Positions 1-64,000 of a stretch of DNA of 64,000 nucleotides are shown here, piece by piece. Each line of letters starts with the position of its first letter. The stretch's first letter is position 1. This DNA is from Stenotrophomonas sp. Marseille-Q4652 (GTDB lineage Bacteria; Pseudomonadota; Gammaproteobacteria; Xanthomonadales; Xanthomonadaceae). Made by a program: the position numbers and the translations under genes. The notes below the pieces were generated by a model. It saw nothing but the letters and a program-made list of their open reading frames with translations. It was not told the DNA's origin and did not search any database. Where the stretch lies: positions 2,835,001 to 2,899,000 of the forward strand of contig NZ_CAKAKE010000001.1 in the NCBI RefSeq assembly GCF_916618915.1. Reading direction: 5' to 3'.

Positions 1-57
1 TTCCTCCGGGGCAGTCCCGATTATGGCCCCGTCGCCGGGGGTTGGAGTGGGGGCGCG

Positions 58-69
58 TAGAATCCACCC
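58..69 (+). promoter_or_regulatory. -10 element of polA, probably leaderless
   Basis: TAGAAT at 58-63 lies only 6 bases before the polA ATG at 70, which would place the transcript start at or next to the start codon. The bases just before the ATG (CCACCC) contain no Shine-Dalgarno sequence. No convincing -35 was found at the usual distance. Leaderless transcription is inferred from the spacing. Confidence 0.45.
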
Positions 70-2838
70 ATGAGCAGATTAGTCCTGATTGACGGTTCCA
101 GTTACCTCTACCGCGCTTTCCACGCGCTGCCGCCGCTGACCAACGCGGACGGCGAGCCGACCGGCGCGCTGTTCGGCGTGGTCAACATGCTGCGTGCCAC
201 GCTGAAGGAAAAACCCGACTACGTCGCCTTCGTGGTCGATGCGCCGGGCAAGACCTTCCGCGACGACATGTACGCCGAGTACAAGGCCAACCGTCCGCCC
301 ATGCCGGACGAGCTGCGCTCGCAGGTGCAGCCGATGTGCGACATCGTGCATGCGCTGGGCATCGACATCCTGCGCGTGCCCGGCGTGGAGGCCGACGACG
401 TGATCGGCACGCTGGCGCTGCGCGCCGCGGCCGACGATGTCGAGGTCACCATCTCCACCGGCGACAAGGATTTCGCGCAGCTGGTGCGCCCGGGCGTGGT
501 CCTGGTCAACACCATGACCGGCAGCCGCACCGACTCCGAGGCGGCGGTGATCGAGAAGTTCGGCGTGCGCCCGGGGCAGATCGTCGACTTTCTCGCCCTG
601 ATGGGTGATGCGGTGGACAACGTGCCGGGCGTGGAGAAGTGCGGGCCCAAGACCGCGGCCAAATGGCTGGCCGAATACAACGACCTCGACGGCGTGATCG
701 CCGCCGCGGCGACGATGAAGGGCAAGATCGGCGAGAACCTGCGCGCTGCGGTGTCGCGGCTGCCGCTCAACCGCGACCTGGTGACGATCCGCACCGACCT
801 GGAGCTGGCCGTCGGCCCGCGCGACCTGGTGCTGCGCGAGCAGGACGCGGATGCACTGCGTGGCCTGTACGCGCGCTACGGCTTCACCCAGGCGCTGCGA
901 GAGCTCGACGGCGGCGGTGCAGCGGCCCCGGCCGCCAGCGTCAGCAAACCCAGCCTGCGCGGCACCGCCGCCGGCTACGCCAAGGCCAGCGACGGGAGCG
1001 CCGAGGCGCCGGATCCGGCACTGGCGGCCAGGGGCGATTACGAGATCGTGTTCGACGACGCCCAGCTGCAGGCGTGGATCGCGCGCCTGCGCGAGGCACC
1101 GTGCTTTGCCCTGGATACCGAGACCGATGCGCTCGATGCAATGCGCGCCAACCTGGTCGGGCTGAGCGTGGCGGTGACCGCGGGCCAGGCCGCCTACATC
1201 CCGGTCGGGCACAGCTATCCCGGCGCGCCAGCGCAGCTGTCGTGCGAGCACGTGCTGGCCGCGCTCAAGCCGCTGCTGGAGGACCCGGACAAGCCCAAGC
1301 TTGGCCAGCACGGCAAGTACGACATCCATGTGCTGCGCCGCCATGGCATCACGTTGCGGGGCTACACCGACGACACCATGCTCGAAAGCTTCGTGCTCAA
1401 CTCCACCGCAACCCGCCACGACATGGATTCGCTGGCGCAGCGCTACCTCGGCTACACGACGGTGCGCTTCGAGGACGTGGCCGGCAAGGGCGCCAGGCAG
1501 CTGTCCTTCGCCCAGGTGGGCATCGACGAGGCCGGCAACTACGCGGCCGAGGATGCCGACATCACCCTGCGCCTGCACCAGGTGCTGGGTGCCAGGCTGG
1601 CCCAGGTGCCGGGCCTGCAGCAGGTCTACCGCGACATCGAGATGCCGCTGGTGCAGGTGCTGGCGCGGATCGAGGCCAACGGCGTCAGCGTGGACACGGT
1701 CGAACTGCGCCGGCAGAGCGCGGACCTGTCCGCACGCATGCTTGCCGCCCAGCAGAAGGCCACCGAACTGGCCGGGCGCACCTTCAACCTCGATTCGCCC
1801 AAGCAGCTGTGCGCGGTGCTGTTCGAGGAAATGGGCCTGCCGGCGCTGGTGAAGACGCCCAAGGGCCAGCCCTCGACCAACGAGGAGGCGCTGGAGGCGA
1901 TCGCCGACCAGCACGAGCTGCCGCGGGTGATCCTCGAGTACCGCGGCCTGGCCAAGCTGCGCAGCACCTACACCGACAAGCTGCCGGAGATGGTCAACCC
2001 GGACACCGGCCGCGTGCACACCAGCTACCACCAGTCCGGCGCCGCCACGGGCCGCCTGTCCTCGTCCGATCCGAACCTGCAGAACATCCCGATCCGCACC
2101 GAGGACGGTCGCCGCATCCGCAAGGCCTTCGTCGCCCCGCCCGGACGCAAGCTGATGGCCTGCGACTACTCGCAGATCGAGCTGCGGATCATGGCCCACC
2201 TGTCCGAGGACCCGGGCCTGATCCGCGCCTTCGAACAGGGCGCCGACGTGCACCGCGCCACGGCCGCCGAGGTGTTCGGCCGCACGCTGGAGGAAGTCAC
2301 GCCCAACGAGCGCCGCGCTGCCAAGGCGATCAACTTCGGCCTGATGTACGGCATGAGTGCGTTCGGGCTGGCCCGCAACCTCGGCATCGACCGGGGCCAG
2401 GCGCAGGATTACGTGTCGCTGTACTTCAGCCGTTACCCGGCGGTGCGTGACTTCATGGAGCGCATGCGCCAGCAGGCGCGCGAGCAGGGCTACGTGGAGA
2501 CACTGTTCGGCCGCCGGCTGTACCTGAACGACATCAACGCGCGCAACCAGGGCCTGCGTGCCGGCGCCGAACGCGCGGCGATCAATGCACCGATGCAGGG
2601 CACGGCGGCGGACATCATCAAGCGCGCCATGGTCAGCGTCGATGGCTGGCTGGCCGGGCACCGCGAGCGCGCGCTGATGATCCTGCAGGTGCACGACGAA
2701 CTGGTGTTCGAAGCCGATGCCGACTTCATCGACACGCTCAGGTCCGAGGTGGTCTCACGCATGTGCGCGGCAGCCAGCCTGCGGGTGCCGCTGGTCGTCG
2801 ACACCGGGATTGGTGACAACTGGGACGAGGCGCACTGA
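70..2838 (+). CDS. polA: DNA polymerase I
   Basis: DNA polymerase I fills gaps, removes RNA primers and proofreads during replication and repair. The 922-residue protein has the normal length and domain order. The N-terminal 5'-3' exonuclease domain spans about 1-290. The 3'-5' exonuclease domain keeps its acidic motifs: DTET near residue 349, DDTML and AAEDAD. The polymerase domain has motif A (DYSQIELRI, near 698), motif B (RRAAKAINFGLMYG) and motif C (QVHDELVFE, near 874). Because the exonuclease acids are intact, it should proofread. The start follows a -10 box with almost no leader. An sX13-like sRNA follows it, the position where enterobacteria carry Spot 42. Confidence 0.98.
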   Translation: MSRLVLIDGSSYLYRAFHALPPLTNADGEPTGALFGVVNMLRATLKEKPDYVAFVVDAPGKTFRDDMYAEYKANRPPMPDELRSQVQPMCDIVHALGIDILRVPGVEADDVIGTLALRAAADDVEVTISTGDKDFAQLVRPGVVLVNTMTGSRTDSEAAVIEKFGVRPGQIVDFLALMGDAVDNVPGVEKCGPKTAAKWLAEYNDLDGVIAAAATMKGKIGENLRAAVSRLPLNRDLVTIRTDLELAVGPRDLVLREQDADALRGLYARYGFTQALRELDGGGAAAPAASVSKPSLRGTAAGYAKASDGSAEAPDPALAARGDYEIVFDDAQLQAWIARLREAPCFALDTETDALDAMRANLVGLSVAVTAGQAAYIPVGHSYPGAPAQLSCEHVLAALKPLLEDPDKPKLGQHGKYDIHVLRRHGITLRGYTDDTMLESFVLNSTATRHDMDSLAQRYLGYTTVRFEDVAGKGARQLSFAQVGIDEAGNYAAEDADITLRLHQVLGARLAQVPGLQQVYRDIEMPLVQVLARIEANGVSVDTVELRRQSADLSARMLAAQQKATELAGRTFNLDSPKQLCAVLFEEMGLPALVKTPKGQPSTNEEALEAIADQHELPRVILEYRGLAKLRSTYTDKLPEMVNPDTGRVHTSYHQSGAATGRLSSSDPNLQNIPIRTEDGRRIRKAFVAPPGRKLMACDYSQIELRIMAHLSEDPGLIRAFEQGADVHRATAAEVFGRTLEEVTPNERRAAKAINFGLMYGMSAFGLARNLGIDRGQAQDYVSLYFSRYPAVRDFMERMRQQAREQGYVETLFGRRLYLNDINARNQGLRAGAERAAINAPMQGTAADIIKRAMVSVDGWLAGHRERALMILQVHDELVFEADADFIDTLRSEVVSRMCAAASLRVPLVVDTGIGDNWDEAH

Positions 2839-3027
2839 GCGACGCCCAGCGTCAACTTCACACCCTGAAAGGACGTGAAAACGACCCCGTTGGAACGTTG
2901 CATCACACTTATGCGTGTTCAGTTACCACAACACGCGACGGGCATGAATCCGCCATAAATCCTGCTGGTTCGCTGAGCGATTTCTTCACGAATCATCAAT
3001 GTAGGAAGTGGTGTTATAGGCCCCGAC

Positions 3028-3148
3028 GGACGCAACGTCTGTCGCGGATCTCTCCCATCCCCTAGAGCAGATCTGGAACGGAAGCTCCTCCCCAAGTTTC
3101 CGTTCCCCGGCCCCGTCGACCCCCCCCTGGTCGCCGGGGCTTTTTTTT
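3028..3148 (+). ncRNA. sX13: sX13-like small RNA with C-rich loops
   Basis: This looks like the Xanthomonas sRNA sX13, a virulence regulator of about 115 nt that is encoded just after polA. Three hairpins are visible. The first (about 3046-3074) pairs GATCTCTC with GAG-C-AGATC around a loop containing CATCCCC. The second (3075-3106) pairs GGAACGGAA with TTCCGTTCC around CTCCTCCCC. The third is the terminator, with a loop of seven C. The family pairs C-rich loops with G-rich motifs near target start codons. TTATAG at 3014-3019 is a plausible -10. The 5' end is inferred; the 3' end is the T run. Confidence 0.85.
3110..3148 (+). terminator. Rho-independent terminator of the sX13-like RNA
   Basis: GCCCCGTCGAC (3110-3120) pairs with GTCGCCGGGGC (3130-3140) with one internal mismatch, around a C-rich 9-nt loop, followed by eight T. 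The T run is also flanked by CCGGGGC and GCCCCGG, so an alternative hairpin with the T run as its loop is possible. Confidence 0.93.
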
Positions 3149-3261
3149 GCCCCGGCTATACCCCTGATCCGTGTTGCCGACTGCAGCGATCGCTGCATGG
3201 ATGCGGCTGGCACGTGTGCTGCCGGAGTCCGTTCAAGAGGCGGTACGTCCGCGGCGCGCTC

Positions 3262-3280
3262 AACCGGCCACGGGCCGGTT
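3262..3280 (-). terminator. hairpin at the end of hemF
   Basis: AACCGGCC and GGCCGGTT form a perfect 8-bp stem with a 3-nt loop. It touches the hemF stop codon and lacks a clear T run on the minus strand, so it may only protect the 3' end. Confidence 0.5.
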
Positions 3281-4179
3281 CAGTCCAGCCACTCGCGCGG
3301 GACAAGGTAGCTGGCCAGGCGCGCTTCGGCGCTGTCGGCGTCGGGCTGGAAGCCGTACTCCCAGCGCACCCGCGGCGGCAGGCTCATCAGGATGCTCTCG
3401 CTGCGGCCGCCGCTCTGCAGGCCGAACAGGGTGCCGCGGTCGTAGACCAGGTTGAACTCCACGTAGCGGCCGCGCCGGTACAGCTGGAACTCGCGCTCGC
3501 GCTCGCTGTACGGCGTGTCCTTGCGACGTTCGACGATCGGCAGGTAGGCGTCGAGGAAGCCATCGCCGACCGCCCGCAGGTAGGCGAAGTCGGTCTCGAA
3601 GTCGCCATGCAGGTCATCGAAGAACAGTCCGCCCACGCCGCGGGTCTCGTTGCGGTGCTTGAGGAAGAAGTATTCGTCGCACCAGCGCTTGTGCTCGGCA
3701 TAGCGGGTCGGGCCGAACGGCGCGCACAGCTGCGCGGCGGTGTGGTGCCAGTGGCGCACGTCCTCGTCGAACGGATAGAACGGGGTCAGGTCGAAGCCGC
3801 CGCCGAACCACGACGCCACGTGCTGCCCGTCGCGCTCGGCGCGGAAGTAGCGCACGTTGGCGTGGGTGGTGGGCAGGTAGGGATTGCGGGGGTGAAACAC
3901 CAGCGATACGCCGGTGGCGCGCCACGAGGCGCCAGCCAGTTCCGGGCGGTTGGCCGAGGCCGAGGGCGGCAGGCGGGTGCCGGAGACGTCGGAGAAGCCG
4001 ATGCCGGCCTGTTCGAACACGGCGCCGTCGCGCAGCACGCGGGTACGGCCGCCGCCGCCCTCCGGGCGCTGCCAGGCATCCTCGACGAAGCGGGCCTGGC
4101 CGTCGGCCTGTTCGATGGCGGCGCAGATGCGGTCCTGCAGGTCGGTGAGGTAGGTACGGACGCGGTCGAATTCAGTCAT
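3280..4179 (-). CDS. hemF: oxygen-dependent coproporphyrinogen III oxidase
   Basis: HemF oxidatively decarboxylates two propionate side chains of coproporphyrinogen III to give protoporphyrinogen IX in aerobic haem synthesis. The 299-residue length equals that of E. coli HemF. The family signature is present: [17 protein letters not shown] near residues 110-130, then a CDEYFF/KHRNE segment and [14 protein letters not shown]. The gene runs leftward and stands 36 bases downstream of a separate three-gene operon. The start at 4179 gives [11 protein letters not shown], matching the usual short N-terminus. Confidence 0.97.
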
Positions 4180-4215
4180 GCCGCTACTTTAGCGCAGGGG
4201 CCTGCCGGTGCCGGC

Positions 4216-4806
4216 TCAGGCGCCGAACAGCTGGCGTACTTCGGCGCGCCGCAGCCTGACCACCAGCCATGCATGCAGGGCGGCGAAGGCCACCGAGGTG
4301 GCCGCGGCGGTGAGCAGGCAGGCCCAGCGGCTGAACTGCATCTGCGCGAGCAGATCGCGACCTTCCGCCGTTCCGGCCAGGTCCTCCGGCAGCAAAGCCA
4401 GCAGCCCACTGAATAAACAATCGACCAGGGGCAGGCTGGCAAAGTTGAACACGCCCACCACCACGAGGGCGGCGATGAATCCCTGCCGGCCCCATTCGCG
4501 GTACCTGAGCAGGCTCCAGCACACCACCATGAACACCAGCGTGAGCAGCAGCATCGCCCAGCTGAGGGCGACTGCGTGGTCCAGCAGCCACCGCAGGCCG
4601 GTCGAAGGCGGCAGGCCGATCCGCTGCAGCCAGGGCCCGAAGTCCAGATGCTCCAGCAGCAGGACGACCGCGAGCTGGCCAACGCAGTACACCAGCATCA
4701 GCCCGCCCATGATCAGTGACATGCGGGCGGTGGCGTCGACGAACCCCTGCGCCGGGTTCTTCGCGGGGGACGCCGGCAGGCCACCGGGTAGCGGCGGACG
4801 GCTCAT
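4216..4806 (-). CDS. conserved membrane protein of unknown function
   Basis: This 196-residue protein has about four hydrophobic segments: SLIMGGLMLVYCVGQLAVVL, a leucine-rich segment ending FMVVCW, FIAALVVVGVFNFASLPLV, and a C-terminal TAAATSVAFAALHAWLVV. I do not recognise a named family. The ATG at 4806 overlaps the NUDIX stop as ATGA, so the two are translationally coupled and it is the last gene of the S9 peptidase - NUDIX operon. No catalytic motif was seen. Confidence 0.75.
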   Translation of the reverse strand: MSRPPLPGGLPASPAKNPAQGFVDATARMSLIMGGLMLVYCVGQLAVVLLLEHLDFGPWLQRIGLPPSTGLRWLLDHAVALSWAMLLLTLVFMVVCWSLLRYREWGRQGFIAALVVVGVFNFASLPLVDCLFSGLLALLPEDLAGTAEGRDLLAQMQFSRWACLLTAAATSVAFAALHAWLVVRLRRAEVRQLFGA

Positions 4807-5237
4807 GCCGGGGTCCTGTCGGGGCGTGCGGCCAGGGCCGCCACCGCTGCCGGCAGGATATGGCGCTCGCTCAGCGGTGCCAGCGCCACGCCATGCGGCG
4901 GTTGCAGCGGGATCCAGGCCAGCTCGGCGATCTCGGCCTGCGCCTGCGCGGTACCTTGGACCTGGACCAGGAAGGCCTCGCCGCGCACGCGGCGGCCACT
5001 CTCGTTGACTGCCTTGTCCTCGAACAGGCCCAGCCACTGCGCACTGTCGGCGACCATCTGCACGCCCAGCTCCTCGTGCAACTCGCGGGCCAGCGTGGCC
5101 AGTGCATCCTCCCCCGGCTCGCGCTTGCCGCCGGGCTGGATGAAGCTGGTCGAGCCCTGCTTGCGTACCACCAGCACCTGGTCGCCGCCGCGGGTGATCA
5201 CCGCGGTGACGATCTCGATCGCCGGTGCGGCGCTCAT
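4803..5237 (-). CDS. NUDIX hydrolase
   Basis: A 144-residue NUDIX-fold hydrolase that should cleave a nucleoside diphosphate-linked substrate. The Nudix box is visible around residues 37-60 as GGKREPGED followed by ARELHEELGV, matching GX5EX7REUXEEXGU. The length fits a single-domain MutT-like enzyme; the substrate cannot be told from sequence. Its ATG overlaps the stop of the upstream S9 peptidase (ATGA) and its own stop overlaps the next start, so three genes form one coupled operon. Confidence 0.92.
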   Translation of the reverse strand: MSAAPAIEIVTAVITRGGDQVLVVRKQGSTSFIQPGGKREPGEDALATLARELHEELGVQMVADSAQWLGLFEDKAVNESGRRVRGEAFLVQVQGTAQAQAEIAELAWIPLQPPHGVALAPLSERHILPAAVAALAARPDRTPA

Positions 5238-7600
5238 TTGAGGGTGTCCTCGAACAGTTTGAGGATGCGCTTGTACTGGTCCAGCCAGGAGTCGGCGCGG
5301 ATGTAGCCGTGGCGCTCCAGCGGGTACGGGGCAATCGACCAGTTGTCCTTGCGCAGCTCGATCAGGCGCTGGGTCATGTTGATCGAGTCCTGGAAGAACA
5401 CGTTGTCATCCATCATCCCGTGCGCGATCAGCAGGTTGTCCTGCAGGCCCTGCGCATATCCGATCGGCGAGGAGACGCGGTAGGCCTCCGGGTCGATGTC
5501 CGGGGTGTTGAGGATGTTGCTGGTGTACTCGTGGTTGTAGTGCATCCAGTCGCCGACCGGGCGCAGCGCGGCCCCGGCCTTGAAGGTGCCGGGCTGGCGG
5601 AACAGCGCCATGAAGGTCATGAAGCCGCCGTAGGAGCCGCCGTAGATGCCAGCGCGCTCGCGGTCACCCTGCCTGTGCTCGACCAGCCAGTCCAGGCCGT
5701 CCAGGTAATCCTCCAGCTCCGGGTGTCCCATGTTGCGGTACACCGCGGTACGCCAGTTGCGCCCATAGCCCTCGCTGCCGCGGAAGTCCATGTCCAGCAC
5801 GATGTAGCCCTTCTGCACCAGCAGGTTGTGGAACATCTGCTCGCGGAAATAGTTGGGGTAGCGCTGGTGCACGTTCTGCAGGTAGCCGGCGCCGTGCACG
5901 AACATCACGATCGGGTACTGCCTGCCCGGTTCCAGCGTTTCCGGGCCGTAGTACTTGGCCCAGACATGGCCGGCGCCGTGCTTCGAAGGCACCTTGACCA
6001 GCTGCGGGGCGATCCATTCGCGCGCCTTGAACTCGGCGCTGCGGGTGTCGGTCAGCACCCGGGCCTGGCCGCCGGCCGCCGGCACCACCGCCAGCTGCGG
6101 CGGCAGGTAGGCGCTGCCGTAGCGCACCAGCAGCTGCTGGCCATCGGGCGACAGGCTGAAATCCTCCACGCCGTCCAGCGCGGTGACCTCGGCGACCTTG
6201 CCGCCGCCGGCATCGACCGTGCAGACCTCGTAGTCCACCGGCGCCTGCAGGTTGCACAGGAAGTAGAAGCCGTTGCCGTCGGCGCGCTGCACCACCGAGG
6301 AAGCTTCCCAGTTGCCGCCGGTCAGCGCCCTGGCCTTGCTGCCCGGGGCGGTGGTGTACAGGTGCGAGTAGCCGGACTCCTCGCTCAGCAGCCACAGCGT
6401 GCGGCCGTCGGCCATCCAGCCGAAATCGTTGAAGTTCCAGTTGATCCACGCCGGATCGGTCAGCCGGTGGCGGGTCTCGAGCTTGCCGGCGGTGTCGATG
6501 CTGACCAGCCAGCGGTCCTTGTTGTCGACCGCGCGCAGCATCACCGCCGCGCTGCTGCCGTCTCGGTTCCACTGCAGCGAGTCCTGGCCGCGGCCGCCGA
6601 GCAGCTGCACGGGGCGGTTGCCCTTGAGCGGTTCCTTGCCGGCGGCCTTGCGCAGCGCTGCCAGTGGATCGGTGGCGATGCCGGGCAGGGTGTCGAGCTT
6701 GAGCTCGGTGGCCTTGCCTTCGACAGAATCCACCAGCCACAGCGTGTGCGGCTCGGGCGCGTTGCGGCCGACGCGGGTGCGGGTGTCCTCGGTTTCCTCG
6801 TAGCCGGATTCGGTCACATACAGCGGCATCTTGCCGCCGCGGCCTCCCTCGTAGCCCTTGGGCTTGGTGACCACGACCAGGTGGCGGGCATCGGGCGAGA
6901 GCGCGCTCTGCACGATCTCCACGCCGGCACCGAGATAGACCGGCGCGGTGGCGCGGGTCGGGTCGGCACGGCGCCAGCTTTCCTCCTGCGTGCGCAGCGC
7001 CTCGCGCTGGTCGCGGTCGCGGCGCAGGGTCTCGATCGTGCGCAGCTGCTGCTCGCGCAGCTCGTCGGCCTTGGGCGGGTCGGCCGGGTTGTTCTCCGCC
7101 TTTAGCGTGGCCACGCGGGTGATGCCGTTGGCGGCGGTCCAGTGGAACCAGTCCTGGCCCACGCGCCAGGTCACGCCGCCATCGCGGGCAAAGCCCACCG
7201 CGGCGGCCTTCTCGGTGCCGCGGGTGAGCTGGGTCAGCGCGCCGCTGCGCAGGTCGCGCACGAACACGTCGCCGTTGCGGACGAAGGCGGTGCGCTGGCG
7301 GGCGGCGTCGAACACCGGGTTGGCCACGTCCAGGGTGCCGCGCTGGTCGTCGGCGACCTGCTGGGCGATGCCGCCGGCGACGGGCTGGCGGAAGGTGTCG
7401 CGCACCGGGCTGCCCTTGCGCTTGAGCTTGTACTCAACCTGCTGGCTGTTCCACGACCACCAGGCGCTTTCCACCGGCGGACCGATCCAGTCCGGGTCGG
7501 CCATGGCCTGTTCGATGGTGATCGGCGTCGGTGCGGCAATGGCGGCATCGGCGGCGAGGGCGGCGAACATCAGCAACGGCAGGCAGGACAGGCGGGACAT
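5234..7600 (-). CDS. secreted S9 family prolyl oligopeptidase (DPP IV type)
   Basis: A secreted serine peptidase expected to release dipeptides or cleave after proline in the periplasm. The start at 7600 was chosen because it gives a clean signal peptide (MSRLSCLPLLMFAALAADA, cleavage near AIAA). A beta-propeller region spans about 40-500, with a WSWNSQQVEYK start and repeated WxxDGxxL blades. The C-terminal alpha/beta hydrolase keeps the triad: Ser in GGSYGG near 656, Asp in DDNVFF near 731 and His in ERHGYI near 764. An upstream in-frame start would add 21 unconvincing residues. It leads the NUDIX operon. A second S9 peptidase begins at 63566. Confidence 0.93.
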   Translation of the reverse strand: MSRLSCLPLLMFAALAADAAIAAPTPITIEQAMADPDWIGPPVESAWWSWNSQQVEYKLKRKGSPVRDTFRQPVAGGIAQQVADDQRGTLDVANPVFDAARQRTAFVRNGDVFVRDLRSGALTQLTRGTEKAAAVGFARDGGVTWRVGQDWFHWTAANGITRVATLKAENNPADPPKADELREQQLRTIETLRRDRDQREALRTQEESWRRADPTRATAPVYLGAGVEIVQSALSPDARHLVVVTKPKGYEGGRGGKMPLYVTESGYEETEDTRTRVGRNAPEPHTLWLVDSVEGKATELKLDTLPGIATDPLAALRKAAGKEPLKGNRPVQLLGGRGQDSLQWNRDGSSAAVMLRAVDNKDRWLVSIDTAGKLETRHRLTDPAWINWNFNDFGWMADGRTLWLLSEESGYSHLYTTAPGSKARALTGGNWEASSVVQRADGNGFYFLCNLQAPVDYEVCTVDAGGGKVAEVTALDGVEDFSLSPDGQQLLVRYGSAYLPPQLAVVPAAGGQARVLTDTRSAEFKAREWIAPQLVKVPSKHGAGHVWAKYYGPETLEPGRQYPIVMFVHGAGYLQNVHQRYPNYFREQMFHNLLVQKGYIVLDMDFRGSEGYGRNWRTAVYRNMGHPELEDYLDGLDWLVEHRQGDRERAGIYGGSYGGFMTFMALFRQPGTFKAGAALRPVGDWMHYNHEYTSNILNTPDIDPEAYRVSSPIGYAQGLQDNLLIAHGMMDDNVFFQDSINMTQRLIELRKDNWSIAPYPLERHGYIRADSWLDQYKRILKLFEDTLK

Positions 7601-7757
7601 GGGCGATACCGGTTGGAAAACCGGGCAAGCGTAGCAGTCCGCTCCCGCCCGGGGCTGGGCCACAGGTCATGGCGCGGGTTGTCAGGGCTGGCGGGCATCT
7701 TCACGATAGGCGCCCGGCGCCGTGGCGCTGCCCCTCTGCCCAGGAGATTCCGCACGC

Positions 7758-9101
7758 ATGTCCGCCGCCCCCGACGCTTCCGCCGAGTACCTGCCGCTGG
7801 CGATGGGTGACCCCGGGCGCGTGCTGGCCGTGCAGCCGGCCGGCAACATCGACCTGGCCACCTTCGTGCGCCACGTGCATGGCGTTGCCGCGCTGCTGCC
7901 GGAGGGCGAACACGCGATCAACCTGTGCGAGGACCGCTACCGATTTCTGGTCGGTTTCTGTGCGGTGGCACTGCGCGGGCAGGTGACCCTGCTGCCGCCC
8001 TCGCACGCACCGGCCATGGTCGAGGACGTGCGCTGCTGTTATCCGCGTACCTGGTGCCTGAGCGATGCCGCCGTGGACGCCGGCCCGGCAGAGGTGGTGG
8101 TGATGCCGGACGAGCTGCCCGAAGCCGATGGCCCGATGTCGTTCGTGCATCCGGCCCAGCTGGTGGTGATCGGCTTCACTTCCGGCAGCACCGGCACGCC
8201 CAGCGCCAATGCCAAGACCTGGGGCGCGTTCGTGGCCAGCACCGGCCAGAACCTGTCCGCCCTGCGCGACCTGTGGGGCGATGCCCTGCCGGGCATCGTG
8301 GCGACCGTACCGCCGCAGCACATGTACGGCATGGAGCTGTCGGTGCTGTTTCCGCTGCTGGCGCCGGCGCGCATCCACGCCGGGCGCCCGTTCTTCCCCG
8401 AGGACGTGGCCACCGCGCTGGCGCAGACGCCCGCCCCGCGACTGCTGGTGACCACGCCGGTGCATCTGCGCGCGCTGGTGAACTCGGGCGTGGACCTGCC
8501 GGCCCTGGCCGGCATCGTCACCGCCACCGCGCCGTTGCAGCAGGAACTCGCCGCCGCGGCCGAACAGCGCTTTGCCACCGAGGTGCGCGAGATGTTCGGC
8601 TCCACCGAGACCTGCATCTTCGCCCGCCGACGCACCGCGCGGGACACCGCGTGGACGCTGCTGCCCGGCGTGCGCCTGCAACCGCGTGCCGATGGCACCG
8701 CGGTGCAGGCGCCGCACCTGGCCGCGCCGGTGGTGCTGGCCGACCTGATGGAGCCGTCCGCGGACGGGACCTCGTTCACCCTGCTGGGGCGGCGCGCGGA
8801 CCTGCTGGAAATCGCCGGCAAACGGGCGTCGCTGGGCGACCTGACCCGGCGCGTGCTGGCGATCGAGGGGGTGGAGGACGCGGCCCTGGTGCAACTGCAA
8901 CCCGAGCCGGGCCACATGGTCGGCCGCCTGGCCGCCCTGGTGGTGGCGCCGACGCTGGACGAAGCGCAGATCCTGCAGGCGTTGCGCCCGGCGATGGACC
9001 CGGTGTTCCTGCCGCGCCCGCTGCGCAAGGTCGAGGCCCTGCCGCGCAACGAGACCGGCAAGCTGCCGCGCGACCAGCTGCTGGCGCTGCTGCGCGACTG
9101 A
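7758..9101 (+). CDS. xanA2: 3-hydroxybenzoate:ACP ligase (AMP-dependent synthetase)
   Basis: Expected to activate the aryl starter (3-hydroxybenzoate) with ATP and load it on the cluster ACP, the first committed step of xanthomonadin synthesis (ApeH in aryl polyene nomenclature). The 447-residue protein has the adenylate-forming motifs: TSGSTGTPSANAK, MFGSTETCIFARR, GRRADLLEIAGKR and the C-terminal lysine in NETGKLPRD. The ATG at 7758 follows AGGAG by about ten bases. It converges with the chorismatase that makes its substrate, and the xanA2-xanB2-ACP order matches the Xanthomonas pig cluster as I recall it. Confidence 0.9.
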   Translation: MSAAPDASAEYLPLAMGDPGRVLAVQPAGNIDLATFVRHVHGVAALLPEGEHAINLCEDRYRFLVGFCAVALRGQVTLLPPSHAPAMVEDVRCCYPRTWCLSDAAVDAGPAEVVVMPDELPEADGPMSFVHPAQLVVIGFTSGSTGTPSANAKTWGAFVASTGQNLSALRDLWGDALPGIVATVPPQHMYGMELSVLFPLLAPARIHAGRPFFPEDVATALAQTPAPRLLVTTPVHLRALVNSGVDLPALAGIVTATAPLQQELAAAAEQRFATEVREMFGSTETCIFARRRTARDTAWTLLPGVRLQPRADGTAVQAPHLAAPVVLADLMEPSADGTSFTLLGRRADLLEIAGKRASLGDLTRRVLAIEGVEDAALVQLQPEPGHMVGRLAALVVAPTLDEAQILQALRPAMDPVFLPRPLRKVEALPRNETGKLPRDQLLALLRD

Positions 9102-9102
9102 G

Positions 9103-9124
9103 CGGCCGGCGTCAGCGCCGGCCG
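9103..9124. terminator. hairpin between convergent xanA2 and xanB2
   Basis: CGGCCGGCG (9103-9111) pairs perfectly with CGCCGGCCG (9116-9124) around a 4-nt loop, in the 27-base gap between two convergent genes. It would act on both strands. There is no T run. Confidence 0.5.
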
Positions 9125-9128
9125 GTGG

Positions 9129-10145
9129 TCAGGGGCTGTTGCCGAAGACGCCGTCGATCTCGATGCGCAGGTTGCGGCGGCACACCTGCGCGTGCAGGAA
9201 GATCCGCGGCACCTGCGGGTCCAGATGCCGGGCCAGGGCCGGGCGCACCAGCTCGATCTCGGCCGGGTCACGCAGGTAGACCTTGAGCGGGCTGTGCGCG
9301 CCGAAGGCCAGCGGCAACTGCGGCTGGCGTTCGCGCGCTGCGCCGATCAGGGCCTGGAAATTGGCGAAGGTTTCATCGATCTGGCGCAGCGTGCACTCGC
9401 CATGCAGCGATTCGTGGCCGACCACGCTGGCCGTGCCCGACAGCAGCAGCGGCAGCTGCATGCCCGGCGCCGGCAGCATCGCACGGGCAAAACTCGGCGG
9501 CTGCGGCCCGTACTGGCGGGGATAGCGGTAGGCAGCGACCTGGCGCGGGTTTTCCAGCGGCAGGCCCGGCTGCCGGGCCGACAGCCAGTACACCTGCAGC
9601 ACGCGCACGCCATCGACCCGGCCGATCGCGGTGGCCGCCGGCAGCGTGCCCGGATCGACCTGGCCCAGTCCCCGGGCGCGGCCCACGCAGAACTGGCGGT
9701 AGCGCTCCTGGTCGCCGTCGCCCTCGATGATCGCGTCGAAGTAGTTCCAGATCCGCAGCAGGTGCGGGCACTGCCCGGTGGCCAGCGCCTGCCCCAGTCC
9801 GACATAGGCCTGCTGCGCGGCGGCGGTGATGCCGCCGGCCCGGGCCTCGTCCACCTGCAGCGCGCCGAAGGCCAGTTGGCCATCGGTGGCCCAGGCCACG
9901 CCGTTGGCATCGCGCCCGTACCGCACCGGGCGCTGGCTGCGCCAGACTTCCAGCGGCGCATCGCCGATCGGCTGCAGGCCAACCTGCAGGTAGCGCGGGT
10001 CGTCGCAGGGCGGGATGGCGTTGCCGGACTGGAAGCCGATGATTGCCAGCACCTGCGGGTCGGCCAGCAGCTCCGGCAGTCGTGCGGGGTCGACGTAGTC
10101 GATGTCCAGGGCGGCGGCGGCAGCCAGCGGGGTAGCCGCGCTCAT
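9129..10145 (-). CDS. xanB2: chorismatase / 3- and 4-hydroxybenzoate synthase
   Basis: XanB2-type chorismatase, which converts chorismate to 3-hydroxybenzoate (pigment starter) and 4-hydroxybenzoate (a coenzyme Q precursor). The 338-residue length fits the family. It has the RidA-like two-domain fold seen in FkbO/Hyg5/XanB2 proteins, with LLRIWNYFDAI, LQVYWLSA and a C-terminal FLHAQVCRRNLRIEIDGVF. It is transcribed away from the ACP operon across a 228-base gap and toward xanA2. If it is the main 4-HBA source, as reported in Xanthomonas, losing it would affect respiration as well as pigment. Confidence 0.92.
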   Translation of the reverse strand: MSAATPLAAAAALDIDYVDPARLPELLADPQVLAIIGFQSGNAIPPCDDPRYLQVGLQPIGDAPLEVWRSQRPVRYGRDANGVAWATDGQLAFGALQVDEARAGGITAAAQQAYVGLGQALATGQCPHLLRIWNYFDAIIEGDGDQERYRQFCVGRARGLGQVDPGTLPAATAIGRVDGVRVLQVYWLSARQPGLPLENPRQVAAYRYPRQYGPQPPSFARAMLPAPGMQLPLLLSGTASVVGHESLHGECTLRQIDETFANFQALIGAARERQPQLPLAFGAHSPLKVYLRDPAEIELVRPALARHLDPQVPRIFLHAQVCRRNLRIEIDGVFGNSP

Positions 10146-10373
10146 GCCTGCCCCGCCGACCCGGACAGCATGCGGGGGCCGGCGATGGAAGCGGACCCGG
10201 GGATGGCCGGGCTCGGGGACAGTGCGGGAACGCGCGGGAACGACATGTGGGTGCGTAGACCAGATGTTGCCGGGACAGACCCTATGATAACGCCAGCCAA
10301 ATCACGGCCATGTTGCGCTGGCGATGCCGATACGGGATCGTTGCGCCCCCTTCCGCAGTCCCAAGGAAGTTCC
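10146..10373. promoter_or_regulatory. divergent xanB2 / xanC promoter region
   Basis: A 228-base gap separates leftward xanB2 from the rightward ACP operon. TATGATAA at 10283-10290 is the only AT-rich hexamer and is a plausible -10 for the ACP operon; no good -35 was found. AAGGAAG at 10363-10369 is a clear Shine-Dalgarno for the ACP start. Confidence 0.4.
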
Positions 10374-10643
10374 ATGTCCCAACAAACCGATGCCGAACGC
10401 GAATTGGCCGAGCTGCTGGTCGAAGCCCTGAACCTGGAAGACGTCAGCGCCGCGCAGATCGACCCCGAAGCACCGCTGTTCAACGACGGCCTGGGCCTGG
10501 ATTCGATCGATGCGCTGGAACTGGCCCTGGCCATCAGCAAGCGCTACGGCTTCCAGCTGCGTTCGGACAACGACGAGAACCACCGGATCTTCGCCTCGCT
10601 GCGCGCGCTGTCGGCGCACGTGCAGGCCAACAAGACCGTCTGA
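10374..10643 (+). CDS. xanC: acyl carrier protein of the aryl polyene cluster
   Basis: An 89-residue acyl carrier protein that would hold the aryl starter and growing polyene on a phosphopantetheine arm. The attachment serine is in GLGLDSIDALELALAI (Ser near residue 43), the classic DSxxxxEL motif. Start chosen from AAGGAAG five bases before the ATG. It is the first gene of an eight-gene rightward operon. Only one ACP is visible in the cluster, whereas E. coli-type aryl polyene clusters encode two. The xanC name rests on recalled gene order. Confidence 0.93.
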   Translation: MSQQTDAERELAELLVEALNLEDVSAAQIDPEAPLFNDGLGLDSIDALELALAISKRYGFQLRSDNDENHRIFASLRALSAHVQANKTV

Positions 10644-10644
10644 A

Positions 10645-11373
10645 ATGACTGTCGGCGCGGCCCCGCGCAGCGGCGCACCGGAGGCCGCCGGCGTCATCGC
10701 CCGCGCCCTGCTGCTGCTGGCCTACCCGCCGCTGGCCCACGTGGCCAGCCTGCGCGAGGAAGGGGCGTGGGCGGCGCTGGCGATGTTCAGCCTGCTGCTG
10801 CTGTGCCTGTGGGGGCCGCTGGCGCAGCGCCGGCCATGGGCTTGGGCGGTGCTGCTGGCCGGCATTGTCGCGGCGGTGTGGGCCGCGGCCTCGCCGTCGG
10901 TGTGGATGCTGCTGCTCGGCCCGGCCGTGGTGTTCCCGGCGCTGGTGGGCTGGGGCTTTGCCCGCACCCTGAGGCACGGGCGAACTCCGCTGATCTCCTG
11001 CTTCGTCAACGCGCTCTACCAGCGCGCCGGCCGCGAGGTCAGCCCGGCGTTGGCCCGTTACAGCCGCCGCCTGACCTGGGGCTGGGCGCTGGTGCTGTGG
11101 GCGCTGGCGCTGGTCAACGTGGCGCTGGCGCTGTGCGCTGTGCCCGATGGCCTGCTGGCCGCGTTCGGCGTGCAGCCGTGGTGGCCGATCAACCACGAGC
11201 AGTGGTCCTGGTACAGCAACCTCGCCACCTGGGGCCTGACCGGCGGCTTTGCGGTGGGCGAGTACGCGTTGCGCAGCCACCTGTTCCCCGACCCGCCGTA
11301 CCGCAACGCGCTGCAGTTCCTGCGCCAGATGGGCCAGGTCGGTCCGGCGGTGTGGCGCGACGTGATGCGCTGA
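10645..11373 (+). CDS. aryl polyene cluster membrane protein (COG4648-like)
   Basis: A 242-residue integral membrane protein, one base after the ACP stop. Hydrophobic segments include ALLLLAYPPLAHVA, LAMFSLLLLCLWGP, AVLLAGIVAAVWAA, LLLGPAVVFPALVGWGF and ALVLWALALVNVALALC. Proteins of this type are common in aryl polyene clusters and are annotated only as predicted membrane protein; a role in assembling or handing over the product is inferred. The start at 10645 fits the tight coupling. Confidence 0.75.
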   Translation: MTVGAAPRSGAPEAAGVIARALLLLAYPPLAHVASLREEGAWAALAMFSLLLLCLWGPLAQRRPWAWAVLLAGIVAAVWAAASPSVWMLLLGPAVVFPALVGWGFARTLRHGRTPLISCFVNALYQRAGREVSPALARYSRRLTWGWALVLWALALVNVALALCAVPDGLLAAFGVQPWWPINHEQWSWYSNLATWGLTGGFAVGEYALRSHLFPDPPYRNALQFLRQMGQVGPAVWRDVMR

Positions 11374-11413
11374 GCCCCGTATCCTCTGGCCTGGCGCCGT
11401 CGTTCCTTCCTGC

Positions 11414-11710
11414 ATGCAGTTCACCATTCCCCACGACCATCCCTGCCTGCCCGGGCACTTCCCCGGACACCCGCTGGTGCCCGGCGTGGTGGTGCTGGAG
11501 CAGGTGCTGCTGGCGATCCAGGCCCGCACCGGTACCCGTGCGCAGTCGTTGCGGCTGGGCCAGGTGAAGTTCGTCGGCCCGCTGCTGCCGGGCCAGTGCG
11601 CCAGCATCGAGCTCGAACACCTGCCGCCGCGCTGGCGCTTCGTGGTGCGCCGGGATGGGGACGTACTGGTGCGCGGCGACATGCAGCCCGACCCGGGGCC
11701 GGCGGCATGA
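11414..11710 (+). CDS. FabZ/ApeI-like 3-hydroxyacyl-ACP dehydratase
   Basis: A short (98-residue) hot-dog protein that probably dehydrates 3-hydroxyacyl-ACP during polyene extension. The FabA/FabZ signature is present near the N-terminus: HPCLPGHFPGHPLVPGVV, with the histidine and PGH-FPG-P-PG pattern. It is shorter than FabZ (about 150 residues) but in the range of ApeI-type cluster dehydratases. Its stop overlaps the next start as ATGA. A second, different dehydratase lies at 15575. Confidence 0.82.
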   Translation: MQFTIPHDHPCLPGHFPGHPLVPGVVVLEQVLLAIQARTGTRAQSLRLGQVKFVGPLLPGQCASIELEHLPPRWRFVVRRDGDVLVRGDMQPDPGPAA

Positions 11711-12690
11711 GCAGCGAGGTCGACTGGAAGCGGCGCCCCGAGGGCGGCGGACGCCTGGCCGTATCGCTGATCGCGTGGATCGCGCGGCATTGCGGGCGCC
11801 CGGTGGCGCGTGCCTGCCTGTATCCGATCACCCTGTATTTCCTGGTCATGCGCGCGCCCGAGCGGCGCGCCTCGCGCGCTTTCCTGTCGCGGCTGGACGG
11901 GCGCCGCGCCGGCGTGCCCGAGGTGGCCCGCCACATCCACACCTTCGCCTCCACCATCCTGGACCGGGTATTCATGCTGGGCGGGCGCATGCAGCTGTTC
12001 GACATCCGCAGCAACGGCCTGGATGAGCTGCACGCGGCGATGGACCTGGGCCGCGGCGTGCTGGTGTTCGGCTCGCACCTGGGCAGTTTCGATGCGCTGC
12101 GGGTGCTGGCCCGCGGCCGTCCTGACGTGAAGCTGCGGGTGGTGCTGGACAAGTCGCACAACCCGGCAGTGACCGAGCTGCTGGACCGGCTCGACCCGGG
12201 CCTGGCCGCCGGCATCATCGATGCCTCGCAGGAAGGGCCGGTGATCGCGCTGGAGATCAAGCACGCGCTGGAAGAAGGCGCGCTGGTGGCGCTGCTGGTC
12301 GACCGCGCACGGCCCGGCGAGCCCTCGGTGCCGGCGCGGCTGCCCGGGCAGGACGCGCCGTTCCCGACCACGCCGTGGCTGATCGCGGCGGTGCTGCGGG
12401 TGCCGGTGGTGCTCGCCTTCGGCCTGTACCGGGGCGGCAACCGCTACGACCTGGAATTCGAGCTGTTCGACAACGAGATCAGCATTCCCCGCCGCGAACG
12501 CGCGGCAACCGTGGCCGCGCTGGTGCAGCGCTACGCCGCGCGGCTGGAGGCCCGGCTGCGCGAGTCCCCCTACAACTGGTTCAACTTCTATGATTTCTGG
12601 CACTCCCCGTCGTCCAGTCCCCAAGTCCCCGCGCCTGTGGGCGCTGGCCCTGCTGTGGGCCACGCTGCCGGCGAGCGCGGCGGACCTTGA
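11707..12690 (+). CDS. LpxL/HtrB-type lysophospholipid acyltransferase
   Basis: A 327-residue acyltransferase of the lauroyl/myristoyl LpxL family. It probably transfers an acyl chain, or the polyene itself, to a lipid anchor at the inner membrane. After an N-terminal membrane segment (ACLYPITLYFLVM), GSHLGSFDALRVL supplies an H-x4-D-like motif. The recognisable family fold ends at SPYNWFNFYDFW. About 30 Pro/Ser/Ala/Gly-rich residues follow, and their DNA is also the signal-peptide region of the next gene, a 101-base overlap. The tail may be natural or the result of a lost stop. Confidence 0.82.
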   Translation: MSSEVDWKRRPEGGGRLAVSLIAWIARHCGRPVARACLYPITLYFLVMRAPERRASRAFLSRLDGRRAGVPEVARHIHTFASTILDRVFMLGGRMQLFDIRSNGLDELHAAMDLGRGVLVFGSHLGSFDALRVLARGRPDVKLRVVLDKSHNPAVTELLDRLDPGLAAGIIDASQEGPVIALEIKHALEEGALVALLVDRARPGEPSVPARLPGQDAPFPTTPWLIAAVLRVPVVLAFGLYRGGNRYDLEFELFDNEISIPRRERAATVAALVQRYAARLEARLRESPYNWFNFYDFWHSPSSSPQVPAPVGAGPAVGHAAGERGGP

Positions 12691-13252
12691 TCCGGCCTGG
12701 GTGCTGCAGCAGCTGGCGCAGCCCGCGCCCAGCCAGACCCCGTTCGTCGAACTGCGCGGCTCGGCGCTGCTGAAGGAACCGCTGCGCGTGTCCGGGCAGT
12801 ACCGTCGCCCCGACGCCACCACCCTGGTGCGCGAGGTGCAGCAGCCCTACCGCGAGACCTCGCGCATCGCCGGGGGCAAGGTCGTGATCAGCCGCGACGG
12901 CAAGCCGCCGCGCGAATTCGCGCTGTCGCGCGTGCCGGAACTGGCCGACCTGCAGCGCAGCTTCAGTGCGCTGCTCTCCGGTGACGGCGCGGCATTGCGG
13001 CAGCACTACGACATGCTCGCCAGCGGCGGGCGCGCGCAGTGGGTGCTGGCCCTGCAGCCGAAGGAAGCCGCGCTGGCCAGGCGCGTGCGCGAGGTGAACC
13101 TGCATGGCCGCGACGGCGAACTGCGCTGCATCGAGACCCGCCCGGCCAAGGGCGATGTGCAGCGCACCCTGGTCGGCAGTGCCGCCGAGGCCGCCGAAGG
13201 AGTGAAGGACGCCGCCGCGCTGGCCGATCTCTGCCACGGCAAGGCGCAGTGA
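12590..13252 (+). CDS. LolA-like periplasmic outer-membrane carrier protein
   Basis: A 220-residue exported protein resembling LolA (COG2834), expected to ferry the pigment lipid or help its insertion in the outer membrane. A signal peptide is visible: basic RRPVPKSPR, then LWALALLWATLPASA, with cleavage before ADLDPAW. The body has the LolA-like FVELRGSALLKEPLRVSG and a pattern of paired beta strands. Only the ATG at 12590 gives a full signal peptide, so the 101-base overlap with the acyltransferase gene looks real. There is no Shine-Dalgarno; coupled translation is likely. Confidence 0.78.
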   Translation: MISGTPRRPVPKSPRLWALALLWATLPASAADLDPAWVLQQLAQPAPSQTPFVELRGSALLKEPLRVSGQYRRPDATTLVREVQQPYRETSRIAGGKVVISRDGKPPREFALSRVPELADLQRSFSALLSGDGAALRQHYDMLASGGRAQWVLALQPKEAALARRVREVNLHGRDGELRCIETRPAKGDVQRTLVGSAAEAAEGVKDAAALADLCHGKAQ

Positions 13253-13254
13253 CG

Positions 13255-15588
13255 ATGTCGGCAAGGCAACGCACCGGCCTGGCGCTGGCCTGGCTGCTGC
13301 TCCTGCTCGTGGCTGGCGCGTGGATCAGCAGCCGGATCGGGGTCAGCGGCGACCTGCGCAAGTTCATGCCCGACGCGCAGACCCCGGCCGAGAAGCTGCT
13401 GCTGGACGAGCTGGGCGAAGGCCCGGGCTCGCGCCTGCTGCTGCTGGCCCTGTCCGGCGATACGCCGGAGGTGCTGGCCCAACAGTCACAGGCACTGCGC
13501 CAGGCGCTGGAGGCCGAGCCGCTGGTCGAACTGGTGGCCAATGGCGAACAGGCCGGGCTGGAGGCAATTCCCGAAACGCTGCTGCCGTACCGCTACCTGC
13601 TCTCGGCCGATGCCGCCGCATCGCTCCAGGCCGATGCCCTGGCGCAGGCGCTGCAGGAACGCGTGCAGGACCTCGGCTCGCCGGCCGGTGCGCTGGTCGA
13701 GCCGCTGATCGGTTCCGATCCGACCCTGGAGATCGTCAAGCTGGCCGAGGCGCTGCAGCCGGCCCGTGCGCCGCAGCGGCTGCACGAGGTCTGGTTCGAC
13801 CGCGGCGGCCGGCAGGCCCTGCTGCTGGTGCAGACCCGCGCCGCCGGCTTCGATCCCAGTGGCCAGCAGCAGGTGGTCGATGCGATCAACCGCGCCTTTG
13901 CCGAGGCCGCCGGCGCCAGCTCCAGCCGGCTGGAAATGACCGGTCCCGGCGCGTTCTCGGTCAAGATCGGCAACCGCACCGCGGGCGAGGCCAGCACCAT
14001 CGGCATGGTCGACACCCTCGGCCTGGTGCTGCTGCTGTGGCTGGCCTACCGCAGCTGGAAGATGCCGCTGCTGGGCTTCCTGCCGCTGGCCAGCGCCGGC
14101 CTGGCCGGGCTGGGCGCGGTGGCGCTCGGCTTCGAGGGCGTGCATGGCATCACCATCGCCTTCGGCTTCACCCTGATCGGCGTGGTCCAGGATTATCCGA
14201 TCCACTTCTTCAGCCACCAGCGGCCCGGGCTGTCGCCATGGGACAACGTGCGCGCGCTGTGGCCGACCCTGCGCACCGGCGTGGTCGCCACCTGCATCGC
14301 CTACCTGACCTTCCTGTTCTCCGGCGTGGCCGGGCTCAAGCAGCTGGCGGTGTTCACCATCGTCGCGCTGGCCACCGCCGCCCTGGTCACCCGCTTCCTG
14401 CTGCCGGCGCTGGTCGATCCGGCCCCGCGTGACCTGGCCGATTCGCCGGCGCTGGCACGGCTGTGGCAGTGGGTGCAGCGCCTGCCGCGCCCACGCTGGT
14501 CACTGCTGCCGCTGGCGCTGGTCGCCGTGGCCGTCAGCGCCCTGGCACCGGGTGCGTTCTGGCAGAACGATCTGGGCCGGCTGACGCCGGTGGACCCGGA
14601 CGACCTGGCACGCGATGCGCAGCTGCGCGATGAACTGGGCGCACCGGACGTGCGCTACGTGCTGACCCTGCGCGGCCCCGATGCCGAGTCCGTGCTGGCC
14701 GCGTCCGAGCAGCTTCGTCCGGCGCTGGAACAACTGGTCGCCGACGGCCGGCTGCGTTCCTTCGACATGGCCGCGCGCTACCTGCCCAGCGCCGCCACCC
14801 AAGGCCAGCGCCAGCAGCAGTTGCCGGCTGCCGACGTGCTGGCCGCGCGCATGGACGTGGCCGTGGCCGCCAGTCCGTTCCGCGCCGATGCGTTCGAGCC
14901 GTTCCTGGCCGACGTGGAAACCGCACGCAGCGCGCCGCCGCTGCGGCTGCAGGACCTGCGCGGCTCGCCGCTGGCCGGCGCGGTCGAGGGCCTGATGCTG
15001 GTCCGACCGGACCAGGCCACCGCCCTGGTCACGCTCAGCGGCCTGGTCGATGTTGCCGCCGTCGCGGCCACTGCCCGCGAACACGGCGCCGAACTGCTGG
15101 ACATGAAGGACGCGTCCGAATCACTGGTGGCCTCGTACCGCCAGCGCGTGCTGGCCGCCCTCGGCGTGGCGGTGCTGCTGCTGGCCGGCACGGTCTGGTT
15201 GTCGCTGCGCTCGCCCGCGCGCATGTGGCGGGTGCTGCTGCCAATGCTGCTCACCACCGCGCTGGTGCTGGCGGTGCTGCGTGGCTGCGGTGTCGAGCTG
15301 AACCTGTTCCACCTGATCGGCCTGATCCTGGCCGCCGGGCTGGGCCTGGACTACGGCCTGTTCTTCGAGCACGCCGGCGATGACCGCGGCGACCAGCTGC
15401 GCACCCTGCACGGGGTGATCGTGTGCAGCCTGATGACCCTGCTGGTGTTCAGCCTGCTGGCGTGGTCGTCGATCCCGGTGCTGCGCGCGATCGGCAGCAC
15501 GGTGGCGCTGGGCGTGCTGTGCAACTTCATCCTGGCGCTGCTGGTGTCGCGCCATCCGGTGGGCGAGGGCGTGAATGATCGGGCGTGA
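13255..15588 (+). CDS. MMPL/RND-family exporter
   Basis: A 777-residue MMPL-family transporter (COG4258 type), probably the exporter of the polyene or its lipid conjugate. The topology is typical: one N-terminal TM (LALAWLLLLLVAGAWIS), a large periplasmic loop, a five-TM bundle around residues 250-400 (TIGMVDTLGLVLLLWLAY, then the GVVQDYPIHFFSHQ segment), a second periplasmic domain and a second TM bundle containing GLGLDYGLFFEHAGD. The ATG at 13255 is used; a GTG six bases upstream would overlap the previous stop. Confidence 0.88.
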   Translation: MSARQRTGLALAWLLLLLVAGAWISSRIGVSGDLRKFMPDAQTPAEKLLLDELGEGPGSRLLLLALSGDTPEVLAQQSQALRQALEAEPLVELVANGEQAGLEAIPETLLPYRYLLSADAAASLQADALAQALQERVQDLGSPAGALVEPLIGSDPTLEIVKLAEALQPARAPQRLHEVWFDRGGRQALLLVQTRAAGFDPSGQQQVVDAINRAFAEAAGASSSRLEMTGPGAFSVKIGNRTAGEASTIGMVDTLGLVLLLWLAYRSWKMPLLGFLPLASAGLAGLGAVALGFEGVHGITIAFGFTLIGVVQDYPIHFFSHQRPGLSPWDNVRALWPTLRTGVVATCIAYLTFLFSGVAGLKQLAVFTIVALATAALVTRFLLPALVDPAPRDLADSPALARLWQWVQRLPRPRWSLLPLALVAVAVSALAPGAFWQNDLGRLTPVDPDDLARDAQLRDELGAPDVRYVLTLRGPDAESVLAASEQLRPALEQLVADGRLRSFDMAARYLPSAATQGQRQQQLPAADVLAARMDVAVAASPFRADAFEPFLADVETARSAPPLRLQDLRGSPLAGAVEGLMLVRPDQATALVTLSGLVDVAAVAATAREHGAELLDMKDASESLVASYRQRVLAALGVAVLLLAGTVWLSLRSPARMWRVLLPMLLTTALVLAVLRGCGVELNLFHLIGLILAAGLGLDYGLFFEHAGDDRGDQLRTLHGVIVCSLMTLLVFSLLAWSSIPVLRAIGSTVALGVLCNFILALLVSRHPVGEGVNDRA

Positions 15589-16012
15589 GGAGATCCTGGC
15601 GCTGGTGCCGCACCAGTACGGCATGTGCCTGTGGGACGAGGTGCTGGACTGGGACGCAGGGCAGGTGAGGGTGCGCGCGCACAACCACCGCGATCCGGCG
15701 CATCCGCTGCGCCACGACGGCCAGCTGCATGCGATCCACCTGTGCGAATACGGCGCCCAGGCCATGGCCGTGCACGGTGGCCTGCGGGCGGGCGAAAGCG
15801 GCGGCCGTGCACCGGCCGGCATGCTGGTGGCGCTGCGCGACATGCAGCTGCACGTGGCCCGCATCGACGACCTGCCCGGCGCGCTGGAGGCCACCGCGCG
15901 CGTGCTGGTCGAAGCCGAGGGCAGCCAGCAGTACGCCTTCGAAATCCACCACGACGGCCAGCTGCTGGCCGCCGGTCGCGCCGCGGTGATGCTGCAGCTG
16001 CCGCCACGATGA
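15575..16012 (+). CDS. ApeP-like 3-hydroxyacyl-ACP dehydratase
   Basis: A 145-residue hot-dog protein like ApeP, a dehydratase of aryl polyene extension. Its N-terminus ALVPHQYGMCLWDEVLDWD has the pattern expected for this family, with His and Asp as candidate catalytic residues. It overlaps the exporter gene by 14 bases. It differs clearly from the shorter FabZ-like dehydratase at 11414, so the cluster carries two dehydratase types. Confidence 0.85.
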   Translation: MIGREEILALVPHQYGMCLWDEVLDWDAGQVRVRAHNHRDPAHPLRHDGQLHAIHLCEYGAQAMAVHGGLRAGESGGRAPAGMLVALRDMQLHVARIDDLPGALEATARVLVEAEGSQQYAFEIHHDGQLLAAGRAAVMLQLPPR

Positions 16013-16037
16013 CCGACAACAAGCGAGGACTCCTGCA

Positions 16038-16769
16038 ATGAACCGACCCGTGCGCCGTGCGCTGGTGACCGGCGGCAGTGGCGACCTGGGCGGGGCGATC
16101 TGCCGCCGCCTGGCCGCCGATGGCGCCAGCGTGATCGTCCATGCCAACAGCAACCTGGCCCGCGCCCAAGAGGTGGTCGCCGCGATCATCGCCGACGGTG
16201 GCCAGGCCAGTGCGGTGGCCTTCGATGTCGCCGATGCCGAGGCCACCTCCGCGGCGATGGAGCAACTGCTGGCCGATGGTGCGATCGACATCGTCGTCAA
16301 CAACGCCGGCATCCATGACGACGCACCGATGGCCGGCATGGACCGCGAGCGCTGGACCCGGGTCATCGATGTCTCGCTGCATGGCTTCTTCAACGTCACC
16401 CAGCCACTGCTGCTGCCAATGGCGCGCAAGCGCTGGGGGCGCATCGTCAACGTGTCCTCGGTGGCGGCGGTGCTCGGCAACCGCGGCCAGACCAACTACG
16501 CCGCGGCCAAGGCCGCGCTGCACGGCGCCAGCAAGTCGCTGGCGCGCGAGATGGCCAGCCGCGGCATCAGCGTCAATGTCGTCGCCCCGGGCGTGATCGA
16601 GGGCCAGATGGCTGCCGACGCGTTCCCCGCCGAGATGATCAGGCAGACCGTGCCGGCCGCGCGTGCCGGCAGGCCGGAGGAAGTGGCCGCGCTGGTCGCC
16701 TTCCTGTGCAGCGATGCCGCCGGCTACATCAACGGCCAGGTCATCGGCATCAACGGCGGCATGGCCTGA
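16038..16769 (+). CDS. FabG-type 3-oxoacyl-ACP reductase (ApeQ-like)
   Basis: A 243-residue short-chain dehydrogenase expected to reduce 3-oxoacyl-ACP to 3-hydroxyacyl-ACP with NADPH in the polyene cycle. Visible motifs are the nucleotide-binding TGGSGDLGGAI, NNAG, the catalytic serine in NVSSVAAVLG and the YxxxK pair in NYAAAKAA. GAGGAC lies before the ATG. It is the last gene of the rightward pigment operon and converges on the antiporter with only 15 bases between stops. Confidence 0.93.
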   Translation: MNRPVRRALVTGGSGDLGGAICRRLAADGASVIVHANSNLARAQEVVAAIIADGGQASAVAFDVADAEATSAAMEQLLADGAIDIVVNNAGIHDDAPMAGMDRERWTRVIDVSLHGFFNVTQPLLLPMARKRWGRIVNVSSVAAVLGNRGQTNYAAAKAALHGASKSLAREMASRGISVNVVAPGVIEGQMAADAFPAEMIRQTVPAARAGRPEEVAALVAFLCSDAAGYINGQVIGINGGMA

Positions 16770-16784
16770 GCCAACATACAGGCG

Positions 16785-18041
16785 TCAGTCCGGCAGACCG
16801 TTTTGCGCCGGACTGGCGGCCTGGCCGCGTTTGCCGGAGAACAGCGTCAGCAGCGGGCCGGTCATCACCGTGGTGGCGATCGCCATCACCAGCAGCAGGG
16901 TGAACAGCTCCTGGCCGATCAGCCCGGCATCCAGGCCAACCTTGATGACGATCAGCTCCATCAGCGCCCGCGCGTTCATCAGCGAGCCCACCGCGAAGCT
17001 GTCGCGCCAGCCAAAACCACCGATGCGCGCGCCGGCCGCACCGCCCAGCACCTTGCCCAGCACCGCGGCGAGCATGATCAGCGCCAGCGCGCCCAGCCCG
17101 GCACCGACGAAGGCATCGGCGGTGGTGTTGAGCCCGGCCAGGGCGAAGAAGATCGGCATCAGCACGATGATCGCCAGGTGCTCGACCCGCTCGATCATCG
17201 CCCGCAGCAGGCGGTCATCGCGCGGCAGGCAGGCGCCGAACAGGAACGCGCCGAACACCGGATGCAGGTGCAGCCACTGGGTGGTGGCCGCACTCGCGAA
17301 CACGCCGACCAGCAGCGCCGCCAGCACCATGCCCGAAGGCTGGCCGTCGGCGGCATGGCGCCGCAGCAGCCAGGCGAACAGTGGCCGCACCGCGGCAAAC
17401 ATCACTCCGCACAGCACCACCAGTCCCAGCGTGGTGCGTGCGAAGCCGGCAAAACCCTCGCCCGAACCGATCAGCGCCACCACCAGGGCGAGCATGATCC
17501 ACGCGAACACATCGGCGATCGCCGCTGCCGACAGCGACAGCTGGCCGATGCGGGTATGGGTCATGCCGCGTTCCTTGAGGATGCGCGCCATGATCGGGAA
17601 CGCGGTGATCGACATCGCCGCGGCCATGAACAGCGCGAACGGCCAGAAGCCCACGCCGGCCGGTGCCATGGCCGGATGCAGCCATGGGGCGATGCAGATG
17701 CCCAGCGCCATCGGTGCCAGCACGCTGAGGATGCCGACCCAGCCGGCACTGCGCAGCTGCGCACGCACGCCTTCCGGCGCACGCAGCTCCAGGCCGACGA
17801 TGAACATGAAGAGCACCAGCCCCAGCATCGACAGCGAGGACAGCGCCGGCAGCGAGTCGGCGCTGAACAGGGTGGCGTGGAACTGCGGGAACACGCTGCC
17901 CAGCACGATCGGCCCGAGCACGATGCCCGCGGCCATTTCGCCAATGACCGGCGGCTGGCCGAGATGGCGCAGCAGCAGTCCGCACAGGCGGGCCGTTGCC
18001 AGGATCACGACCAGTTGCAGCAACAGCGGCGAGTGCGGCAT
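16785..18041 (-). CDS. CPA2-family cation/proton antiporter
   Basis: A 418-residue membrane antiporter of the KefB/NapA (CPA2) type, exchanging Na+ or K+ for protons. It has about 12 hydrophobic helices. The N-terminal GQPPVIGEMAAGIVLGP is the typical signature, and SAAAIADVFAWIMLA holds the Asp of the ion-binding site. No C-terminal TrkA-N/RCK domain is present. It starts 20 bases after the halogenase-like gene and appears to be the last gene of the leftward pigment operon. Why an antiporter sits there is not clear. Confidence 0.88.
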   Translation of the reverse strand: MPHSPLLLQLVVILATARLCGLLLRHLGQPPVIGEMAAGIVLGPIVLGSVFPQFHATLFSADSLPALSSLSMLGLVLFMFIVGLELRAPEGVRAQLRSAGWVGILSVLAPMALGICIAPWLHPAMAPAGVGFWPFALFMAAAMSITAFPIMARILKERGMTHTRIGQLSLSAAAIADVFAWIMLALVVALIGSGEGFAGFARTTLGLVVLCGVMFAAVRPLFAWLLRRHAADGQPSGMVLAALLVGVFASAATTQWLHLHPVFGAFLFGACLPRDDRLLRAMIERVEHLAIIVLMPIFFALAGLNTTADAFVGAGLGALALIMLAAVLGKVLGGAAGARIGGFGWRDSFAVGSLMNARALMELIVIKVGLDAGLIGQELFTLLLVMAIATTVMTGPLLTLFSGKRGQAASPAQNGLPD

Positions 18042-18061
18042 CGGAGCGCTCGGTCAGGGGG

Positions 18062-19681
18062 TCAGGCCGCCGCGAACCAGTGCGGTTCGAGCAGGGGCAA
18101 GTCGGCGCGCGGGACATCGACCAGCAGCGGGTCGAGCTGGCTGCCATCGATCTGCGGGTGCTGGCGGCACGCGGCGGCCAGCAGCTCGGCGGCCAGCTGG
18201 TGCATGTGCGCCACGTTGGCCTGGATCCGCGCCAGCAGTTCCTGGTCGTTGCCGCCGGCACCCAGTTCGCGGTTGAGCCGGTGGAACCAGTCGATGCTGT
18301 ACTGGTCGAGCAGGCGCCGGTCCGGCCGCAGCGGGCCGGTGTTGCGCCGGCCCCATTCGCGCAGCAGGGCCTGCATCGCATGATTGAGCGCATTGGCCCG
18401 CTCCAGCGACGGGCGCAGGCGGCCGAGCAGGTTGATGTCGGTCAGCCGATCGGCAAAGTACAGCGGTGCCAGCAGCGACCAGTAGTAGGTGTAGTCCCAG
18501 ATCACCTTCAGCGGCATCACCAGCGCATCGCCGAACAGCGGGTACTGGTCCTGGTAGAGCGTGAGCGTGTTGGCGTAGAAGGAGAAGTACAGCTGCTGGT
18601 AGATGTCGGCATAGGGCGCGAACGGCTTGCCGGCGCGATCCTTCTCGATCATGTCGCAGATGTAGCCGTTGCTGATCGCGATGAAGTCGCTGCCCGGCGA
18701 GTAGAACGGATCCAGGAACAGCCCGGCCTCGCCGGTGAGCGCCCAGCGGTCGGCGGAAAACACCTGCCTGCAGCCGTAGGAGAAGTGGCGCAGGAACAGG
18801 AAGTCCTGCAGCGCATGCCCGGGCGTGTCCAGCGAGGCGGCGACCTGCGGCTGGTGCTGGCGCAGCCAGTCCATCGCCTTGTCGTGGGTGTTCATCGTTT
18901 CCAGCGGGTGCATGGCCGCATCGCAGACGATGCCCAGCGAATGCGCGCCGGAGCTGAGGGGAATCAGCCAGAACCAGTAGCCCGGCCCGCACATGTGGTT
19001 GGTCGAGCGCCAGCGGTCCGGCGGCGTGCAGCGCGCCAGCCACTGCGGGTCATCGCCCCACTGGTTGGGGTCGACATGGCCGTCGACCCGCCACCACACC
19101 GCGTTGGCGTCGTGGTTGTTGGGCTGGGCCAGGTCGAGCTTGCGCTTGAGCAGGCCGGCGCGGCCGCTGGCATCGACCAGCCAGTGCGCCGTGCAGGTTC
19201 CCGTCTCGGCATCGCGCTGGTAACGCACCTGGTGCAGCGCGTCGTCGCTGCCCAGCTCGATGCCGCGCACCACCGCGCCATCGATGAACTCCACGCCCAG
19301 GCTGCGGGCGTGCTCGCCGAGGAAGTTCTCGAAGCGGCCACGATCCAGCTGCCAGGAGGGCGTGGGCAGGATCTGGCTGACCCCGACCTCGGTGCAGGCC
19401 GACACGTCATGCTGGCCTTCGGAGAAGAAGAAGCGGAAGCCGAACTTGCGGATCTGTTCGCTTTCCAGGTGCTGCTTCAGGCCCAGGGTCTGGGCGAAAT
19501 AGTGCGCGCCGATCTCGACGGTGGACTCGCCGACCTTGAACGCGGCCTCGCGCACCGGATGCGTGCGCCGTTCGATCACCACCACCCGGATGCCGCGATC
19601 GCGCTGCCTGAGCTGGATGGCCAGGCTGAGCCCGGCCAGGCCGCCGCCCATGATGAGTACATCGGTGGCGGCTTCGCCCAT
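18062..19681 (-). CDS. flavin-dependent halogenase-like oxidoreductase
   Basis: A 539-residue FAD protein of the tryptophan-halogenase superfamily. The dinucleotide-binding motif GGGLAGLSLA is at residue 12, a KVGESTVE segment near 50, and the halogenase WxWxIP signature is present as WFWLIP near 235. GEAGLFLDPFYSPGSD matches the second FAD/halide-loop region. Xanthomonadins are brominated, so ring or chain halogenation is a reasonable inference; simple hydroxylation is the alternative. It lies one base after the glycosyltransferase gene in the leftward operon. Confidence 0.85.
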   Translation of the reverse strand: MGEAATDVLIMGGGLAGLSLAIQLRQRDRGIRVVVIERRTHPVREAAFKVGESTVEIGAHYFAQTLGLKQHLESEQIRKFGFRFFFSEGQHDVSACTEVGVSQILPTPSWQLDRGRFENFLGEHARSLGVEFIDGAVVRGIELGSDDALHQVRYQRDAETGTCTAHWLVDASGRAGLLKRKLDLAQPNNHDANAVWWRVDGHVDPNQWGDDPQWLARCTPPDRWRSTNHMCGPGYWFWLIPLSSGAHSLGIVCDAAMHPLETMNTHDKAMDWLRQHQPQVAASLDTPGHALQDFLFLRHFSYGCRQVFSADRWALTGEAGLFLDPFYSPGSDFIAISNGYICDMIEKDRAGKPFAPYADIYQQLYFSFYANTLTLYQDQYPLFGDALVMPLKVIWDYTYYWSLLAPLYFADRLTDINLLGRLRPSLERANALNHAMQALLREWGRRNTGPLRPDRRLLDQYSIDWFHRLNRELGAGGNDQELLARIQANVAHMHQLAAELLAAACRQHPQIDGSQLDPLLVDVPRADLPLLEPHWFAAA

Positions 19682-19682
19682 G

Positions 19683-20495
19683 TCAGTTCCTGTCCATGCA
19701 GTGCAGTGGTGGTTGCGAGAATTCCCCGCTGGGATCGTCGATCACCGGCGGATTGCGCTTGATGTCGCGGCGCACCTGGCGGATGTGGCCATGGCGCAGG
19801 GCCTGCAGCACGATGTGGCTGGTGATGCGGTACAGGTCGCGCAGCGGGCGGAAGTGGCTGCGGCGGAACTGCACGCCGGGCTCGGCGCCGGCGTAGCGCG
19901 ATTCGATCGGCACCGATACGCAGCGCGTGCCCAGCTGGCGCGCGGCCGAGATCACGATCTGCGCCTCGAACACGAAGTCCTCGCCGGGCACGTCCTGCAG
20001 GGCGATGACCTCGGCCGGATAGAAGCGCTGGCCGCTCTGGCTGTCGGACACCTGGTAGCCGGTGCCCCAGGCGATGCCCCAGTCACCGAACTCGTTGGCC
20101 ATGCGCCGCAGCGGCGGCTTGCAGGCGCGGTTGCGCAGGCGCGCGCCGATGATGATGCAGCCAGGATGGCGGTTGGCGCTGTCGAGCAGGCGCTGCAGGT
20201 CGAGCGGCGAGTGCTGGCCGTCGCCATCCATGGTCAGCACGCCACGCAGGCCACGGCGCCGGGCCTCGGCAAAGCCGGTGCGCAGGGCCTGGCCCTTCCC
20301 GCGACGCCGTTGGTGGCGCAGCACGATGGCCGGCAGGTCGGCGATGCAGTCGGCGGTGCCGTCGTCCGAGCCGTCATCGACCACGATCACGTGCGGGAAG
20401 TACGCCAGCGCGCCGGTCACCACCTCGCGGATGCGCAGCGATTCATTCAGCGCCGGCACCAGCACTGCCACTTCGTCGGCGCGCAGCTCAGCCAT
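19683..20495 (-). CDS. family 2 glycosyltransferase
   Basis: A 270-residue cytosolic GT-A glycosyltransferase of the dolichyl-phosphate mannosyltransferase-like GT2 group. Motifs: VLVPALNES at the start, VVDDGSDDGT, and the DxD site in TMDGDGQHSP. No C-terminal membrane helices were seen. It overlaps the chain-length factor gene by 8 bases. It probably adds a sugar or sugar phosphate to the polyene or its lipid anchor; donor and acceptor are unknown. Confidence 0.85.
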   Translation of the reverse strand: MAELRADEVAVLVPALNESLRIREVVTGALAYFPHVIVVDDGSDDGTADCIADLPAIVLRHQRRRGKGQALRTGFAEARRRGLRGVLTMDGDGQHSPLDLQRLLDSANRHPGCIIIGARLRNRACKPPLRRMANEFGDWGIAWGTGYQVSDSQSGQRFYPAEVIALQDVPGEDFVFEAQIVISAARQLGTRCVSVPIESRYAGAEPGVQFRRSHFRPLRDLYRITSHIVLQALRHGHIRQVRRDIKRNPPVIDDPSGEFSQPPLHCMDRN

Positions 20496-21282
20496 AGTCC
20501 AGCTCCAGCTTCAGCCAGCGCCCGGGCCCGGCCAGCAGCGTGGCCGCCGGCTGTTCCAGCGCCAGGGCCTCGAACAACGGCAGCATCGGTGCCATCGCGT
20601 TGCCGCCGAACAGGTCAGCCAGGCGGTGGCCGGCGGGCGCCGGGGCCGCGTCATCGTGGTCCTGCAGCGCGACACGCAACTGCGGGCGGCCGGGCCGGGC
20701 GTCGCGCGACAGCAGCAGGGCACCGCCGAGCAGGCCGGCGCTGGCGGCCACTTCGGCCAGCGGGCCGGTGCCGTGCACGTCATAGCCGACCAGCAGCACC
20801 GCTTCGCTACCGGTGGCCAGCTGGGTCACCGCCTCCAGCAGGCCCTGGGCGAAGCTGGCCCGCCCGGCGCTGATCGCGGTGGCCGGCGTGTGCGCGCCGG
20901 CACCGATGGTCCAGTAGCCGGCCGGGGCGTTGTGCACCGAGTTGTGAAACTTGGTCGGCGAAATCTGCCGCGGATCCTCGGCCAGGGTCGCGCACATGTA
21001 GTCGGTGATCGCGATGTCGCCGTGGGTCGAGGTGAACACCGAGGGCACGTCGGCCGGATTGCGACCGGCGGCCTGGCAGGCGGCCAGTGCCGCGTCCAGC
21101 GCCACCGCCACGGTGTCCGGCGCACGCCGGCGCTCGTTGGCGGCGAGCAACTGCGGCGACGGCCGCCGCGCTGCGTCCTCGGCGCGGCTGCCATCGTGCA
21201 GGTACTGCCGTGCGGCCTCCCACGAGGGCAGGCCGCTGCCCCAGAAGCCGATGCCTTCGATGCTGGCCTGCAGCGCCGTCAT
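20488..21282 (-). CDS. beta-ketoacyl synthase chain-length factor (ApeC-like)
   Basis: A 264-residue protein of the aryl polyene chain-length factor family, covering only the N-terminal thiolase-like half of a ketosynthase. It would pair with the adjacent ketosynthase to fix polyene length. Visible segments are FTSTHGDIAITDYMC and FHNSVHNAPAGYWTIGAG, where a full ketosynthase would carry its cysteine. It lacks the two histidine motifs and so cannot condense by itself. It overlaps the ketosynthase gene by 4 bases. Confidence 0.85.
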   Translation of the reverse strand: MTALQASIEGIGFWGSGLPSWEAARQYLHDGSRAEDAARRPSPQLLAANERRRAPDTVAVALDAALAACQAAGRNPADVPSVFTSTHGDIAITDYMCATLAEDPRQISPTKFHNSVHNAPAGYWTIGAGAHTPATAISAGRASFAQGLLEAVTQLATGSEAVLLVGYDVHGTGPLAEVAASAGLLGGALLLSRDARPGRPQLRVALQDHDDAAPAPAGHRLADLFGGNAMAPMLPLFEALALEQPAATLLAGPGRWLKLELDYG

Positions 21283-22475
21283 GCGCCCACCTTGCCGAAG
21301 ACCAGCGAACAGTTGTTGCCGCCGAAGCCGAATGAATTGTTCATGGCGTAGCTGATGTCCGCGCGGGCGTTGTCGAAACGGATCTGCGGCCCGCAGGCCG
21401 GATCGGGGATTTCACTGTTGAGGGTGCCCGGCAGGAGGCCGTCGGACAGGGCGAGCAGGGCGATCGCCGATTCGACGATTCCGGCCGCGCCCAGGGTGTG
21501 GCCGGTCCAGCCCTTGGTCGAGCTGGCGTGCAGCGCGGCCGGGAACAGCGCATCGATTGCCGCGGCCTCGATGCCGTCGTTGGCCGGGGTCGAGGTGCCG
21601 TGCAGGTTCATGTAGCCGACGTCGGCGGCGTCGATGCCGGCGAGCTGCAGCGCGGCCTGCATCGCCATCCGTGCGCCCAGGCCCTGCGGGTGCGGCGCGG
21701 ACATGTGGTGGGCATCGCTGGATTCGCCATAGCCCAGCAGCTGCAGGCCGCTGCTGCCGGCGTCGGCGCGCTCCAGCACCGCATAGCCGCCGGCCTCGCC
21801 CAGCGACATGCCGACGCGGCGTGCGTCGAACGGCTGGCAGGGTTCGGGCGCGACCAGCTGCAGGGCGTTGAAACCGAACAGCACGCTGCCGCACAGCGTG
21901 TCCACGCCGCCGACCAGGGCCGCATCGACGATGCCGGCCTCGATCAGGCGCGCGGCCTGGGCGAACACCTTGGCGCTGGAGGAGCACGCGGTGGCCACGG
22001 TCACGCAGGGGCCCTGCAGGCCGGTGGCGAGCTGGACGAAGTCACCCAGCGAATGCGGGGTATGGATGCGCGGCTTGCGCAGGTCGGCCGGGAAGCGCGC
22101 GCCCTCGCCATCGCGCTCGAGCCGGGTGTAGGCCTCCTCGGTGGCACCGATGGCCGAGGTCGAGGTGCCCATCACCACCGCCACGCGGGCGGCGCCATGG
22201 CGCTGCTTCAGCTGTTCGACCAGCGCCGGCAGGCCGTCCTGCTGCAGGGCCAGCCAGGCCAGGCGGTTGTTGCGGCAGTCCAGCGATGCCAGCTCCCCGG
22301 GCAGGACCACGTCCTCCACGCCATCGACGCGGCCGATCCAGCACGACAGCGGATCGGGTCCGAAGTCATTGCGGCGCAGGCCGCTGCGGCGTGCCTGCAA
22401 GGCCTGACGCTGGGCGTCCAGCCCGCTGCCCAATGCCGTGGTCGTGGTGAAGGCCGGGATGTTGATCGGTGGCAT
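21279..22475 (-). CDS. beta-ketoacyl-ACP synthase (ApeO-like)
   Basis: A 398-residue ketosynthase that condenses malonyl-ACP with the growing aryl polyene. All catalytic elements are intact: Cys in [13 protein letters not shown], His in [12 protein letters not shown] and His in [12 protein letters not shown], plus the C-terminal [10 protein letters not shown]. The ATG at 22475 gives MPPINIPAF; a GTG at 22499 would add eight residues and cannot be excluded. It heads the leftward operon. No second full ketosynthase (ApeR type) is seen in this window. Confidence 0.93.
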
Positions 22476-22787
22476 TCGACAAGTGGCTTGGGCAGTCACT
22501 CTAAATTCCGTGCGGGCAATGGGCGGGGATTATATGGGGCGGCCACGTCCGGCCGCGGTCGTGGTGGCGCAGCGGGCCGTGGCCGGGCGCTACTGTGGAG
22601 GCAGCCGTGTGAAGCCGACGATGAATGGCCGCAAGGCAGCCGCCACGACGCACGGCCAGCATTGAAACCCGCATGCGAAGCCGGCGTTGGTGGCCTTCCG
22701 GTGCGGCGGGGTTCACCCCGGCGCTTCCGCCGCTGCCGCAATTCCTCCACAATCGCCGGACTCCCATGCAGGGCCAAGCCCGCGGGC

Positions 22788-23057
22788 ATGCAAGCCTACG
22801 TCTACAAAAGCCAACGCAAGCAGGACACCTTCGTCTATCTCGCCAAGCGCGATGATTTCAGCCGGCTGCCGCTGTCGCTGGAACAGGCGCTGGCGCCGTT
22901 TGCGTTCGTCCTCGAAGTCGCACTGACCGCCGAACGGCGTCTGGCGCGCGCCGATGCCGCGCAGGTGCGGCAGAGCCTGTCCGAACAGGGTTTCTATCTG
23001 CAGATGCCGCCGCCACCGGTACCGCCGGTGCCGGCCCCCGGTCGCAGTGATGACTGA
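22788..23057 (+). CDS. ycgL: YcgL family protein
   Basis: An 89-residue YcgL-domain protein of unknown biochemical function found across gammaproteobacteria. The typical start is [19 protein letters not shown], followed by [20 protein letters not shown]. The C-terminus ends in a short proline-rich tail. An earlier ATG near 22766 is in another frame. The gene overlaps the following ankyrin gene by 8 bases, so the two are probably co-transcribed. Confidence 0.88.
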
Positions 23058-26000
23058 TTCGGCACGCACCCGGATCGTTGCCGCGGCTGCCGCCATCGCC
23101 GTGTTGCTGGGCATGGGCGCGGGTCTTGGTGGCGTGGTCGCCGCGCTCGGCGGCTGGCTGGCGCAGCCGATGTTCGCGCTGGCCGTGTCCTGGCACCGCC
23201 GCAGCCGCCAACCGGCCGCGCCGCGCCAGCTGCTGCGTGGCGACCTGCTGCCGCTGCTCGCGCTGTGGGCGGCCGGGCCGTTGCTGCTGGCCGTGCTGCT
23301 GGCGTGGCCGATGGGCGCGCTGCGCAGCAGCGGCAGCCTCGGCGCCGCGCTGGCGGTAAGCGTGGCGGTCAGCGCCGCGCTGCTGGCGCTGTGGCGCAGC
23401 TGGCCGCTGTGGCAGGAACTGGAAGCCTCCGGTGGCAACCTGCGCAGCCACTGGCAGGCGCTGGGCACGCGCGACGTGCAGTCCTGGCGCGGCTTGGGCG
23501 CTGCGGCGCTGGTGCTGCTGGCCAGCGCGACCGTGGTCCTGCCGGCCTGGCCGGGCCTGGTCACCGATGGCAGGCGCTGGCCGCTGGCGATCATCGGCGT
23601 GGTACTGGCGGGCGTCGCCCACGTACTGCTGCAGAGGATCACCCCGGCGCCGTCGCTGGCGCCTGCCGCGGCACCCGAACCGGCGTTCGATCCGTTTGCC
23701 GAATTCATCGAGCCGCAGCCGCTGGAGCCGCTCGCCCGCGACGACCTGGTCCCGGCGCTGTACGAAGCTGCCCGTGGGGGCCGCGTCGACCGCGCGCTGC
23801 AGTTGCTTGATGCCGGCGCCGATCCGCACGCGCTGCCGGCTGCGGACTGGCGTGACCAGCGCAGCCTGTCGGTGCTGGCCGCGGTGCTGCCGGACCTGCG
23901 CCTGCTGCGCGCGCTGATTGCCCGCGGGGTGGACGTCAACCAGCCGCACCGCGGCATGACCCCGCTGCTGGCCGCCACCCGCGACAGCTGGCACGGCCGC
24001 CCCGAGGCGGTGATGACCCTGCTGGCCAACGGTGCCGATTCGCGCGCGGTCGATGCCGAGGGCAATACCCCGCTGCACCACGCCGCACGCAGTTCCGACC
24101 CGGGCGTGGCCGCGCTGCTGCGCGATGCCGCCGCCGAGCTGGACGCGCTCAACCACGAAGGCCACAGCCCGCTGGCGCTGGCCTGCCAGGCCGGCAACTG
24201 GCGCCTGGCCAAGTTCCTGCTCGAGCGCGGTGCGCGCCCGGAGCCGGCCGACGGCGTGCCGGTGCTGCTGGCTGCCGCCGGTACCGAGGAGGACGATCCG
24301 GCCGGCGTGCAGCTGCTGCTCAAGTACAAGGCCCGTGCCGATGCCCGCGACCGCCAGCGCCGCAGCGCGCTGCACGAGGCCGCCCAGGCCGGGCACGTGG
24401 CGATCATCGACACCCTGCTCAACGCCGGCGCCAACCTCGAGGCGCGCGACGTGCTCGGCCGCACGCCGTGGCTGGAGGCCGCGCGCAATGCCCGCGCCGC
24501 GGTGATCGAGCAGCTCCTGCCGCACCAGCCCGACGTGGCCGCGGTCGATGCCGAAGGCCGCAACGCGGTACTCCTGGCGTGCATGGCCGACACAGTGTCG
24601 GTGGCGCTGGTCAGTCGCCTGCTGGAGCTGGGCATCGCCCCGGACCTGGCCGATGCCGGCGGCCGCCGCGCGGTCGACGCCGCCGCCGAAGCCGGGCGCT
24701 GGGGCGTCGTTTCGCTGTTGGATCCGCAGTACCCGCTGCCGGCCGCGGTCAGCGACGCCCAGGCCCAGGTCGCCAGCGATGCCGACGCCAGCGCACCGAC
24801 GCTGCCGGACAAGCCGCCGCTGGTGCTGCTGCGCGAGGCGCTGGCCTTCGGCAATTTCGAGGGCATGGCACCGCTGGCGCGGCTGTGCGAGGCTGACGAA
24901 CTCGGCGGCCTGCTGCATGACCCGCAGCTGGCGCTGCAGCCGGCGGTGGTCGAATGGCTGCTCGCCCAGGGTGCCAATCCGGAAGTACCCGATGCCTGCG
25001 GCGACACGCCGATGTTCGCGCTGCTGTCCCGCGGCGCCGATGCACTGCAGTCGCTGCAGGCGCTGCTGCGCGCCGGCGTCCCGGCCGCCGGTGCCGGTGG
25101 CCTGGCCCGCCTGCTCAGCGCCTGCGTGCACGGTGACCATGCCTCGCGCGGCATGGAACAGTTCGCACTGGAGCTGCTGGAAAAGGGCGCCGACCCGTTC
25201 GCGCCGTCGCCGGCCGGCGATCCGCCGCTGGCGCTGGCCGTGCGCCTGGGCTGGCTCAAGCTGCAGCAGTGGCTGCTCGAACACGGCGCCGACCGCGAGG
25301 CCCGCGACAGCCACGGCATGACCGCGCTGCACCTGGCCACCGCGCTGGCGCGCGAGGCCTCGCTGAAGCTGCTGGTGATGCAGGGCGCCTCGCCCGACGC
25401 CCGTGCCGCCGACGGCCAGACCCCGCTGGGCGTTGCCCTGTCGATCGGTCGCCGCGACCTCGCCGACTGGCTGGACTGGCGCGTGTGGCAGTTGCCGCGC
25501 CGTCCGCTGCGCGAGACCGACGTGCCGGCCGCGGCAATGGCCGGCGATGCCGACGCGGTGCGCCGCCTGATCGACCTCGGCCTGCCGGTCGATGCCACCG
25601 ATGCGCAGGGCTGCACTGGCCTGCTGCGCGCTGCCGGTGGTGGCCACCTGGCTGCCGTGGACCTGTTGCTGGCGCGCGGCGCCGATCCGCAGCGTGCGGC
25701 CACCAGTGGCGCCACCCCGCTGTCGGCGGCGGTGAGCATGCGCCAGACCGCCATCGTCTCGGCCCTGCTCGATGCCGGCGCGCAGCTCGAGCACCGCCTG
25801 CCCGGTGGCGTCACCGTGCTGATGCTGTCGGCCGCACTGGGCCTGCCGGACATCACCGCACGCCTGCTTACCGCCGGTGCCGACATCCGTGCCAGCGATG
25901 CCCAGCAACTGGCGCCGCTGCACTGCGCCGCGCTGTATGGCTTCACCGCGCGCGACCGCACCCGCCTGCTGGCCCTGCTCGACACCCTGCTGCTGGCCGG

Positions 26001-26376
26001 CGCCGAAGCCGACGCGGTCGCCGCCGGTTCGGTGACGCCGCTGCTGCTGCTGCTCGGCGCCCGCGCCGAACCGGGCACCGCCTGCGACGAACACGTGGTG
26101 CTGGCCGGCGTCGAGCGCCTGCTCGACGAGGACGTGTCGCTGGAGGTGCGCGATCCGCGTGGCTTCGGCCCGCTGCACCTGGCTGCGCTGCATGGCCTGC
26201 CGCTGCTGGTGCAGTGCCTGATGCGGGCCGGTGCCGATCCGGAACTGCGCGACGCGCTCGGCCGCACGCCGCGCGAGATCGCGGTGATGCGCGGTTTCAT
26301 CGACGTTGCCGGCCAGTTCGAGCCCGCGCTGCCGGGCACCTCGTCCATGGCCCGGTTCCTGCGCGACAAGGGCTGA
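23050..26376 (+). CDS. large membrane-anchored ankyrin-repeat protein
   Basis: A 1108-residue protein with an N-terminal membrane domain of about five hydrophobic segments (residues 10-200), then a long array of ankyrin repeats to the C-terminus. Repeats are clear from [71 protein letters not shown] and GRTPREIAV; some middle repeats (about 520-620) are degenerate. It should act as an inner-membrane scaffold with the repeats probably in the cytoplasm. The ATG at 23050 overlaps the ycgL stop; an upstream start is arginine-rich and unlikely. Partner unknown. Confidence 0.87.
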
Positions 26377-26462
26377 TCCCGGCACCACGCGGGGTGAGCT
26401 GGATCATCCAGCGCGCCCCGCACTGCATGTACCCTCGAGGCACTGCCATCCCGTAGCCGCGC

Positions 26463-29177
26463 ATGAGTACCTATCACCTGCAGTCCGTCTTCCGTCCGCA
26501 GTCCATTGCCGTGATCGGCGGCAGCCCGCGCGAGCGATCGGCCGGACGCGCGGTCGTGCGCAACCTGCAGTCAGCCGGTTTCGCCGGCAAGCTGGGCTGG
26601 GTCAATCCGCGCTATGCGGAGATCGACGGCGTGCGCACCGTGCGCCGGCTCTCCGACCTGGCCTGGGTGCCGGAACTGGTGGTGGTGACCGCCCCGGCCA
26701 CGATCGTGCCGCAGGTGATCGCCGGTGCCGCCGAACGCGGCGTGGCCGCGGCGATCATCCTTACCGCCGGGCTGGGCGAGGGCGCCGGTTCGCTCGCCGC
26801 GCAGGTGGAAACGGCGGCGCGCGCCAAGGGCATGCGCATCCTCGGCCCGCACTGCCTGGGCGTGATCGCCCCGCACGCGCGGCTCAATGCCTCGATCGCC
26901 GCGCACTGTCCGCAGGCCGGCGACCTGGCGCTGATCTCCGAGTCCAGCGCGATCGCCGCGGCACTGGTGGAGTGGGGCGTGGACCGCTCGGTCGGGTTCT
27001 CGGCGGTGGTGTCGCTGGGCGAAACCATCGACGTCGACTTCGGCGACCTGCTCGACTACTTCGCCACCGACTACCGCACCCGCGCGATCCTGCTCTATGT
27101 CGAGCACATCGGCGACGCCCGCAAGTTCATGTCCGCCGCCCGTGCCGCCGCGCGTGCCAAACCGGTCGTGGTGGTGAAGTCCGGGCGTGACCGCCGGCCC
27201 AATCCTGACGCGCAGACCCACGTGCAGGCGCTGGCCGCGTCCGATGCGGTGTACGGGGCCGCGTTCAACCGGGCGGGCCTGCTGCGCGTGGCGGCGCTGG
27301 ACGAGCTGTTCACCGCCGCCGAGACCCTGGGCCGGCGCGGCACCTTCCCCGGCCGCCGCCTGGCGATCCTCAGCAATGGCGGCGGCGTCGGCCGGCTGGC
27401 GGTGGACGAGCTCGCCGCTGCCGGCGGCACCCTGGCCGAACTGTCGCCGGCCACCGTGCAGAAACTCGACACGGTGCTGCCGCAGGGCTGGTCGCGCGGC
27501 AATCCGGTGGACATCGTGGTCGATGCCGATGGCCCCCGTTACGCCGCCGCGGTCGAGGCGCTGCTGGCCGATCCAGAGAACGACGCGCTGCTGGTGGTCA
27601 ACGTGCCGACCGCGTTCACCTCCTCGGTCGAGGCCGCGCAGGCACTGACCCGCACGCTCGGCCTGCGCCCGCACCATGACCGCGACAAGCCGGTGTTCGC
27701 GGTGTGGCTGGGCAACGACGAACGCGCGATTGCCACGCTCAACGCCGCGCACGTGCCGACCTACCGCACCGAGGCCGACGCGGTGCGCGGCTTCCTGCAC
27801 CTGGTGCGTTACCGCGACGCGCAGGCCGCGCTGATGGAAACCCCGCCGAGCCTGCCGGCCGACGTGGTCGCCGACGCCGCCGGCGCGCGCGCCATCGTCG
27901 AGGCCGCGCTGGCCGCCGGCCAGGACTGGCTGGACCCGCTCGCCACCCATCGCCTGCTCGCCGCCTACGGCATTGCCTCGGCGCCGGTGCTGCACGCACG
28001 CGACGCCCGCGAGGCAATGGAGCTCGCCCAGCCGCTGCTCGAACGCGGCGCCACGGTGACGCTGAAGATCCTGTCGCCCGACATTCCGCACAAGTCCGAC
28101 GTCGATGGCGTGCGCCTGAACCTGTCCACCCTGCAGCAGGTGCAGGAAGCGGCGACCTCGATCCTGTCACGCGCCCGCGAGCTGCGCCCGGGCGCGCGCA
28201 TCGACGGCGTGCTGCTGCAGCCCACCGTGACCCGGCCCAAGGCCCGCGAGCTGATCGCCGGCATCGCCGATGACCCGACCTTCGGCCCGGTGATCGTGTT
28301 CGGCCGTGGCGGCACCGCGGTGGAGGTGATCAACGACAGGACCCTGGCCTTGCCGCCGCTGGACCTGCGCCTGGCCCACGAGGTGATCGGCCGCACCCGC
28401 GTCTCGCGCATCCTCAAGGCCTACCGCGACGTGCCGGCCGCCGACGAGCGCGCGGTGGCGCTGGTGCTGGTCAAGCTGGCGCAGCTGGCCGCCGACCTGC
28501 CGGAAGTGCGCGAGCTGGACATCAATCCGCTGCTGGCCGACCGCGATGGCGTGCTGGCACTGGATGCACGGGTGGCGATTGCCGAGCCTCGTCGCCTGCA
28601 CAAGGGCCGCGGCCATCCGCGCTTTGCGATCTTCCCGTACCCGACCGAGTGGGAACGCCACATCGACCTGTCTGACGGCGGCAAGGCCTTCGTGCGCCCG
28701 GTGCGGCCGGAGGACGATGCGCTGTTCCGCGCGTTCTTCGCCCGCGTCACCGACGAGGACCTGCGCCTGCGCTTCTTCCAGTCGGTCAAGCATTTCAGCC
28801 ACGAGTTCATCGCGCGCCTGACCCAGCTCGATTACGCGCGTTCGATCGCGCTGGTGGCGCTGGATCCGAAGAACGGCGAGATGCTCGGCGCAGTGCGCCT
28901 GCATGCCGACGCCGATTACGACCGTGGCGAGTACGGCATCCTGATCCGCTCCGACCTCAAGGGCCATGGCATCGGCTGGAAGCTGATGCAGATCATGATC
29001 GAGTACGCGGCGTGGCTGGGCCTGAAGACGGTGGAGGGCCAGGTGCTGCGCGAGAACAGCACGATGCTGGCGATGTGCCGCGGGCTGGGCTTCAAGGTCA
29101 AGCCTGATCCGGACGACCCGACGCTGATGGACGTGACCCTGCCGGTGCAGCCGACGGTCGGCGACGCACCGCGCTGA
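26463..29177 (+). CDS. pat: Pat-type protein lysine acetyltransferase (acyl-CoA synthetase-GNAT fusion)
   Basis: A 904-residue protein of the Pat/PatZ (YfiQ) type, which acetylates lysines of enzymes such as acetyl-CoA synthetase. Domain order: CoA-binding Rossmann domain (about 5-130, FRPQSIAVIGGSPRERSAG), two succinyl-CoA ligase-like domains (150-460), an ATP-grasp domain (480-700, with TLKILSPDIPHKSDVDGVRL and GRGGTAVEVI), and a C-terminal GNAT domain (730-890, with GEYGILIRSDLKGHGIGWKL). That is the normal length and order. It stands alone, 86 bases after the ankyrin gene, with no Shine-Dalgarno. Confidence 0.93.
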   Translation: MSTYHLQSVFRPQSIAVIGGSPRERSAGRAVVRNLQSAGFAGKLGWVNPRYAEIDGVRTVRRLSDLAWVPELVVVTAPATIVPQVIAGAAERGVAAAIILTAGLGEGAGSLAAQVETAARAKGMRILGPHCLGVIAPHARLNASIAAHCPQAGDLALISESSAIAAALVEWGVDRSVGFSAVVSLGETIDVDFGDLLDYFATDYRTRAILLYVEHIGDARKFMSAARAAARAKPVVVVKSGRDRRPNPDAQTHVQALAASDAVYGAAFNRAGLLRVAALDELFTAAETLGRRGTFPGRRLAILSNGGGVGRLAVDELAAAGGTLAELSPATVQKLDTVLPQGWSRGNPVDIVVDADGPRYAAAVEALLADPENDALLVVNVPTAFTSSVEAAQALTRTLGLRPHHDRDKPVFAVWLGNDERAIATLNAAHVPTYRTEADAVRGFLHLVRYRDAQAALMETPPSLPADVVADAAGARAIVEAALAAGQDWLDPLATHRLLAAYGIASAPVLHARDAREAMELAQPLLERGATVTLKILSPDIPHKSDVDGVRLNLSTLQQVQEAATSILSRARELRPGARIDGVLLQPTVTRPKARELIAGIADDPTFGPVIVFGRGGTAVEVINDRTLALPPLDLRLAHEVIGRTRVSRILKAYRDVPAADERAVALVLVKLAQLAADLPEVRELDINPLLADRDGVLALDARVAIAEPRRLHKGRGHPRFAIFPYPTEWERHIDLSDGGKAFVRPVRPEDDALFRAFFARVTDEDLRLRFFQSVKHFSHEFIARLTQLDYARSIALVALDPKNGEMLGAVRLHADADYDRGEYGILIRSDLKGHGIGWKLMQIMIEYAAWLGLKTVEGQVLRENSTMLAMCRGLGFKVKPDPDDPTLMDVTLPVQPTVGDAPR

Positions 29178-29201
29178 ACGCCGCCAGCGTGTGGAAGGCG
29201 C

Positions 29202-29218
29202 TGCGGCCGCAGGCCGCA
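29202..29218 (+). terminator. short hairpin after pat
   Basis: TGCGGCC and GGCCGCA form a perfect 7-bp stem with a 3-nt loop in the 75-base gap between pat and the hydrolase gene. It lacks a T run. Confidence 0.35.
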
Positions 29219-29252
29219 AACCCGAGCTGAACCCGTCGGGGGACAATGGGCC

Positions 29253-29951
29253 ATGTCCGATCGCACTCCGCTGCTGCTGTTGCCCGGCCTGCTCAATGAC
29301 GCCGAACTGTGGCGGGCGCAGATCGCCGACCTGTCCGACATTGCCGACTGTCGCGTCGGCGATCTCACCCATGGCCGCACCATGCCGGAGGTCGCCGCTG
29401 CGGTGCTGGCGCAGGCGCCGCCGCGGTTTGCGCTGGCCGGTTTCTCGCTCGGCGGCTTCGTCGCCCAGCAGATCCTGCGCATCGCACCGCAGCGGGTGCA
29501 GCGGATGGCCCTGCTCGGCACCTCGATCCATGCCGACTCGCCGGAGCGGGCGGCGCAGCGCCGCGCGCAACAGGCCAGCGTGCGCCTGCCCGGCAGCTTC
29601 CACGGCTTCGGCGAGCGGCTGGTGCACAGCTACATCGACGCCTCGCGGGTGGACGACCACGTGCTGGTGCAGCGCGTGCGCGACATGACCACGCGGCTGG
29701 GCGCGCAGGTGTTCCTGCAGCAGAGCGGGCTGGAACGCATCGACGGCCACGACGTGATCGCCGGCTATCGCGATCCGTTGTTGATCCTGAGCGGGGCCAA
29801 CGATGCGATCACGCCGCCGGTAATCAGCCGGGGAATGCACGCCCTGGTCCCGCAGTCGACGCTGGTGCTGCTGCCCGGTTGCGGACACCTGGCGCCACTG
29901 GAGAAACCCGGCGAGGTCAGCGCGGCGCTGCGCGTCTGGCTGCTCCGCTGA
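29253..29951 (+). CDS. alpha/beta hydrolase
   Basis: A 232-residue alpha/beta hydrolase. The nucleophile elbow is GFSLGG (Ser near residue 63), an early LLLPGLLND holds the oxyanion region, the acid is likely in SGANDAITPP and the histidine in GCGHLAPLEKP. The cap is small. Substrate unknown; the general form resembles small esterases. It lies alone after pat and converges on a small leftward gene. Confidence 0.88.
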   Translation: MSDRTPLLLLPGLLNDAELWRAQIADLSDIADCRVGDLTHGRTMPEVAAAVLAQAPPRFALAGFSLGGFVAQQILRIAPQRVQRMALLGTSIHADSPERAAQRRAQQASVRLPGSFHGFGERLVHSYIDASRVDDHVLVQRVRDMTTRLGAQVFLQQSGLERIDGHDVIAGYRDPLLILSGANDAITPPVISRGMHALVPQSTLVLLPGCGHLAPLEKPGEVSAALRVWLLR

Positions 29952-30175
29952 GCCGCCACACAGCAGCCCAGACCACTGCAGGCGTGCGGACGTTCTGCCA
30001 TGCGCGGTTGTGATTGTGGTTGTGGTCGTCGCGCGGGTGCACCCTGGGCACGCGTCGCGACGGCCCGGCGCAGCTCCGCCGGCTCGGTGGCGGTGACGGG
30101 CAGGTAGCCGTGCAGGAACATCATCTCGCGGCTGATGGCGCCCAGCTGGCGGCGGAAGTCGGCTTTCCAGTTCAT
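29917..30175 (-). pseudogene. small conserved gene with apparent frameshift
   Basis: A leftward reading frame starts at 30175 with MNWKADFRRQLGAISREMM and a good coding pattern for about 35 codons. It then continues in the same frame with poor third-position GC (CGA CGA CCA CAA CCA CAA TCA). A frame shifted by two bases carries high third-position GC and reads HPRDDHNHNHNRAWQNVRT, stopping at 29917-29919. The switch point is around 30060-30075. I infer a frameshift in a His/Asn-rich protein of about 85 residues. It could instead be a genuinely longer protein overlapping the hydrolase gene. Confidence 0.4.
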
Positions 30176-30260
30176 GGAATGGCTCCTTCGGTGCGGGCGC
30201 GCGGCCCGGGTTGAATGGAGCACAAGCCAGGCGCATCCTCGCCCGCCCGGAAGCGATGTT

Positions 30261-30280
30261 TCCCCAAGCCAGACTTGAGG
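30261..30280. promoter_or_regulatory. candidate LysR operator
   Basis: CCCCAAG-CCAGA-CTTGAGG is an imperfect inverted repeat with a T-N11-A core (T at 30261, A at 30273). It lies just before the LysR pseudogene and in the divergent region shared with the small leftward gene, the usual place for a LysR site. Confidence 0.4.
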
Positions 30281-30290
30281 GATACTGAAA

Positions 30291-31185
30291 ATGGCGCGCC
30301 TGCCGCTGGAACAGCTGGAAGCCTTTGTGTGCGCCGCGCGGCTGGGCAACCTGACCCGTGCCGCCGAGTCGATGAACCTCACCGTCAGCGCGCTCAGCCA
30401 CCGCATGCGCCTGCTCGAGGAGCGCGTCGGCCAGGTGCTGCTGCGCCGCGGTCCACGCGGGGTGGTGCCGACCGTCGCCGGGCAGCGCCTGCTCGACGAG
30501 GTCGGGGAACCGCTGGACCGCATCGCCCAGGCGCTGCGCCGCTGCAGCGCGGTACCGGGCAATGCGGTGACCCTGAGCCTGACCCCGTCGCTGGCCAATG
30601 CGTGGCTGGTGCCGCGGTTGCCGCAGCTGGTGGCCGCGCATCCGTAGCTGGGGCTGAGCCTGCAGTCCAGCGTGGAGCTGGTGGACTTCGAGCGCGAGCC
30701 GGTGGACCTGGCGCTGCGCCTGGGCCGTGGCCGCTGGCCGGGCGTGCACGCCGAGTTCCTGTTCCACGAATGGATTTCGCCGGTGGCCAGCCCGGAGTTC
30801 CTCGCCCGCCATGGCAAGGTGCCACTGGCGCGACTGTCCGAATTGCCGCTGCTCGGCGACCCGGGCGGGCGCTGGCCGCAGTGGTTCGAACGCTTTGGCG
30901 GGCAGGCGCCGGCGAACTACGTCGCCCATCTCGACGACAGCGAGGCGCTGCACCAGGCCGCGGCCAGCGGCCTGGGCGTGGGCCTGGCGCGGCTGACCCT
31001 GGCCCAGCCGCTGATCGCCGCCGGCCGCCTGATGCGGTTGACCAAGCGCCGGCTCAAGCCGGATTTCGCCCTGTACCTGGTCTACCCCGAGCGCAGCCGC
31101 CAGCATCCGGCGGCGATGCAGCTGGCGCAGTGGCTGCGCGGGCAGGCCGCGACGATGGCCGACCGCCGACGCCCTGGTGTGGCGT
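30291..31185 (+). pseudogene. LysR-family regulator (GcvA-like) interrupted by an amber codon
   Basis: The first 118 codons encode a normal LysR helix-turn-helix (LEQLEAFVCAARLGNLTRAAESM, SALSHRMRLLEERVG). A TAG at 30645-30647 then stops translation. The same frame continues straight on with a GcvA-like effector domain (SLQSSVELVDFEREPVDLALRLGRG, WISPVASPEFLARHG, ASGLGVGLARLTLA, QLAQWLRGQ). CAG or GAG to TAG is the simplest origin. The frame also runs past the expected end near 31185 without a stop, over the opposite dkgB gene, so the 3' end may be altered too; the end given here is the expected family length. Confidence 0.85.
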
Positions 31186-31988
31186 CAGTCCCAGTCCGGG
31201 GCGATGCCGGCCGGGTTGGCCAGGCGCTGGCCACGGTCCAGCGTGGCGATCCGCGCCATGTCCTGCTCGTCCAGCGTGAGCCGCAGCGCCTCCAGGTTGC
31301 TGGCCAGGTTCTCGCGCCTGGTCGAGGACGGGATCACCGCAAAGCCCTGCTGCAGCGCCCAGGCCAGCGCCACCTGCGCCGGGGTCGCGCCATGGCGCTG
31401 GGCGATTTCCTGGATCACCGGCTCCTTGAGTACCTCGCCATAGGCCAGGCTCATGTAGGCGGTGACGTGGATGCCCTGCCCGCGCAGGAACTGCAGCAGC
31501 GCGCGGTTCTGCAGGTAGGGATGCACCTCGACCTGGTTGGTGGCGATGGCGTCGGCGCCGAGGATGTCGATCGCCTGGCGGGTCAGCGCGATGGTGAAGT
31601 TGGACATGCCGATCTGCCGGGCCAGGCCCTGCCGCTGCACTTCGGCCAGCGCGCCCAGGTATTCGGCCATCGGCACTTCGCCATTGGGCGAGGGCCAGTG
31701 GATCAGCGCCAGGTCGACGTGGTCGGTGCGCAGCTTGTCCAGGCTCTCGCGCAGGCTGGCCAGCAGCTCGTCGCGACGGAAGCGGCTGATCCAGACCTTG
31801 GTGGTGAGGAACAGCTCCTCGCGCGGCACGCCGGATTCGGCGATGGCCTGGCCGACCTCGGCCTCGTTGTCGTAGATCTGCGCCGTATCGACGGCGCGGT
31901 AGCCGACGTCCAGCGCGTTGCGCACCGAATCGATCACGGTCTGGCCCTTGAGGCGGAACGTGCCGAGGCCGAGGCGGGGAATGCTCAT
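31185..31988 (-). CDS. dkgB: aldo/keto reductase, DkgB-like
   Basis: A 267-residue NADPH-dependent aldo/keto reductase of the 2,5-diketo-D-gluconate reductase B type, acting on small aldehydes and methylglyoxal-like compounds. The tetrad is visible: Asp and Tyr in [13 protein letters not shown], Lys in LFLTTKVW and His in [13 protein letters not shown]. The NADPH-binding end is [14 protein letters not shown]. The start at 31988 follows AAGGAG and gives [11 protein letters not shown]. It is 69 bases downstream of the MFS gene on the same strand. E. coli dkgB also neighbours a LysR gene (yafC). Confidence 0.92.
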
Positions 31989-32057
31989 GGAAACTCCTTG
32001 CAGGGGTAAGGCTGCCACGGTACGCCGTGGCAGCCGGGGGAAACGTGGAAGTGGCGG

Positions 32058-33272
32058 TCAGTGCGCCGCGACGGCGATGCCGTCGGCGCGGTCGGCGATG
32101 CCGTCGCGACGGTCCAGGCGGCCGCTGAGCGCGGTCAGGCCCAGCGCGGCCAGCACCACCAGCGCGCCCAGCCACGGCGTGTGCATCAGGCCGATGTGCT
32201 CGACCACCAGCCCGCCGGCCGAGGCGCCCACGGCGATGCCGACGTTGAACGCGGCGATGTTCAGGCCCGAGGCGACGTCCGTACCGTGCGGGGCGAAGCG
32301 CTGCGCCTGCCGCACCACGTACAGCTGCAGGCCCGGCACGTTGCCGAAGGCCACCGCCCCCAGCGCCAGCACGGTCAGCAGCACCAGCCATGGATGGGCG
32401 GCGGTGACGGTGAACAGCGCCAGCACCAGCGCCAGTGCGGCGAAGATGCGCTTGAGCGCCGGTACCGGGCCGAGGCGGTCGGCCAGGCGGCCGCCCCACA
32501 GGTTGCCCAGCGCCACCGACACGCCATAGACCAGCAGCACCAGGCTCACCGTGTTGGCCGAGAAGCCGCTGACCTGCTGCAGGATCGGCGAGAGGTAGGT
32601 GAAGGCCAGGAAGGTGCCGCCGTAGCCGAGCGCGGTCATCGCATAGACCAGCAGCAGGCGCGGCTGTGCCAGCACCGCCAGCTGGTCGCGCAGGCGCGCC
32701 GGGGCGCTGCGCGGCAGTTCGGGTGGCACCAGCGCCGCGCTGCCGAGCAGGGCGATCACGCCCAGCGCGGCCACCGCCAGGAAGGTCGCGCGCCAGCCCA
32801 GGTGCTGGCCGATGAAGGTGCCCAGCGGGACGCCGACCACCAGCGCCACGGTGAGCCCGGTGAACATGGTGGCGATGGCGCCGGCGGCCTTCTCTCGCGG
32901 CACCAGCGAGGTGGCGATGATCGAGCCGATCGAGAAGAACACGCCGTGGGCCAGGCCGGTGAGCACCCGCGCCACCACCAGCGAGCCGTAGCCAGGCGCC
33001 AGCCAGGCGACCAGGTTGCCGGCGGTGAACAGCGCCATCAGCGCCAGCAGCAGCGCCTTGCGCGGCATGCGTCCGGTCAGCGCGGTCAGCACCGGCGCGC
33101 CGACCGCCACGCCCAGGGCGTACAGGGAAACCAGCAGGCCGGCCGAGGGCAGGCTGACCTGCAGGTCGGCGGCGATGGTCGGGATCAGTCCGACGATCAC
33201 GAATTCGGTGGTGCCGATGGCGAACGCACCAAGCGTCAGCGCCAGCAGGGCGAAGGGAATGCCGCGGGTCAT
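32058..33272 (-). CDS. MFS transporter, AraJ/YdhP-like
   Basis: A 404-residue major facilitator with 12 predicted helices, like the AraJ/YdhP sugar or drug efflux group. It opens with LLALTLGAFAIGTTEFVIVGL, the family signature, and has LPSAGLLVSLYALGVAVGAP and GRMPRKALL in the loop between helices 2 and 3. The start at 33272 has GGAAG upstream; an earlier in-frame start adds 24 residues unlike a transporter. It forms an operon with dkgB and is divergent from an intact LysR gene. Confidence 0.9.
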   Translation of the reverse strand: MTRGIPFALLALTLGAFAIGTTEFVIVGLIPTIAADLQVSLPSAGLLVSLYALGVAVGAPVLTALTGRMPRKALLLALMALFTAGNLVAWLAPGYGSLVVARVLTGLAHGVFFSIGSIIATSLVPREKAAGAIATMFTGLTVALVVGVPLGTFIGQHLGWRATFLAVAALGVIALLGSAALVPPELPRSAPARLRDQLAVLAQPRLLLVYAMTALGYGGTFLAFTYLSPILQQVSGFSANTVSLVLLVYGVSVALGNLWGGRLADRLGPVPALKRIFAALALVLALFTVTAAHPWLVLLTVLALGAVAFGNVPGLQLYVVRQAQRFAPHGTDVASGLNIAAFNVGIAVGASAGGLVVEHIGLMHTPWLGALVVLAALGLTALSGRLDRRDGIADRADGIAVAAH

Positions 33273-33345
33273 GGGAGCTTCCGGGGAAAGGGAACAGGCC
33301 GCACAGTCTGGACGCCTAACCCTTGCCGAAAAAGCCGGCTCCACT

Positions 33346-33370
33346 CCAATTACTTTTGATTGGGAGTCAA
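33346..33370. promoter_or_regulatory. inverted repeat in the MFS / LysR divergent promoter
   Basis: CCAAT (33346-33350) and ATTGG (33359-33363) are inverted around 8 bases, in the only AT-rich stretch of the 125-base divergent region. ATTACT and AGTCAAT form a second, overlapping near-repeat. This is a likely LysR binding site controlling both directions. Confidence 0.5.
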
Positions 33371-33397
33371 TAATGTCGCTCTGAAGTGGAGTACGCC

Positions 33398-34300
33398 ATG
33401 AAGACCACCCTCGACGAGATGCAGGCGTTCATTACGGTGATCGACGCCGCCTCGATCACCGCCGCGGCCGAACAGCTCGGGCAGACCCCCTCCGGGGTGA
33501 GCCGCGCGCTGGCGCGACTGGAGGAGAAGCTGGGCACGACACTGCTGACGCGCACGACCCGCCGCCTGCAGCTGTCCGACGAGGGCGAGGCCTTCCTGCG
33601 CCAGGCCCGCTCGATCATCGCCGCGGTGGAGGCGGCCGAGGAGCAGATCGCCGCGCGCCGTGAGCGTCCGTCCGGGCGGCTGCGGGTGGATGCGGCCATG
33701 CCGTTCATGCTGCACGTGATCGCGCCGCTGGTGGCCGGCTACCGCGCGCGCTATCCGGAGGTGGCGCTGGAGCTCAACAGCAGCGAGCGCTACATCGACC
33801 TGCTCGAGCGACGCACCGATGTGGCCATCCGCATCGGCCCGCTGGCCGATTCAACCCTGCATGCGCGTCCGCTGGGCCACAGCCGCCTGCGCGTGCTGGC
33901 CAGCCCGACTTACCTGCGCGAGCGCGGCACCCCGGCGAAGGTGGCAGCACTGGCCGATCACGTGCTGCTCGGCTTCAACGAGCCGGACTCGCTCAACCAG
34001 TGGCCGCTGCGCGGCGAGGACGGCGCCCTGCTGCACGTGCGCCCCGCGCTGGCGGTGTCCAGCGGCGAAACCCTGCGGCGGCTGGCGCTGGAGGGCGTGG
34101 GCATCGTCTGCCTGTCGGACTTCATGACCGGGCGCGACCGCGAGGCCGGCACCCTGGTCGAGGTACTGCCGCGGCAGACGGTGGAGCTGCGCCAGCCGAT
34201 CCACGCCGTGTACTACCGCAACACGGCGGTGTCGGCGCGGATCAGTTCGTTCCTGGATTACCTGGCGCAGGCACTGGCCGATGCCCCATTCACGCGCTGA
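33398..34300 (+). CDS. LysR-family transcriptional regulator
   Basis: A 300-residue LysR regulator with an N-terminal winged helix (LDEMQAFITVIDAASITAAAEQLGQ, then PSGVSRALARLEEKLG) and a C-terminal effector domain (RLRVDAAMPFMLHVIAPLV, YIDLLERRTDVAIRIGPL, LEGVGIVCLSDF). Length and order are normal. The start at 33398 (MKTTLDEM) was preferred over one four codons upstream. Transcribed away from the MFS-dkgB operon, which it probably controls through the inverted repeat between them. Confidence 0.93.
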   Translation: MKTTLDEMQAFITVIDAASITAAAEQLGQTPSGVSRALARLEEKLGTTLLTRTTRRLQLSDEGEAFLRQARSIIAAVEAAEEQIAARRERPSGRLRVDAAMPFMLHVIAPLVAGYRARYPEVALELNSSERYIDLLERRTDVAIRIGPLADSTLHARPLGHSRLRVLASPTYLRERGTPAKVAALADHVLLGFNEPDSLNQWPLRGEDGALLHVRPALAVSSGETLRRLALEGVGIVCLSDFMTGRDREAGTLVEVLPRQTVELRQPIHAVYYRNTAVSARISSFLDYLAQALADAPFTR

Positions 34301-34306
34301 ACCCGC

Positions 34307-34606
34307 TCAGTTTGGCCCCTGGCCCTGCTCGGCGTGGTGCCAGGCGTGGCGCACCAGCCAGCGTGCCTCGTCCCAGGACAGCGGCAGCGATTCCCGGTGC
34401 CGGCGGTAGCTGTCCTTCAGCACGTGGTAGAGCTGTTCCTCGTTGGCCCGGGGATGCGCCTGGTAGACGTCGTAGCCGATCACCAGCAGCCGTTCGTAGT
34501 GCTGGAAATCGTGCTCGCCGAGGCGGCCGCGCGCATGCACGGCGCGCCAGTAGGCGAGCTCGGCATCGCGGTTGATGTGGCGACGGGCAGCTGCTCTGGA
34601 CTGCAT
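34307..34606 (-). CDS. small conserved hypothetical protein
   Basis: A 99-residue soluble protein rich in His, Arg and Trp, with segments HINRDAELAYWRAVHARG, FQHYERLLVIGYDVY and LSWDEARWLVRHAWHHAE. No membrane segment or known catalytic motif. The start at 34606 follows GAGGAG with good spacing. Its stop lies six bases beyond the LysR stop, so the two converge. I do not recognise a function. Confidence 0.75.
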   Translation of the reverse strand: MQSRAAARRHINRDAELAYWRAVHARGRLGEHDFQHYERLLVIGYDVYQAHPRANEEQLYHVLKDSYRRHRESLPLSWDEARWLVRHAWHHAEQGQGPN

Positions 34607-34688
34607 GGGTAGGACTCCTCGCGGTCTCACCCCCTGTCTGCCGGATCCTAATCGCCGCCGGCGGCGGCGTCCAACTGGCGCGGCGGAC

Positions 34689-35642
34689 TCATTCGGCGCT
34701 GGCCTGGTCGAGCTGGGCGATGTCGTTGCCGTCCAGTTCCAGCGTGGCCGCGGCCAGGATCTCGCGCAGTTGCTCGACGCTGGTGGCGCTGGCGATGGGC
34801 GCGGTGATGCCGGGCCGGGCGATCAGCCACGCCAGCGCGACCTGCGCCGGCGTGGCGCGATGGCGGGCGGCGATGTCGTCCAGCGCGGCGAGGATGCGGA
34901 CGCCGCGTGCGTTCAGGTAACGCTGGACCACCGACGCACCGCGTGCACTGCTGCGTGATGCATCGTCGGCGCTGCGGTACTTGCCGGTGAGGAATCCGCT
35001 GGCCAGCGAGTAGTAACTGATCACGCCCAGTCCCTGTTCATGCACCAGCGGCTCAAGCTCGGCCTCATAGCCGGCGCGGTCATAGAGGTTGTATTCGGGC
35101 TGCAATGTCTCGTAGCGCGGCAGGTTGTACTGCGCCGATACCGCCAGCGCGTCACGCAGTCGCGGGGCGCTGTAGTTGGAGGCGCCGATGGCGCGCACCT
35201 TGCCCTGTTCGACCAGCCGTGCGAATGCGCCCAGGGTCTCCTCCAGCGGCACCGACTCATCGTCTTCATGGGCCTGGTACAGGTCGATGGTGTCCACGTG
35301 CAGCCGGCGCAGCGAGCCTTCGACGGCCTCGTTGATGTTGGCCGCCGACAGGCCCGGCTGTTCGCCCCACTTGGCGACCTTGGTGGCGATCACCACCCTG
35401 TCGCGCTTGCCGCTGCGCTGCAGCCAGCGGCCGATGATGGTTTCCGACTCGCCACCGCGATTGCCCGGCACCCAGGACGAGTAGACGTCGGCGGTATCGA
35501 CCAGGTTGAAGCCGGCATCGACGAAGGCATCAAGCAGCGCGAAGGAAGTCTTCTCATCGGCGCTCCAGCCAAACACGTTGCCGCCGAACGCCAGCGGGGC
35601 CACCTGCAGGCCGGAGCGGCCCAGTTCGCGGGTTGCGGGCAT
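34689..35642 (-). CDS. aldo/keto reductase
   Basis: A 317-residue aldo/keto reductase of the larger oxidoreductase (Tas/YghZ-like) group. The tetrad appears as Asp and Tyr in FNLVDTADVYSSW, Lys in VIATKVAKWG and His in DLYQAHEDDESVP. The cofactor end is ARPGITAPIASATSVEQL. The start at 35642 follows AAAGGAGGA. It is not in the same subfamily as DkgB at 31185. Substrate unknown. Confidence 0.92.
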   Translation of the reverse strand: MPATRELGRSGLQVAPLAFGGNVFGWSADEKTSFALLDAFVDAGFNLVDTADVYSSWVPGNRGGESETIIGRWLQRSGKRDRVVIATKVAKWGEQPGLSAANINEAVEGSLRRLHVDTIDLYQAHEDDESVPLEETLGAFARLVEQGKVRAIGASNYSAPRLRDALAVSAQYNLPRYETLQPEYNLYDRAGYEAELEPLVHEQGLGVISYYSLASGFLTGKYRSADDASRSSARGASVVQRYLNARGVRILAALDDIAARHRATPAQVALAWLIARPGITAPIASATSVEQLREILAAATLELDGNDIAQLDQASAE

Positions 35643-35817
35643 GGAAGTCCTCCTTTGGTATGACAGGTCAGCATAGACGCCATAGCCCGGCGGTAGAACC
35701 GCTTCGCGGCAGCGGAAAAACAGCATTCCGCACGCGGCACGTGGCTAACGGAATTTGAACGCGGCGTTGCCGCGTGGCTGCGTGCTAGGCTCCCGGCACC
35801 TGACCGGAGACCCGTCC

Positions 35818-36729
35818 ATGCGCCAATCGCTGATGTGTGCCTGCCTGCTCGCCCTGTTCCCGCTTGCCGCACAGGCCCAGTCCCATGATCACGCTGCCCA
35901 TGACCATGCCAGCCACGATCACGCTGCCCATGACCATGCCAGCCACGATCACGCGGCCCACGGCCACGCCGGGCATGACGCCAGCCACGTCGCACTGCAT
36001 AGCGCGGTCGATGGCAACTGGCGCAGCGAGGACGCGCGTGCGCGCGACCAGTACCGCCATCCGGCGCAGACCCTGGCCTTCTTTGGCGTCAAGCCCACGC
36101 ACACGGTGGTGGAGATCACCCCGGGCGGCGGCTGGTATGCCGACATCCTCGCGCCCTACCTGCGCGAGAGCGGCAGCTACATCGCCGCGGTGGTCGATCC
36201 GATGTCCGTGGCGGAAGGCCGCGCCCGTGATTACCAGCAGCGTGCGCGCGATGGCCTGCAGAAGAAGTTCGACGCTGATGCCGCGCACTTCGACAGGGCG
36301 CAGATCGTGGGCTTCGACCCGGCCGCGCCGGTGTTCGGCAAGCCGGGTTCGGCCGATGTGGTGCTGACCTTCCGCAACGTGCACAACTGGCGTTCGGCCG
36401 GCCAGGCCGAGGGCTACTTCAAGGGCTTCTTCGACGTGCTCAAATCCGGCGGCGTGCTCGGTGTGGTCGAGCATCGCGCCACGGCCGACGTGCCGGCCGA
36501 CGACAAGAGCGGCTATGTCGGCCAGCAGCAGGTGATCGCGATGGCCGAGGCGGCGGGCTTCAGGCTCGATGCCAGCAGCGAGGTCAACGCCAATCCGCGC
36601 GACACCAAGGACCACCCCAATGGCGTGTGGACGCTGCCGCCGTCGGGCAACCATGACAAGGCCGATGCGGAGAAGTACAAGGCCATCGGCGAAAGCGACC
36701 GCATGACGCTGCGCTTCGTCAAACCCTGA
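35818..36729 (+). CDS. exported SAM-methyltransferase-like protein with His-rich repeat (COG4798)
   Basis: A 303-residue protein: signal peptide (MRQSLMCACLLALFPLAAQA), a histidine-rich stretch of about 37 residues built from HDHAAHDHAS repeats, then a methyltransferase-like domain with VVEITPGGGWYADILAPYL and SADVVLTFRNVHNW. COG4798 proteins commonly carry signal peptides though SAM is cytosolic, so the true reaction is unclear. The His/Asp run could bind zinc, nickel or copper. The start at 35818 was chosen because it gives the signal peptide. Confidence 0.85.
   Translation: MRQSLMCACLLALFPLAAQAQSHDHAAHDHASHDHAAHDHASHDHAAHGHAGHDASHVALHSAVDGNWRSEDARARDQYRHPAQTLAFFGVKPTHTVVEITPGGGWYADILAPYLRESGSYIAAVVDPMSVAEGRARDYQQRARDGLQKKFDADAAHFDRAQIVGFDPAAPVFGKPGSADVVLTFRNVHNWRSAGQAEGYFKGFFDVLKSGGVLGVVEHRATADVPADDKSGYVGQQQVIAMAEAAGFRLDASSEVNANPRDTKDHPNGVWTLPPSGNHDKADAEKYKAIGESDRMTLRFVKP
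35884..35973 (+). repeat. 30-bp tandem repeat coding for His-rich decapeptides
   Basis: Two copies of a 30-base unit (35884-35913 and 35914-35943) differ at one position, and a third copy (35944-35973) is degenerate. Each encodes ten residues, HDHAAHDHAS or a variant. Near-identity suggests recent expansion, and length variation between strains is likely. Confidence 0.93.
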
Positions 36730-36792
36730 TCGACTTCCGCATCACCCGGCGGCCGCGGCCTGTGTCGCGGCCGCTGCCGTTTCCAGGCCGCC

Positions 36793-37332
36793 ATGCTCAT
36801 TGCCTTCAACAAGCCCTTCAACGTGCTGTGCCAGTTCACCGACCGCAGCCAGCCGCCGCGCGCGACCCTGGCCGGTTTCGGCCTGCCACCGGGCGTGTAT
36901 GCCGCCGGCCGGCTGGACTACGACAGCGAGGGCCTGCTGCTGCTCACCGATGATGGCGGGCTGGCCCATCGCCTGACCGATCCACGGCACAAGCAGCCCA
37001 AGACCTATTGGGTACAGGTCGAAGGTGACGCGGATGAATCAAAACTGCAGCAGTTGCGCGAGGGCGTGCTGCTCAATGACGGCCTGACCCTGCCGGCGCA
37101 GGTGGAGCGGCTGGACCCGGCCCCGGCACTGTGGCCGCGCGATCCGCCGGTGCGCTTCCGCAAGACCGTACCCGATGCGTGGCTGGCGATCACCATCAGC
37201 GAGGGCCGCAACCGCCAGGTGCGGCGCATGACCGCCGCGGTGGGCCTGCCGACGCTGCGCCTGGTGCGGGTGGCGATGGGGCCGCACCGGCTGGGCGAAC
37301 TGCAGCCCGGGCAGTGGCAGCGCCTGCGCTGA
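36793..37332 (+). CDS. rluE: 23S rRNA pseudouridine synthase, RluE-like
   Basis: A 179-residue RsuA-family pseudouridine synthase that most resembles RluE, which modifies U2457 of 23S rRNA. The catalytic Asp is in AAGRLDYDSEGLLLL, and the C-terminal ISEGRNRQVRRMTAAVGLPTL block is typical. There is no N-terminal S4 domain, as expected for RluE. It follows the methyltransferase by 63 bases. Confidence 0.9.
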   Translation: MLIAFNKPFNVLCQFTDRSQPPRATLAGFGLPPGVYAAGRLDYDSEGLLLLTDDGGLAHRLTDPRHKQPKTYWVQVEGDADESKLQQLREGVLLNDGLTLPAQVERLDPAPALWPRDPPVRFRKTVPDAWLAITISEGRNRQVRRMTAAVGLPTLRLVRVAMGPHRLGELQPGQWQRLR

Positions 37333-37393
37333 CAGCAGAACGGCGGCCCTGCGGCCGCCGTCTGCGTTCCACCTCATCCAGGCCGAAGCTCGA

Positions 37394-37768
37394 TCAGGCG
37401 TCGCTGCCGATGTCGCTGGTCTCGTCCACGGTGGTCGAGGTCGAGCGGTTGGGCGAGACGCGCTGGGCCTGGCCGTTGAGCGGGTTCTGGTCGCGCTGGC
37501 GCTTGCGGTACAGCGCATAGCCGATCAGGCCGACGCCGATGGCCGCGGCGGCAACCGTCACCGCCGGGTTGCGGCGGGCAAACCGGGTGGCCACCTTGCC
37601 GCCGCTCTTGACTGCGCCCAGCGCGGCACCGGTCTTGATCCAGTCGGTGGCGTGCGGGCCCATGTGGCGCAGATTGCTGCCGGCATGGCGCAGGCTGTCG
37701 CCGGCGTTGCTGGCCAGGTCCATGGCGCGTTCCAGGGCGCGATCGGTGATGACGGTCAGTTTGTTCAT
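37394..37768 (-). CDS. small single-pass membrane protein
   Basis: A 124-residue protein with an amphipathic N-terminal half (RALERAMDLASNAGDSLRHAG), a hydrophobic helix near 75-93 (PAVTVAAAAIGVGLIGYALY) followed by RKRQRD, and a Ser/Thr-rich acidic tail. The layout recalls YqjD/ElaB-like ribosome- or stress-associated membrane proteins, but no clear homology is seen. The start at 37768 has GAGGAC upstream. Confidence 0.75.
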   Translation of the reverse strand: MNKLTVITDRALERAMDLASNAGDSLRHAGSNLRHMGPHATDWIKTGAALGAVKSGGKVATRFARRNPAVTVAAAAIGVGLIGYALYRKRQRDQNPLNGQAQRVSPNRSTSTTVDETSDIGSDA

Positions 37769-37910
37769 TGGGCAAGGTCCTCGCCGTGGGGTCAGGACGC
37801 CAGTGTCCACGGTGCGCTGTATATGCGCCGTCAGTGCGGCACCGGCCCCCGTGGCTGGCCACTGCCCCGTTCACCCAGGCGCAAGGGAGGCCGGGTGCAG
37901 GCGCCGCGCC

Positions 37911-38738
37911 TCAGTCGAACCGGAACGCCGACAACGTGGTTTCCAGCACCTGCTCGGAGTAGATGCGCCGTCCACACCCGCCGGTGCCGGCACCGGCCGC
38001 CACCAGCAGCGGCAGCAGGTGTTCCTCGGCACGCGGTGGATGGCACAGCCGCGCGTGCGGGGCCTGGGTCCAGTCGCGCAGGCGGCGCTCGCGTTCGGCC
38101 GGTTCGCTTTCCACGGTGGCGGTGAGCCAGGCGTCGAACTCGGCGGCAATTGGGCCGAAGCGCGGATCGCCATAGCCGCGCATGTTGTGGAAGCTCATGC
38201 CGCTGCCGACCACCAGCACGCCCTCGTCGCGCAGACCGGCCAGGGCGCGGCCGGCCTCGATATGCGCGGCCGGGTCCATGTCCGCACGCAGCGAGAGCTG
38301 CACCACCGGGATGTCCGCGTCCGGGAACACCAGCTTCAACGGGATGAACACGCCGTGGTCATAGCCACGGTCCGGATCCACGCCCGCGGACTGGCCATGC
38401 CCGGCGAGCAGCCCGGCCAGGCGCTGGGCCAGCTGCGGGTCCCCGGGGGCCGGGTATTCAAGCTGGTAGGTATGTGCCGGAAAGCCGCGGTAGTCGTAGA
38501 TCAGCGACGGTTGCGGGTGGCTGCCTGCGGTGAAGCAAGGGGCCAGCCAGTGGCCGGACACCAGCACGATCGCGCGTGGTCGCGCCGGCAACGTGGCGGC
38601 GATGCCGCGCAGGAACGCGGCCATGCCGTTCCAGGTGTCGGCCGGCTGCCAGTCCATGAAGAAGCACGGACCCGCGCCATGCGGCAGGAACAGGGTCGGC
38701 ATGCGGGTGATGGAGTCGGCTTCGGCTGGCGTGCCCAT
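37911..38738 (-). CDS. ygiD: DODA-type class III extradiol dioxygenase (YgiD-like)
   Basis: A 275-residue protein of the 4,5-DOPA extradiol dioxygenase family. Likely metal ligands are in TLFLPHGAGPCFF, VSGHW, DRGYDHGVFIPL and GSGMSFHNMRGYG. Family members open aromatic catechol rings, and E. coli YgiD is zinc-linked. The start at 38738 has GAGGTG upstream; a start at 38702 (MPTLFLPHGAG) is also possible. No obvious partner nearby. Confidence 0.88.
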   Translation of the reverse strand: MGTPAEADSITRMPTLFLPHGAGPCFFMDWQPADTWNGMAAFLRGIAATLPARPRAIVLVSGHWLAPCFTAGSHPQPSLIYDYRGFPAHTYQLEYPAPGDPQLAQRLAGLLAGHGQSAGVDPDRGYDHGVFIPLKLVFPDADIPVVQLSLRADMDPAAHIEAGRALAGLRDEGVLVVGSGMSFHNMRGYGDPRFGPIAAEFDAWLTATVESEPAERERRLRDWTQAPHARLCHPPRAEEHLLPLLVAAGAGTGGCGRRIYSEQVLETTLSAFRFD

Positions 38739-38951
38739 CGCGTGGCACCTCGTGCAGTGGGGGCCACAGTATGGTCCGCCGCCCCGGCCGCGGAAACGAC
38801 AGTGCCACACCGCACCGTTCCGCCATCGGGCCACTGCATCAAAGCGGCAACCACACCGGATCCGCTCAAGGCACCGGCATCGGAGCCGCTATTCACCTGA
38901 TTGAAGATCCGGCCATGGCATCTGCACCGCCGGCCGCAAGTGGAAGCCCCT

Positions 38952-40211
38952 GTGTTGAAGTTCGTGTTGCGTCACCTGCCGCAGATCCTGTTCACCCTGC
39001 CCGCGCTCGCGGTGGGGCTGATGCTCGGCATGGGCCAGGTGCAGGAAAGCGTGGACGGCAGCGTCTACCGCCTGCTGCCGCTGACCCTGGTCGGCATGGG
39101 TAGTGGCCTGTGCCTGCTGTACGGCCGCGTGCGCCCGTTGCTGCTGCTGTGGATGGTGTACCTGGTGCTGCTGTTGCTGGAGGGGCCGGTGGCGTATTTC
39201 CAGCGCAGCGCCATGCTCGCGCCGCACACCCAGGTCATCTTCCACAGCGTGTGCCTGTGGCTGCCGCTGCTGTTCGCGCTGGTCGTGCTGTGGCCCGAGC
39301 GTGGCCATCCGCGTCGGGACATCGGTCTGCGCGTGCTGGTGATAGGCATGGCCCTGGCGCCCTTCGTGCTGCTGGCCGCGCGCAACCCCGAGGCGATGCA
39401 GCGCCTGATCTCCGATACCCGCTGGCCGGGCTTGGTCACCGGCTTCAGCGCGCTGGCGCAGGTGCCGGCCTGGCTGTTCGCGCTGGCCGTGGCCGCGCTG
39501 GGCATGCAGGTGCGCCGGCATCCGCGCCCGGTCGAGCTGGCGGCGCTGCTGTCGCTGGCCTGCCTGTACCTGATGCTGCCGCGGATCTTCATCCAGCCGC
39601 TGGTGCTGGTCAGCGTGTGCACCGCGGTGATGGTGCTGCTGATCAGCGCGGTTGTGCAGGAGTCCTTCGACCTGGCCTTCCGCGACGAGCTGACCGGGCT
39701 GCCGGGCCGACGCGCGCTCAACGAGAGCCTGAAGCGGCTGGGTCCGGAGTACACCATCGCCATGGTCGACGTGGACCACTTCAAGAAGTTCAACGACACC
39801 CACGGCCATGATGCCGGCGACGACGTGCTCAAGCTGGTGGGCAGCCGCCTGGCCCAGGTCGGCGGTGGAGGTCGCGCCTACCGTTACGGTGGCGAGGAGT
39901 TCTCGCTGCTGTTCGACGGCAGCGATGCACGCCGCGCGCAGCAGGCCATCGAACAGGTGCGCCATTCGGTGGCCGCGGCCAGCATGCAGCTGCGCAACCG
40001 CAGCGAACGCAGCCGTGATGACGAGGCCGGGCGCCAGCGCCGCGGGCAGGGCGGCAACGGCCCGATCGTGCAGGTCACGGTGAGCATCGGCGTGGCCGAC
40101 CACCGCGCCGGTGATACCCCGCAGGCGGCGATCGAGGCCGCCGACAAGGCGCTGTACGCGGCCAAGGATGCCGGCCGCAACTGCGTGCGGCTGCATGGAA
40201 ACGCAGTGTGA
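38952..40211 (+). CDS. membrane-bound diguanylate cyclase (GGDEF domain)
   Basis: A 419-residue protein that should make cyclic di-GMP. The N-terminal half has about six membrane helices (for example QILFTLPALAVGLMLGMG, LLLLWMVYLVLLLLEGP). The GGDEF domain spans about 230-415, with DELTGLPGRRALNE, MVDVDHFKKFNDTHGH and an active GGEEF site in YRYGGEEFSLL. The RxxD inhibitory site five residues before GGEEF is replaced by glycines. GTG at 38952 follows GGAAG and is preferred over a TTG at 38901 with no ribosome site. Confidence 0.9.
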   Translation: MLKFVLRHLPQILFTLPALAVGLMLGMGQVQESVDGSVYRLLPLTLVGMGSGLCLLYGRVRPLLLLWMVYLVLLLLEGPVAYFQRSAMLAPHTQVIFHSVCLWLPLLFALVVLWPERGHPRRDIGLRVLVIGMALAPFVLLAARNPEAMQRLISDTRWPGLVTGFSALAQVPAWLFALAVAALGMQVRRHPRPVELAALLSLACLYLMLPRIFIQPLVLVSVCTAVMVLLISAVVQESFDLAFRDELTGLPGRRALNESLKRLGPEYTIAMVDVDHFKKFNDTHGHDAGDDVLKLVGSRLAQVGGGGRAYRYGGEEFSLLFDGSDARRAQQAIEQVRHSVAAASMQLRNRSERSRDDEAGRQRRGQGGNGPIVQVTVSIGVADHRAGDTPQAAIEAADKALYAAKDAGRNCVRLHGNAV

Positions 40212-40266
40212 CGTCGGCCATCGCCGGCAGCGCGATCGGCTGACGCCCGCGACGCGGACCGGGGGG

Positions 40267-42771
40267 TCAGGTGCCGCGCGGCTTCGCCCGATGCGTGGCC
40301 GTCGCGCTCCACGGGTCATCCGGCCACGGGTGCCGCGGATAGCGCCCCTTCATTTCCTTCTTCACCTCGGCGTAGGTGTTCTGCCAGAAGTTGCGCAGGT
40401 CGCCGGTGACCTGCAGCGGCTTGCCGCCGGGGGAGAGCAGGTGCAGCAGCAGCGGCACGCGGCCGTCGGCGATGCGCGGGGTGTCGGCCAGGCCGAACAG
40501 CTCCTGCAGCTTCACCGCCAGCACAGGCGGCCGCGGGGTGACGCCATCGTCGTCCAGGATGTAATCGATGCGCCGGTCCATGCCCGAGGGCACCTCGATG
40601 CGTACCGGCGCGTGGCGGTCGACCAGCTGCCGCTTGTCCCACGGCAGCCGTGACTTCAGTGCCTCACCCAGTTCGTCCTCGCCAAGGGCATCGAGCCGGG
40701 TCTTGCCGGCGAAGGCCGGGCGCAGCCAGTCCTGCAGCGTGGCCAGCAGCGCGGCATCGGACAGGTCGGGCAGTTCCAGCTCCGGCATCCAGTGGCGCAG
40801 CGACATCGCCCGCCAGCGCCACTGGCGCAGGTTGTCGGTCCACGGCAGTGCATCCAGTCCCAGTTCGCGTACGGCCTCGGTCAGCGCGACGGCGGCCTGC
40901 GCCGGATCGACGCGGCCGGCAGGCCGGCTGTCGAGCACGATGCGGTCGAAGCTCGACTCGCGCCGCGCCACCAGGGCGCGCCTGTCCGCATCCCAGCGCA
41001 CCACGTCCTGCTGCACGAAACGCTGCGGGAAGTCGGCGCGCAGGCGCGCCTCGTCCACCGGCGCCGCGCGCAGCAGCAGCGCATCACGGGCTTCGAAGCG
41101 CAGCTCGCTGGCGACCAGCCACGGCTCACCGCGCAGGTCGCTGCTCTCGAATAGCCGCGCGCTGCGGCCATTGGCCAGCAGGTAGCGCAGCGGATCGGTG
41201 GGATGTCGGCTGGCGATGCGGTCGGGGAAGGCGTGGGCAAGCAGGTCGCCCAGCTCGTGCGCGTCGATATCGGAGGGCGGTGCCACCTCGCAGCGCAACC
41301 GGCGTCGCCACTGCTTTGCCGCCGCGTCGATCGCCGCCAGCGCGCCACGGCTGGCGTCGTGCGGCACGCGGCCCGCGCGGAATGCCGCCAGCGCCCGCCA
41401 GCGTGCGGCCAGAGCATCGCCGCCCTGGCGCAGCGGGTCGCGTGCTTCGACCAGTGCGGCCAGATCAGCCGCCAATGCCTGTCCACGCGGATCCGGCGCG
41501 GCCAGCAGCATTGCCGCCAGCCGCGGATGGGTGCCGAGGCCGGCCATGCGCCGGCCCGCCGGCGTGATCGCCGCCTGCGCATCCAGCGCGCCAAGACGCT
41601 GCAGCAGTTCGCGCGCGGCGGCCATCGCGCCGGCCGGCGGCGGATCGACGAAACGCAGTTCCTCGCTGCCCCAGGCCGCCAGTTCCAGCGCCAGCGAGGC
41701 CAGCTCGACCTGCGAGATCCCGGCGCGGCGCTGCGATTCCAGGCGCTGCGACTGCGGCCACAGCCGCCATGCCCAGCCCTCGGCAACGCGGCCGGCGCGG
41801 CCCGCGCGCTGGTCGGCCGAGGCCTGCGAGATCGGCACCACGTCCAGCCGCGAGAAACCGCTGTTGGGGTCGTAGCGCGGCTCGCGGGCCAGCCCGGCAT
41901 CGATCACCACGCGCACGCCGGGCAGGGTGACCGAGGATTCGGCCACGTTGGTGGCCAGCACCACGCGGCGACGGCCGTCGGGATCGGGCTGCAATACCCG
42001 CGACTGCTGCTCCACCGGCAGCTCGCCGTGCAGTGGCAGCGCGGCCACGTCGCCTGCGAGCACCGGCTCCAGCGCGGCCTGCACGCGGCTGATCTCGCGC
42101 TGGCCGGGCAGGAACACCAGCACGTCGCCGGGATGTCCGGCCAGCGCCTGCTCGATCGCGCGCCGCGCCTGCGCTTCCAGCGCCTCGTCGCGGCGCGCCG
42201 GAAAGTGGCTGATCTGGACGGGATAACTGCGGCCTTCGCTGGACAGGCGCGGCGCATCCAGCCAGCGCGCAAGCCGCTCGCCGTCGAGCGTGGCCGACAT
42301 CACCACGATGCGCAGGTCCTCGCGCAGGCCGCCCTGCACGTCCAGCGCCAGCGCAAGGCCGAGGTCGGCGGAGAGGTGGCGCTCGTGGAACTCGTCGAAC
42401 AGGATCGCGCCCACGCCGTCCAGCAGCGGGTCGTCCTGCAGCAGGCGGGTGAGGATTCCCTCGGTGACCACTTCCACGCGGGTGGAAGGGCCGACCCTGT
42501 TCTCGAAGCGGATGCGGTAGCCGACCGTGTCGCCCACCTGTTCGCCCAGCTGGCGCGCCATGAACTGCGCGGCGCTGCGCGCGGCGACACGGCGCGGCTC
42601 CAGCATCAGGATCTTCTGGCCCGCCAGCCACGGCGCATCAAGCAGGGCCAGCGGCACCTGGGTGGTCTTGCCGGCGCCGGGCGGGGCTTCCAGCACCAGG
42701 CGCGGATGCTTGGCCAGGCTGTCGACGATGGCCGGCAGCAGGGCATTGATCGGGAAATCAGCGGTCTTCAT
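40267..42771 (-). CDS. hrpB: ATP-dependent helicase HrpB
   Basis: An 834-residue DEAH-type helicase of the HrpB family. Walker A is EAPPGAGKTTQVPL near residue 30; the DEAH box is DEFH in ILFDEFHERHLSADL; motif III is VMSATLDGERL; and motif VI is SQASADQRAGRAGR. A C-terminal HrpB domain ends at KGRYPRHPWPDDPW, the family's conserved end. The length is normal. The start at 42771 gives MKTADFPINALLP, as in other HrpB proteins. Confidence 0.95.
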   Translation of the reverse strand: MKTADFPINALLPAIVDSLAKHPRLVLEAPPGAGKTTQVPLALLDAPWLAGQKILMLEPRRVAARSAAQFMARQLGEQVGDTVGYRIRFENRVGPSTRVEVVTEGILTRLLQDDPLLDGVGAILFDEFHERHLSADLGLALALDVQGGLREDLRIVVMSATLDGERLARWLDAPRLSSEGRSYPVQISHFPARRDEALEAQARRAIEQALAGHPGDVLVFLPGQREISRVQAALEPVLAGDVAALPLHGELPVEQQSRVLQPDPDGRRRVVLATNVAESSVTLPGVRVVIDAGLAREPRYDPNSGFSRLDVVPISQASADQRAGRAGRVAEGWAWRLWPQSQRLESQRRAGISQVELASLALELAAWGSEELRFVDPPPAGAMAAARELLQRLGALDAQAAITPAGRRMAGLGTHPRLAAMLLAAPDPRGQALAADLAALVEARDPLRQGGDALAARWRALAAFRAGRVPHDASRGALAAIDAAAKQWRRRLRCEVAPPSDIDAHELGDLLAHAFPDRIASRHPTDPLRYLLANGRSARLFESSDLRGEPWLVASELRFEARDALLLRAAPVDEARLRADFPQRFVQQDVVRWDADRRALVARRESSFDRIVLDSRPAGRVDPAQAAVALTEAVRELGLDALPWTDNLRQWRWRAMSLRHWMPELELPDLSDAALLATLQDWLRPAFAGKTRLDALGEDELGEALKSRLPWDKRQLVDRHAPVRIEVPSGMDRRIDYILDDDGVTPRPPVLAVKLQELFGLADTPRIADGRVPLLLHLLSPGGKPLQVTGDLRNFWQNTYAEVKKEMKGRYPRHPWPDDPWSATATHRAKPRGT

Positions 42772-42815
42772 GGGCGCGCAAAGGATACGCGGGCCCGGCT
42801 GTTTCCCGCTGGCGG

Positions 42816-43430
42816 TCAGCGCGCCGGGATGGCACCAGCCCGCTGGATCTGCTCGCAGCTGGCAAACAGCCGCGCCGGATCGAAGGCCTCCGCCGCCTGG
42901 CTTTCCGGCAGCAGGGCGGCGCCGTGGTCGCGGCGCCAGTACTCGTAGGCGTCGGTAAGCAGGCCCGGGTCGTGGATGCGGAACACGCCTTCGGCCTGCA
43001 GCTGGTGCAGCAGCCGGTAGGTGGCATCGAAGGCCTCCACGCCGCCCTGCTGGAACAGCAGGCGGCCGCCACCAAAGCGCCGGTGCAGCCAGCCCTGGGC
43101 CGACACCGTGGTCAGCAGGGCGGTGGCGACGTAACGCTCGGTCTGCGGGTTCTCCGGCGGTGCCGAAGGGTTGGCGCAGGCGCGGGACTGACGGTAGGCG
43201 GCGACGGCCCGGTCCACGGTGGCCGGATCCGGTTGCCACTGCGCACGGTTGGCCAGCAGGTAATCGCGGATCGCCGGGTAGAGCACCTGCTCGCGCAGCG
43301 TCTCGCCAGGCGCATCACCGAGGGCGGAACGGGTGACCGCGGTGCCGCGGTACTCGGCCACCACCGTGTCGTCGGCGTGGGCGAGGGAGGGCAGCAGGAA
43401 CGACAGCAGGCACAGCGCGATGGCTTTCAT
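42816..43430 (-). CDS. exported hypothetical protein
   Basis: A 204-residue protein with a clear signal peptide (MKAIALCLLSFLLPSLAHA, cleavage before DDTVVAEY). The mature part has RDYLLANRAQWQPD, a segment GWLHRRFGGGRLLFQQGGVEAFDATYRLL and two cysteines that could pair. No known domain is recognised. It lies between hrpB and divergently transcribed tatD, 44 bases upstream of hrpB, and may be co-transcribed with it. Confidence 0.75.
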   Translation of the reverse strand: MKAIALCLLSFLLPSLAHADDTVVAEYRGTAVTRSALGDAPGETLREQVLYPAIRDYLLANRAQWQPDPATVDRAVAAYRQSRACANPSAPPENPQTERYVATALLTTVSAQGWLHRRFGGGRLLFQQGGVEAFDATYRLLHQLQAEGVFRIHDPGLLTDAYEYWRRDHGAALLPESQAAEAFDPARLFASCEQIQRAGAIPAR

Positions 43431-43513
43431 GCAGGTGGCTCCGGTGGCGGCGGCAACATCGCATGGCCCGCGCGCGGGGACAAGCACGCCGGAAGGGTTC
43501 CGGCACGCCCCGC

Positions 43514-43519
43514 TAGAAT
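43514..43519 (+). promoter_or_regulatory. -10 element of tatD
   Basis: TAGAAT lies 30 bases before the tatD ATG, the same hexamer as in front of polA. No clear -35 at the usual distance. Confidence 0.4.
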
Positions 43520-43549
43520 GGGCGCCCCCACGTATCCGGCCGTCCTGGC

Positions 43550-44356
43550 ATGCAACTGATCGACATCGGCGCCAACCTGACCCACGAATCCTTCGAGCGC
43601 GACCTCGATGCCGTGCTCGAGCGCGCGCGCGCCGCCGGGGTGGTGCAGATGGTGGTCACCGGCGCCGATCGCGCGCACAGCCCGCGGGCGCTGGAACTTG
43701 CCCGTCGCCATCCCGGCTTCCTGTACGCCACCGCCGGCGTGCATCCGCACCACGCGGTCGAATACACCGACGAATGCGATGCCGAGATGCGCGCGCTGCA
43801 GGAGCATCCCGAGGTCGTGGCCGTGGGCGAGTGCGGGCTGGACTACAACCGCGACTTCTCGCCGCGTCCGGCGCAGCGCCGTGCCTTCGAGCGCCAGCTG
43901 CAGATTGCCGCCGACCTGCACGCCGCCGGCCGCAGCAAGCCGCTGTTCCTGCACCAGCGCGACGCCCACGACGACTTCCTGTCGATGATGAGGAACTTCG
44001 ACGGTCAGCATGGGCCGGCAGTGGTGCACTGCTTCACCGCCGAGCGTCGCGAGCTGTTCGACTACCTGGACCGCGACTGGTACATCGGCATCACCGGCTG
44101 GCTGTGCGACGAGCGCCGCGGCGCCCATCTGCGCGAGCTGGTCAGGCACATCCCGCACGAGCGGCTGATGATCGAGACCGACAGCCCCTACCTGCTGCCT
44201 CGCACGCTCAGGCCGATGCCCAAGGACCGCCGCAACGAGCCGGCGTTCCTGGCCCACATCGTCGAGGAACTGGCCCGCGACCGCGGCGAGGACGTAACCC
44301 TCACCGCTGCGCGCGCCACCGCCACCACCCGCACGTTCTTCGGCCTGCCCGGCTGA
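43550..44356 (+). CDS. tatD: TatD family DNase
   Basis: A 268-residue TIM-barrel metal-dependent DNase of the TatD family, linked to 3'-5' exonuclease activity and DNA repair. It opens with MQLIDIGANLTHESFERD, the TatD-proper variant of the first metal motif. Further motifs are ATAGVHPHHA, VAVGECGLDYNRDFSP, LFLHQRDAHDD, VVHCFTA and the final MIETDSPYLLPR. The length is typical. It is a single gene, divergent from the exported hypothetical gene. Confidence 0.94.
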   Translation: MQLIDIGANLTHESFERDLDAVLERARAAGVVQMVVTGADRAHSPRALELARRHPGFLYATAGVHPHHAVEYTDECDAEMRALQEHPEVVAVGECGLDYNRDFSPRPAQRRAFERQLQIAADLHAAGRSKPLFLHQRDAHDDFLSMMRNFDGQHGPAVVHCFTAERRELFDYLDRDWYIGITGWLCDERRGAHLRELVRHIPHERLMIETDSPYLLPRTLRPMPKDRRNEPAFLAHIVEELARDRGEDVTLTAARATATTRTFFGLPG

Positions 44357-44384
44357 TCGCGACGATCGCGCCGGGCGGCTGGCC

Positions 44385-45917
44385 TCAACCGCGACGCACC
44401 AGCTCGACGCGGCGGTTTCGCGCGCGGCCTTGCTCGCTGTCGTTGCCGGCCACCGGGCGCTCGGCACCGTAACCGGCGGCCACCAGCCGCGCCGCATCGA
44501 TGCCCCCGGCAGTGAGTGCGGCCACCACAGACTGCGCACGCTGCTGCGACAGTTCGCGGTTGCGCGCGGCCTGGCCGGTGTCGTCGGTGTGGCCCTCGAC
44601 CGAGAGCTTCAGCGACGGGTTGTCGCGCAGCAGCGCCAGCACCTGCTCGAGCTGCGGCCGCGAGGCCGGCAGGATGTCGGCCTTGTCCACCGCGAAGTTG
44701 ACTTCGATCGCGACGCGGCCATCGGCATCGAGCTGGCGCTTGAGCGCGTCGGCCGGCAGCAGCGCAGCGGTCTGCACCAGTTCCTTGCGTTCCACCACCA
44801 CCCAGCCGGCGCTGCCGTACTCCAGGCGGGCATGCACCCATACCTGGTGCCCGTCCGGGCGATCGAAACGGTAGACGAGCGAGTCGTAGTCCTGCCAGAC
44901 GAAGCTGGTGCCGTCGCTGTACGGGCCCTTGAAGTTGGAGTCGTAACGCTCGGAGGCTTCCTTCGGGATGCGGCCCTCGAACACCAGCACGCCGCCGGCC
45001 TCGTCCATCATAGACTGCAGGTTGCGGCGGACCTCGTGCATCGAGAAGCCCCGCTCACCCTTGGTTACCTGGCCGGCCCAGGTGCGGCCCTCGACTTCCT
45101 CGAAATCGCTGCCGGTCCAGAACGGATACATGTCGAAGTCACGCTGCTTCGGGCGGTTGCCCTGGTCGTAACCCTCGGGCATGGCCAGGTAGGGGAACTC
45201 GGTCAGCAACTTCGCGGTGGCGGTGAACGGGCGTTCCTCGACCACCACCAGGCCGGCGTCATGGCCGGTCGTGGACAGCTGCACCCAGATGTTGCGATCG
45301 GCCTGGCGGATCACATGCACCGTGGTCTGTGCACCGGTGTCCATGTTCACCGCATCGATGAAGCCGCCGCCGATTTCCTCCTCCAGCTGCGGCCCGTAGT
45401 AGAAGCCGCGCTGCAGCGGGCCATCGAAGACCTGCCTGGCACCTGCCTGCTGCAGCACTGTCTCCAGGTTGCGGCGCAGTTCGCGCGCGGAGAACTCCTT
45501 CTCGCGCCGCAGCTCGCTGCTCACGCCAACCTTTGCACTCCAGCTTGCCCCTTCCACCCAGTGCAGGCCGTCGCCGAGGCGGAACGGGAAGCGGGCATGA
45601 CTGCGTACATGCGGACGGTTGACCGGCGCATAGCCCTCGGGCATCGAGAAGAACGGCAGCTCGCCGATGGCGGCGGTGCTGGCTTCCACGCTGTTGATGT
45701 CGAACGGCAGCAGCGGTACCGGGTTGCCGTCGCGGTCATGCACCGCGTCCTTGTCCAGGGAGGACTGCGCAGCGGGTGTTTCCGTCGCCGCGGCTTCATC
45801 GGTTGCCGCTGCGGTAGTGGCATCCGTCGAGCCAACCGCGTCGGTCGCGGTTTCCTGCTTGCCACCGCAGGCCGACAGCAGCATCGCCAGCGTGCCCACC
45901 ATCATCGTCTTGCGCAT
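44385..45917 (-). CDS. OmpA-family lipoprotein with an internal duplication
   Basis: A 510-residue lipoprotein. The lipobox is LLSAC with Cys near residue 17; Gly follows, favouring the outer membrane. A Thr/Ala-rich linker leads to two related domains of about 140 residues: one opens LPFFSMPEGYAPVNRP, the other FPYLAMPEGYDQGNRP, and each has a matching RRNLE/RRNLQ helix and a VFDGPL/VFEGRI strand. A C-terminal OmpA peptidoglycan-binding domain follows, with VEGHTDDTGQAARN and the RARNRRVEL end. The ATG at 45917 has GGGAGTG upstream. Confidence 0.88.
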   Translation of the reverse strand: MRKTMMVGTLAMLLSACGGKQETATDAVGSTDATTAAATDEAAATETPAAQSSLDKDAVHDRDGNPVPLLPFDINSVEASTAAIGELPFFSMPEGYAPVNRPHVRSHARFPFRLGDGLHWVEGASWSAKVGVSSELRREKEFSARELRRNLETVLQQAGARQVFDGPLQRGFYYGPQLEEEIGGGFIDAVNMDTGAQTTVHVIRQADRNIWVQLSTTGHDAGLVVVEERPFTATAKLLTEFPYLAMPEGYDQGNRPKQRDFDMYPFWTGSDFEEVEGRTWAGQVTKGERGFSMHEVRRNLQSMMDEAGGVLVFEGRIPKEASERYDSNFKGPYSDGTSFVWQDYDSLVYRFDRPDGHQVWVHARLEYGSAGWVVVERKELVQTAALLPADALKRQLDADGRVAIEVNFAVDKADILPASRPQLEQVLALLRDNPSLKLSVEGHTDDTGQAARNRELSQQRAQSVVAALTAGGIDAARLVAAGYGAERPVAGNDSEQGRARNRRVELVRRG

Positions 45918-46011
45918 CTGGTTCACTCCCTGTGACAGAAGCGCAAGAGCCTACAACAGCTGCAGAGCAGTAAAACCCGTGTTTTTGGGGGTTGCGTCGC
46001 AGAAGGGGCGA

Positions 46012-46953
46012 TCAGCCAGCGCGGCGCTGCTGCTCGTACACCTGCAGATGGCACCACGCGGCCTGCAGCAGCGGCGCGGCGATTCCAGCCTTGCCGGCGC
46101 GGGCGAGCATGTCGCCGGCGATGTGCGCCGCTTCCACCGGCAGGCCGGCTTCCAGGTCGCGCAGCATCGAGGCCTTCATCGTCGAGCCTGGCTGGGTCAG
46201 CGACTTGAGCGCGATCTGTTGTGGCTTCTCCGGTACCGGCTGGCCGGCAGCCTCGGCCACGGCCAGGCACTCGGCATACAGCGCCTGGACCAGGGGCACG
46301 CCATTGCCGGTGGCAACGATGCTGCCGACATCGCCGCGCATCAGGCAGGTGATTGCCGCCAGCGTGGTCAGGAACGTGTACTTGATCCACTGCTCGCTGG
46401 CGATGCGGTCGGAGGCGACATGGTCGATGCCGGCCTGTTTACAGGCGCGGGCCAGTGCCTGCACGCGTTCGCTGTGCGGATCGCCATCGCGCTCGCCGAA
46501 GGTCAGCCGTGCCGGGCGGTCGAGGTGCTCGATCGCGCCATCGGCAGCCTTGGTCGCGCTGATGAAGCACAGTCCGCCCAGCACCGCGTCGCGGCCGAAG
46601 CGGGAATCCAGCGGCGCGTAGTGGGCCAGACCGTTGAGGATCGGCAACAGCGTGGTGCCCGGGCCCATCGCCGGGGCGATCGCCTCGATCGAGCTGCCCA
46701 GGTCATAGGCCTTGCAGCTGAGCATCACCAGGTCGAACGGCTGCTGCGAAACCACGGCGGGCAGCGCATCAGCGGTGGTGAACCTGGCCGCGATGCGTGC
46801 ATCGCCCAGCGGGCTGCGGATCACCAGGCCATCGCGCTGCAGTTGCGCCGCACGCGCCGGACGCACCAGGAAGGTGACGTCCACGCCCGCCTGGGCCAGA
46901 CGGCCACCGAAATAACCACCGGTGCCACCGGCACCCAGGACGAGGATTCGCAT
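46012..46953 (-). CDS. 2-dehydropantoate 2-reductase family protein
   Basis: A 313-residue NADPH-dependent reductase of the PanE/ApbA family, which turns ketopantoate into pantoate in coenzyme A synthesis. Motifs: GAGGTGGYFGGRLAQAG at the N-terminus, KAYDLGSSIEAI, LNGLAH and the C-terminal SEQWIKYTFLTTLAAITCL. Many genomes hold several paralogues with other 2-ketoacid substrates, so the panE symbol is not assigned. It lies 24 bases downstream of the ABC-2 permease gene and may share its transcript. Confidence 0.88.
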   Translation of the reverse strand: MRILVLGAGGTGGYFGGRLAQAGVDVTFLVRPARAAQLQRDGLVIRSPLGDARIAARFTTADALPAVVSQQPFDLVMLSCKAYDLGSSIEAIAPAMGPGTTLLPILNGLAHYAPLDSRFGRDAVLGGLCFISATKAADGAIEHLDRPARLTFGERDGDPHSERVQALARACKQAGIDHVASDRIASEQWIKYTFLTTLAAITCLMRGDVGSIVATGNGVPLVQALYAECLAVAEAAGQPVPEKPQQIALKSLTQPGSTMKASMLRDLEAGLPVEAAHIAGDMLARAGKAGIAAPLLQAAWCHLQVYEQQRRAG

Positions 46954-46977
46954 GCGGTTCTCCGTTGTTGGCAGGGA

Positions 46978-47772
46978 TCAGCTGCGCAGGCCGACGCCGC
47001 GGCGCAGCAGCCACAGCGACAGTGCGCCCAGTACCGCGACAAAGCCCAGCATCAGCGTGTAGGCCACCCACAGCGGCACGTCGGTGGTGCCGAGCAGGCC
47101 GTAGCGGAATGCGTTGACCATGTAGAAGATCGGGTTGGCGTGGGTCGCCTTCTCGGCCCAGCCCGGCAACAGGCTCACCGAATAGAACACGCCGCCGAGG
47201 TAGGTCAGCGGGGTCAGGATGAAGGTCGGCACGATTGCCACGTCGTCGAACTTCTTGGCGTAGACGGCGTTGATGAAGCCGGCCAGCGAGAAGATCGTCG
47301 CGCCCAGCAGCACGGTGCTCAGCGTCACCAGCGGATGCGGGATGCGCACCGGGGTGAAGAACATGGCGATGATCAGCACGATCACGCCGACCATCAGCCC
47401 GCGCAGCACCGCGCCGGCGACGTAACCGCCGAGGATCACCCAGTTGGGCATCGGGCTGACCAGCAGCTCCTCGATGTGGCGGCCGAACTTGGCGCCGAAG
47501 AACGAGGAGGAAACGTTGCCGTAGCTGTTCTGGATCACGCTCATCATCACCAGGCCGGGGACGATGAACTGCATGTAGCTGTAGCCGCCCATGTCGCCGA
47601 CCCGCGAGCCGATCAGGCCACCGAAGATCAGGAAGTACAGGGTCATGGTGATCGCCGGCGGCACCAGCGTCTGGCCCCAGATGCGCAGGATGCGGTTGAT
47701 CTCGCGGCGGACGATGGTGCCCAGCGCGACCCAGTTGCGCTGGCGGTCGGTGATCGGTGCGGGCGTGCTCAT
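46978..47772 (-). CDS. ABC-2 type transporter permease
   Basis: A 264-residue ABC-2 permease with six hydrophobic helices, beginning after NRILRIWGQTLVPPAITMTL. SFFGAKFGRHIEELLVSPMPNW is the conserved ABC-2 segment, and TPLTYLGGVFYSVSLLPGW is the second. It overlaps the ATPase gene by 4 bases. The pair resembles the YadGH type; the exported substrate is unknown. Confidence 0.92.
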   Translation of the reverse strand: MSTPAPITDRQRNWVALGTIVRREINRILRIWGQTLVPPAITMTLYFLIFGGLIGSRVGDMGGYSYMQFIVPGLVMMSVIQNSYGNVSSSFFGAKFGRHIEELLVSPMPNWVILGGYVAGAVLRGLMVGVIVLIIAMFFTPVRIPHPLVTLSTVLLGATIFSLAGFINAVYAKKFDDVAIVPTFILTPLTYLGGVFYSVSLLPGWAEKATHANPIFYMVNAFRYGLLGTTDVPLWVAYTLMLGFVAVLGALSLWLLRRGVGLRS

Positions 47773-48722
47773 GCGGCCTCCTCGGTGTTGCCGGTGAGGC
47801 GCACGAACAGTTCCTCCAGGCGGTTGCTCTTGGTACGCATCGAACGCACGCGGATGCCGGCGGCACCCAGCGTGTCGAACACGCGGTTGAGGTCCATCGC
47901 CCGCGGCATTTCCACGTCCAGCGTGTGCGCGTCGGTGGCTACCAGGGTGGTGCCGGCGATCTCCGGCAGCTGGGTGGGCAGGTCACCATCGATATCGAGG
48001 ATGAAGCCTTCCACGTCGAGCTTGGCCAGCAGGCTGCGCATCGGGCCCTGCTCCACGATCCGGCCGTGGTTGATGATCGCCAGGTTGCGGCACAGGTGCT
48101 CGGCTTCTTCCAGGTAGTGGGTGGTCAGGATGATGGTGGTGCCGGCGGCGTTGATCTCGCGCAGCACGCGCCACATGTCGCGGCGGATCTCGATGTCCAC
48201 GCCGGCGGTGGGTTCGTCCAGGATCAGCAGCTGCGGCCGGGTCATCATCGCGCGGGCGATCATCAGCCGGCGCTTCATGCCGCCGGACAGCGTGCGGCTC
48301 ATTACCTGGGCCTTTTCCCACAGGTGCGCGCGGCGCAGCTCTTCCTCGGCACGGCGGCGCGCTTCCTCGCGTTCGATGCCGTAGAAGCCGGCGTAGTTGA
48401 CCAAGATGTCGAACGGCTTCTCGAACAGGTTGAAGTTGATTTCCTGCGGGACCAGGCCGATCAGGCGCATGGCCGCGCTGCGCTCGCGCACCAGGTCGGT
48501 GCCGAACACCTCGACCTGGCCTTCGCTGAGGTTCACCAGCGAGGAGACGATGCCGATCAACGTGGACTTGCCCGCGCCGTTGGGGCCGAGCAGGGCGAAG
48601 AAATCGCCCGGGGCCACTTCCAGCGACACGCCGCGCAGTGCCTGCACGCCGTTGTCGTAGGTCTTGCGCAGATCATGGACGCGCAGTGCCGGCGCGCGTG
48701 GGGAGGGGGTTGCCTGTGCCAA
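47769..48722 (-). CDS. ABC transporter ATP-binding protein
   Basis: A 317-residue ATPase partner of the ABC-2 permease. Walker A is GPNGAGKST, the signature is LSGGMKRR, Walker B is LLILDEPTAGVD and the switch histidine is in LTTHYLEEAEH. A C-terminal extension (about 235-317, ILDIDGDLPTQLPEI) is typical of YadG-like proteins. No ATG is available before the domain; TTG at 48722 has GAAGG upstream and gives a reasonable N-terminus, but the start is uncertain. Confidence 0.9.
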   Translation of the reverse strand: MAQATPSPRAPALRVHDLRKTYDNGVQALRGVSLEVAPGDFFALLGPNGAGKSTLIGIVSSLVNLSEGQVEVFGTDLVRERSAAMRLIGLVPQEINFNLFEKPFDILVNYAGFYGIEREEARRRAEEELRRAHLWEKAQVMSRTLSGGMKRRLMIARAMMTRPQLLILDEPTAGVDIEIRRDMWRVLREINAAGTTIILTTHYLEEAEHLCRNLAIINHGRIVEQGPMRSLLAKLDVEGFILDIDGDLPTQLPEIAGTTLVATDAHTLDVEMPRAMDLNRVFDTLGAAGIRVRSMRTKSNRLEELFVRLTGNTEEAA

Positions 48723-48770
48723 GCTCGTGCCTTCGCGCCCGTCGTGAGGGCGCCACAAATGTGCAGCGGC

Positions 48771-48777
48771 TATTATA
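48771..48777. promoter_or_regulatory. overlapping divergent -10 elements
   Basis: TATTATA reads as TATTAT on the plus strand, upstream of the ferredoxin-NADP reductase gene, and as TATAAT on the minus strand, upstream of the ABC ATPase gene. It is the only AT-rich hexamer in the region. Both genes may share it. -35 elements are weak. Confidence 0.4.
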
Positions 48778-48822
48778 GAAGCCCGCGCGGGCCCGGCCCG
48801 GCTACACACTGTTCCTTCTGTC

Positions 48823-49584
48823 GTGCCTGTCCACTTCCCGCTCAAGCTCGTCGCCCGCCGCATGCTGGCGCCGACCGTCGGCCATTACCAGTTCGTGCGC
48901 GACGACGGCCAGCCGCTGGATTTCCAGCCCGGCCAGTTCATCCAGATCCACTTCCAGCACGCCGATGGCACCGAGGCCCGGCGCAGCTACTCGCTGGCCA
49001 CCATCCATGACCACACGCTGGGCCCGGGCGACGCGGTGGACATCGCGGTCAGCTTCGTCCCCGGCGGCGCGGCCACCGCGCTGTTCGAGGGCCTGGACAT
49101 CGGCGGCCAGCTGATGGGCAGCGGCCCCTATGGCCGCTTCTGCCTGCAGCCGGGCGACCACAATGCGCGCTACCTGCTGATCGCCACCGGTACCGGTGTC
49201 ACCCCGTACCGCTCGATGCTGCCGCAACTGGCGCAGGCCATGGCCGGACGCGGCGCCGAGGTCGTGCTGCTGCAGGGCGCGCGCACCCCGGGTGAACTGC
49301 TGTACAGCGAAGATTTCCATTCATTTGCCGAAGACCATCCGGGCTTCCGCTACGTGCCGTGCCTGTCGCGCGAACGGCCGGCCGACCCGCACCCGGACGT
49401 GCGCCATGGCTATGTGCAGCAGCACCTGGCCGAATTCGCGCCGGATCCGGCGCGCGACATTGCCTACCTGTGCGGCAACCCGGACATGGTCGATGCCTGC
49501 TTCGAGGCGCTGAAGGGCGCCGGCCTGCCGGTGCCGCAGATCCGCCGCGAGAAGTACGTCAGCTCCACGCCGGTCAAGCGCTGA
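48823..49584 (+). CDS. fpr: ferredoxin--NADP reductase
   Basis: A 253-residue FAD flavoprotein that transfers electrons between NADPH and ferredoxin or flavodoxin and supports oxidative stress defence. The FAD site includes RRSYSLAT and GGAATALFEG; the NADP site is LIATGTGVTPYRSML, with CGNPDMVDAC near the C-terminus. The family usually ends near REKYV; here it ends REKYVSSTPVKR. The start is GTG at 48823. It is followed by two perfect hairpins. Confidence 0.93.
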   Translation: MPVHFPLKLVARRMLAPTVGHYQFVRDDGQPLDFQPGQFIQIHFQHADGTEARRSYSLATIHDHTLGPGDAVDIAVSFVPGGAATALFEGLDIGGQLMGSGPYGRFCLQPGDHNARYLLIATGTGVTPYRSMLPQLAQAMAGRGAEVVLLQGARTPGELLYSEDFHSFAEDHPGFRYVPCLSRERPADPHPDVRHGYVQQHLAEFAPDPARDIAYLCGNPDMVDACFEALKGAGLPVPQIRREKYVSSTPVKR

Positions 49585-49591
49585 CCGTGGC

Positions 49592-49614
49592 GCCCTCGTC
49601 TCCGCGACGAGGGC
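49592..49614 (+). terminator. first hairpin after fpr
   Basis: GCCCTCGTC and GACGAGGGC form a perfect 9-bp stem with a 5-nt loop, seven bases after the fpr stop. No T run follows. Confidence 0.5.
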
Positions 49615-49641
49615 AGACGGTTGATCACTGACTGACGCCAA

Positions 49642-49664
49642 GCGGCGGATCCTTCATCCGCCGC
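49642..49664. repeat. second perfect hairpin after fpr
   Basis: GCGGCGGAT and ATCCGCCGC form a perfect 9-bp stem with loop CCTTC. It resembles short palindromic REP-like units of xanthomonads, but no second copy with the same sequence was noticed in the window. Confidence 0.45.
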
Positions 49665-49734
49665 GCACATCCGGTCCACAGCCTGACGACCTGGCGCTCA
49701 CTACGGTGACAGCCTGCCAAGGAGTCGACAGGCC

Positions 49735-50697
49735 ATGCTGGACAGCGTCATCACCCCCGAATCCCTTTCCACGCTGGAGTCCGAAGCCCGCCAGTGGCTT
49801 CTCTCCCGGCCCGCATTGCCGCTGCCCGGCCGTGGCCAGACCCTGGAACGCTGGCGGGCACTGGCCGACATTGGCGCCCACGACCTGTGCCTGGCCAAGG
49901 TGCTGGAAGCGCACTACGACGCGCTGGCGATCCTGGCCGAGCTGGGCGAACCGGCACCTGCCGACGACACCGTGCTGGCGGTGTGGGCCGCCGAGGGGCC
50001 GCAGGCAACGCTGCGCCCGGGCACCGGGGCTGACACCCTGGACGGCGACAAGCCGTGGTGTTCTGGTGCCAGCCTGGTTGATGCGGCACTGGTGACGGTC
50101 CGCGAGGACGGCGCCTGCCAGCTGTACCAGGTCGGCACCGGGCCCCACCTGCAGCCGCGCGGTGATTCATGGCCGGCTACCGGCATGGGCCGCATTCCCT
50201 CGGTCACCGTGCGCTTTGCCAATGCGCCCGCGCGCCGCGTGGGACAGGTCGACGCCTACCTGCAGCGCCCCGGCTTCTGGCATGGCGGTGCCGGCGTGGC
50301 TGCGGTCTGGTACGGCGCGGCAATGGCACTGGTCGATGCGATGCAGCAGTCCAGCGGCGGTGAAACCCGCGATCGCCTGCTCGGCGAGGCGACGCTGGCG
50401 ATGGTGCCGGCCGCCGCGCTGATGCGCGAACTGGCGGTGATGATCGACGCCGACCCGGCCAATCCGCACCGCGAGGCCGTGGTGCGCGTGCGCAGCGTGG
50501 TCGAGCGCGCCTGCACCCGCGTGCTCGACCTGGCCGGGCGTGCGCTGGGCCCGGCGCCGATGTGCACGGACCGCGACCACGCGCGCCGATGGGCCGACCT
50601 GACCGTGTTCCTGCGCCAGAGCCATGCCGACCGCGACTGGTGCTGGCTGGGCGAGCAGGCCCGCGCGGACGAATGGAGCCGGCCATGGGCGCTGTAG
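49735..50697 (+). CDS. short acyl-CoA dehydrogenase-like protein
   Basis: A 320-residue protein that follows the acyl-CoA dehydrogenase fold: an N-terminal helical domain (LESEARQWLLSRP, LAKVLEAHYDALAILAELG), a beta domain (KPWCSGASLVDAALVTV) and a C-terminal helical bundle (HGGAGVAAVWYGAAMALVDAM, VVERACTRVLDLAGRALG). It is about 60 residues shorter than usual and no catalytic glutamate could be placed, so activity is uncertain. It is the first gene of the coupled 49.7-53 kb cassette. Confidence 0.78.
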   Translation: MLDSVITPESLSTLESEARQWLLSRPALPLPGRGQTLERWRALADIGAHDLCLAKVLEAHYDALAILAELGEPAPADDTVLAVWAAEGPQATLRPGTGADTLDGDKPWCSGASLVDAALVTVREDGACQLYQVGTGPHLQPRGDSWPATGMGRIPSVTVRFANAPARRVGQVDAYLQRPGFWHGGAGVAAVWYGAAMALVDAMQQSSGGETRDRLLGEATLAMVPAAALMRELAVMIDADPANPHREAVVRVRSVVERACTRVLDLAGRALGPAPMCTDRDHARRWADLTVFLRQSHADRDWCWLGEQARADEWSRPWAL

Positions 50698-51431
50698 CCA
50701 CCATCCACGGCCAGGGTACGGCCGAGTCCGACTGGCAGCAGTGCAGCTGGTTGTGGACGCAGCCACCGACCCCGGCGCAGAAACTGTTTGGCAGCGCACG
50801 CCGGCTGGTCGTCGTCGCCCCGCATCCGGATGACGAGGTGCTCGGTTGCGGCGGACTGATGCGGCTGGCGGTGGAAGCCGGACTGGACGTGCAGGTCGCC
50901 GCGGTCACCGATGGCGAGGCCTGCTATCCGCATGAGAAATGGTGGACGCCCGAGCGCCTGCGCCAGGTGCGGCGCGACGAACTGCGCGCCGCGCTGGCCG
51001 AACTCGGTATCGGTGATGCCTGGCACCTGGGCATTGCCGATGGCGGCGTCAGCGCCGATGTCCAGCGGCTGCACGAATGGCTGCAGGACATGCTGCGCGC
51101 CGACGACCTGGTGCTGGCACCGTGGCGGCTGGACGGCCACCCCGACCACGAGGCGGCCGGCGATGTGGCCTACCGGTGCGCACAAGCCACCGGGTGCCGC
51201 TTCCTCCAGTACCCCCTCTGGGGCTGGCACTGGCTGCATCCCGATGCCGTGCACATGACCTGGGACAAGCCAAGACTGGTGGACATCTCCGCCGCGCAGG
51301 CACGCAAGCAGCGCGCCATTGCGTGCTTCCGCAGCCAGACCGGCGAGGTAGAACACCTCCAGTCCGATCCCATCCTTCCCCCCCATGTGCTGCAACGCTT
51401 CGCGCGGGGCCACGAGGTGTTCCTGGCATGA
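50685..51431 (+). CDS. PIG-L family deacetylase
   Basis: A 248-residue zinc-dependent N-deacetylase of the LmbE/PIG-L family, normally acting on N-acetylglucosaminyl conjugates. The metal motif is VVVAPHPDDEVLGCGG near residues 45-60, and the second is GHPDHEAAGDVAY near 145. GGAG precedes the ATG at 50685, which overlaps the previous gene by 13 bases. With the neighbouring methyltransferase and glycosyltransferase, it suggests a sugar-containing small molecule. Confidence 0.92.
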   Translation: MGAVATIHGQGTAESDWQQCSWLWTQPPTPAQKLFGSARRLVVVAPHPDDEVLGCGGLMRLAVEAGLDVQVAAVTDGEACYPHEKWWTPERLRQVRRDELRAALAELGIGDAWHLGIADGGVSADVQRLHEWLQDMLRADDLVLAPWRLDGHPDHEAAGDVAYRCAQATGCRFLQYPLWGWHWLHPDAVHMTWDKPRLVDISAAQARKQRAIACFRSQTGEVEHLQSDPILPPHVLQRFARGHEVFLA

Positions 51432-52015
51432 TCGACCAACAGTATTTCGAGCAGCTTTACGCGCAGGCCGATCCGTTCGGTTACCGCACCCGCTGGTACG
51501 AGGAGCGCAAGCGCGCGCTGCTGCTGGCCAGCCTCGGCCAGCGCAACTACGAACATGGCTGGGAGCTGGGCTGTTCCAATGGCGAACTGAGCGCAGCGCT
51601 TGCCAACCGTTGCCGTCGGCTGCTCGCCACCGACCTGAGCGAGCGCGCGGTGCTGCTGGCGCGCCGGCGCCTGGCGGCGGTGCCGGGTGTCGAGGTGCAG
51701 TGCGCGCGCCATCCCGGCTTCCGTCCGGACGTGCGCTTCGACCTGATCGTCTGCAGCGAGCTGGGTTACTACCTGGACCCGCAGCAACTGCCGCAGTTGC
51801 GTGATGACATCCACTCGGTGCTGGCCGGGGACGGCCTGCTGGTGGCCTGCCACTGGCGCGTGCCGTTCGCCGAGGCCGGCAGCGATGCCGAATCCGTGCA
51901 TCGCGAGCTGGGCCTGGGCCTGGTGGAGAAGTTCCACTACCGCGATGCCGACTTCATCCTGCAGGGCTGGTCGGCCGATCCGCAGTCAGTGGCGATGCGC
52001 GAGGGCCTGCGATGA
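51428..52015 (+). CDS. class I SAM-dependent methyltransferase (NodS-like)
   Basis: A 195-residue methyltransferase. Motif I is WELGCSNGELSAALANRC near residue 42, the acidic end of strand 2 is LLATDLSERAV, and motif post-II is FDLIVCSELGYYL. The fold and length resemble NodS N-methyltransferases, so methylation of a freshly deacetylated amine is plausible. It overlaps both neighbours by ATGA. Confidence 0.9.
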   Translation: MIDQQYFEQLYAQADPFGYRTRWYEERKRALLLASLGQRNYEHGWELGCSNGELSAALANRCRRLLATDLSERAVLLARRRLAAVPGVEVQCARHPGFRPDVRFDLIVCSELGYYLDPQQLPQLRDDIHSVLAGDGLLVACHWRVPFAEAGSDAESVHRELGLGLVEKFHYRDADFILQGWSADPQSVAMREGLR

Positions 52016-52704
52016 TCGGCATCCTGGTTCCCGCGCATGACGAGGAAGACCGTATTGGCGCCTGCCTGGATTCGCTGCAGCGTGCCGCACTGGATCCGGC
52101 GCTGGACGGCGAGGACGTGTGCATCGTGGTTGCACTCGATGCCTGCACTGACGGCACCTGGCTGGAATGCAAGCGCCGTGGTGTGGAGACCCTCAGCCTG
52201 GACGCGCGCTGCGTAGGCGTGGCCCGCGCGGCGGCGGCTGCCGTGCTTCTGACGCGCGGCGCGCGCTGGCTGGCCAGCACCGACGCCGACAGCGAGGTGC
52301 CGGCGGACTGGCTGTCCGGCCAGCTGGCCGGCGGCCATGACGTGTTCTGCGGGCTGGTGGACCTCAAGTGCGAAACCACCGGGCAGCGCCTGTACCAGCT
52401 GTTTCACCGGGCCGAGCGCTGGGGCCACGACCATGGACGGATCCACGGCGCCAACCTCGGCATCGCCGCCCGAACCTACCTAGACGCGGGTGGTTTTGAC
52501 GCGCTCGAATGCCACGAGGACGTGGCGCTGGTGCGGCGACTGGAGGCAGGAGGTACACGCGTGCACTGGGCCGACCAGCCACGGGTGCTGACCAGCGCCC
52601 GCCTGCACGGCCGCGCGCCGCAGGGATTTGCCGCCTACCTGCGCGACCTCGAAGCGCGCCTGGGCGCTGGCCCGGACGTGGCACTGGCCGGAGGCACTCC
52701 ATGA
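52012..52704 (+). CDS. family 2 glycosyltransferase
   Basis: A 230-residue GT-A glycosyltransferase. It starts MIGILVPAHDEEDRIGACL, has LDACTDGTW in place of the usual DDGSxDGT, and the metal-binding site is STDADSEVPADWL. IHGANLGIAARTYLDAGGF and ECHEDVALVRRL are typical acceptor-side motifs. There is no membrane helix. It overlaps the methyltransferase and the next gene by ATGA. Donor and acceptor unknown. Confidence 0.9.
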   Translation: MIGILVPAHDEEDRIGACLDSLQRAALDPALDGEDVCIVVALDACTDGTWLECKRRGVETLSLDARCVGVARAAAAAVLLTRGARWLASTDADSEVPADWLSGQLAGGHDVFCGLVDLKCETTGQRLYQLFHRAERWGHDHGRIHGANLGIAARTYLDAGGFDALECHEDVALVRRLEAGGTRVHWADQPRVLTSARLHGRAPQGFAAYLRDLEARLGAGPDVALAGGTP

Positions 52705-52991
52705 ACCCGGACATCCTCGGCTGGGCCGCCACCGCGATCCTGATCGCCACGCTCCTGCGGCAGACGCTCAAGCAGTGGAAGTCACCGCATCCGGAGGCCG
52801 TTTCCAGCTGGCTGTTCATCGGCCAGATGTCGGCGTCGGTGCTGTTCACCATCTACAGCTTGCTGCTCGGCAACACCGTATTCGTGGTGACCAACCTGCT
52901 GCTGCTCGGCACAGCCATCCTTGGCCAGGTGCTGGCCTGGCGGCGCCGGAAGAAGGACGGGGGCCCGAATCCGCCGGCAACTTCGCGCTGA
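52701..52991 (+). CDS. SemiSWEET-like three-helix membrane protein
   Basis: A 96-residue protein with three hydrophobic helices: LGWAATAILIATLLRQTL, SSWLFIGQMSASVLFTIYSLL and VFVVTNLLLLGTAILGQVLAW. The size and pattern match bacterial SemiSWEET/PQ-loop sugar transporters, which work as dimers. Its ATG overlaps the glycosyltransferase stop, so it may carry a precursor or product of the cassette. The family assignment rests on the helix pattern. Confidence 0.7.
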   Translation: MNPDILGWAATAILIATLLRQTLKQWKSPHPEAVSSWLFIGQMSASVLFTIYSLLLGNTVFVVTNLLLLGTAILGQVLAWRRRKKDGGPNPPATSR

Positions 52992-53004
52992 TCGCTCCCG
53001 CCGG

Positions 53005-54018
53005 TCAGTGGTAGCCGCTACCGGCGGCGATCTTGCCGCGGAACACGTTGTACGACCACGCGGTGTAACCCAGGATCACCGGCAGCAGCACGACCAGCCC
53101 GACGATGCTGAAACCCTGCGAGGACGGCGGCGCGGCCGCATCCCACAAGGTCATCGACGGCGGCAGCAGGTAGGGCCACATGCCCAGCACCAGGCCCAGG
53201 AAACCGAGCACGAACAACGCCATGCTCAGCAGGAAGGGCGGGTAGTCGCGCTGCTCACGCATCGTGCTGCGCCACAGGGCAACCGCCACGCCCAGGGTCA
53301 GCAGCGGCACCGGCGACAGCCACCAGAAGTTGCCGTCGGTGAACCAGCGTTCCATCACCCGCGACTCGAGGAACGGCAGCCACGCGCTGACCAGCCCCAT
53401 GAACACGATCACCGCCACCACCAGCGGCCGCGTCAGCGAACGCGCCATCGCCTGGTCGCGGCCTTCGGTCTTGATGATCAGCCAGGTGCTGCCGAGCAGT
53501 GCGTAGCCGAACACCACCGCCGCGCCGGTCAGCATCGAGAACGGGCTGAACCAGCCGAACGCACCGCCGACGTAGCGTCCGTCAACCACATCCAGACCCT
53601 GCACCAGCGCACCGAGGATCACGCCCTGCGCGAAGGCCGCCAGCGTGGAGCCCAGGCCAAAGGCCACGCTCCACAGCCGGCGCGAGCGGTGCGCCTTGAA
53701 GCGGAACTCAAAGGCGACGCCACGGAACACCAGCGCCACCAGCAACAACAGCACCGGCAGGTACAGCGCCGACAGCAGCGCGGCGTAGGCCTTGGGAAAG
53801 GCGGCCAGCAGGCCGGCCCCGCCCAGCACCAGCCAGGTCTCGTTGCCGTCCCAGATCGGCGCGGCCGTGTTCATCATCACGTCCAGCTGTTCCTCGTCCT
53901 CGGCCATTGGCGCCAGTACGCCGATGCCGAGCACGAAGCCATCCAGCAGCACGTACATAAGCACGCCGAAACCGATGATTGCGAACCAGACCACCGGCAA
54001 CCAGGTCGCCATGTCCAT
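53005..54018 (-). CDS. cydB: cytochrome bd oxidase subunit II
   Basis: A 337-residue membrane subunit of a bd-type quinol oxidase. It starts ATWLPVVWFAIIGFGVLMYVLLDGFVLG, the usual CydB N-terminus with its conserved Asp. Further conserved parts are NTAAPIWDGNETWLV and FEFRFK. It has about eight helices. The start overlaps the cydA stop by one base. No small cydX/cydS reading frame follows; the convergent SemiSWEET gene ends 13 bases away. Confidence 0.95.
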   Translation of the reverse strand: MDMATWLPVVWFAIIGFGVLMYVLLDGFVLGIGVLAPMAEDEEQLDVMMNTAAPIWDGNETWLVLGGAGLLAAFPKAYAALLSALYLPVLLLLVALVFRGVAFEFRFKAHRSRRLWSVAFGLGSTLAAFAQGVILGALVQGLDVVDGRYVGGAFGWFSPFSMLTGAAVVFGYALLGSTWLIIKTEGRDQAMARSLTRPLVVAVIVFMGLVSAWLPFLESRVMERWFTDGNFWWLSPVPLLTLGVAVALWRSTMREQRDYPPFLLSMALFVLGFLGLVLGMWPYLLPPSMTLWDAAAPPSSQGFSIVGLVVLLPVILGYTAWSYNVFRGKIAAGSGYH

Positions 54019-55415
54019 CAGCTTTCCTCCAGTGGTTCGTCGGCGCCGGACAGCGGCCGCGCCGGGGTGTGCGTGCCACCGTCCACATCCGGCGGCGGCT
54101 TGTGCGGCTTGGGCCCGGTGCGCACGATCTTGACCAGGTACCAGACGCCCCAGCCGAACACGAAGGCATAGGCAATCACGTAGACCGCCAGCGACAGCGC
54201 GGTCATCCAGCCGGTCTGCGGACCGACCGCGTCGGCGGTGCGCAGGATTCCGTAGACCACCCACGGCTGGCGACCCATCTCGGTGACGAACCAGCCGGCC
54301 AGCAGGGCAATGAAGCCGGCCGGCAGCATGGTGTTCCAGCCACGCAGCAGCCACGGCGAATCCAGGAGTCTGCCGCGCCACCACTGCAGTGCCGACAGCC
54401 AGGCCAGCGCCAGCATCAGCATGCCGATGCCGACCATCACCCGGAACGCAAAGAACACCGGCACCACTGGCGGGCGCTCGCTGGCCGGCACCGAGGTCAG
54501 CGGCGCGATGGTGCCGTCGCGGGAGTGGGTGAGGATCCAGCTGCCCACGCGCGGGATCGCCACTTCCATGTCGTTGCGCTCGGCCTTCTCGTTGGGCACG
54601 GCGAACACCACCAGCGGCAGGCCTTCGCCTTGCTCGCCCTCATGCCAGTGGCCCTCCATCGCCGCGACCTTCAGCGGCTGGTGCTCGAGGGTATTGAGGC
54701 CATGCATGTCGCCGACCAGGATCTGCACCGGCACGGTCAACGCGGCGAAGGCGACCGAGGCCTGCAGCATCTTGCGCCCGGCCTCGACGTGCTTGCCGCG
54801 GCGCAGGTACCAGGCACCGACGCCACCGATGGTGAAGCAGGTGGTGATGAACGCGGCCAGCGCCATGTGCGTCAGCCGGTAGGGGAATGAGGGGTTGAAG
54901 ATCACCTGCATCCAGTCCTGCGGCTGGATGATGCCATCCACGATGATGTGGCCGGCCGGCGTCTGCAGCCAGCTGTTGGAGGACAGGATCCAGAACGTGG
55001 ACAGCAGCGTGCCCAGCGCGACCATGCAGGTCGAGAAGAAGTGGAGTTTCGGCGGGACCCGGCCCCAGCCGAACAGCATCACGCCGAGGAAGCTGGCTTC
55101 CAGGAAGAACGCGGTCAGCACCTCGTAGGTCAGCAGCGGGCCGATGATCGCGCCGGCGACCTCGCTGAGCACCGGCCAGTTGGTGCCGAGCTGGAAGGCC
55201 ATGACGATGCCGCTGACCACGCCCATGCCGAAGGACACGGCGAAGATCTTCTGCCAGAAGAAGAACAGCTCGCGCCACACCGCATTGCCGGTGCGCAGCC
55301 AGCGCCATTCCACGAACGCCAGCCAGCTGGCGGTGCCGATGGTGAAGGCAGGGAACAGCACGTGGAAGCTGATGACGAATCCGAACTGGATACGCGACAG
55401 GAGCAGGGCATCCAT
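54018..55415 (-). CDS. cydA: cytochrome bd oxidase subunit I (CIO type)
   Basis: A 465-residue haem-bearing subunit that oxidises ubiquinol and reduces oxygen. Likely haem ligands are His in GFVISFHVLFPAFTIG, His in LTHMALAAFI and Met in WFVTEMGRQPWVV; the conserved Glu is in FFLEASFLG. It is about 57 residues shorter than E. coli CydA and has a short Q-loop, like cyanide-insensitive CioA. It supports respiration at low oxygen or under inhibitors. It starts 75 bases after the DUF2383 gene. Confidence 0.95.
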   Translation of the reverse strand: MDALLLSRIQFGFVISFHVLFPAFTIGTASWLAFVEWRWLRTGNAVWRELFFFWQKIFAVSFGMGVVSGIVMAFQLGTNWPVLSEVAGAIIGPLLTYEVLTAFFLEASFLGVMLFGWGRVPPKLHFFSTCMVALGTLLSTFWILSSNSWLQTPAGHIIVDGIIQPQDWMQVIFNPSFPYRLTHMALAAFITTCFTIGGVGAWYLRRGKHVEAGRKMLQASVAFAALTVPVQILVGDMHGLNTLEHQPLKVAAMEGHWHEGEQGEGLPLVVFAVPNEKAERNDMEVAIPRVGSWILTHSRDGTIAPLTSVPASERPPVVPVFFAFRVMVGIGMLMLALAWLSALQWWRGRLLDSPWLLRGWNTMLPAGFIALLAGWFVTEMGRQPWVVYGILRTADAVGPQTGWMTALSLAVYVIAYAFVFGWGVWYLVKIVRTGPKPHKPPPDVDGGTHTPARPLSGADEPLEES

Positions 55416-55440
55416 GGAGTCTTCCCGGGTTCACGGCGCG

Positions 55441-55482
55441 GTGGCGCGCCACGGGCCACGCGGCTGGAAGCCGCGCGGCCCG
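55441..55482 (-). promoter_or_regulatory. leader hairpins between the DUF2383 gene and cydA
   Basis: On the minus strand a 14-bp stem with one G-U pair and a 3-nt loop (55452-55482) is followed by the 12-base perfect palindrome GTGGCGCGCCAC (55441-55452). They fill most of the gap after the DUF2383 stop. They could be a 3'-end hairpin or an mRNA-processing site in a shared transcript. Confidence 0.5.
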
Positions 55483-55490
55483 GTGTTGGA

Positions 55491-55937
55491 TCAGGACTGC
55501 ATCGCGTGCTTGCGGGTGCGCATGATGTCGTGGCACTGCTGCACTTCCGGCAGCAGGCGCGAGATCTCCTGGCGGGCGGCCGGCGGCAGGTCGTTGTTCG
55601 ACAGCGCCTCGCGGAAGGCGGCCAGCAGGCGATCCTCGGATTCCTCCAGTTCGGCGACATAGCCGTACTGGGTGTCACCGAAGGTCGCGCGCAGCTTGCC
55701 GTACATCTGGCGCATCGAGCCGACCACGGTGCCGTGCTCGGCCGGGGTGCCACCGGCGGCAGCGACCGCGGTGCCTAGGGTGCCGACGATGTCGGCCTTC
55801 ACCGCGGCGATGCGGCGGAACAGCGAGGACAGCTCGGTGTCCTGCACCTTGGAGGCGGCTTCCTCGTAGAAGGACTGGCCGTCGCGGGCGATTTCGATCA
55901 GGTCGTTGAGGCTGTGCTCGACGGAAGCGTTGTTCAC
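55491..55937 (-). CDS. DUF2383 / PA2169-family four-helix-bundle protein
   Basis: A 148-residue soluble helical protein of the PA2169 family (ferritin-like fold, DUF2383). It has LNDLIEIARDGQSFYEEAA, GGTPAEHGTVVGSMRQMYGKL and EESEDRLLAAFREAL, with Glu and His residues that could bind metal. Family members are linked to stress but no reaction is known. It lies upstream of cydAB on the same strand, suggesting joint response to respiratory stress. Confidence 0.88.
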   Translation of the reverse strand: MNNASVEHSLNDLIEIARDGQSFYEEAASKVQDTELSSLFRRIAAVKADIVGTLGTAVAAAGGTPAEHGTVVGSMRQMYGKLRATFGDTQYGYVAELEESEDRLLAAFREALSNNDLPPAARQEISRLLPEVQQCHDIMRTRKHAMQS

Positions 55938-56009
55938 GGTGGGATGTCCTTTTGCTGTACAGGGCAGCTCATCCTGGCCCCGGCGGCATGTAGCGGGGGT
56001 GATGGCGCC

Positions 56010-56095
56010 TTGACCGCGTGGTTACATCGCACTGTAAAGGACGCTTGACACGACCCGCGGGCCATCGCTATCGTCGGTGTCAAGCGTACTTGACA
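56010..56095 (+). promoter_or_regulatory. tandem promoters with three CTTGACA operator half-sites
   Basis: Two candidate promoters read rightward: TTGACC-N17-TGTAAA (56010-56038) and TTGACA-N18-TATCGT (56045-56074). CTTGACA at 56044-56050 overlaps the second -35. TGTCAAG (56078-56084) and CTTGACA (56089-56095) form a perfect inverted repeat with a 4-base centre just downstream. They are probably binding sites of the XRE regulator at 56855. A separate repeat, TTACA-N6-TGTAA, lies at 56022-56037. Confidence 0.7.
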
Positions 56096-56105
56096 GGAAT
56101 CGGGG

Positions 56106-56267
56106 ATGGAAAGGGCGTGCTTGGCGGGTAACAAGGGGATCTTCCTGAGCGTGGGCCTGGGCTTCATCGGCCTGGGCGCGGGCGGGCAGTCGAGCTTCCT
56201 GTGGCTGGGCCTTGGCTGCCTTGGCGTGTTCGCCGCCTCGGCGTTGCAGCGCGGGAGCCGGCGATGA
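56106..56267 (+). CDS. small membrane protein (53 aa)
   Basis: A 53-residue protein, MERACLAGNKG followed by a nearly continuous hydrophobic stretch (IFLSVGLGFIGLGAG and FLWLGLGCLGVFAASAL). AGGAATCGGGG lies upstream and its stop overlaps the next start as ATGA. It is directly downstream of the operator repeats and is the first gene of the XRE operon. Function unknown; it may join the next membrane protein in a complex. Confidence 0.72.
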   Translation: MERACLAGNKGIFLSVGLGFIGLGAGGQSSFLWLGLGCLGVFAASALQRGSRR

Positions 56268-56848
56268 AGTCCTACCAGGCCGGTGCCCTGCTTGCAGCCG
56301 GAGCGGTGTGTGGCTTCGGTGGACTGGCCCTGCGCCACCTGGCCCCGGGCATGCTGCCGGACATGGCGACCGGCGCGCTGGTCGGACTGGGCCTGGGTCT
56401 GGTGTTCGCGGCCCTGCTGCGCTGGCGCCTGGGCGACGGCTGCGATGCCGCCCCGGCCCCCGTGCGCCGTCGTTACACCCGCGCCCTGCTGATCGCCATG
56501 GGCGCTTACGTCGTGGTGCTGATGGCCTCCATCACCCTGATCAAGACCACCGAGCTGGCTCCGGCACTGCGTGCCGCCGTGGCGCTGGCACCGGTACTGC
56601 CAATCGCGTTCGTGCTCAGGGCGATGGCGCAGTACATCCGCCAGACCGACGAGATGCAGCAGCGCATCGAACTGGAAGCGGTGTGCCTGGCCACCGCCTT
56701 CGTCTGCCTGCTGTACATGGCCGGCGGTTTCCTGCAGACCGCGAAGGTCATCGACCTGCCCGCGGCGGTGCCGCTGATCTGGGCCTTCCCGCTGGTGTGC
56801 TTCAGCTACGGCCTGGCCAAGACCTACGTGGTCACCCGTTACCGATAG
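56264..56848 (+). CDS. membrane protein associated with an XRE regulator
   Basis: A 194-residue protein with five or six hydrophobic helices: GALLAAGAVCGFGGLAL, GALVGLGLGLVFAALL, ALLIAMGAYVVVLMASITL, APVLPIAFVLRAM, an ACLATAFVCLLYMAGGFL segment and a last VPLIWAFPLVCFSYGL. A conserved-looking IRQTDEMQQRIELEA sits in a cytoplasmic loop. Such proteins often sit beside short YozG-like regulators. No known transport motif. Confidence 0.8.
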   Translation: MKSYQAGALLAAGAVCGFGGLALRHLAPGMLPDMATGALVGLGLGLVFAALLRWRLGDGCDAAPAPVRRRYTRALLIAMGAYVVVLMASITLIKTTELAPALRAAVALAPVLPIAFVLRAMAQYIRQTDEMQQRIELEAVCLATAFVCLLYMAGGFLQTAKVIDLPAAVPLIWAFPLVCFSYGLAKTYVVTRYR

Positions 56849-56854
56849 GCCCGC

Positions 56855-57052
56855 ATGGACAACCAACTGCGCGCGCTGCGGGAAACCCGGGGCTGGTCAC
56901 AAGCCGAGCTTGCCGATCGTCTTGAGGTCTCAAGGCAGACGGTCAACGCGCTGGAGACCGGCAAGTACGACCCGAGCCTGCCGCTGGCCTTCCGCATCGC
57001 CCGCCTGTTCGCGCTGCGGATCGAGGACATCTTCACCCCGGAACAGACCTGA
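56855..57052 (+). CDS. short XRE-family transcriptional regulator
   Basis: A 65-residue helix-turn-helix regulator containing only the DNA-binding domain: LRALRETRGWSQAELADRL, then EVSRQTVNALETGKYDPSLP and IARLFALRIEDIF. It closely resembles the YozG/YgzD group. It is six bases after the membrane protein gene and is probably an autoregulator acting on the CTTGACA repeats. Confidence 0.92.
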   Translation: MDNQLRALRETRGWSQAELADRLEVSRQTVNALETGKYDPSLPLAFRIARLFALRIEDIFTPEQT

Positions 57053-57107
57053 GCGGCTGCGGCCGCCTGTACTCCAGCTCCAAGAACCACAGCCCAAGGG
57101 ACCCACC

Positions 57108-58616
57108 ATGATCTCCGGCATTACCCGAAAACTACTGGCCGTCTCCGCGGCGGCCGCCCTGCTGGGCGGCTGCCACGCCGAGCCGGAAACGCCCGCCGCT
57201 GCCGACGCGACCCGTCACTACGGCAGCATCGGTTTCGAGCCGTGCACCCTGTCCAGCGCCATGGGCGGCAACGTGCAGGCGCAGTGCGCCACCTTCGAGG
57301 TGCCGGAGAACCGTGCCGAACCCGAAGGCCGCAGGATCAGCCTCAACCTGGCCTGGCTGCCGGCCGGCAACGAGGCCGCGGCCGACGAGGATCCGGTGTT
57401 CTTCCTGGCCGGCGGCCCGGGGCAGTCGGCGGTGGACGTGTGGCCGCAGCTCGATGCCGCCTTCTCCCAGGTCCGCAGGCAACGCCATGTGGTGCTGGTC
57501 GACCAGCGTGGCACCGGCAAGTCCAACCTGCTGCAGTGCGAGCCGCCGGAGGACTTCGACGAATCGGCCGCCCCGGCTGCGGAGCAGATCGCCGCGTTTG
57601 CCGCCGCCTGCGCCGCGCAGGTGGCCGATCGCGCCGATACCCGCCACTACACCACCGCCGAGGCCATCGCTGATCTGGACGACGTGCGCCAGGCGCTGGG
57701 CGTGGAGAAGATCGACCTGGTCGGTGGCTCCTACGGCACCCGCGTCGCCCAGCAGTACGCCGGGAAGTATCCGCAGCACGTGCGCGCCATCGTGCTCGAT
57801 GGGGTGGCGCCCAACGACCTGGTGGTCGGTGGCGAGTTCGCGCACACCTTCGAGGACGCGCTGAAACTGCAGTCCGAGGGTTGCCGTGCGCTGCCGGCCT
57901 GTGCCCGGCGTTTCCCGCAGGATCCACGCGCGCAGCTGGAAACGCTGGTGACGCGCCTGCGCCAGGCGCCGGTGGAAGTCGAGTACCGGCATCCGGTCAG
58001 CGGCGAGAGCCGCACCGGCAAGGTCAGCGCCGACACCGTCACCAGCCTGGCCTTCATGTTCTCGTACATGCCGCAGACCGCCTCGCTGCTGCCGCTGGTG
58101 CTCGACGAGGCCGCGCAGGGCCGCTATGCACCGCTGATGTCGCTGCATGAACTGATCGGCGGCAGCATGGGCGCGTCGATGGCGCGCGGCATGCAGTGGT
58201 CGGTGATCTGCGCCGAGGATGCCGACCGCTACCAGGAGGACGCGGCCACCGCCAACACCCTGCTCGGCGCCGAGGTCGCGCGCATGTTCTTCGCCGCCTG
58301 CCCGGGCTGGCCGCATGGCAGCCGTGCCGCCGACTTCACCGCGCCGCTGCGCAGCGACGTGCCGGTGCTGCTGCTGTCCGGCGAGCTGGATCCGGTGACC
58401 CCGCCGCGTTACGCCGAGCGCGTCCTAGAGGGCCTGCCCAACGGCCGCCACCTGGTCCTGCGCGGGCAGGGCCACGGCACCCTGGGCCGCGGCTGCATGC
58501 CGCGCCTGCTGGCCCAGTTCCTCGAGTCAGCCGATGCCAAGGCGCTCGATGCCACCTGCCTGGATTCGATGGCCTACGTGCCGCCCTTCACCAGTTTCAA
58601 CGGATGGGAACCCTGA
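57108..58616 (+). CDS. lipoprotein alpha/beta hydrolase (TAP/proline iminopeptidase-like)
   Basis: A 502-residue lipoprotein peptidase-like hydrolase. The signal has lipobox LLGGC with Cys at residue 22. The hydrolase has FFLAGGPGQSA (oxyanion site), VVLVDQRGTGKS, the nucleophile elbow GGSYGTR, the Asp in LSGELDPVTPP and the His in RGQGHGTLGRGC, matching the TAP-like C-terminal domain of the tripeptidyl-peptidase group. Located in the cell envelope. It precedes the NatAB-like genes by 34 bases and may be in the same operon. Confidence 0.9.
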   Translation: MISGITRKLLAVSAAAALLGGCHAEPETPAAADATRHYGSIGFEPCTLSSAMGGNVQAQCATFEVPENRAEPEGRRISLNLAWLPAGNEAAADEDPVFFLAGGPGQSAVDVWPQLDAAFSQVRRQRHVVLVDQRGTGKSNLLQCEPPEDFDESAAPAAEQIAAFAAACAAQVADRADTRHYTTAEAIADLDDVRQALGVEKIDLVGGSYGTRVAQQYAGKYPQHVRAIVLDGVAPNDLVVGGEFAHTFEDALKLQSEGCRALPACARRFPQDPRAQLETLVTRLRQAPVEVEYRHPVSGESRTGKVSADTVTSLAFMFSYMPQTASLLPLVLDEAAQGRYAPLMSLHELIGGSMGASMARGMQWSVICAEDADRYQEDAATANTLLGAEVARMFFAACPGWPHGSRAADFTAPLRSDVPVLLLSGELDPVTPPRYAERVLEGLPNGRHLVLRGQGHGTLGRGCMPRLLAQFLESADAKALDATCLDSMAYVPPFTSFNGWEP

Positions 58617-58650
58617 TGCGCCCTGCCTACTTCGCGAACGGAGCCGCGCC

Positions 58651-59397
58651 ATGATCCGCGCCCACGACCTGCACAAGACATTCAAGACCAAGACCGGCGT
58701 GGTCAACGCCGTGTCCGGGGTCAGCTTCGAGGCCCATGACGGCCAGATCACCGGCCTGCTCGGGCCCAACGGTGCCGGCAAGACCACCACGCTGCGCATG
58801 CTCTACACCCTGATGCGACCGGAACGCGGCCACATCGAGGTCGACGGCATCGATCCGGGCAACGACCCGATGGCGGTGCGCCGCGCGCTCGGCGTGTTGC
58901 CCGACGCCCGCGGCGTGTACAAGCGCCTGACCGCACGCGAGAACATCGAGTACTTCGCGCGTCTGCACGGCATGCCCGCCGGGCTGACCCGGCAGCGCAT
59001 CGCCGCGCTGTCCGAGGCACTGGACATGGGCGAGATCCTCGATCGCCAGACCGAAGGCTTCTCGCAGGGGCAGCGCACCAAGACCGCGATTGCCCGCGCG
59101 CTGGTGCACGACCCGCGCAACGTGATCCTGGACGAGCCGACCAACGGCCTGGACGTGATGACCACCCGCGCGATGCGCGAATTCCTGCGCAGGCTGCGCG
59201 ACGAGGGCCGCTGCGTGATCTTCTCCAGCCACATCATGCAGGAGGTGGCCGCGCTGTGTGACCGCATCGTCATCATCGCCAAGGGCCAGGTGGTTGCCTC
59301 GGGCAGCGCCGACCAGCTGCGCGAGCAGACCGGCGAGGCGAACCTGGAAGACGCCTTCGTCAAGGCGATCGGCTCGGAGGAGGGCCTGCACGCATGA
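58651..59397 (+). CDS. NatA-like ABC transporter ATP-binding protein
   Basis: A 248-residue ATPase. Walker A is GPNGAGKTTT, the signature loop reads FSQGQRTKTAIARAL, Walker B is VILDEPTNGLDVMTT and the switch His is in FSSHIMQE. The FSQGQ signature in place of LSGGQ is usual for NatA-type sodium or drug exporters. It overlaps the permease gene by 4 bases. Confidence 0.93.
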   Translation: MIRAHDLHKTFKTKTGVVNAVSGVSFEAHDGQITGLLGPNGAGKTTTLRMLYTLMRPERGHIEVDGIDPGNDPMAVRRALGVLPDARGVYKRLTARENIEYFARLHGMPAGLTRQRIAALSEALDMGEILDRQTEGFSQGQRTKTAIARALVHDPRNVILDEPTNGLDVMTTRAMREFLRRLRDEGRCVIFSSHIMQEVAALCDRIVIIAKGQVVASGSADQLREQTGEANLEDAFVKAIGSEEGLHA

Positions 59398-60575
59398 GCA
59401 CACTGGCAACGATGTGGACCGTGCTGTGCAAGGAGCTTCGCGACATCAGCCGCGACCGCCGTACCTTGGCACTGACCCTGTTCCTGGGGCCGATCCTGTT
59501 CCCGGCCCTGATCCTGGGCTCCGGCTCGCTGGCCGAGAAACGCGCACGTACCCAGCAGCAACAGGTGCTGGAAGTGCCGACCATCGGTCGCGAGCACGCG
59601 CCCAACCTGGTGGGTTACCTGGCCACCCGCGGGATCAAGGTGGTCGAGGCACCGGAGGACCTGGCCGATGCGCTGCGCGAGCAGCGCGTGGACGTGGGCC
59701 TGCGCATTTCCGACAGCTACGCCGAGGACTGGCGCAATGGTCGCCCGGCCCTGGTCGAGGTGATGCTCGACAGCAGCCAGCGCGATGCCAGCATCCCGGC
59801 CGGGCGCCTGACCTCGGCCCTGGCCGCCTACGGCGGCGAGGTCGGCTCGCTGCGCCTGCTGGCCCGCGGCATCGACGCCTCGGTCGCCTCGCCGCTGAGC
59901 ATCGGCTCGCTGGACGTGGTCACGCCCGATGCCAAGCGCGGCCTGATGCTGTCGCTGCTGCTGCCGTACTTCCTGATCATTACCGCCTTCCTTGGCGGCG
60001 CGGCGCTGGTGCTCGATGCCACCGCCGGCGAGCGCGAGCGGCAATCGCTGGAGCCGTTGCTGGCCACGCCGGCACCGCGCGGCGCCATCGTCAGCGGCAA
60101 GATCGCCGCGGCCTGCGCGCTGGGCCTGGTCAGCCTGCTGCTGTCGCTGCTGGCGATCAAGTTCAGCGCCATGCTCGGCCCGGCCTCGGCACGCAACCTG
60201 GACATCTCGATGCTGACCATCGGCAAGCTGCTGTTCGTGCTGCTGCCGATGCTGTTCATCGGCACCGCACTGCTCACGCTGCTGGCCGCCTCGGCCAAGA
60301 GCCTGAAGGAAGCCCAGAGCCACATGTCCTGGCTGATGCTGCTGCCGATGGTGCCGACCATCATGCTGATGGTGAGCCCGGTGAAGACCCAGCTGTGGCA
60401 GTTCTCGGTGCCGTTCCTGGCGCAGAACCAGCTGCTGCTGAAGGTGATCCGCCACGAGCCGATCAGCGCCCAGGTGTGGGCGGTCTACCTCGGCGCGGGC
60501 CTGGGCCTGGCGGCGCTGCTGTGGTTCGGCGCGGTACGCCGCTACCACCAGGAGAAGCTGGCGATCTCGGGCTGA
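59394..60575 (+). CDS. NatB-like ABC transporter permease
   Basis: A 393-residue permease with one N-terminal helix (LALTLFLGPILFPALILG), a periplasmic loop of about 140 residues and about five C-terminal helices. The conserved ATAGERERQSLEPLLATPAPR segment of NatB/ABC-2 permeases is clear. It pairs with the ATPase before it; Na+ export or export of an antimicrobial are both possible. Confidence 0.93.
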   Translation: MSTLATMWTVLCKELRDISRDRRTLALTLFLGPILFPALILGSGSLAEKRARTQQQQVLEVPTIGREHAPNLVGYLATRGIKVVEAPEDLADALREQRVDVGLRISDSYAEDWRNGRPALVEVMLDSSQRDASIPAGRLTSALAAYGGEVGSLRLLARGIDASVASPLSIGSLDVVTPDAKRGLMLSLLLPYFLIITAFLGGAALVLDATAGERERQSLEPLLATPAPRGAIVSGKIAAACALGLVSLLLSLLAIKFSAMLGPASARNLDISMLTIGKLLFVLLPMLFIGTALLTLLAASAKSLKEAQSHMSWLMLLPMVPTIMLMVSPVKTQLWQFSVPFLAQNQLLLKVIRHEPISAQVWAVYLGAGLGLAALLWFGAVRRYHQEKLAISG

Positions 60576-60600
60576 GTCCCGGCATCGATCAGAGTCGTGC

Positions 60601-60630
60601 AACAGGCGCCCTCCGGGGCGCTTGTTGTTT
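60601..60630 (+). terminator. Rho-independent terminator of the NatAB operon
   Basis: AACAGGCGCCC (60601-60611) pairs with GGGCGCTTGTT (60616-60626) with one G-U pair and a 4-nt loop, followed by GTTT. It is 25 bases after the permease stop. Confidence 0.8.
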
Positions 60631-60806
60631 GTGGAGCCCGGAAGCCGGCGGTCAGGGTGATGCCGGCGATGCGTCCAGAGCACCAGCGTATGGCGACGTC
60701 GACGACTGTGGCTGCAGGGAGACCGGCTGCCATCGGCTTCTGGACTAACGCGTGCGCCGCCGCAGCCCTTGCCCGCCCGCGGTGGATGACCGGTCGGCAT
60801 CCACGC
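60631..60806. other. intergenic stretch without a gene
   Basis: Between the two terminators I see no convincing reading frame. The only structure is a 7-bp hairpin (GTGGATG 60782-60788 with CATCCAC 60798-60804), resembling degenerate palindromic repeats of Stenotrophomonas and relatives. Confidence 0.5.
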
Positions 60807-60837
60807 AAAAAAAAGCCCCGGACCATGCCGGGGCTTT
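60807..60837 (-). terminator. Rho-independent terminator of the TonB-like gene
   Basis: On the minus strand, GCCCCGG and CCGGGGC form a 7-bp stem with a 6-nt loop and are followed by eight T (plus-strand A run 60807-60814). It ends the leftward gene at 60857. The three T on the plus side could give weak bidirectional activity. Confidence 0.92.
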
Positions 60838-60856
60838 CCGTATGCGTTGGATCGGA

Positions 60857-61861
60857 TCAGCTGCCCGGGGCGAAGGCCAGGGTGCGGCGGGTGGTGACCG
60901 ACTCGCTGACCGGCTCGAACTTCCAGCGCTTGACCGCGGCCAGGGCCTCGCGGTCGAACACGCGGGCCGGGGTGGCACGCAGCACGCGGGCATTGACCAC
61001 CGAGCCGTCGGTGCCGACGGTGATCTCCACCAGCACCTCGCCCGAGATGCCGGCGCGCAGGGCTTCGGCCGGGTAACGCGGGGCCGGGGTGCTGACCGGA
61101 CGCAGGCTCGGGGCGGTCGCGGCCGGGCGTGCGGCGGCCTGCTGGGCAGCTTGCTGCGCGGCGCGCTGCTCGGCCTCGCGGCGGGCGGCGGCCTGGCGCT
61201 CGGCTTCCTGGCGCTCGGATTCGCGGCGGGCCGCTTCCTGCTGCGCGGCGATCTGCTGCGCGGCCTGGCGCTCGGCTTCCTGCTGCTGGGCCAGGCGCTG
61301 CTGGTCGGCCAGCTGCTTGGCGCGGGTCTCGGCTTCCTTCTTGACCTTGTCGGTCTCTTCCTGGGTCCGCTTGACCACGGCCTGCATGCCGTTGGTGATG
61401 CCCGACTTCAGGCGCGGCAGGGCCGGGGCGGTGTCGTCGACCTTCTCGATCAGGGCGACCAGGCGCTGGGCTTCGTTGAAGTCCTCGCGGGCCAGGCCCT
61501 GCTCGGCGGCGATCAGGGTGTAGGGCAGCAGGTCGGTCAGCGCCTGGCGCACCGACGCGTCTTCGGGCAGCTTGTCGCGCAGGGCCAGGTAATACTCCAT
61601 CGCGTTGTCGCCGGCCGGCGCGTACATGCGGTTGTCGCGCAGGGCCGCCGAGGCCATGTCGCGCAGCTCGCCGGTATCCATGGACTGGACCTTGGCCGAG
61701 ACCGCCGGTTCGGCCGGCGCTGCCGGTGCGGCGGCGTTGTTGGCGGCGCCCGGCGCGGCGGCCGGTGCGGCCGGCTCGTCCTTCGAGCAGGCGGCCAGCA
61801 GGCCCAGCAGCAATGCGGGCGCGAGCAGGTGCACCCTTCCCTTGGTCATGACGTGCGACAT
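60857..61861 (-). CDS. lipid-anchored TonB-like energy transducer
   Basis: A 334-residue protein with a lipoprotein signal (lipobox LLAAC, Cys near residue 25), an Ala/Pro-rich linker, a helical region of TPR-like character (60-150), a charged Gln/Ala/Glu/Arg coiled coil (165-245) and a C-terminal TonB domain beginning PRYPAEALRAGISGEVLVEITV. The lipid anchor replaces the usual membrane helix, and no ExbB/ExbD genes are nearby. AAGGGGGAG precedes the ATG at 61861. Confidence 0.88.
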   Translation of the reverse strand: MSHVMTKGRVHLLAPALLLGLLAACSKDEPAAPAAAPGAANNAAAPAAPAEPAVSAKVQSMDTGELRDMASAALRDNRMYAPAGDNAMEYYLALRDKLPEDASVRQALTDLLPYTLIAAEQGLAREDFNEAQRLVALIEKVDDTAPALPRLKSGITNGMQAVVKRTQEETDKVKKEAETRAKQLADQQRLAQQQEAERQAAQQIAAQQEAARRESERQEAERQAAARREAEQRAAQQAAQQAAARPAATAPSLRPVSTPAPRYPAEALRAGISGEVLVEITVGTDGSVVNARVLRATPARVFDREALAAVKRWKFEPVSESVTTRRTLAFAPGS

Positions 61862-61997
61862 CTAACTCCCCCTTGGAACCGAAGATGCGTGTGGAATTTG
61901 CGACCAGGCCGTTTCCGGCGACGTTTCCCGACGACGCCGGGGCCTGGGGGCAGGAGGGCAATCTAGCATTGCCACCCCTGCATGGACGAGGTGCCAG

Positions 61998-62024
61998 CGC
62001 CATCAACCTTGAAAGGTGATGGCG
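61998..62024 (-). terminator. hairpin after the YqhA-family gene
   Basis: CGCCATCAACCTT and AAGGTGATGGCG pair over 12 bp with a single bulged A. It lies 12 bases after the stop of the leftward gene at 62036. No T run follows, so it may be a factor-dependent end. Confidence 0.5.
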
Positions 62025-62035
62025 GTCACGATTCG

Positions 62036-62647
62036 TCAGTGGTGGGCGTGGTGCGCCTTGTGCGAACCGTTGGCCATCAGCTTGTCGGTCCAGGCGATGC
62101 CGATGGCCGAGGCGATGAACACCACATGGATGATGGTCTGCCACAGCACGCCGTCGGTGGTCAGCGCCGAACAGCGGGCCGCGCCGATGTTGGAGGCGGC
62201 CGTGGCGATCAGTTCCGGCGGGCAGAACGGCAGGCCGGTGAGGGTGCCGGCGGCAATGAAGGTCTTGAGCAGGTGGATCGAGGAGATGCCGATGATCGCC
62301 ATCGCCAGCTTGACCTTGAGCACCGAGGCGTTGACGTGGCTCAGCCACTCCGGCTGGTCCGGGTGGCCTTCCAGGCCCAGGCGCGAGACGAAGGTCTCAT
62401 AGCCACCGACGATCACCATCACCAGCAGGTTGGAGATCATCACCACGTCGATCAGGCCCAGCACGATCAGCATGATCTGCTGCTCGCCCATCGCCGGGGC
62501 GTCGTGGATCAGGTGCCACAGTTCCTTGCCGAACAGGAACACGTAGACGCACTGCGCCAGGATCAGGCCCAGGTACAGCGGCAGCTGCAGCCAGCGCGAG
62601 GCGAAGATCAGGGTGGACAGCGGGCTCAGGGGCTTGGGTAGGGACAT
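62036..62647 (-). CDS. YqhA/UPF0114 family inner-membrane protein
   Basis: A 203-residue membrane protein with four helices, TIGR00645/UPF0114 family. Segments: [56 protein letters not shown] and [18 protein letters not shown]. The pattern [17 protein letters not shown] between helices 2 and 3 is typical. The C-terminus is His-rich (HKAHHAHH). Function unknown. The ATG at 62647 gives the usual short cytosolic N-terminus. Confidence 0.9.
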
Positions 62648-62788
62648 GGGGATGCTGCGCTGCGAAAGGGTGCGCGCAGGGTAACGGCCGGCCGGGGGCC
62701 TGCCAAGAAGCACCGTTCCAGCAACCGGGCATGGGACCCGGGACGGCTCGCATACACTGCAATACCGTGTCTGGACGGAGCGTTCCTG

Positions 62789-63484
62789 ATGATCGACCTG
62801 TACTACTGGCCCACCCCCAATGGCCACAAGATCACCCTGTTCCTTGAGGAAACCGGGCTGCCCTACACGCTCAAGCCGGTGAACATCGGCAAGGGCGACC
62901 AGTTCGAGCCCGGCTTCCTGTCCATCGCCCCGAACAACAAGATGCCGGCCATCGTCGACCACGCCCCGGCCGATGGCGGCGAGCCGATCAGCGTGTTCGA
63001 GTCCGGCGCGATCCTGGTCTACCTGGCCAACAAGACCGGGCGCTTCTTCGGCAGCGACCTGCGGCAGAAGGTGCAGGTCAACCAGTGGCTGATGTGGCAG
63101 ATGGCCGGGCTGGGGCCGATGAGCGGGCAGATGGGCCATTTCAACGTCTACGCGCCCGAGCGCATTCCCTATGCCATCGAGCGCTACGACAGCGAGGTGC
63201 GGCGCCTGCACCGGGTGATGGACAAGCGCCTGTCCGAGGCAGAGTTCCTGGGCGGCGACGAATACAGCATCGCCGACATGGCCAGCTATCCGTGGATCGG
63301 CGCCTACGACAAGCTGCCGGTGGACTTCGACGCCTTCCCGCACCTCAGGCGCTGGCACCAGGCCATCGCCGCGCGTCCGGCCACCCAGCGCGCGTATGCG
63401 CTGACCAGGCAGGTCAATCCCAACGCCGGCAAGCCGCTGACCGAGGAAGAGCGCAGGCAGCTGTTCGGCACCGGCAAGCGCTGA
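62789..63484 (+). CDS. yfcG: glutathione S-transferase family protein, YfcG-like
   Basis: A 231-residue GST of the Nu class, like E. coli YfcG, which reduces disulfides using glutathione. The thioredoxin-like domain starts [21 protein letters not shown], with the Thr-Asn-Gly-like site (TPNGHK), NNKMPAIVD and [10 protein letters not shown]. The C-terminal helical domain includes [13 protein letters not shown] and [12 protein letters not shown] single gene with GGAG before the start. Confidence 0.9.

Positions 63485-64000
<516 letters not shown>

Follow-up and report, generated by a model that had tools for sequence, protein, structure and literature searches.

A conserved, probably mobile operon combining a putative ACAD-fold flavoenzyme, a PIG-L deacetylase, a NodS-like methyltransferase and a family 2 glycosyltransferase

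Closest described systems and layout of the locus

The synthesis of bacillithiol and of mycothiol begins with a glycosyltransferase and a PIG-L deacetylase working on a GlcNAc glycoside, and the glycosyltransferases BshA and MshA are GT4 enzymes. In Nod factor synthesis, NodB belongs to a deacetylase family other than PIG-L and NodC is a membrane GT2. A further group of described enzymes, comprising SfnB, DszC/TdsC, MsuC and the nitrososynthases (DnmZ and its relatives), shares the acyl-CoA dehydrogenase (ACAD) fold, and within it the nitrososynthases act on amino-sugars. Finally, the trehalose/alpha-glucan stress operons of Pseudomonas, including the treZ-malQ-treY-glgX genes, are treated in PMC8084333.

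The locus studied here lies in a window of 64,000 nucleotides from Stenotrophomonas sp. Marseille-Q4652, where the stretch 49735-52991 was read as five overlapping open reading frames on one strand (+):

49719..49724, + strand: AAGGAG, likely ribosome-binding site of the ACAD-like gene, read directly from the sequence; the ATG follows ten bases on
49735..50697, + strand: ACAD-fold flavoenzyme, probably monooxygenase-like, 320 aa
50685..51431, + strand: PIG-L family de-N-acetylase, 248 aa; 13-base overlap with the ACAD-like gene
51428..52015, + strand: NodS-like SAM methyltransferase, 195 aa; 4-base overlap with the PIG-L gene
52012..52704, + strand: soluble GT-A family 2 glycosyltransferase (GT2), 230 aa; 4-base overlap with the methyltransferase gene
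52701..52991, + strand: PQ-loop/SemiSWEET-like small membrane protein, 96 aa; 4-base overlap with the GT2 gene; accessory

These coordinates bear out the earlier note, which had described five genes joined by overlaps of 4-13 bases. The neighbours of the cassette are a ferredoxin-NADP reductase (FNR) gene, an ABC transporter and cydAB. A standing role of FNR as redox partner was rejected, since the cassette lies behind the FNR gene only in this genome and in none of 29 other loci of the genus (flanks of 1.5 kb or less). Clearly foreign DNA was likewise rejected on composition, the GC content resembling that of the neighbours, while codon use is slightly more deviant (0.057-0.081 vs 0.028-0.056 in the neighbours, which served as reference). 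A scan of 49500-53120 for promoters and terminators found none, and a profile comparison between two of the cassette proteins gave no match.

Enzyme families of the cassette

The first protein stays under the Pfam cut-off for ACADs (12.2 vs 33.3 bits). The earlier note had taken it for a truncated acyl-CoA dehydrogenase fold, a reading that has to be revised: the compact predicted model comprises helices, a beta middle domain and a C-terminal helical bundle, and what it misses of the ACAD fold is limited to roughly 35-40 residues at the start and a few loops. A broken or merely truncated ACAD was rejected on this model and because the sequence is closer to flavin monooxygenases. An alignment with L277 and L279, two ACADs from this genome suited to the comparison (the reading frames L278 and L280 were left out), covers two positions which we take to be the sites of the catalytic Glu, and the usual residue, whether of the YEGTSE or of the isovaleryl type, is absent at both. 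At the first position all 46 members share Gln 295, and the second, isovaleryl-type position carries a variable residue among ten of the 46 member rows. Against NCBIfam, the SfnB profile is matched by 40 of the 46 members at E <= 0.01 and the second monooxygenase profile of the SfnB/DszC test by 28, the window protein matching neither. In structure searches DszC, TdsC and MsuC rank with the top matches, and a CSG motif is common to the protein and DszC/TdsC. By its sequence, the ACAD-like protein therefore appears to lean to the SfnB/DszC flavin monooxygenases.

The second protein belongs to the PIG-L family (PF02585, 96.8 bits vs a cut-off of 28.2, 1.8e-27) and is the sole PF02585 match in the genome. 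Across 19 sequences H47, P48, D49, D50 and E51 (HPDDE) as well as D150, H152, D154 and H155 (DxHxDH) are invariant, presumably the HPDD/HxxH-type metal motifs of PIG-L/LmbE proteins. Its best PDB profile match is a diacetylchitobiose deacetylase (1e-21).

The methyltransferase scores 44.8 bits against Methyltransf_25 (cut-off 27) and 42.6 against NodS PF05401 (cut-off 24, 7.7e-11), PF05401 being a broad call, as Methyltransf_25 scores slightly higher and PF05401 is also matched in 8 of 14 control genomes. Compared with the PDB, its profile matched 4isc (8e-65), NodS 3ofj (5.7e-27) and then a next entry at 6.6e-13, which makes NodS by far its nearest named PDB relative. It is a relative and not NodS itself, given 57.9 vs 300 bits for the NCBIfam equivalog NF041650.

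The fourth protein belongs to the GT2 family (PF00535, 41 bits vs 23.3), with D91 and D93 of the DxD motif invariant. It was rejected both as a TIGR04283 arsenosugar glycosyltransferase (34.4 vs a cut-off of 182 bits) and as MftF (29.9 vs 280 bits), and structure searches fixed neither donor nor acceptor.

For the SemiSWEET-like protein the scores stay below both the Pfam (17.3 vs 23.7 bits) and the NCBIfam cut-off (17.8 vs 80), with sub-cut-off values of 0.005 for PF03083 and 0.007 for PF04193; homologues including L042 and P0155 score above a Pfam cut-off. The earlier note had counted this gene into the cassette, which does not hold in general: it is found in none of the first 18 loci and comes after GT2 in only 7 of the 80 named ones, all Lysobacteraceae, and was consequently rejected as a core member.

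Conservation and genomic neighbourhoods

A neighbourhood survey across genomes, set beforehand as a test, found the linkage conserved. The conserved unit consists of the ACAD-like, PIG-L, NodS-like methyltransferase and GT2 genes, and 73 of the 80 named loci contain the complete set (tblastn 1e-3; 71 at the stricter 1e-10). Linkage was counted with tblastn probes instead of neighbour clustering by an ORF caller, because the latter held antisense artefacts. Since the genes are adjacent and identically ordered in each of the first 18 loci and complete in those 73, they form a real unit, beyond chance. Most joints in the named loci are 4- or 13-base overlaps, and the spacing is no more than 60 bases for 74 of 77 ACAD-PIG-L pairs, 77 of 77 PIG-L-methyltransferase pairs and 63 of 73 methyltransferase-GT2 pairs. 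Pairwise divergence is correlated among the four core proteins (r 0.81-0.89, 70 loci), and natural PIG-L/methyltransferase fusions account for 80 among the 120 matches listed of 925. Conserved linkage, correlated divergence and fusions together uphold the earlier expectation that the genes belong together. Incomplete blocks occur as well: PIG-L is missing from L071, L114, L176 (with a PIG-L nearby), L284, L217 and L227, and GT2 from L081, L084, L104 and L112; L230 has two genes, L088 has the ACAD-like gene alone, and a Methylobacterium plasmid encodes an ACAD relative without other cassette genes.

Among 398 sampled Pseudomonadota genomes, 22 strongly matched the ACAD-like gene, and at least three of the four core genes were present in 19 of 20 fetched regions of such matches; only one region of the 11 weaker matches held three core genes at 1e-10. 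The cassette was also found in Actinomycetota and on one Nostoc plasmid, and plasmids carry it in several lineages (e.g. Comamonas, Acinetobacter, Nostoc). The four core genes are one unit, in our reading a mobile and widespread biosynthetic operon.

Outside the family of the window, this unit lies in neighbourhoods of stress genes. In 13 of the 80 named loci (Pseudomonas) it is directly preceded by glgX of the treZ-malQ-treY-glgX operon (treZ, the first gene, at L070:466-2427), glgX ending -4 to +18 bases from the ACAD-like gene, and in 11 of the 80 ligD, a gene of DNA-break repair (NHEJ), lies 23-334 bases before the ACAD-like gene. Two Comamonas plasmids have the cassette nested as otsA-[4 genes]-otsB, Legionella lytica has otsB-GH65-[4 genes], and three Acinetobacter plasmids combine catalase, cassette and otsAB. 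The OtsA-like proteins that were checked belong to PF00982 and score under the OtsA equivalog cut-off.

For a quantitative comparison, the neighbour probes came from the named loci and from plasmids, not from the phylum sample; trehalose counts rest on the treY and otsA probes only, GlgX being a further operon probe whose omission left the counts as they were. Of 33 phylum matches 31 regions were fetched, the window's own match and one of the same genus being left out; among the controls, one region (L258) is limited to 488 bases and one genome yielded none. Of the 20 regions that contain three or more core genes, 9 have treY or otsA near the cassette vs 0 of 30 controls (Fisher 6.7e-5), four of these nine loci being a single genus with a single arrangement. 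This count drops 11 regions with fewer than three core genes, none of which has a trehalose gene; over all 31 regions the figure is 9/31 (p 0.002 vs controls), and with one cassette entry per genus it is 6/15 (p 6e-4 vs 30 controls, 0.003 vs 20). In the same sample neither catalase (4/31 vs 1/30, p 0.35) nor NHEJ genes (2/31 vs 0/30, p 0.49) were significantly enriched. In the window's own family, the Lysobacteraceae, the stress-gene link is weak: within 10 kb of 30 loci, trehalose genes were counted once, NHEJ genes twice and catalase four times. No stress promoter motif was found in 80 upstream regions, the RpoS -10 motif CTAYACT occurring in 0 of 80 (background mean 0.25).

Proposed product and comparison with known systems

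Our favoured reading, which we put forward tentatively, is that this uncharacterised operon builds a small glycoside, N-deacetylated, N-methylated and flavin-oxidised, which would be produced when cells face desiccation or osmotic or oxidative stress. Here we infer substrates, chemistry and order of steps as follows. GT2 would attach an N-acetylated sugar to a small acceptor, the PIG-L enzyme would then strip the N-acetyl group, and the NodS-like enzyme would N-methylate the freed putative amine. Oxidation of the product would fall to the ACAD-fold flavoenzyme, which would most probably work as a flavin monooxygenase on the putative amine. In some Lysobacteraceae, including this genome, a putative SemiSWEET-like carrier is added at the end and perhaps moves product or precursor. 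The modified amino-sugar product proposed in the earlier note fits the combination of deacetylase, NodS-like methyltransferase and GT2.

The same enzymes might instead modify the envelope, with GT2 using a lipid or polysaccharide as carrier, its product being edited by PIG-L and methyltransferase, and the ACAD-like enzyme altering an acyl chain. The ACAD fold of the first protein would suit such a surface glycolipid or glycan, as would the matches of 30 of 30 GT2 members to TIGR04283 and of 28 of 30 to EpsD, an exopolysaccharide transferase. However, the annotated loci examined show no acyltransferase, flippase or membrane glycosyltransferase in the conserved unit, GT2 is predicted to consist of a single GT-A domain, the ACAD-type catalytic Glu is absent and the best structure match of PIG-L acts on chitobiose, so that we regard an envelope function as unlikely. 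That the enzymes act on trehalose, trehalose-6-phosphate or an alpha-glucan, yielding a modified trehalose or trehalose-derived osmolyte, seems quite unlikely to us. Such an osmolyte would agree with the positions between otsA and otsB in Comamonas, at the tail of the treZ-malQ-treY-glgX operon in Pseudomonas and beside otsB-GH65 in Legionella, and the window genome encodes an OtsA-family protein and TreY. Yet neither treY nor otsA is nearby in 11 of the 20 sample loci and 64 of the 80 named loci, and some cassettes accompany ligD/ku or catalase, which agrees better with co-regulation than with a common trehalose substrate.

Sulfur oxidation in the manner of SfnB, DszC and MsuC, giving an S-oxidised thio-sugar or similar, would account for the SfnB matches and the structural neighbours of the flavoenzyme, but no sulfur-metabolism gene recurs among the named neighbours and the fold group includes the nitrososynthases with their amino-sugar substrates; we consider it improbable. 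A bacillithiol- or mycothiol-like thiol pathway, finally, shares its opening pair of glycosyltransferase and PIG-L enzyme with the cassette, and the PIG-L protein resembles BshB1. However, the score of 66 bits falls well below the 182.5 required, no BshC match was found in the genome, and the cassette has a GT2 where BshA and MshA are GT4, which leaves this origin highly improbable and led us to reject the bacillithiol pathway.

Returning to the stress-induced glycoside, a wider proposal, to which we attach considerable doubt, is that the four-gene unit, present in at least three phyla, makes stress metabolites of a hitherto undescribed class, amino-sugar glycosides that are N-methylated and oxidised at N or C. 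They would be deployed alongside trehalose and, in some lineages, alongside NHEJ repair, and so add a further arm to desiccation and stationary-phase survival. A cassette attached repeatedly to trehalose, NHEJ or catalase loci probably encodes an unnamed protective compound. Identifying the product would enlarge the small set of stress solutes known from bacteria and would explain the recurrent 'acyl-CoA dehydrogenase / PIG-L deacetylase' annotations; the gene arrangements in Comamonas and Pseudomonas offer convenient access to it in the laboratory. An exact-word search of titles and abstract starts of openly accessible papers found no description of the cassette, and the accessible part of PMC13118837 has another subject. 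In keeping with the earlier note, which knew of no described pathway for the set, all NCBIfam matches listed stay under their cut-offs.

Compared with described systems, the cassette shares parts with several. The treZ-malQ-treY-glgX operon of Pseudomonas (PMC8084333, accessible part) consists of the very genes at whose end the cassette sits in 13 named loci; for P. aeruginosa that part of the paper makes no mention of a cassette of this kind, and the cassette enzymes are not alpha-glucan or trehalose enzymes. SfnB, DszC/TdsC, MsuC and the amino-sugar nitrososynthases have the fold predicted for the ACAD-like protein and the nearest sequence profile, while solved chains of ACAD-fold monooxygenases measure about 390-415 aa against its 320 aa, and it is encoded with PIG-L, NodS-like and GT2 genes. 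Where the bacillithiol and mycothiol routes (BshA-C, MshA-D) use a cysteine ligase, the cassette has a methyltransferase and a flavoenzyme, besides a GT2 in place of GT4. The Nod factor genes nodB, nodC and nodS likewise bring a GT2, a de-N-acetylase and a NodS-type methyltransferase to an amino-sugar. The Nod factor pathway itself (NodA, NodB and NodC with NodS) was rejected for the unit, which has PIG-L, a soluble GT2 and no NodA acyltransferase, encodes a methyltransferase well under the NodS equivalog cut-off, contains an extra flavoenzyme and has spread far beyond rhizobia.

Conservation of the four-gene unit

The five joined ORFs that an earlier note had proposed from the sequence were borne out: all lie on the + strand, with overlaps of 13, 4, 4 and 4 bases.

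49735-50697, + strand: ACAD-like ORF, first of five overlapping ORFs
50685-51431, + strand: PIG-L ORF, 13-base overlap with the ACAD-like ORF
51428-52015, + strand: methyltransferase ORF, 4-base overlap with the PIG-L ORF
52012-52704, + strand: GT2 ORF, 4-base overlap with the methyltransferase ORF
52701-52991, + strand: SemiSWEET-like ORF, 4-base overlap with the GT2 ORF

In the window, the motif AAGGAG is read ten bases 5' of the ACAD-like ATG. The 5' neighbour of the cassette is a ferredoxin-NADP reductase (FNR) gene on the same strand, a placement found in the window genome and in 0 of 29 other loci of the genus. On the 3' side, cydB and cydA lie on the opposite strand, oriented towards the cassette, whose GC and base composition is similar to that of neighbouring genes. 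The interval that separates the cassette from FNR contains two GC-rich inverted repeats (window:49593-49613 and 49642-49664), which are absent from the terminator-scan output.

Employing tblastn with the window proteins, we found the ACAD-like, PIG-L, methyltransferase and GT2 genes adjoining and in the same order in 18/18 first loci (14 of the same family and one plasmid each of Pandoraea, Acinetobacter, Sulfitobacter and Kitasatospora). At least 538 loci with an ACAD-like relative came out of a survey of named genomes, and 80 of them were retained. Of these 80, 73 contain all four core genes and 79 contain three or more (1e-3); at the stricter 1e-10 the counts were 71 and 78. The ACAD-PIG-L junction measures at most 60 bases in 74/77 pairs (the two genes overlap by 13 bases in 29 and by 4 bases in another 29), the PIG-L-methyltransferase junction in 77/77 and the methyltransferase-GT2 junction in 63/73, and a PIG-L/methyltransferase fusion was also observed. 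Divergence is correlated among the four core proteins (r 0.81-0.89, 70 loci), and in Pseudomonas alone r reaches 0.93-0.96 (20 loci, four protein pairs computed).

Exceptions occur as well. GT2 lies immediately 5' of the ACAD-like gene, instead of after the methyltransferase gene, in 9 loci, and was not found in L081, L084, L104 and L112 (L numbers denote single loci of other genomes or plasmids, with local coordinates). The block lacks PIG-L in L071, L114, L176, L284, L217 and L227; in L176 a PIG-L gene adjoins a catalase gene outside the block. The ACAD-like gene stands alone in L088, a Methylobacterium plasmid carries an ACAD relative without the other core genes, and in L097 the ACAD-like gene lies about 5.5 kb away from the others (L097:10897-16457, gap before PIG-L), perhaps through an insertion. 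A second PIG-L gene is located 3' of the cassette in L070 (L070:12941-13780) and similar Pseudomonas loci; it is present in L081, L084 and L104, where GT2 was not found.

The SemiSWEET-like gene looks like a late accessory to the cassette. It directly follows GT2 in 7/80 named loci, all within the 30 Lysobacteraceae-type loci, while an eighth copy (L044) occupies a different place on the other strand. We detected 48 homologues at E <= 0.001; the window protein falls under the Pfam cut-offs and some homologues above one.

Taxonomic spread and probable mobility

The four-gene set occurs in Pseudomonadota and Actinomycetota, and a Nostoc plasmid has matches to all four core genes, that to GT2 being partial and on the other strand. 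Within the family of the window strain 16/149 genomes are positive, and within its genus 47/91 at E <= 0.001; two of these matches are weak, leaving 45 clear. The sample of 398 Pseudomonadota genomes yielded 33 at E <= 1e-20, and the match exceeds 250 bits in 22 of these. Plasmid records matching the ACAD-like protein at 1e-8 number 49, including 20 of Acinetobacter, the weakest of these 49 not necessarily being cassettes. Because of this patchy distribution and the plasmid carriage, the cassette is probably mobile. A Lysobacteraceae-type cassette with about 55% identity to the window's was also found in a record titled Bacillus subtilis SK7B5 (L051), whose contig looks like contamination in that assembly.

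Trehalose, DNA repair and catalase neighbours

Trehalose (treY/otsA), NHEJ or catalase genes lie close to the cassette in 37/80 named loci. In 13/80, all Pseudomonas, a codirectional glgX precedes the ACAD-like gene, its end lying anywhere from 4 bases inside that gene to 18 bases short of it, and treY stands behind glgX; in L070 the operon is treZ-malQ-treY-glgX (NCBIfam scores above cut-off). Plasmids of Comamonas endophytica and C. antarctica carry otsA-[four genes]-otsB with gene ends overlapping or almost touching; these nested cassettes (L177:6538-11506, L285:6547-11543) form a single tight operon with otsA and otsB. A Legionella lytica plasmid shows the order otsB-GH65-PIG-L-MT-GT2-ACAD (MT, methyltransferase), and three Acinetobacter plasmids combine catalase, the cassette and otsA-otsB. 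In these three Acinetobacter regions (L003, L181, L286), the ones read among the 20 matching records, catalase, DUF421, cassette, MFS and otsAB form a close module.

For an enrichment test, we set 31 phylum-sample regions against 30 controls taken from the same genomes. treY or otsA was present in 9/20 regions holding three or more core genes versus 0/30 controls (Fisher 6.7e-5), and in 9/31 of all fetched regions (p 0.002 against controls). Limiting the cassette regions to a single entry for each genus gave 6/15 (p 6e-4 versus 30 controls, 0.003 versus 20). In the same sample, neither catalase (4/31 versus 1/30) nor NHEJ genes (2/31 versus 0/30) were significantly enriched. Among the 30 Lysobacteraceae loci the stress-gene link is weak, with trehalose genes near 1, NHEJ genes near 2 and catalase near 4; the window genome encodes an OtsA-family protein and TreY, both distant from the cassette.

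ligD ends 23-334 bases 5' of the ACAD-like gene in 11/80 named loci (10 Pseudomonas, 1 Paucimonas), and in 9 of these 11 a convergent ku lies 3' of the cassette. The LigD and Ku identities were confirmed at L069, where ligD-[cassette]-ku spans L069:7368-14027; ten Pseudomonas/Paucimonas loci are similar. A metabolic operon within an NHEJ locus is odd. Further plasmid neighbours are catalase, a GlgE-type gene and topoisomerase IB (Cupriavidus), catalase (Sulfitobacter), CsbD (Pandoraea), and spore photoproduct lyase with ppk2 (Kitasatospora). Genes for a BLUF sensor, a DUF892 protein and a DNA glycosylase lie near the cassette at one Stenotrophomonas sepilia locus.

Putative product and known systems

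Taken together, the unit, its spread, the enzyme families, the PIG-L/methyltransferase fusion and the neighbours suggest a stress-linked operon for a small N-modified amino-sugar glycoside, for which we infer the acceptor, the sugar, the order of steps, the oxidation and the role of the product. Alternatively, the product might be an envelope glycolipid, a trehalose derivative or an S-oxidised sugar. A thiol pathway is the least likely alternative, because no BshC was found in the window genome.

Our search of a limited literature collection found no published description of the four-gene cassette. According to PMC8084333, osmotic tolerance of P. aeruginosa depends on trehalose and desiccation tolerance on GlgE alpha-glucan; the same kind of operon bears the cassette in other Pseudomonas. 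The cassette is not a Nod system. By analogy, it would nevertheless resemble a soluble version of the NodC-NodB-NodS team, from which it differs by an added flavoenzyme.
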